Source: Solobacterium sp. (GTDB taxonomy: Bacteria; Bacillota_I; Bacilli_A; Erysipelotrichales; Erysipelotrichaceae). Taken from it: a stretch of 19,912 bases of DNA. The notes below the pieces were generated by a model. The model saw only the letters and a list, made by a program, of their open reading frames with translations. It was not told where the DNA came from and made no database searches. Both the position numbers and the translations under genes were made by a program. Shown here in pieces: positions 1 to 19,912 of the stretch (its first letter is position 1; every line of letters begins with the position of its first letter). The DNA is taken from assembly GCA_017514645.1 (NCBI GenBank), contig JAFWJP010000206.1, forward strand, positions 1 to 19,912, in the 5' to 3' direction.

Positions 1-2
1 AG

Positions 3-776
3 GCAGAGGATGAAGTGCGCAATGCCGGACTGCAGGGCTTCCGGGACAAACAGAAGCGGTTTGCGGAGAAGGCCGGCGAAGAGGAGATACGGACATTCCT
101 GGAACGCCGCATTCAGAGAGAAGACACAGGCATACGACCGCTGCCGCTTCCGGTGCGGACGTATGAAAGTGCAGTCGTTCTGAAGGACTGCATTGCCCAG
201 ATGCCGGCAGACAAGGTACCGCTGGTCATCATCGGCGGCAGTTTCAACAATGACAGCCACGTTACAAAGCTGCACGAAGACGTATGCCGCCTGCTGGACA
301 GGATCCTGGCAGAAGGGGATCCGCAGAAGCTGTTCCTGGTCATCGGCAGCCGGCTGACCGGATATGAAAAATACCTGCTGGAACACAATCACGGAAAGTT
401 TGCGGTCTACGCCTTCGTGCCGTCCACGGTCAGAGCCGCCCAGAAGACAAAGCTGCAGAAATCAGGTGTCCGGTGCCGCATCTGCCTGAAATCCTCCGCC
501 ATGGGTGTATACAAGAGTGTTGCCTATGAAATCTTCAAGCGCAGGCATTCGGTGATGCTGGCGCTGGACGGCAACAGCGTAGCCCTGAATATGATCCAGG
601 ACGCAAAGAACGCCAAATACACCTGCCGCACCTATATCAGTGCACATTCCCGTCTGCTCAGCACCAAAGGCCGGTCCCTGAGCGGCTATGTAACGGTATT
701 CGGACCGGATCCGGATATTTCCCGGGTGATCCTGGGCGATATCGACCGGACCTATGAACTGAACAATCGTTCATGA
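3..776 (+). CDS. Hypothetical protein, C-terminal part (Rossmann/SLOG-like fold possible), cut by left edge
   Basis: I do not recognise this gene. The frame is open to the left edge, so the protein probably begins outside the window; a GTG at 15 with a poor GAGG element is the only start in view and sits inside a charged helix that looks continuous with upstream codons. The visible 257 or so residues begin with a basic, Lys/Arg/Glu-rich helix. They continue with alternating hydrophobic strands and helices: a strand ending in GGS (PLVIIGGS), a second ending in VIGSRLTGYE, then FAVYAFVPSTV and a helix-strand unit SVMLALDG. Strand-Gly-rich-loop repetition suggests a nucleotide-binding Rossmann fold, perhaps of the DprA/LOG (SLOG) type, but that is inference. 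No cysteine cluster or membrane segment is visible. The gene ends at TGA 774-776. A hairpin without a T-run follows, so its terminator is uncertain. Confidence 0.6.
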   Translation, partial: AEDEVRNAGLQGFRDKQKRFAEKAGEEEIRTFLERRIQREDTGIRPLPLPVRTYESAVVLKDCIAQMPADKVPLVIIGGSFNNDSHVTKLHEDVCRLLDRILAEGDPQKLFLVIGSRLTGYEKYLLEHNHGKFAVYAFVPSTVRAAQKTKLQKSGVRCRICLKSSAMGVYKSVAYEIFKRRHSVMLALDGNSVALNMIQDAKNAKYTCRTYISAHSRLLSTKGRSLSGYVTVFGPDPDISRVILGDIDRTYELNNRS

Positions 777-803
777 AAATGTTTCATTCCTGACCGGAAA
801 ACA

Positions 804-839
804 GAAGCGGATTCCCTGGAAAATGCTGAAATCCGCTTT
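804..839 (+). other. Hairpin between the first gene and the histidine leader
   Basis: Positions 805-813 pair with 830-838 (core AGCGGATT/AATCCGCT), with a G-U pair possible at 804/839 and a 16-nt loop. No T-run follows, so it is at best a weak terminator of the upstream gene or part of the long leader of the next operon. The adjacent 840-884 holds no promoter that I can call with confidence; AATACT at 863-868 is the best weak -10 candidate. Confidence 0.35.
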
Positions 840-884
840 CCAATTCCTGCCCAAAATGCAAGAATACTGCCAAGGAAAACAAAA

Positions 885-977
885 ATGCTGAAACTTGTGA
901 ACCTCCATCATCATGACCATCAGGTGATCCATCATCACCATCTTTTGCTTGATGTTCATGGGATAGTGCGTTTGTAG
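885..977 (+). CDS. Histidine-rich leader peptide (transcription attenuation)
   Basis: This is a 30-codon reading frame, ATG 885 to TAG 977, with a ribosome binding site AAGGAAA at 872-878. His is encoded at residues 8-10, 12, 16-19 and 25, that is nine of thirty residues, eight of them within twelve codons. The codons are mostly CAT with one CAC. It lies directly upstream of a strong terminator (1004-1043) and the gene for an amino-acid binding lipoprotein. This is the classical layout of an amino-acid leader peptide, as in the enterobacterial his operon leader with its run of His codons. A ribosome stalled for lack of charged tRNA-His at 906-941 would leave 956-970 free to form an antiterminator, while one that reaches the stop would cover it. 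The peptide itself is presumably without function. Identity as a regulatory leader is inference from structure and position, but all parts are present. Confidence 0.82.
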   Translation: MLKLVNLHHHDHQVIHHHHLLLDVHGIVRL

Positions 978-1019
978 GGTTTGATCATACATTCAGGATG
1001 AACTGCCGCCTTCCCGTGG
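956..1019 (+). promoter_or_regulatory. Candidate antiterminator of the histidine attenuator
   Basis: Positions 956-963 (TCATGGGA) pair with 1012-1019 (TCCCGTGG) in eight contiguous pairs including two G-U pairs. GCG 968-970 additionally pairs with CGC 1007-1009 across a small internal loop. This consumes most of the 5' arm of the terminator (1004-1015), so the two structures exclude each other. The upstream strand overlaps the last codons of the leader peptide, where a terminating ribosome would mask it. A smaller hairpin 923-928/934-939 within the His codons could act as the pause structure. Pairings were worked out by hand; no folding energies were computed. Confidence 0.6.
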
Positions 1020-1043
1020 CTGAATGGGAGGGCGGTATTTTTT
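1004..1043 (+). terminator. Attenuator terminator upstream of the amino-acid transporter
   Basis: The 5' arm 1004-1015 pairs with 1026-1037 in a 12-bp stem (core CCGCC/GGCGG and CCC/GGG) with a 10-nt loop 1016-1025, followed by six T at 1038-1043 and a further TTTT after one G. It lies between the His leader peptide and the next ribosome binding site (AGAGGAGAAG just before 1068), so it must be regulated for the operon to be expressed. Confidence 0.88.
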
Positions 1044-1067
1044 GTTTTCGGAAAAGAGGAGAAGAAT

Positions 1068-1943
1068 ATGAAAAAACTATGGGGACTGCTGGGTATCACG
1101 CTGATGCTCGGAACAGGATGTGCAGCACAGGAGACAGAGAGGGATCCGTCTGTCGGAGCGGGAATTCCCGATGACGCGACAGGCAGGCTGGCAGAGATCA
1201 AGGAACGCGGGTATCTGACAGTCGCAACGGAGCCGTACTGGATCCCGAACGAATTCATCGACCCGACACTGACCGGAGATGATCAGTATGTCGGTTCCGA
1301 CATTGAACTGGCGAAGTACATCGCGGACAAAATGGGCGTGGAACTGCGGATCATTCCGCTGGAGTTCTCGGCTGTACTGGCATCGGTACCGGAAGGAAAG
1401 TACGACCTGGCCATTTCCGCGCTTGCCTATACACCGGACAGAGCTGAAGCCATGGAAATGTCCAAGGGGTATTACTTCTCGACCGAGAATGCCGGCTACG
1501 GGATCCTGGTGCCGGAAGCGCTGGTCGGTGTGATCGAAGACGCAGACGACCTTGCGGATTATACGATCATTACACAGTCCGGATCGATCCAGGAACTGAT
1601 GGTCAATGAACAGGTACCTGCATACAAGGAATTCAAGCGTGTCGGTTCCATGACGGATGCGTATCTGGCTGTTCAGGAAGGCAAGGCGGACGCCGCTGTC
1701 GTTGCCCGCAGTTCCGCACAGCTCTATGTAGACAACAACCCGTCCTGCGGTCTGGTCGTACTGGATTACCGGTTCTATCTGCCGGAGGAGTATGACGGTA
1801 CCCGGATCGGTATGAAAAAGGGGGAAACGGACCTGCGGGACTATGTCAACGAATGCATTGATGAACTGATTGCGTCCGGTCAGTACAGTGAATGGTACGA
1901 CTACTACACGGAGTACGGCAGAAAGCTGGGTATTGAGAACTGA
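1068..1943 (+). CDS. Amino-acid ABC transporter substrate-binding lipoprotein (probable histidine)
   Basis: This is a family-3 extracellular solute-binding protein that captures an amino acid outside the membrane and hands it to the permease encoded next. The 291-residue protein has a basic N-terminus, a hydrophobic segment and a slightly atypical lipobox ending LGTGC, with the lipidated Cys at 18. The mature part starts with the family pattern EIKERGYLTVATE, then VGSDIELAKYIADKMG and a YDLAISALAYTPDRAEAM block, matching periplasmic HisJ/GlnH-like proteins in order and length. The start ATG follows AGAGGAG with good spacing. Its TGA stop shares one base with the start of the permease (TGATG), indicating translational coupling. 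Substrate specificity cannot be read from the protein alone; histidine is inferred from the His leader peptide 90 bases upstream. Confidence 0.9.
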   Translation: MKKLWGLLGITLMLGTGCAAQETERDPSVGAGIPDDATGRLAEIKERGYLTVATEPYWIPNEFIDPTLTGDDQYVGSDIELAKYIADKMGVELRIIPLEFSAVLASVPEGKYDLAISALAYTPDRAEAMEMSKGYYFSTENAGYGILVPEALVGVIEDADDLADYTIITQSGSIQELMVNEQVPAYKEFKRVGSMTDAYLAVQEGKADAAVVARSSAQLYVDNNPSCGLVVLDYRFYLPEEYDGTRIGMKKGETDLRDYVNECIDELIASGQYSEWYDYYTEYGRKLGIEN

Positions 1944-2608
1944 TGACCTTCTTTCAGCAGATACTGAAACTTCTGCAGACATACAGTGATATCTATCTGC
2001 GGGGATTCTTCGGAACGATCCGCCTGTCGGTCATTACGATGTGTCTGGCCGTGGTGCTGGGTACACTGGTATCTCTGGCAAAGAACGGAAAGAGCCGGCT
2101 TCTGAAGGGTGTAATCAACGTATATATTGAGATCCTGCGGGGAACACCGCCGCTGCTGCAGCTGTATTTCTTCTGGATCCTGCTGCCGAAGGTACTGCCT
2201 TTTGAGCTCTCGGATACGGTGTGTATTCTGACTGCGCTGATCGTCAATGCGAGCGCCTATGTAGCGGAAGTCATCCGGGCAGGGATCCAGGCCGTGGATC
2301 CGGGTCAGCGGGAAGCTGCGCTGTCCCTTGGCATGAGTGAACGCAATATGATGATGCGCATCATCCTGCCCCAGGCAATCAGGAGTATTCTCCCGGCCAT
2401 GGGCAATGAGTTCATCAATATCATCAAGGGAACGTCTCTGGCTTCGGTATTCTTTATCAATGAGCTGACGACGAGCTACCGTACCGTACAGTCCGCAACC
2501 TTTCTCGCCCTTCCCAGCATCATGATCGCCGGCATGATCTATCTGGTCCTGAACTATGTGCTTTCCCGAGGAGTAGCGGCGGTAGAGCGCAGGCTGGCGG
2601 TGGATTAG
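1943..2608 (+). CDS. Amino-acid ABC transporter permease, HisM/GlnP family
   Basis: This is an integral membrane subunit of a polar amino-acid importer. The 221-residue length and five or so hydrophobic segments are typical. Family hallmarks are the EILRGTPPLLQLYF block (residues 63-76) and the EAA loop, residues about 124-144, with EAALSLGMSERNMMMRIILP, the site that contacts the ATPase. Another conserved stretch, NEFINIIKGTSLASV, follows. Only one permease gene is present, so a homodimer is likely. The ATG overlaps the stop of the binding-protein gene by one base. No ATP-binding subunit is encoded beside it: the next gene is a cyclase-family enzyme 43 bases downstream. The ATPase must be supplied from elsewhere, which is unusual because these genes normally sit together. 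The EAA loop appears intact, so an ATPase partner is expected. Confidence 0.92.
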   Translation: MTFFQQILKLLQTYSDIYLRGFFGTIRLSVITMCLAVVLGTLVSLAKNGKSRLLKGVINVYIEILRGTPPLLQLYFFWILLPKVLPFELSDTVCILTALIVNASAYVAEVIRAGIQAVDPGQREAALSLGMSERNMMMRIILPQAIRSILPAMGNEFINIIKGTSLASVFFINELTTSYRTVQSATFLALPSIMIAGMIYLVLNYVLSRGVAAVERRLAVD

Positions 2609-2651
2609 ATTGCCGTTGACAGGAACAGTGGATCTGCAGGAAAGTAGAACC

Positions 2652-3260
2652 ATGAAGATCGATATTACCCTGGAAGTAACACCGCAGATGATGGAAGCTG
2701 CCGGAACCAATCAGAAGAAAGCATTCTCCGGACATCTCGGTACACACTTTGATGTCATGAACAAGGAGTTCCCACTGGAATACACCGAACGCGAAGGAAT
2801 TGTCTTTGACGTATCAATGATCAAGGACCGTGACATTGAAGTGACGGATATCGGTCTTGCGGATGTAAAGGAGAATATGTTTGTCGCCTTCTGCAGCGGG
2901 TTCATCGAAGAGGCGGGATATGGGACAGTACGCTATTTCAAGGAACACCCGCAGCTCAGCCGGGAACTGATCAAAGCGCTCGTTGAGAGAAACATCTCGA
3001 TCATCGGTGTCGATTTCGCCGGGATCCGGCGCGGAAAGGAACATACAGCGGCAGATCAGTACTGTGCCGATCACAACGTCTTCGTCGTGGAGAATCTGTG
3101 CGGTCTGAAACAGCTGCTGCAGGAAGGCCCTGCGTTTACAGCACATACGTATCCGGTGCGGTATACCGGTATGAGCGGTCTGCCGTGCCGGGTCATTGCG
3201 GAAATAAAAACAGTCCCTAGCGGGACTGAATATGCAGCAGGATCTCCGGCAGCTGTCTGA
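2652..3260 (+). CDS. Cyclase-family protein (kynurenine formamidase-like metal hydrolase)
   Basis: The protein has 202 residues from ATG 2652, chosen because AGGAAAG lies at 2638-2644; an in-frame TTG at 2610 is less likely. The metal-binding signature HLGTHFD (residues 28-34) gives two His and one Asp ligand, as in the cyclase/isatin hydrolase/kynurenine formamidase family. The following Pro-x-His of the longer HxGTHxDxPxH motif is absent. A second family block, IIGVDFAGIRRGKEHTAADQ, and VFVVENLCGL near the C-terminus also fit. The reaction is unknown: members hydrolyse amides or cyclic amides. Its place at the end of a probable histidine-uptake operon suggests an amino-acid derivative as substrate, which is inference. 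The last 14 codons run into the opposing HAD gene and carry that gene's terminator hairpin, so the natural C-terminus ends close to residue 188. Confidence 0.82.
   Translation: MKIDITLEVTPQMMEAAGTNQKKAFSGHLGTHFDVMNKEFPLEYTEREGIVFDVSMIKDRDIEVTDIGLADVKENMFVAFCSGFIEEAGYGTVRYFKEHPQLSRELIKALVERNISIIGVDFAGIRRGKEHTAADQYCADHNVFVVENLCGLKQLLQEGPAFTAHTYPVRYTGMSGLPCRVIAEIKTVPSGTEYAAGSPAAV
3202..3228 (-). terminator. Terminator of the HAD hydrolase gene, inside the cyclase 3' end
   Basis: CAGTCCC 3211-3217 and GGGACTG 3222-3228 form a perfect 7-bp stem with the 4-nt loop 3218-3221. Read on the minus strand it is followed by TTTTTATTTC (3210 down to 3201). The stop codon of the minus gene (3217-3219) lies at the loop. 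On the plus strand no T-run follows, so it should work only for the minus gene. Confidence 0.85.
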
Positions 3261-3936
3261 GATCGGTAATGGAAGGATACCCTGGGTCATCGGGTATTTT
3301 TTCATTCATCCGGGCTAAGATGCCCTTGATGCCGAACTGCTTCGCACCCTCGAGATTCTTCACAAGATCATCGAGGAATACAACTTCTTTCCCCGGCAGT
3401 CCGATCTTGTCCAGCGCATCCTCGAACATCCGCGGATCCGGTTTGAACGTACCTACCTCATAACTGTAGGTAATACTGTCAAAGTACGGCGTCAGTTCAA
3501 AATGATCCAGGATCGCCGGCATGCTCGGCCATGTATCGCTCAGAATACCGAGGCGAAGCCCCTGTGCCTGCAGATGTTCCAGGACTTCCTCCAGACCGTC
3601 AAGCAGAATGTATTTGTCATCATAGACATAGGTACGGTCATGCGAAATAACACGGGCAGCGTCCCAGGACATCTGCAGTCCTGCACCGTTCACAAGATCG
3701 TAGTAGAAGTCTGCAAAGGCATCTTCCTCCGCCTCCCGTGTCAGCAGTCTGCCGGCATTGTGGGCTTCGGCAAGCGGAACGGAAGCGGCATACAATGCCT
3801 GATGCCATGTTTCCGGACTGATGGTATTCTGGAGTTCCTGCGGGCAGTATTCCCGGAATTTCCTTGTCAGCATCCAGTCTCCGGTTTCCGGTTTCATCAA
3901 AGTCCAGCCAAGATCAAACAGTATTCCTCTGATCAT
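3217..3936 (-). CDS. HAD-superfamily hydrolase
   Basis: This is a haloacid-dehalogenase-like phosphatase, a soluble enzyme that normally transfers phosphate through an aspartyl intermediate. ATG 3936 is chosen because AGAGGA precedes it by six bases; an in-frame TTG at 3954 is less likely. The 239-residue protein has motif I FDLGWTL (nucleophile Asp8), motif II ILSDTW, motif III lysine in TFKPDPRMF and motif IV VVFLDDLVKN, with a helical cap between motifs I and II. In motif I the usual second Asp is Gly (DxGxT instead of DxDxT), so the standard general acid/base is missing. This variant is known in several HAD branches and does not prove inactivity. Substrate unknown. It is divergent from gpsA (61 bases apart) and convergent with the cyclase gene, overlapping its 3' end by 44 bases. 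Confidence 0.88.
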   Translation of the reverse strand: MIRGILFDLGWTLMKPETGDWMLTRKFREYCPQELQNTISPETWHQALYAASVPLAEAHNAGRLLTREAEEDAFADFYYDLVNGAGLQMSWDAARVISHDRTYVYDDKYILLDGLEEVLEHLQAQGLRLGILSDTWPSMPAILDHFELTPYFDSITYSYEVGTFKPDPRMFEDALDKIGLPGKEVVFLDDLVKNLEGAKQFGIKGILARMNEKIPDDPGYPSITDLRQLPEILLHIQSR

Positions 3937-3997
3937 ACATTTCCTCTTTCCCAATCCTTATATTAAAATAAATGCAGAAAAAAGACAGGTGAAAACG

Positions 3998-4996
3998 ATG
4001 AAGAAGATCGGTGTATTGGGCGCAGGTACCTGGGGAACGGCACTTGCGGTAATGTGTACGAAGGCAGGACACGATGTTACGGTATGGTCGGCGATCGGCG
4101 AAGAAGTGGATGTGCTGGCTGAAACGAGAAAACAGAAGAATCTCCCGGGAATGATCATATCAATGGAGACAAAGTTTACGAAATCACTCGAAGAAGTCTG
4201 CCGTGACAAGGACGCGCTGCTGTTTGTTGTACCGTCGGTATACGTGCGCAGCACAGCGGCACAGGCTGCGGAATTCATTGAGGACGGACAGCTGATCGTG
4301 GATGCGGCGAAGGGAATCGAAAAAGGCACGCTGTATACCATGACGCAGGTCATCGGTGATGAAATGCGGAAAGCCGGAAAACAGGTCAGACTGTGTGCAT
4401 TGACCGGACCGACCCATGCGGAGGAAGTGGCGCTCGGACTGCCGACGTTGATCGTATCTGCGAGCGATGACATCAAGGCAGCGGAGGAGATCCAGGATAT
4501 CTTCATGAATCCCGTCTTCCGTGTCTATACGAATACGGATATGCTCGGTGCGGAACTGTGCGGTGCGGTCAAGAATATCATTGCGCTGGCTGCCGGCATC
4601 TCCGGCGGACTGGGCTACGGTGACAATGCCAGAGCGGCCCTGATCACCCGCGGCATGGCGGAGATCAAGCGCCTCGGCATGGCTATGGGCTGCGAAGAAG
4701 CGACATTTGACGGTCTGGCAGGCATGGGCGATCTGATCGTAACAGCGACGAGCACCCACTCCCGCAACAACCGCTGCGGTACGCTGATCGGTCAGGGTCT
4801 GAGTGCGGAAGAAGCCATCAAGCAGGTGGGAATGGTCGTAGAAGGCATCAACGCCATCCCGGCTGTCATGGAACTGGCAGAGAAATATCACGTAGAGATG
4901 CCGATCAGCGAAGCAGTCAAAGGCATTGTATTCGACGGAAAAGATGCCCGTACCAGCGTCAACGCCCTGATGACCCGGGACAGAAAAGGCGAATAG
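3998..4996 (+). CDS. gpsA: Glycerol-3-phosphate dehydrogenase [NAD(P)+]
   Basis: This cytosolic enzyme reduces dihydroxyacetone phosphate to sn-glycerol 3-phosphate, the backbone for phospholipids and teichoic-type polymers. The 332-residue length is normal. The nucleotide-binding GAGTWG lies at residues 8-13, DAAKGIE around Lys105, TGPTHAEE at 137-143, and ELCGAVKN with the catalytic Lys at 192. LAGMGDLIVT and VVEGI follow in the C-terminal helical domain. The start ATG 3998 is preceded by AGGTG (3986-3990) and begins directly with the Rossmann strand MKKIGVLGAG; the open frame extends further upstream but that part overlaps the divergent HAD gene and lacks homology. TATATTAAAAT at 3959-3968 is a weak -10 candidate. 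It appears monocistronic, ending at a bidirectional terminator. Confidence 0.97.
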   Translation: MKKIGVLGAGTWGTALAVMCTKAGHDVTVWSAIGEEVDVLAETRKQKNLPGMIISMETKFTKSLEEVCRDKDALLFVVPSVYVRSTAAQAAEFIEDGQLIVDAAKGIEKGTLYTMTQVIGDEMRKAGKQVRLCALTGPTHAEEVALGLPTLIVSASDDIKAAEEIQDIFMNPVFRVYTNTDMLGAELCGAVKNIIALAAGISGGLGYGDNARAALITRGMAEIKRLGMAMGCEEATFDGLAGMGDLIVTATSTHSRNNRCGTLIGQGLSAEEAIKQVGMVVEGINAIPAVMELAEKYHVEMPISEAVKGIVFDGKDARTSVNALMTRDRKGE

Positions 4997-5016
4997 CGCA
5001 GCACACAAATGAACAC

Positions 5017-5048
5017 AAAAAAACGTCATCCTGCCGGATGGCGTTTTC
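5017..5048. terminator. Bidirectional terminator between gpsA and the lipoprotein gene
   Basis: 5022-5031 pairs with 5036-5045 (10 bp with one G-U, loop TGCC). The stem is flanked by A5017-5023 on the left and TTTT 5044-5047 on the right, so it carries a T-run in both directions and can serve both convergent genes. Confidence 0.85.
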
Positions 5049-5057
5049 TGAATCATG

Positions 5058-5885
5058 TTACTCAGCTGCGGGTACGAACTGGAACAGGCTTCCATCAGCG
5101 ATGTGTTCCTGTTCATCATCCCAGGTCAGGCCAAGCACGTCACCATCAACGAAGGTGATCGTTCCTGTACCGTTCTCGTATACGGTTTCTTCGGACTTGA
5201 CTTCCCCGTCTTCCCCGAAGACATAATTCTTCTTGACGCAGTTGTCATACTTGACCGTCAGGGTCTCCGTGTCCAGGGCACCGCTCATGGTCCACTCGGA
5301 GAACTCTGCAGCACTGCTTGCCCAACGAATGATAAACAGTGCATTGTCCGCATCATCTGCCGCAACTCCGATGGATGCTCTGTCGAGTGCGTAGGTTCCG
5401 ACGAAGTTCATGACCGGGTTCTGACCGGATGCTTCTGCTTCCTCATACGGCTCGGACGTTGTATAGATATGTACCGTTCCGGTCGCTGTTTCACTGATTG
5501 TGAAGAGGATGTAGACTTCGCTGTATTCAACGGAATACTGGGAAGTCTCTGTTCCGGTGATCACATAGTCCATCGGAGGGTTCGGCAGATCCTTGCCCAC
5601 GAAATCCGGCATGGTTTCATCATCGGTTCCTTCTGCCGGTACCCAGCGCATCGTGATCGATCCGGATTCCAGTGCGGATTCAACAACCAGGTGCTCACCT
5701 TCACCCAGAGTGATGAAGCCGGACGCCGCACTGCCCTCGTCTGCCTTGTCCGCTGTGATCTCGATCGTATTGTTGTCTGTCGAATCAACAACGAATGCAT
5801 ATGATTCCGTTCCGGCTTCACCGGAGCAGGCAGCGAGCATACCGGCAAGCAGTACAGCAGCGCCGCGGTTTATTGCTTTTTTCAT
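5058..5885 (-). CDS. Lipoprotein of unknown function
   Basis: This is a secreted lipid-anchored protein of 275 residues. The start ATG 5885 is chosen because AAGGGAGA precedes it and a typical signal follows: MKKAINRG, a hydrophobic stretch, then the lipobox LAAC with Cys20. An alternative upstream start would add ten charged residues. The mature protein is acidic and beta-rich with two halves. The first, around residues 25-125, includes GEGEHLVVESALESGSITMR, a pattern of small Gram-positive lipoprotein domains that may bind a ligand or sense the surface. The second, from VGTYALDRASIGV to the C-terminus, looks like a lipocalin-type beta domain (GTY...I.V...W). I cannot assign a function. It is transcribed alone, with a candidate promoter at 5921-5948, and ends at the terminator shared with gpsA. 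Confidence 0.85.
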   Translation of the reverse strand: MKKAINRGAAVLLAGMLAACSGEAGTESYAFVVDSTDNNTIEITADKADEGSAASGFITLGEGEHLVVESALESGSITMRWVPAEGTDDETMPDFVGKDLPNPPMDYVITGTETSQYSVEYSEVYILFTISETATGTVHIYTTSEPYEEAEASGQNPVMNFVGTYALDRASIGVAADDADNALFIIRWASSAAEFSEWTMSGALDTETLTVKYDNCVKKNYVFGEDGEVKSEETVYENGTGTITFVDGDVLGLTWDDEQEHIADGSLFQFVPAAE

Positions 5886-5920
5886 TTCTTTTCTCCCTTG
5901 TGCTTTATTTCGCAACCTTC

Positions 5921-5948
5921 ATTGTAAGCATTCCGCCGCAAAAGTCCA
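5921..5948 (-). promoter_or_regulatory. Candidate promoter of the lipoprotein gene
   Basis: On the minus strand, TGGACT (5948-5943) and TACAAT (5926-5921) are separated by 16 bases, giving a 4/6 and a 5/6 match to the vegetative consensus. The start codon lies 35 bases downstream of the -10 box. Confidence 0.55.
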
Positions 5949-5988
5949 TAGAATCACCCGGTATTTAAAGTTTAAGAATGGATGTGCA

Positions 5989-6017
5989 TTGACGTACAGG
6001 GAAAACCACGGTAATAT
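5989..6017 (+). promoter_or_regulatory. Promoter of rplK-rplA
   Basis: TTGACG at 5989-5994, a 17-base spacer and TAATAT at 6012-6017 form a near-consensus vegetative promoter. Transcription would begin near 6024, giving a leader of about 93 bases before rplK that contains the L1-binding motif. Confidence 0.85.
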
Positions 6018-6043
6018 AACAAAGCACATATTTTTTGTGCGCA

Positions 6044-6091
6044 CATATGCGTGGGAGGGTGAGCAATACATCCGTTTGACCACTGCATGTG
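6044..6091 (+). promoter_or_regulatory. Probable ribosomal protein L1 binding leader (autoregulation of rplK-rplA)
   Basis: In the leader RNA, GTGG 6051-6054 pairs with CCAC 6080-6083 and GGGTG 6057-6061 pairs with CATCC 6069-6073. They are separated by an asymmetric internal loop (GA on one side, GTTTGA on the other). The outer helix extends to 6044-6050/6085-6091 with T6084 bulged. The GTGGGAGG...TGACCAC pattern resembles the L1 site in 23S rRNA and in known L11-L1 leaders, where excess L1 represses translation. It lies just upstream of the rplK ribosome binding site. The assignment rests on motif resemblance and position. Confidence 0.7.
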
Positions 6092-6116
6092 GACTTTCTG
6101 TAAGGAGGTAAGCCAC

Positions 6117-6539
6117 ATGGCAAAGAAAGTTGCGAAGATCTGTAAACTTCAGTTCCCTGCAGGCGGTGCGAAACCGGGTCCTGCACTGGCATCTGCCGGC
6201 ATCAACATGCCGCAGTTCTGCACACAGTTCAATGATGCGACGAAAGACCGTAAGGGTGATATCGTCCCTGTCATCATCACCGCGTATGAGGACAAGTCCT
6301 TCGAGTTCGTGATCAAGACGACACCGGCTGCGATTATGCTGAAGAAGGCTGCCGGCATCGACAAGGCATCCGGAACACCGAAGACTGTCAAGGCCGGTAA
6401 GATCACCGAGGCACAGCTCCGTGAAATCGCGGAGTACAAGATGCCTGACCTCAATGCGAACGATGTCGAAGCAGCGATGAAGGTCGTTGCCGGCACAGCA
6501 CGCAACATGGGTATCGTGATCGAAGGATGGGAGGCATAA
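6117..6539 (+). CDS. rplK: 50S ribosomal protein L11
   Basis: L11 binds the GTPase-associated region of 23S rRNA and is needed for factor function and the stringent response. The protein has the usual 140 residues. It opens with [20 protein letters not shown], followed by [19 protein letters not shown], and ends with the C-terminal RNA-binding domain ([20 protein letters not shown]). ATG 6117 is set by the excellent TAAGGAGGT at 6101-6109; an in-frame ATG at 6087 lies within the leader structure and is rejected. It is the first gene of a two-gene operon with rplA, whose start is two bases after the rplK stop. secE and nusG, which usually precede it, are not here. Confidence 0.98.
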
Positions 6540-6541
6540 TC

Positions 6542-7219
6542 ATGGCTGGAAAGAAGTACAGAGAAGCGAAAGCTATGGTCGACCGTTCGGTCGCACTGCC
6601 GATTGCGGAAGCAGTCGCTCTTGCAAAGAAGACAAGCGTTACAAAGTTTGATTCTTCCGTTGAAATCAGTTTCAACCTGAATGTTGATCCGCGTCAGGCG
6701 GACCAGAACATCCGTGGTGCGATGCCGCTGCCCTTCGGAACAGGTAAGACGAGAAAGGTTCTGGTCATTACCCAGGGTGCGAAGGAAGAAGAAGCACGCA
6801 ATGCAGATGCAGATTTTGTCGGCGGCGCTGACATGATCGAGAAGATTCAGGGCGGCTGGCTCGACTTCGACATCATCGTTGCGACACCGGATATGATGGG
6901 TCAGCTTGGTAAGCTGGGTCGTCTGCTGGGTCCGAGAGGCCTGATGCCGAACCCCAAGACAGGAACGGTCACAATGAACGTTGCCGGTGCTGTTGAACAG
7001 ATCAAGAAGGGTCAGATCGAATACCGTGTCGACAGAGACGGAAACCTGAACGCTCTGATCGGAAAAGCATCCTTCACGGATGAAGCTCTGATCGGAAACT
7101 TCCAGGCTCTCAAGGATCAGCTGATCCGTGTCCGTCCGGCTTCCGTCAAGGGTGCCTACATCAAGGCAATCACCATTGCGACAACAATGGGCCCTGGCAT
7201 CAAGGTTGCGGTAGAGTAA
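6542..7219 (+). CDS. rplA: 50S ribosomal protein L1
   Basis: L1 builds the mobile stalk near the ribosomal E site and in many bacteria represses its own mRNA. The protein is 225 residues, the normal length. The signature runs IVATPDMMGQLGKLGRLL and continues GPRGLMPNPKTGTVT; the N-terminal KYREAKAMVDRSVALPIAEA and C-terminal PASVKGAYIKAITI also fit. ATG 6542 follows GGGAGG, which lies within the last codons of rplK, with the rplK stop ending at 6539; the two are tightly coupled. rplJ and rplL, which often follow, are absent: the operon ends at a terminator and is followed by a convergent peptidase gene. The L1-type RNA motif in the leader would make this protein the autogenous regulator. Confidence 0.98.
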   Translation: MAGKKYREAKAMVDRSVALPIAEAVALAKKTSVTKFDSSVEISFNLNVDPRQADQNIRGAMPLPFGTGKTRKVLVITQGAKEEEARNADADFVGGADMIEKIQGGWLDFDIIVATPDMMGQLGKLGRLLGPRGLMPNPKTGTVTMNVAGAVEQIKKGQIEYRVDRDGNLNALIGKASFTDEALIGNFQALKDQLIRVRPASVKGAYIKAITIATTMGPGIKVAVE

Positions 7220-7252
7220 CAGATCAAGCAAACATTCCTGTAAGGAAAGGAA

Positions 7253-7284
7253 AACCTGTGATTCGCAAGGATCACGGGTTTTTT
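7253..7284 (+). terminator. Terminator of rplK-rplA
   Basis: A 10-bp stem forms between 7253-7262 and 7271-7280 (core GTGAT/ATCAC), with an 8-nt loop, and six T at 7279-7284 follow. It lies 34 bases after the rplA stop. Confidence 0.9.
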
Positions 7285-7364
7285 CGTGGACTCCGGCTTT
7301 TCCTGCGTATCAATAGACCGGAGAAAACAGCAACGGCAGCGGAAAAACCCGCAGTATCCGAACA

Positions 7365-7402
7365 AATAGAAAAGACCGGCAGTGAATCTGCAGCCGGTCT
7401 TT
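7365..7402 (-). terminator. Terminator of the M18 aminopeptidase gene
   Basis: AAAGACCGGC 7371-7380 and GCCGGTCTTT 7393-7402 form a perfect 10-bp stem with a 12-nt loop; read on the minus strand a T-rich tract (TTTTCTATTTG) follows. The stretch 7285-7370 between the two convergent terminators holds only a weak inverted repeat, CTCCGG 7291-7296 with CCGGAG 7318-7323. Confidence 0.85.
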
Positions 7403-7407
7403 GTTTT

Positions 7408-8772
7408 TTATGCCATGTCCTTGAGGAAAGCTTTGTAGGCGCGGTATCCTTCGTAGACGTCCGCCTTGCTGACAAGTTCGCTCGGTGCGTGCATGTTATG
7501 GACCGCAATACCCGCATCCATGACATCCATGTTCAGGTTTGCCAGAATGAAGGCGATCGTTCCGCCTCCGCCGACATCCACCTTGCCCAGTTCGCAGGTC
7601 TGGAACTGTACCTTGTTGTCATCCATGACCTTGCGTACCTTGGCGATGAATTCCGGGTTTGCGTCATTGGAACCGCCTTTGCCGCGGGAACCGGTGAACT
7701 TGTTGAAGACAATACCGCAGCCGAAGTAAGCACTGTTCTTCGGATCGTTGACCTCAGGATAGTTCGGATCAAAGGCATTGGAGACATCGCTCGACAGCAT
7801 TCTCGAATTCTCCAGTGTATCATTGATCTCTACCTGTGAAGTATATCCCTGACGAGCAAGCAGCTTTGTCACAACATTGACGAACCAGCGTGACTCCATG
7901 CCGGTATTGCCGACAGAACCGATCTCTTCCTTATCGACGAGAATGCAGCAGGCAGTACGTTCCGGTGCATCCGTGTCGAGGATCGCCCGCATGCTCGTGT
8001 AGGCACAGACTCTGTCGTCATGCCCGTAGCCCATGATCATGGAACGGTCCAGACCGTAGTCGCGGGCTTCTCCGGCAGGTACGACTTCGATCTCGGCAGA
8101 GAGGAAATCGTCTTCTTCGATGTCGTACTGCACTTTCAGCAGATTCAGGATAAAGGCTTTGACCGGCTCTTTGTCCGTTCCCTTGAGCGGACGTGATCCG
8201 GCAAAGACATCCAGTGCTTCACCGGTGACGACTTCCGAGGCGGTCTTCTTCATCTGGTCCGCAGCGAGATGAATGAGCAGATCACTGATGCCGACGACCG
8301 GATCATCTGCTTTTTCACCGATCACGACCGGTACCGTTGTGCCGTCTTTTTTACATACGACGCCATGCAGAGCCATCGGCCGGGCAACCCACTGATACTT
8401 CTTGATACCGCCGTAATAATGGGTATCCAGCAGGGCAAGACCGTCTTTTTCGTATAATGTGTGCTGTTTCAGATCCAGACGCGGTGAATCGATATGCGCG
8501 CCGAGAATGTTCATGCCTTCGGTCATCGGCTGTTTTCCGATCACGAAGAGTACCAGGTTCTTGCCGCGGTTGACAGCGTAGATCCTGTCGCCTGCCTGCG
8601 GCTTTTCCACGGTACGGATATCACGGAATCCGGCTGCTTCCGCTGCTTTGACCGCTTCCGTTACATATTCGCGCTCCGTCTTTGTACGGGAGAGAAAACG
8701 GCGGTAGTCTTCCGCAAAGACATCCGTCTCCTCCAGCTGTGCTTCTGTATATGTTTCCCAGACTGTTTTCAT
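7408..8772 (-). CDS. M18 family aminopeptidase (aspartyl aminopeptidase type)
   Basis: This cytosolic di-zinc aminopeptidase removes N-terminal, often acidic, residues from peptides; it acts as a large dodecameric shell in characterised members. The 454 residues match the family. Visible metal-site blocks are ILGAHIDSPRLDL (His93, Asp95), GHDDRVCAYTS (Asp252/253), VDKEEIGSVGNTG (Glu282/283), MLSSDVSNAFDP (Asp329) and VHNMHAPSE (His428), so all ligands appear present. ATG 8772 follows AAAGGAG with good spacing. The gene is transcribed alone, divergent from the sugar ABC operon and convergent with rplA. A candidate promoter with an extended -10 lies at 8799-8804. No signal peptide is seen, which fits an intracellular peptide-recycling enzyme. 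Confidence 0.96.
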   Translation of the reverse strand: MKTVWETYTEAQLEETDVFAEDYRRFLSRTKTEREYVTEAVKAAEAAGFRDIRTVEKPQAGDRIYAVNRGKNLVLFVIGKQPMTEGMNILGAHIDSPRLDLKQHTLYEKDGLALLDTHYYGGIKKYQWVARPMALHGVVCKKDGTTVPVVIGEKADDPVVGISDLLIHLAADQMKKTASEVVTGEALDVFAGSRPLKGTDKEPVKAFILNLLKVQYDIEEDDFLSAEIEVVPAGEARDYGLDRSMIMGYGHDDRVCAYTSMRAILDTDAPERTACCILVDKEEIGSVGNTGMESRWFVNVVTKLLARQGYTSQVEINDTLENSRMLSSDVSNAFDPNYPEVNDPKNSAYFGCGIVFNKFTGSRGKGGSNDANPEFIAKVRKVMDDNKVQFQTCELGKVDVGGGGTIAFILANLNMDVMDAGIAVHNMHAPSELVSKADVYEGYRAYKAFLKDMA

Positions 8773-8798
8773 AATTTCTCCTTTATATCACATCAGTC

Positions 8799-8807
8799 AT
8801 TGTAGCA
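8799..8807 (-). promoter_or_regulatory. Extended -10 promoter element of the M18 aminopeptidase gene
   Basis: On the minus strand TGCTACAAT (8807-8799) is an extended -10 box, 26 bases upstream of the start codon. A TTGTCT 15 bases further upstream is a poor -35. Confidence 0.55.
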
Positions 8808-8900
8808 TATTGCCCGTACAGACAAGGAAACCGGAATGCATCAGTTTTCAGCCGGAAGTGCTTTCTGAAACGGTCCGGGAGTCCCGGATCCGGCGCACGG

Positions 8901-8929
8901 TTGAAAAATACAGAGAAAGTTGCTACAAT
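8901..8929 (+). promoter_or_regulatory. Promoter of the carbohydrate ABC operon
   Basis: TTGAAA 8901-8906, a 17-base spacer and TACAAT 8924-8929 form a strong vegetative promoter. The start of transcription would be near 8936, about 100 bases before the coding start. Confidence 0.85.
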
Positions 8930-8938
8930 AATGGCAAG

Positions 8939-8952
8939 TGTAAGCGCTTTCC
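8939..8952 (+). promoter_or_regulatory. cre-like operator (CcpA or LacI-family site)
   Basis: TGTAAGCGCTTTCC matches the catabolite-responsive element consensus TGWAARCGYTWWCW at 13 of 14 positions. It lies immediately downstream of the expected transcription start, a position from which CcpA or a local LacI-family regulator would repress. Together with the sugar-type importer it suggests carbon-source control. Confidence 0.75.
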
Positions 8953-8976
8953 ACATCATCTACAAACAGACAGACA

Positions 8977-9010
8977 ATAGTCACGGAAGTGACGCGTACT
9001 ATATTTTTTC
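8977..9010 (+). terminator. Terminator-like hairpin in the leader of the ABC operon
   Basis: ATAGT 8977-8981 pairs with ACTAT 8998-9002, and CAC 8982-8984 with GTG 8989-8991 (alternatively GTCAC/GTGAC with a GGAA loop). A run of six T follows at 9004-9009. It sits between promoter and ribosome binding site, so it could attenuate transcription or stabilise the message. The stem is interrupted by a 6-nt bulge, so the call is tentative. Confidence 0.4.
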
Positions 9011-9035
9011 AGTTACGGAAGGAGATGTTAAACGG

Positions 9036-10337
9036 ATGAAGAAGTATTTGACGCTATTGTTATCGGCCTTCCTGATGGTCGGCTGCGGCTCATCAGCGAA
9101 CAATGAAGACAGCGGAGGCGAGAGTGCAGGCGAGGTGATCGAGATCGAGTTCTGGCTTGCTCAGGGCAACAACGTTATGGACCTCGTCAATGAAGAAATC
9201 GAAAACTTCAACAATTCACAGGACAAATATCATGTCACAGCGATCCAGCAGGAGAACTATGTAAAGACATTCTCCAACCTGCAGGCAGCGATTGCCGGAA
9301 AAACCGCTCCGGATGTTGTACTGCTGGATACAGCGCCGGCACGGCAGCTGTACGAGAAGGGTGCACTTGTCCCGTTCAATGGATTCCAGGATGCGGATCC
9401 GGACTTCAACGCGGATGATTTCTATGCAGTCTATGCGGATCAGGGAATTCATACGGACGGCACAACATTTGCGCGTCCCTGGTACGGTACGATCCAGATC
9501 GCTTACTACAATGTGAAGGCATTTGAGGATGCCGGTGTTGATCCGGCAAGCATCAAGTCCTGGCAGGATCTGGTTGCCAACGGTCCGAAGTTCAAGGATG
9601 CAGGCTACCAGTATGTCTGGGAGCCAATGGGCGGCGATGCAAAGAACCTGATCGATGCGGCGTTTGCAAACGGTGCGAAGGTCTTCTCCGATGACGGAAA
9701 GACCGTTACGATCAATTCTCCTGAGTGGGTCGAGGTCTGGGAGAGCTTCCGCGGCTGGATCCATGATGATGGATATATGCAGACAAAGTGGAACGGTATT
9801 GATGACTGGGTCTACTGGTACGATACGATCGCTGATGTAGTTGAGGGAAGAAGTGCAGGCTATACGGGTTCCCCTGTAGACTCTGTTGACTTTGATTTCG
9901 ATGTGATCCGTCCGCTGGAGCAGTTCGGCTGGAAGGACAATGTGTCCATGCCTTGGGCACAGGCACTGATGCTGTGCATGCCGGCCGGCAATACAACGGA
10001 AGAGCAGCAGGGCGCGTATGAGTTCATCAAGTTCCTGACAAACCCGGAGAACCAGGCAGCCTATACGATGCTGACAACCTATCCGGCAGCCAACAAGCGT
10101 GTTACGGAAGTTCCGGAATACCAGAAGTTCCTGGAGGAAAACCCGGTAGCGGCAGTTCTGCTGGCACAGTCTGAACATGCTGCGATCTATCCGGTCGATC
10201 CGACAGGCGGAAAGATCCTGGATGAGCTGAACATTGCGGCAGAGAAGGTCGAGATCGAAGGTGTCTCTGCACAGGAGGCGCTTGACGAAGCGCAGAAGAA
10301 CGCACAGATCGCTCTGGATGAAGCTTTGGCTGGGTAA
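9036..10337 (+). CDS. Carbohydrate-type ABC transporter substrate-binding lipoprotein
   Basis: This is a family-1 extracellular solute-binding protein of 433 residues. The start ATG 9036 follows GGAAGGAGAT; the frame is open further upstream to the promoter but those codons include the operator and leader hairpin. Signal peptide MKKYLTLLLSAFLMVGC with lipidated Cys17 is followed by a Ser/Asn/Glu/Gly linker. The family pattern appears as IEFWLAQGNN, NLQAAIAGKTAPDVVLLD, RPWYGTIQIAYYN and QQGAYEFIKFLTNPENQAAY. These resemble UgpB- or MalE-type proteins; aromatic residues (WYGT, WVYWYDT) are typical of sugar-binding clefts. The substrate, an oligosaccharide, sugar or glycerol phosphate, cannot be decided. 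It heads an operon with its own ATPase and two permeases and is followed by an attenuating terminator that probably raises its level relative to the membrane subunits. Confidence 0.92.
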   Translation: MKKYLTLLLSAFLMVGCGSSANNEDSGGESAGEVIEIEFWLAQGNNVMDLVNEEIENFNNSQDKYHVTAIQQENYVKTFSNLQAAIAGKTAPDVVLLDTAPARQLYEKGALVPFNGFQDADPDFNADDFYAVYADQGIHTDGTTFARPWYGTIQIAYYNVKAFEDAGVDPASIKSWQDLVANGPKFKDAGYQYVWEPMGGDAKNLIDAAFANGAKVFSDDGKTVTINSPEWVEVWESFRGWIHDDGYMQTKWNGIDDWVYWYDTIADVVEGRSAGYTGSPVDSVDFDFDVIRPLEQFGWKDNVSMPWAQALMLCMPAGNTTEEQQGAYEFIKFLTNPENQAAYTMLTTYPAANKRVTEVPEYQKFLEENPVAAVLLAQSEHAAIYPVDPTGGKILDELNIAAEKVEIEGVSAQEALDEAQKNAQIALDEALAG

Positions 10338-10349
10338 CGATTGACCTGA

Positions 10350-10390
10350 GGAGGCAGCTGCAGCGTGACTGCGGCTGCTTCCCTTTTTTT
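10350..10390 (+). terminator. Intra-operon attenuating terminator after the binding-protein gene
   Basis: A 14-bp stem (10350-10363 with 10369-10382, two G-U pairs) with a CGTGA loop is followed by seven T at 10384-10390. It lies in the 68-base gap between the binding-protein stop and the ATPase ribosome binding site (GAAAGGAGG). No promoter is visible behind it, so partial readthrough is the likely source of the downstream mRNA. Confidence 0.85.
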
Positions 10391-10405
10391 GAAAGGAGGC
10401 GTTAT

Positions 10406-11503
10406 ATGGCTGAAATCATTCTGAAGAATATTACCAAGGAATACGAAAACGGCTTTCAGGCCGTAAAGCATATCGATCTGGAGATCAAGGACAATGAATT
10501 CGTGATCCTGGTCGGACCGTCCGGCTGTGGGAAATCCACAACGCTGCGGATGATCGCCGGGCTTGAGGATATCAGCGAAGGTGACCTGTATCTGGATGGT
10601 GTGCGGATCAACGACGTATCACCGCAGAACCGGGATATTGCCATGGTATTCCAGAACTATGCGCTCTATCCGCATATGACGGTTTACCAGAACATTGCGT
10701 ACAGTCTCAGGATCAAGAAGGTACCGAAGGATGAAATCGACCGCAGAGTCAAGGAAGTCGCATCATCCCTCGGTCTTACGGATCTGCTGGACCGGAAGCC
10801 CGGACAGCTCTCCGGCGGACAGAAGCAGCGCGTCGCGATGGGGCGGGCAATCATCCGTCATCCGAAGGCGTTCCTGATGGATGAACCGCTGTCCAATCTG
10901 GACGCGAAACTGCGGGGACAGATGCGGGTGGAGATCGCCGATCTCTACCAGCGCCTGAACACAACGTTCATCTATGTTACCCATGATCAGACCGAAGCGA
11001 TGACGCTCGGTACGAAGATCGTTGTCATGCGGGACGGTGAGATCCAGCAGACGGACAATCCCACCAACCTGTTCAATTATCCGGCAAACAAGTTCGTTGC
11101 CGGTTTCATCGGAACACCGACCATGAATTTCTTTGATGCGGAAGTCGTTGAGGAAAACGGTCAGGTGTGGCTGAAGACGAAGGACGGAAAGATCCGGGCA
11201 ACGGAGGAGAAAGCCGCAAAGCTGCGGGAAGGAAACTGGATCGGGAAAGCCGTAACCGGCGGGATCCGTCCGGAGCACACCGTATTCTGCAGTGAAGAGG
11301 AGGCTGCGTTCAAGGGAGAAGTCTCGGTGTTCGAGCTTCTCGGTTCCAATGCCATTATCTATGTCCAGTGCGGTGATGAGCGGATCGTGCTGAACACCGA
11401 TGATACGGTCCACCAGGAACACGGCAAGAGCGTATACATGAAGGTGAAGGAGTCCCGCCTGCATATCTTTGATCCGGAAACGGAAAGGACCATAACGAAC
11501 TGA
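10406..11503 (+). CDS. Carbohydrate ABC transporter ATP-binding protein (UgpC/MsmK/MalK-like)
   Basis: This is the energy-coupling subunit of the importer, 365 residues, cytoplasmic face. Walker A GPSGCGKST lies at 37-45, the Q-loop at Gln83 (FQNYALYPHM), signature LSGGQKQR at 135-142, Walker B FLMDEP at 156-161, D-loop SNLDAKLR and switch His193 in THDQTEAM. The remaining 130 residues form the OB-fold/TOBE regulatory domain characteristic of the MalK-UgpC-MsmK group, as in multi-sugar importers. All catalytic residues are present. Start ATG 10406 follows GAAAGGAGG. The gene follows an attenuating terminator and precedes the two permease genes with a one-base gap. As an ATPase of the promiscuous MsmK type it might also serve other sugar importers lacking one. 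Confidence 0.96.
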   Translation: MAEIILKNITKEYENGFQAVKHIDLEIKDNEFVILVGPSGCGKSTTLRMIAGLEDISEGDLYLDGVRINDVSPQNRDIAMVFQNYALYPHMTVYQNIAYSLRIKKVPKDEIDRRVKEVASSLGLTDLLDRKPGQLSGGQKQRVAMGRAIIRHPKAFLMDEPLSNLDAKLRGQMRVEIADLYQRLNTTFIYVTHDQTEAMTLGTKIVVMRDGEIQQTDNPTNLFNYPANKFVAGFIGTPTMNFFDAEVVEENGQVWLKTKDGKIRATEEKAAKLREGNWIGKAVTGGIRPEHTVFCSEEEAAFKGEVSVFELLGSNAIIYVQCGDERIVLNTDDTVHQEHGKSVYMKVKESRLHIFDPETERTITN

Positions 11504-11504
11504 T

Positions 11505-12398
11505 ATGAGGGCGAAACGTAAATACAGGAAGCGCTATGACAAGCTGCCGATCGTACTGCTGTTCGTTCTGCCTGCCCTGATTCCTCTGATCGTATTCTGG
11601 ATCTATCCGATCCTCCGGTCCATCTGGCTGAGCTTTACGAACTGGGACTTCATCTCTCCGACCTACAAGATCATCGGACTGAAGAACTATCAGTCCTTGT
11701 TCAAAAACCCGAGATTCTTCGAAGCTCTGTGGCATACGGTCGTATTCACGGCCGGTACCCTGTTTCCGACGATCATCCTTGGTCTGATCCTGGCGCTGCT
11801 GTTGGTGAAGCCGTTCCGGGGAAACGGCATACTGAAATTCATTCTGTTCTCTCCCTGGATCACACCGACGGTTGCGATCTCCATTGTCTGGTCCTGGATC
11901 TACAAGACAGACGGAGGAATCGCGAATACGATCCTGACGGCGCTGGGGATGTCACCGCTGAAATGGATCGCTTCCTCGGATACAGCCATGCTCAGTGTCA
12001 TTATCGTAACGGTATGGAAGTCTCTGGGCTATGCGATGATCTTCTATCTCTCCGCTCTGGAGCGGGTGCCGGGTGAACTGTATGAGGCAGGTGCACTGGA
12101 CGGAGCCAGCCGCTGGCATCAGTTCTTTGATATTACACTGCCCTCCATTTCACCCACGACGTTCTTCCTGACGATCATCACGATGGTCAATTCCCTGCAG
12201 GCCTATGACCAGATCCAGGTCCTGACGCAGGGAGGTCCTGCCGGAAGTACGAGAACATTGCTTTACATGTATTACCAGCTGGGCTTCCAGGAATTCAATA
12301 TGGGTCAGGCAACGGCAGTAGCTGTCATCATGATCATCCTCACAGCCGGACTGTCCCTGATTCAGTTCAAGGCCAGTGAAAAATGGGTGCACTACTAA
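11505..12398 (+). CDS. Carbohydrate ABC transporter permease 1 (UgpA/MalF-like)
   Basis: This is an integral membrane subunit of 297 residues with six predicted hydrophobic segments, the first at about residues 15-37 (LPIVLLFVLPALIPLIVFWI). The EAA loop appears as ELYEAGALDGASRWHQFF, with the ITLPSISPTTFF that follows it. The tail, FQEFNMGQATAVAVIMIIL and a final QFKASEKWVHY, matches UgpA-type permeases closely in layout. Start ATG 11505 is one base after the ATPase stop (TGATATG); no separate strong ribosome binding site is visible, so translation is probably coupled. It forms a heterodimer with the next permease. Confidence 0.94.
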   Translation: MRAKRKYRKRYDKLPIVLLFVLPALIPLIVFWIYPILRSIWLSFTNWDFISPTYKIIGLKNYQSLFKNPRFFEALWHTVVFTAGTLFPTIILGLILALLLVKPFRGNGILKFILFSPWITPTVAISIVWSWIYKTDGGIANTILTALGMSPLKWIASSDTAMLSVIIVTVWKSLGYAMIFYLSALERVPGELYEAGALDGASRWHQFFDITLPSISPTTFFLTIITMVNSLQAYDQIQVLTQGGPAGSTRTLLYMYYQLGFQEFNMGQATAVAVIMIILTAGLSLIQFKASEKWVHY

Positions 12399-12410
12399 GG
12401 AGGTACAGGT

Positions 12411-13274
12411 ATGAATACACGTTACAGTGACAACAGACCGCTTCCGCTGCGCATTCTGGAACTGCTCGGCAAGATCCTGATCCTCGGTACTGCCGGTATC
12501 TTTACCGCGTTCCCGTTCATCTGGATGATCGTATCATCCCTGAAGACAAAGGCCGATATCCTGAATACATCGGTATTCTTCCCGCCGGATCCGCAATGGT
12601 CCAACATCACCAGCATTCTCTTCGATTCACCGATTCCGAAGTACATTTTCAACTCGGCGTGGGTATCGCTGGTCATCGTAGCTCTGCAGATCATCAGCGG
12701 CGCAATGCTGGCATATGCCCTGGTCTTCCTGAAGTTCCGCGGCAACAAGCTGCTGTTCGGCATTGTCATGGGAACGTATATGCTGCCGGTTGCGGCAACG
12801 TATATTCCCAGCTACATCATCCTGGCTGACTGGCATATGCTGGATTCCTTCAAAGGCCTGATCATATCCAGTACCGTCAGTATCTTCGGAATCTTCCTGC
12901 TGAGGCAGGGGTTCATGCAGATACCGAAGGGACTGGTGGAGGCAGCGCGCATGGACGGTGCGTCACACTGGCGGGCATTGTGGGAGATCGTCTGTCCGAT
13001 GACGAAATCAAGCTTTATCACTTTCGGACTGATGAACTTCATCTCCACCTACAACAACTACATGTGGCCTTCCCTGATCACGAAGACCAGCAATTATTTC
13101 CTGGTTTCCCAGGGTCTGCGGGCCTTCTTCATCCGTGACGGTGCGTACGGAACGGAATGGGCACTGGTCATGGCCGCATCGGCTGTCGTCGTCGTCCCGC
13201 TGCTGATCCTCTTCGCCTTTACCCAGAAGTGGTTCATCAACGGAATCGGCGGAGAAACCGGCATCAAAGGATAA
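12411..13274 (+). CDS. Carbohydrate ABC transporter permease 2 (UgpE/MalG-like)
   Basis: This is an integral membrane subunit of 287 residues with six hydrophobic segments. Family marks are FPFIWMIVSSLKTKADI near the first segment, the EAA loop LVEAARMDGASHWRALWEIV and the C-terminal KWFINGIGGETGIKG, which ends in the usual Gly-rich GxKG tail of MalG/UgpE proteins. ATG 12411 is 12 bases after the stop of the first permease and has its own AAGGAGG. It is the last gene of the importer operon and is followed 6 bases later by a terminator. No glycosidase, kinase or regulator gene accompanies the importer, so the substrate is not revealed by context. Confidence 0.94.
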   Translation: MNTRYSDNRPLPLRILELLGKILILGTAGIFTAFPFIWMIVSSLKTKADILNTSVFFPPDPQWSNITSILFDSPIPKYIFNSAWVSLVIVALQIISGAMLAYALVFLKFRGNKLLFGIVMGTYMLPVAATYIPSYIILADWHMLDSFKGLIISSTVSIFGIFLLRQGFMQIPKGLVEAARMDGASHWRALWEIVCPMTKSSFITFGLMNFISTYNNYMWPSLITKTSNYFLVSQGLRAFFIRDGAYGTEWALVMAASAVVVVPLLILFAFTQKWFINGIGGETGIKG

Positions 13275-13280
13275 TTACGG

Positions 13281-13316
13281 AAAAGCTCTGTCAAACGGCA
13301 GAGCTTTTCTTCTTCG
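13281..13316 (+). terminator. Terminator of the carbohydrate ABC operon
   Basis: AAAAGCTCTG 13281-13290 pairs perfectly with CAGAGCTTTT 13299-13308 (8-nt loop), followed by a T/C-rich tract TTTTCTTCTTC. Confidence 0.88.
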
Positions 13317-13337
13317 ACCATATCTGCTGTTTTGCAT

Positions 13338-13343
13338 TACAAT
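13338..13343 (+). promoter_or_regulatory. -10 box of the SGNH/acyltransferase operon
   Basis: TACAAT lies only 8 bases before the coding start at 13352; the -35 region (around TCGACC 13315-13320) is a poor match. A start of transcription about 7 bases downstream would fall at about 13350, almost on the start codon. Confidence 0.5.
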
Positions 13344-13351
13344 AGTACTGT

Positions 13352-14137
13352 ATGAAACGGAACGGGATCATCGCACTTCTGTACAGAATGTTCAGCGCAG
13401 CGATGTTTTTTGTGTGCCTGTACGGTATATTCGCGCTGGCTGTCCTGTCACCGCAGGCATCCGCTGCCCGGAATGACATTGAAACAATGCTCAAGGACAA
13501 CCAGAAGACCGAAACCGTCAGACGCATGATCCGGCTGCGACAGAAAACCCTGGAAGAGAACAGCGGGAACTTCAAGACAGATTCCGGGATCCGGGATCAG
13601 ATCCTGACTGCAGGTACCGGTTCGACGTATGTACCGGCTGCGCTGCGCTATACGGACGCACGGCAGATGGAAGTTGTCGGTGTCGGTGATTCGGTCATGG
13701 TATCCGGACTGGATGCACTGTACGCAACATTCCCGAACGGGTACTTTGACGCTTTGTTCGGAAGGACGATCTATGCCGGCATTGAGGTACTGCGTTCCCT
13801 GGAACAGAGCGGGCATCTTGGTGATGTGCTGGTGTTTTCCCTGGGAGCCAACAGCTATATCAGCGAGGATGACTGTGAGGAACTGATCCGGCTCAGTGAC
13901 GGACGTCCGGTCTTCTTTGTTTCAGCCTACGGTGTCTCGAATGATTCCAACGATGTCATGAAGCGGGTCATTGCCCGTCATCCGGACGCTTATTATATTG
14001 ACTGGGAAAGCGTTGCCTTCCCTAACCGTGCCCGCTATATCCTGAGCGACGGCCTCCACCTGACGCAGGAAGGTGCCGTAGTCTATTCCAACCTGATCGC
14101 AGATGAGATCACGAGGGAGCTGATCACCAATGAATAG
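13352..14137 (+). CDS. Membrane-anchored SGNH hydrolase-like protein, OatA C-terminal domain type
   Basis: This 261-residue protein has one N-terminal membrane anchor (about residues 6-34), a helical linker, and an extracytoplasmic SGNH domain. Catalytic blocks are VVGVGDSVMVSG (Ser114), SLGANSYI (Asn167) and LSDGLHLTQEG (Asp233, His236). The intermediate DALFGR, VFFVSAYGV...N and YYIDWES pattern matches the SGNH domain of OatA-type O-acetyltransferases, which place acetyl groups on MurNAc or wall glycans outside the cell. In OatA this domain is fused behind the acyltransferase-3 domain; here it is a separate protein encoded first. The ATG has no Shine-Dalgarno sequence and lies nearly at the predicted transcript start. 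The 3' end overlaps the next gene by 8 bases, strongly suggesting translational coupling and a joint function. Confidence 0.88.
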   Translation: MKRNGIIALLYRMFSAAMFFVCLYGIFALAVLSPQASAARNDIETMLKDNQKTETVRRMIRLRQKTLEENSGNFKTDSGIRDQILTAGTGSTYVPAALRYTDARQMEVVGVGDSVMVSGLDALYATFPNGYFDALFGRTIYAGIEVLRSLEQSGHLGDVLVFSLGANSYISEDDCEELIRLSDGRPVFFVSAYGVSNDSNDVMKRVIARHPDAYYIDWESVAFPNRARYILSDGLHLTQEGAVVYSNLIADEITRELITNE

Positions 14138-15218
14138 GCGCAGGATCAAGGGACTGAATACACTGCGGGCTCTGGCAGTCATCGGTGTTCTGCTGTACCA
14201 TGCGTTTCCTGTGGTCTTCTCCGGAGGATTTTTCGGTGTTCTGCTGTTCTTCGTGATCAGCGGCTACCTCAGCGGGTACCAGACGATAACCGCAATGAAG
14301 GAACGGACGTTCTCTCTCGGGGCGTATTACCGCAGGCGGTTTCTGCGGATCTGGCCGGCTTTGATCATTGTTCTGCTTGCAGGTACTGCGGTACTCTCCC
14401 GGATCGATCTGTACCGTCTGGCGGATACCCGTCAGGAAGTACTGAGCGTACTTCTCGGGTACAACAATTACTGGCAGCTGCACATGAACGCATCGTACTT
14501 CAATGACATAGCGGACGCTTCACCGTTCACCCATCTCTGGTACATTGCCGTACTGATCCAGTTTGAGGTGTTCTGGCCGTTCCTGGCATTCCTGTATGAT
14601 CGTCTGCGCCGGTCGGCAGGCAAGGCACCGGCATTGCTGTGCATGTTCATTCTGACGGTTATATCCTTTGTGATCATGCCGGTGATGGTGCTGCGCGGGA
14701 AAGATCTGTCGTATATCTACTATGCAACGGAAACGAGGGTCTTCTCTTTACTGGCAGGAGCGTTTTCCGGCATCCTGCGGGCGGAGAATATGGGAATGCG
14801 GCCTTTGAAGTTTGCTGACCGGTATACACCGCGGATCATTGTGTCTGCATTTATCATCGGTACACTTCTGCTGTATCTTTGGGCTTCCGGTTCCGCCAGG
14901 ATCGTCTATCTCGGCGGGATGCAGCTGTATACCGTGCTGACATGCCTGGTGATCGAAGTGATGGTACAGAACCGGAAACACCTTCGTCATTTCGTGGACG
15001 ACAGGATATCCAATGCAGTATCTTCCCTCAGCTATGAACTCTATCTCTGGCAGTATCCGGTTCTGCTCTTCAGCAGTCTGCTGTATCCGGAACGGAAACC
15101 GCTGACCGTGATTCTTTCCCTGGTTCTGATCGTTGTACTGAGCATCTGGCTGCATACATTCACATCAATGCTGTTCCGGGGAAACCGGCGCATCCGCAAA
15201 GATGTACGCACTGCCTGA
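14130..15218 (+). CDS. Acyltransferase-3 family membrane protein (OatA N-terminal domain type)
   Basis: This is a multi-spanning membrane protein of 362 residues with about ten hydrophobic segments. It is expected to bring acetyl groups from a cytoplasmic donor across the membrane. Family marks are GLNTLRALAVIGVLLYHAFP (Arg13, His24), GVLLFFVISGYLSGY, and the basic YYRRRFLRIWPAL (residues 67-79). A later LSYELYLWQYPVLLF also fits. It stops after the membrane part without the C-terminal SGNH domain that the fused OatA proteins carry; that domain is encoded by the preceding gene, overlapping by 8 bases. The substrate may be peptidoglycan MurNAc or a wall polysaccharide; the rhamnose cluster begins 1.6 kb downstream. 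Its ATG lies within the last codons of the upstream gene (CCAATGAATAG), a typical coupled start. Confidence 0.9.
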   Translation: MNRRRIKGLNTLRALAVIGVLLYHAFPVVFSGGFFGVLLFFVISGYLSGYQTITAMKERTFSLGAYYRRRFLRIWPALIIVLLAGTAVLSRIDLYRLADTRQEVLSVLLGYNNYWQLHMNASYFNDIADASPFTHLWYIAVLIQFEVFWPFLAFLYDRLRRSAGKAPALLCMFILTVISFVIMPVMVLRGKDLSYIYYATETRVFSLLAGAFSGILRAENMGMRPLKFADRYTPRIIVSAFIIGTLLLYLWASGSARIVYLGGMQLYTVLTCLVIEVMVQNRKHLRHFVDDRISNAVSSLSYELYLWQYPVLLFSSLLYPERKPLTVILSLVLIVVLSIWLHTFTSMLFRGNRRIRKDVRTA

Positions 15219-15232
15219 TACAGGAGGAAACC

Positions 15233-16111
15233 ATGATGAAGATCCTGAAAAAACTGATATGCATTGCTCTGGTGGTTCTTCCGGCGGCGGGCTGTTCTTC
15301 CTCCGATGCAGGAATCGCGGGTATCTACGAACTGACGGAGATCCGTGACGGAGAAGCAGTCACATCGCAGAACGAGATCGCTGATCTGAAGAAATACGGT
15401 CTGTACAGCTGGATTGAGATCAAGGAAAACGGCACAGCGGAACTGCATGATTTCGGAGAAGATACCGCATATGCCTGCGACGAAAAGAAAAAGACCTTTA
15501 CGGCTGCGGGCGGTGAAGAGCCTGTTCTGTACAGACGGAAGGGTGATGTCCTGGTTCTGGGTGACAAGGAGCACCAGCAGACATTCCGCCGTGTTGAGGA
15601 TGCGGATGCTTTTCTGTACGCTGTAACACCGCACGTACCGGACAGTCCCTGGTCCGCCATGACTATGCAGAGAGCCGGCAGTGCAGATACCGGATATTAT
15701 GATGTACCGGACCGCTGGTTCCCCGTACTGAGCGAAGACAGCAGGGGAATGCAGATCTGGACCGACGGGATGTATTTCCGGCTGAGTGTGATCACGGTCA
15801 GTTCCGAAGAACGGGCAGGGTGGAATGACCAGAGTCCGGAATTCGCGCTGGAGCTGTATGCGCACGATGTCAGTGAAGAATTCGGTGAGCAGATCGTCTG
15901 GAAGGATTATGAACAGTTTGACTTCGGCGGGCATGCGGTCAAGGAATGCGGAATGTCCTTCAACGACGGTACCTGGATGGTCATCGATGTTTTCCTGGAC
16001 GAGAAAGACCGTATGCAGTATTTCGTGTTCGAATCCGATGGTACGGATGCCGGAAATCATCTGAATGAGTTCAAGGAGCATACTTTGAACAGTTTCCGTA
16101 CGGAATCCTGA
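15233..16111 (+). CDS. Lipoprotein of unknown function, third gene of the O-acetylation operon
   Basis: This is a secreted lipid-anchored protein of 292 residues with signal MMKILKKLICIALVVLPAAGC (lipidated Cys21) and a short Ser-rich linker. ATG 15233 or the next ATG at 15236 could be the start; AGGAGG at 15222-15227 fits either, with slightly better spacing for the second. The first domain (about residues 27-118) reads as a small beta-barrel: AGIYELTEIRDGE, a YSWIEIKENGTAELHDFG hairpin and a LVLGDKEHQQTFRRV end, similar in style to lipocalin-like lipoprotein domains. The second half, with PDRWFPVLSEDSRGMQIWTD and VIDVFLDEKDRMQYFVFESD, is a PsbP/MOG-like beta sheet arrangement. I do not recognise a function. 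It starts 14 bases after the acyltransferase stop and probably shares its message. No terminator is evident after it. Confidence 0.83.
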   Translation: MMKILKKLICIALVVLPAAGCSSSDAGIAGIYELTEIRDGEAVTSQNEIADLKKYGLYSWIEIKENGTAELHDFGEDTAYACDEKKKTFTAAGGEEPVLYRRKGDVLVLGDKEHQQTFRRVEDADAFLYAVTPHVPDSPWSAMTMQRAGSADTGYYDVPDRWFPVLSEDSRGMQIWTDGMYFRLSVITVSSEERAGWNDQSPEFALELYAHDVSEEFGEQIVWKDYEQFDFGGHAVKECGMSFNDGTWMVIDVFLDEKDRMQYFVFESDGTDAGNHLNEFKEHTLNSFRTES

Positions 16112-16144
16112 AGACATTGGCGGTGGAAAAATACAGGAAACGGG

Positions 16145-16150
16145 TATAAT
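16145..16150 (+). promoter_or_regulatory. -10 box of the tRNA-Val gene
   Basis: A perfect TATAAT lies 11 bases before the mature tRNA. The -35 region holds only weak matches (TGGAAA 15 bases upstream). Transcription would begin near 16157. Confidence 0.6.
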
Positions 16151-16161
16151 ATATGAAGTAC

Positions 16162-16234
16162 GGAGGCTTAGCTCAGTTGGGAGAGCGCACCCTTCACAGG
16201 GGTGATGTCGCAGGTTCGAGTCCTGTAGCCTCCA
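16162..16234 (+). tRNA. tRNA-Val (anticodon CAC)
   Basis: The 73-base gene folds fully: acceptor GGAGGCT/AGCCTCC, D-arm GCTC/GAGC, anticodon stem CACCC/GGGTG with loop TTCACAG, a 5-base variable region, T-arm GCAGG/CCTGT with loop TTCGAGT, and discriminator A at 16234. Anticodon CAC reads GUG. CCA is not encoded (CTT follows). No terminator is visible after it, and the next gene starts 56 bases downstream. Confidence 0.97.
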
Positions 16235-16290
16235 CTTTTATTTCGGGACAGCTACTATGAGGGTGAAATGATTCAGCAGGAGGTCAGAGA

Positions 16291-16761
16291 ATGGAAATCA
16301 GGATCAACGCAATGAGTATAACCATACCGGAAGGTTTCCGGGCCCTCAGCGCAGAAGAACGTGCAGGAATGCAGTTTCTGGAGAACGGAGAGGGAGAGGT
16401 TCTGCAGGATTCCGGCAGGCATATCATGATCAGTGCTGCGTGGAAGAAGCACGGCAGGCTGGCAAATCTGCTTGCTTCACCGAAGGATGCGATCCGTGCC
16501 ATGGAGAAGAAGATCGCCGGAGCGTTGAAAGCAGGCGGCTACGAATGCGATGGTTTTCTGCAGGAAGAGGTCGGCGGAGAAACAGCTGAAGCGTTCCGCT
16601 GCCGCTATACCGCTCAGGAAACAGCTATGTCCGCAGAGAGCCTGATCATGGTACACAACGGGATCCACTACTATGTGCACTGTTACTGGAGGACAGCCTT
16701 GGAAGCGGACAGCCTTGCGGTGATCCGGGAAATGCTCAAGAATGTGAACTGGCTTTCGTAA
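16291..16761 (+). CDS. Small PsbP-like hypothetical protein
   Basis: The 156-residue protein starts at ATG 16291 after AGGAGG (16279-16284). It has no signal peptide or membrane segment. It opens with a strand and SITIPEGFRALSAEE, continues with a GEGEVLQDSGRHIMISAAWKK hairpin, a long helix with AIRAMEKKIAGALKAGGY, and later strands FRCRYTAQETAMSAESLIMV and HYYVHCYWRTALEAD. This strand-helix-strand order resembles small PsbP/DUF1795-type proteins of Gram-positive bacteria, in which a surface or cytosolic protein carries one such domain. The role is unknown. It follows tRNA-Val without an intervening terminator or obvious promoter, so both may be transcribed together; it is followed by the promoter region of the rhamnose cluster. 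Confidence 0.8.
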   Translation: MEIRINAMSITIPEGFRALSAEERAGMQFLENGEGEVLQDSGRHIMISAAWKKHGRLANLLASPKDAIRAMEKKIAGALKAGGYECDGFLQEEVGGETAEAFRCRYTAQETAMSAESLIMVHNGIHYYVHCYWRTALEADSLAVIREMLKNVNWLS

Positions 16762-16768
16762 AACAGCA

Positions 16769-16774
16769 TATAAT
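16769..16774 (+). promoter_or_regulatory. -10 box of the rhamnose polysaccharide cluster
   Basis: TATAAT at 16769-16774 lies 67 bases before the rfbC start; the -35 region is weak (TGAACT 16745-16750, 18-base spacer, inside the end of the upstream gene). The leader that follows contains a small hairpin (TGAAC/GTTCA around 16800-16813). Confidence 0.5.
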
Positions 16775-16840
16775 AGAAACAGAAACATGGCCTGCAGCAG
16801 TGAACGATAGTTCAGCGGCAGATTCAAAGGAGCCTTCAAC

Positions 16841-17401
16841 ATGCGTTTGATCAAAGGAGAACTGAACGGTCTTCTGCTCATTGAACCAGACATATTCAGC
16901 GATAATCGGGGATACTTTACAGAGACATGGTCCAGACAGGTATTTGATAATGCTGGGTTGGACTATGATTTTGTACAGGCCAATCAATCTTTTTCAAAGC
17001 GCCGGGGAATTCTCCGCGGCATCCATTTTCAGCGCGGGGAAAAGGCACAGGCAAAGCTTGTGCGCTGCGTAAGCGGAGCTGTGCTGGATGTATCCGTGGA
17101 CCTGCGGATGCACAGCAGTACCTACGGAAAATGGCAGGCAGTCGAACTGTCAGCGGACAATCATCGTGAACTTCTGATCCCGAGGGGATTCGGACACGGA
17201 ATGATCTCTCTGACCGACGATGTGACATTCCTGTATCTTGTGGACAATCCGTATGCACCGGAAGCGGACGGCGGAATCCTGTGGAACGATCCGGATCTGA
17301 ATATTGACTGGGGAACCAGGGAACCGATCCTTTCCGGAAAAGACAGCAGGCAGCCGCTGCTGAAGGATGCAGTGACCGGATTTGAGGACTGGAACGCATG
17401 A
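16841..17401 (+). CDS. rfbC: dTDP-4-dehydrorhamnose 3,5-epimerase
   Basis: This is a cytosolic enzyme of dTDP-L-rhamnose synthesis (RmlC), converting dTDP-4-keto-6-deoxyglucose to the L-rhamno form. At 186 residues it has the normal length and a cupin fold. Key sites include GILRGIHFQ with His62 (catalytic base), Lys72 in KLVRCVSG, and VLDVSVDLR. Further on are RGFGHGMISL, Tyr132 in FLYLVDNPYAPEADGGI, NDPDLNIDW and SGKDSR with Asp168. ATG 16841 follows AAAGGAG. It is the first gene of the cluster and overlaps rfbD by four bases (ATGA). rfbA and rfbB, needed for the first two steps, are not in the window and must lie elsewhere or beyond the right edge. Confidence 0.96.
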   Translation: MRLIKGELNGLLLIEPDIFSDNRGYFTETWSRQVFDNAGLDYDFVQANQSFSKRRGILRGIHFQRGEKAQAKLVRCVSGAVLDVSVDLRMHSSTYGKWQAVELSADNHRELLIPRGFGHGMISLTDDVTFLYLVDNPYAPEADGGILWNDPDLNIDWGTREPILSGKDSRQPLLKDAVTGFEDWNA

Positions 17402-18252
17402 AAGTCTTTCTGACAGGAGTCAGCGGTCAGCTCGGTCATGATACAGTGGCAGAACTGGAACGGCGCGGAATTGCGTACTGCGGTGTCTCTTCTGCGCAGC
17501 TGGATATCACGGACCGGGAGGCAGTATTTACAGCGCTGCGGCAATACCGTCCCGACGCGGTGATCCACTGTGCTGCCTTTACGAATGTAGATCAGGCAGA
17601 AGACGATGAAGAATACTGTACGGCGGTCAATGCGTACGGTACGCGTACGCTTGCGGAAGCCTGCCGGGAACTGGGCGCAAAACTGCTGTATGTATCCACG
17701 GACTATGTGTTTTCCGGGGAGAAGAACGGACCGTATGAAGTAGATGATCCGGCCGGTCCGCTGAATGTCTACGGCAGAACCAAGTTTCTGGGAGAACAGT
17801 ATGTGCAGGAACTGCTCAGCCGGTACTACATCGTCCGTACATCCTGGCTGATCGGAACCAGGGGGAAGAACTTCGTAAAGACGATCCTGCGGCTTTCGGA
17901 GGATCACGATACACTGCGTGTTGTTCATGATCAGTTCGGTTCACCTACATTCACCGCGGATCTTGCGCCGCTGCTGGTGGACATGATCACATCGGATCAT
18001 TTCGGTGTATATCACGCGACAAACGAAGGTGGATGTACCTGGGCGGACCTGGCAGAGGAGATCTGCCGGATCAAGGAACGGAATACGCGCATCATGCCTG
18101 TGACGTCCGCCGAATACGGTGCAAAGGCAGTCCGTCCCGGAAATTCACTTCTCAGCAAGCATTCCCTCGATGCAGCAGGTTTCCGGCGTCTGCCGGACTG
18201 GAAGACATCTTTGAAGCACTATCTGACCACTTTGAACGAATCCGCATCATAA
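17398..18252 (+). CDS. rfbD: dTDP-4-dehydrorhamnose reductase
   Basis: This performs the last step of dTDP-L-rhamnose synthesis (RmlD), reducing dTDP-4-keto-L-rhamnose with NAD(P)H. The 284-residue protein is a short-chain dehydrogenase of the extended type. It has nucleotide-binding GVSGQLG (residues 7-13), AAFTNVDQAE, VSTDYVFSG with Thr101, and the catalytic YGRTK (Tyr125, Lys129). These are followed by RTSWLIG and DQFGSPTF. The start overlaps the rfbC stop by four bases, so translation is coupled. Product dTDP-L-rhamnose would feed the glycosyltransferases encoded next. Confidence 0.97.
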   Translation: MKVFLTGVSGQLGHDTVAELERRGIAYCGVSSAQLDITDREAVFTALRQYRPDAVIHCAAFTNVDQAEDDEEYCTAVNAYGTRTLAEACRELGAKLLYVSTDYVFSGEKNGPYEVDDPAGPLNVYGRTKFLGEQYVQELLSRYYIVRTSWLIGTRGKNFVKTILRLSEDHDTLRVVHDQFGSPTFTADLAPLLVDMITSDHFGVYHATNEGGCTWADLAEEICRIKERNTRIMPVTSAEYGAKAVRPGNSLLSKHSLDAAGFRRLPDWKTSLKHYLTTLNESAS

Positions 18253-18276
18253 CAGCACATCAACAGGACACAGAAT

Positions 18277-19149
18277 ATGAAGATATCAGTCATTATTCCG
18301 GTAAAGAACGCACGGAAATGGATCAGAAGACAACTGGATATTCTCCTGTCACAGACCGTCAGGGCAGAGATCATCGTCGTTGATTCCGGATCGGAAGACG
18401 GCACACTCGACGTTCTGGAAGAATACAAAGACCGGATCACGGTCGGAAGGATTCCGCCCGAAGAATACGATCATGGACGGACAAGAGATCAGGCTCTGCA
18501 CGGGTGCAGCGGTGATTTTGTGCTGTTTCTGACCCAGGACGCCCTTCCGTTGACAGAAAACTATATTGAAACCCTGGTGTCCGTGTTTGCGGATGAACAT
18601 ATTGCGGCGGTATACGGCAGACAGATTGCCTGGACGGACGCACCGGAGTATGAACGGTGGACAAGAGAGTTCAATTATCCCGAAACCGGGCGGATCTGGA
18701 GTAAAGAAGACATCTCATACTATGGTGTTAAGTCCTATTTCTTTTCCAACTGCTGTTCGGCATACCGGCGTTCCGCCTATGAAGCCGTCGGAGGGTTCGA
18801 TCATCCGATCGAGACCAACGAGGATATGATGATCGCCGCAAAGTTTCTCCATGCCGGATGGAAGCTGGCCTATCAGCCGCAGGCAGCTGTATATCATTCA
18901 CACTGCCTGACTTTGAAGGGAGAATACCTGCGCAATCAGCGGATCGGAAAAGTCATGGAACAGTACCGTGACCGGCTGAAAGGCGCTGATTCCGGAAAAG
19001 AGGGATTCCGGCTGGTCCGCTTTGTCGGAAATCATCTTGTCCGGGACGGACACCCCGGACAGTTCGCGGTCTTCCTGGCGCATGCGGCAGCCCGCTGGTT
19101 CGGTTACAGGTCAGGAAAACACATTGCTCTGCAGGAGATGAAACGATGA
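18277..19149 (+). CDS. Family 2 glycosyltransferase, probable rhamnosyltransferase
   Basis: This 290-residue GT-A fold enzyme has no clear transmembrane segment. The nucleotide-sugar part has MKISVIIPVKN, VVDSGSEDGTLD (residues 35-45), the HGRTRD motif at 66-71 and the LTQDALP block at 85-91, then EAVGGFDHPIETNEDM. HGRTR followed by TQDA is characteristic of bacterial rhamnosyltransferases, and rfbC-rfbD immediately upstream support dTDP-rhamnose as donor; the acceptor is unknown. ATG 18277 lies 24 bases after rfbD with only a weak ribosome binding site (AGGAC), so coupling to rfbD is likely. The stop overlaps the next start (ATGA). Confidence 0.9.
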   Translation: MKISVIIPVKNARKWIRRQLDILLSQTVRAEIIVVDSGSEDGTLDVLEEYKDRITVGRIPPEEYDHGRTRDQALHGCSGDFVLFLTQDALPLTENYIETLVSVFADEHIAAVYGRQIAWTDAPEYERWTREFNYPETGRIWSKEDISYYGVKSYFFSNCCSAYRRSAYEAVGGFDHPIETNEDMMIAAKFLHAGWKLAYQPQAAVYHSHCLTLKGEYLRNQRIGKVMEQYRDRLKGADSGKEGFRLVRFVGNHLVRDGHPGQFAVFLAHAAARWFGYRSGKHIALQEMKR

Positions 19150-19912
19150 AGGTTCAGGTTCTTCTTTCCTGTTTCAACGGCGTGCGCTGGATCCGGGAAC
19201 AGCTGGACAGCCTGCTGCAGCAGAGCCTCACAGACCTCGGCATTCTTGTGCGTGATGATGGCTCGGATGACGGAACACAGGCAATTCTGGAAGAATACCG
19301 GCAGAAAGGCTTTCTGCAGTGGTATACCGGGGAGCACCTCGGTGCATCCCGGAGTTTCTGGCATCTGCTGCAGAACAGTACAGACGCGGATTACTATGCG
19401 TTCTGTGATCAGGACGATGTATGGGATACAGATAAGCTGGAAACGGCTGTACGGATGCTGGGACAGACCGATCCGGCAGTACCGGCGCTCTACTGCAGCG
19501 ATGTGCGGGTCACCGACAGTGAACTGCATACCGTATCCGGGCATATGGTAAAGGAAATGCCGGTGGATTATGCCCATGCGCTCATCCGGAATGCTGCGCC
19601 GGGCTGTACCTTTGTCTTCAATCACAGTGCGCGGGATGTGCTCAAGATCTACGATGCAGAGAAAAGCGGTCTCCGGCTTCATGACTGGACAGTATTCCAG
19701 ATCGTTGCCTGTTTCGGAACAGTGATCTTTGATCCGGAAACACATATGAGCTACCGTCAGCACGGTGATAATGCCATCGGGGCGCATCAACATACATTCC
19801 GGGCAATGCTCGGGAAGATCCCTGCTTTTCTGAACGGTCCGCAGACCAACAGCCGTCAGCGTCAGGCGGAACGCCTGGAACAGACATATGCGGACCGGAT
19901 GGGTCCGGACGC
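19146..19912 (+). CDS. Family 2 glycosyltransferase, partial (cut by right edge)
   Basis: The frame runs from ATG 19146, overlapping the previous stop as ATGA, to the window end without a stop: 255 full codons. The N-terminal domain is a GT-A fold: MKVQVLLSCFNGVRWIREQL, RDDGSDDGT (residues 36-44) and the donor/metal block YAFCDQDDVWD (84-94). Then come HDWTVFQIVACFGTVIFD and MSYRQHGDNAIGAH, a combination common in rhamnosyl- and other deoxysugar transferases of surface-polysaccharide clusters. The C-terminal part is outside the window. It is probably the second of several transferases that build the rhamnose-containing polymer. Confidence 0.9.
   Translation, partial: MKVQVLLSCFNGVRWIREQLDSLLQQSLTDLGILVRDDGSDDGTQAILEEYRQKGFLQWYTGEHLGASRSFWHLLQNSTDADYYAFCDQDDVWDTDKLETAVRMLGQTDPAVPALYCSDVRVTDSELHTVSGHMVKEMPVDYAHALIRNAAPGCTFVFNHSARDVLKIYDAEKSGLRLHDWTVFQIVACFGTVIFDPETHMSYRQHGDNAIGAHQHTFRAMLGKIPAFLNGPQTNSRQRQAERLEQTYADRMGPD

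Follow-up and report, generated by a model that had tools for sequence, protein, structure and literature searches.

The 19,912-nucleotide stretch analyzed here, referred to as the window, comes from the genome of a gut bacterium of the Erysipelotrichaceae (1.73 Mb, 69% complete). By its binding-protein gene, the nearest named relative is a Solobacterium metagenome-assembled genome (MAG; 88% identity), and the original prediction of a probable Firmicute, made from the sequence alone, was right. At this locus a short histidine-rich open reading frame and a terminator precede genes of an amino-acid ABC importer. The features, with the basis of each assignment in parentheses, are as follows:

15-776, + strand: upstream gene, in the same direction as the leader
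872..878, + strand: probable ribosome binding site AAGGAAA (sequence; the flanking AGGAAAACAAAAATG is identical in L060)
885..977, + strand: leader peptide ORF, 30 codons, nine of them His (ORF; shuffle test)
898..974, + strand: predicted protector hairpin of the leader when untranslated, 898-927 with 945-974 (fold)
906..920, + strand: first His cluster HHHDH, codons 8-12, also part of the protector hairpin
930..941, + strand: putative main control codons HHHH, codons 16-19; a stall here would leave the antiterminator strand free (pairing probability 0.91)
956..970, + strand: antiterminator 5' strand, pairing with 1007-1019 over 13 bp (fold; 0/300 shuffles reach the observed probability)
957..959, + strand: ninth His codon (25), within the antiterminator strand; a stall here would mask the strand (probability 0.02)
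974..977, + strand: antiterminator extension, pairing with 1003-1006 over 4 bp (fold)
1003..1019, + strand: antiterminator 3' strand, overlapping the terminator 5' arm 1004-1017 (fold)
1004..1037, + strand: intrinsic terminator hairpin of 14 bp, 1004-1017 with 1024-1037, loop of 6 (fold; -26.0 kcal/mol)
1038..1043, + strand: terminator T-run TTTTTT (sequence)
1068..1943, + strand: SBP_bac_3 lipoprotein, the substrate-binding component of an amino-acid ABC importer and probably a histidine binder (Pfam PF00497, E 1.7e-25; regulation of orthologs)
1943..2608, + strand: importer permease, BPD_transp_1, HEQRo family (Pfam E 9e-25; TIGR01726 above cut-off)
2652..3260, + strand: putative cyclase-family gene, possibly co-transcribed (Pfam PF04199)

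The leader peptide, MLKLVNLHHHDHQVIHHHHLLLDVHGIVRL, has His at codons 8-10, 12, 16-19 and 25. In 100 dinucleotide-shuffled windows, ORFs of 10-40 codons contained at most seven His codons, and nine were reached in none (0/100). The original prediction had described this ORF, a ribosome binding site, a 12-bp terminator with its T-run at 1004-1043 and a mutually exclusive antiterminator. We recovered each of these elements, with a modest Shine-Dalgarno sequence whose flank is shared with the nearest relative, a terminator hairpin of 14 rather than 12 bp, and an antiterminator that includes the pairing of 974-977 with 1003-1006. The predicted protector hairpin, which occupies the antiterminator strand, was absent from that earlier description. 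The fold of 885-1045 has a z-score of -2.18, with 6/200 shuffles equally or more stable.

The presence of both a family 3 binding protein and an HEQRo-type permease (Pfam, TIGR01726) fits a HisXYZ-type importer. No importer ATPase was found 3' of the permease in the window; an ATPase occupies that place, taken here by the cyclase-family gene, in 11 of 21 relatives' loci, and the ATPase of the window importer may lie elsewhere in the incomplete genome. Searching positions 700-1100 of the window by consensus yielded no sigma-70 promoter. At gathering score, Rfam matched one tRNA in the whole window, with neither the his operon leader (RF00514) nor a T-box (RF00230).

We consider this locus to encode, very probably, an ABC importer for histidine under a ribosome-mediated transcription attenuator that responds to histidine; the host, a member of the Erysipelotrichaceae, would be a histidine auxotroph. 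Computation yielded the sequence elements, their conservation, the exclusive folds and the other histidine sensors at orthologous genes, and from these we infer how the leader would be translated and used in the cell. With ample charged tRNA-His, a ribosome would reach the leader stop and cover 956-977, so that the terminator at 1004-1043 would form and RNA polymerase would halt ahead of the importer genes. Under a shortage of charged tRNA-His, the ribosome would stall on the HHHH cluster and leave 956-970 free to pair with 1007-1019 before the 3' arm of the terminator is made; once this antiterminator has formed, transcription would run into the binding-protein and permease genes. RNA that is not translated would fold into the protector hairpin, in competition with the antiterminator.

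Leaders and other histidine sensors at orthologous importers

The search for binding-protein orthologs covered 70 genomes of the genus, 272 of the family and a collection of 84,980 species, the last giving 38 named loci. The genomes are MAGs; the five leader genomes other than the window's own (G000, 69%) are 92-96% complete. In the six genus genomes that matched best (E at most 6.9e-139), the binding-protein gene is preceded by a His-rich leader and a terminator, and the His-rich frame is thus kept upstream of the orthologous gene in five genomes besides that of the window. The five leader peptides are:

L060 (A): MTQLFTNLFHYDHQVIHHHRFLLEAHGTVRL
L061 (B): MTFTVQQQLHHEHHAVAHHHHHFSVTAQKPVCLYR
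L062 (D) and L065 (C), identical: MFRFTAMHHHHHHVTDRSSVSASL
L066 (E): MFSTFKEMRHHHHHHTIGRAPVLSSL

The protein of a seventh genus member, G085, is more distant (E 1.9e-77), and its gene has a T-box with specifier CGU (arginine). TTGACA-type promoter matches lie directly 5' of the leader in L065 and L066; for L065, shuffles give about the same number. Short start-coded ORFs with at least four consecutive His codons, a pattern that misses shorter runs (three or fewer), were also looked for at all nine His-run places of the window genome (19 pattern matches) and at a sample of the matches in five relatives, 48 loci in total. Besides the importer leader, three short ORFs came up (L119, L152 and L153), of which L119 looks by eye like a longer coding sequence read in the wrong frame.

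The 38 named ortholog loci comprise five with a His leader, seven with a CAC T-box, ten with a HisR-like operator and 16 in which none of these was found; by sequence, 22/38 carry a candidate histidine-responsive element. The CAC T-boxes among the named loci are L073-L078 and L096, and L098 is also CAC. The codon was read from Rfam alignments for L073, L074, L096, L076, L078 and L098, at what we take to be the specifier column; for L075 and L077 only the motif string gave it. The ten HisR-like palindromes agree with the published HisR consensus at 11-14 of 14 positions (a cut-off of 11/14 chosen after the scores were known), each equaled in at most 2/200 shuffles. Sites were possibly missed, since the scan covered the 300 bases before the start of the tblastn match and not before the gene start. 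L100 looks HisR-like by eye and was entered as "none found" in the tree.

Regulator and biosynthesis genes were distributed as follows. The TrpR/HisR family (PF01371) was present in 5/5 genomes tested from among the 10 loci with HisR-like operators, and was found in 0/6 leader genomes, the window's being only 69% complete, and in 0/2 CAC-T-box genomes. TIGR02531, also of the HisR/TrpR family, matched in 0/7 genus genomes, with the same incompleteness of G000. Histidinol dehydrogenase was found in none of the six leader genomes and is present in G085, and hisG likewise had no match in the five leader genomes among those listed (G019 stands outside that list). The leader genomes look unable to make histidine, that is, they look like auxotrophs.

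The original prediction saw no T-box RNA, which holds for the locus but not for the genome, where there are 15 T-box matches, nine of them over the cut-off. In the window's genome, a T-box at G000:C75:7558-7773 (L035), with CGU (arginine) at the specifier column, adjoins a different family 3 binding protein. Two genomes of a single genus have tandem T-boxes, both CGU, ahead of a binding-protein paralog (L101:2155-2606 and L102:2380-2831). Five leader genomes have a full hisS, each with a T-box motif ahead of it (L187 and L190-L193). Only L187 passes the Rfam gathering score, and as its specifier column reads GAC overlapping CAC, we draw no claim from the hisS T-box.

Judged from the predicted regulation, histidine is probably both the signal and the substrate. 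The CAC T-boxes and HisR-type operators at orthologs support this, and lend independent support to the earlier proposal of histidine as the probable substrate. The attenuator could be real and the main substrate another, such as arginine, lysine or a His-containing dipeptide or derivative, with histidine only one of its loads; the nearest binding proteins of solved structure have a general amino-acid range, no NCBIfam equivalog cut-off was met, and paralogs of 37-44% identity carry arginine T-boxes. We regard this as unlikely, given that three unrelated histidine sensors are found at the orthologs, whereas the arginine-T-box proteins form a separate clade with support of 100/99 (in a tree that left out L035 and L095 as too short). 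The motif T-E-P-Y occurs in 13/13 aligned histidine-regulated proteins as against T-S-P-D in the arginine-T-box proteins, a contrast that is partly biased because TVATEPY was one of the two search patterns; L100, found by profile, also has T-E-P-Y.

Folding of the leader with the ribosome at different positions

The nascent RNA was folded from the edge of the stalled ribosome up to the loop of the terminator, on the assumption that this edge lies 13 bases beyond the first base of the A-site codon. For ribosome positions at His codons 8-19 of the window leader, the terminator 5' arm was held upstream with a mean probability of 0.91, compared to 0.02 for a stall at codon 25 and 0.01 for a ribosome at the stop. 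Folding thus agrees with the earlier proposal that a ribosome at the stop masks the antiterminator while one stalled on His codons leaves it free. The value of 0.91 was matched by 0/300 shuffles of the stretch before the 5' arm and by 2/300 synonymous recodings of the post-stall codons. The predicted protector appears imperfect, because without a ribosome the 5' arm was still held upstream with a probability of 0.43 in the window and 0.72 in A.

Leader A, from the nearest relative, in which the antiterminator strand and the terminator 5' arm are nearly unchanged, folds like the window (0.95 stalled vs 0.09; 2/300 shuffles). Folding of B is marginal (0.75 vs 0.14; 18/300 shuffles). Candidate antiterminators exist in C, where CCGACCGGT would pair with ACCGGTCCGG, as well as in D and E, but they do not rise above shuffles (202/300, 192/300 and 200/300 for C, D and E, respectively). 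The alternative stems, whose conservation in relatives the original prediction proposed as a check, are clear in A and less so in the others. Alignments of these few sequences (two close and three other leaders) gave no firm compensatory changes. When the antiterminator was scored as a bare duplex, the window was strong (4/1000) and the only strong one of the six leaders, with 115, 47, 137, 147 and 255 of 1000 for A, B, C, D and E. A Fisher combination over the window, B, C and E, leaving out A and D as near-copies, gave p = 0.018 for synonymous recodings and p = 0.0024 for shuffles.

The full-length fold favors the terminator in every state of every leader; in the window, a stall at codon 19 gives -33.1 kcal/mol with the terminator vs -21.0 without it. 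As the terminator is the stabler complete fold in all states, read-through would depend on kinetics, that is, on the order of folding. Switching by order of folding is accepted for classical leaders. The same thermodynamic lead of the terminator would also suit a leader that works mainly on translation or RNA stability, by reinitiation or coupling, with the hairpin as a partial terminator, and leader ORFs can also act via reinitiation according to the available part of PMC4833913. We find this improbable, as a strong hairpin and T-run lie between leader and gene in all six leader genomes (the window, L060, L061, L062, L065 and L066), and the importer start, ~25 bases 3' of the T-run, is unsequestered.

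Two further explanations are very improbable. Histidine runs bind metals, and the His-rich peptide might sense zinc, nickel or copper in place of histidine supply, but the gene is an amino-acid importer whose orthologs carry histidine sensors, and no metal regulator or transporter was seen adjoining it. A plain end-of-gene terminator for the upstream gene (15-776), preceded by a chance ORF, would accord with the co-directional gene and the lack of a consensus promoter in the window, but the His-rich ORF is beyond chance and kept in six genomes, and at L002 the upstream gene is divergent, which leaves no transcript from upstream for the terminator there to end.

Relation to known attenuators and exchange of regulators

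The original prediction set the histidine attenuator in a phylum that mostly uses T-boxes, a setting that needs correction, as Firmicute His leaders had already been published for biosynthetic and hisS-like genes (PMC9413887, PMC2965389; statements on these and the other papers cited here refer to the parts available to us). In PMC9413887, candidate His-leader attenuators precede his biosynthesis operons in six Erysipelotrichales, five Eubacteriales and six members of the Bacillus cereus group, and His leaders are proposed for lineages without HisR or a histidine T-box. Importers of Erysipelotrichales (hisXYZ) are listed there with T-boxes only (Holdemania, Clostridium innocuum), and the paper makes no mention of Solobacterium and reports RF00514 from no Firmicute. 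The Erysipelotrichales his-operon leaders belong to the same order as the window and likewise have a His-run leader peptide, a terminator and an antiterminator; they differ in target, biosynthesis there and an importer here, their leader sequence is unrelated, and the His codons of the window fall in two clusters. Among 30 hisG loci from one order-wide search, four (L157, L159, L160 and L165), all of one genus of the family, have short ORFs ending in HHHHT or HHHHHT followed by a hairpin region, which is the published his-operon kind of attenuator.

Similar comparisons can be made with other systems. The enterobacterial his operon leader (RF00514) has the same logic of a His-codon stall acting on protector, antiterminator and terminator, whereas gene, phylum and sequence differ and the window has no match at gathering score. 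His-stretch leader peptides also precede hisS paralogs and hisZ in bacilli (PMC2965389), targeting a synthetase paralog and hisZ where the window leader targets an importer. Leucine-rich and branched-chain attenuators of Staphylococcus aureus and Listeria (PMC5794164, PMC5864092) are Firmicute leader-peptide attenuators as well, but for other amino acids and for biosynthesis genes. The histidine T-boxes and HisR operators at orthologs serve the same gene and the same histidine-supply signal by other means, the T-box being an RNA that reads uncharged tRNA and HisR a repressor protein; neither was found at the window locus. In open-access papers, without their supplementary files, we found no importer described as being under a His-leader attenuator. 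Given that his-operon leaders are published and importers are listed with T-boxes, the mechanism is known, and the target and lineage are new. Histidine leader-peptide attenuation in Firmicutes would thereby be extended from biosynthesis to uptake.

The six leader-bearing proteins form two clusters, one of the window, L060 and L061 and the other of L062, L065 and L066, and no leader or terminator sequence common to both was seen. Two origins of the leader attenuator are therefore possible; a single clade of leader-bearing proteins is not rejected (AU p = 0.157). The combined proposal, that three unrelated sensors act on one orthologous importer across lineages and that the leader attenuator arose twice within one genus, is tentative and somewhat doubtful. 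Together, the data suggest that the importer of these histidine auxotrophs answers histidine supply via a ribosome-sensing leader, while kin use a repressor or a T-box. The same importer under HisR, a T-box or a ribosome-sensing attenuator would represent a natural experiment in regulator swapping, in which one can ask why sensors replace each other. Bearing on such a swap are the apparent histidine auxotrophy and the five leader genomes that have a T-box motif at hisS yet a leader peptide at the importer. As a separate observation, ZTP riboswitches lie ~2.3-2.8 kb upstream of the importer ortholog (L067, L071, L097, ~1.2-1.7 kb) in three Lachnoclostridium MAGs.
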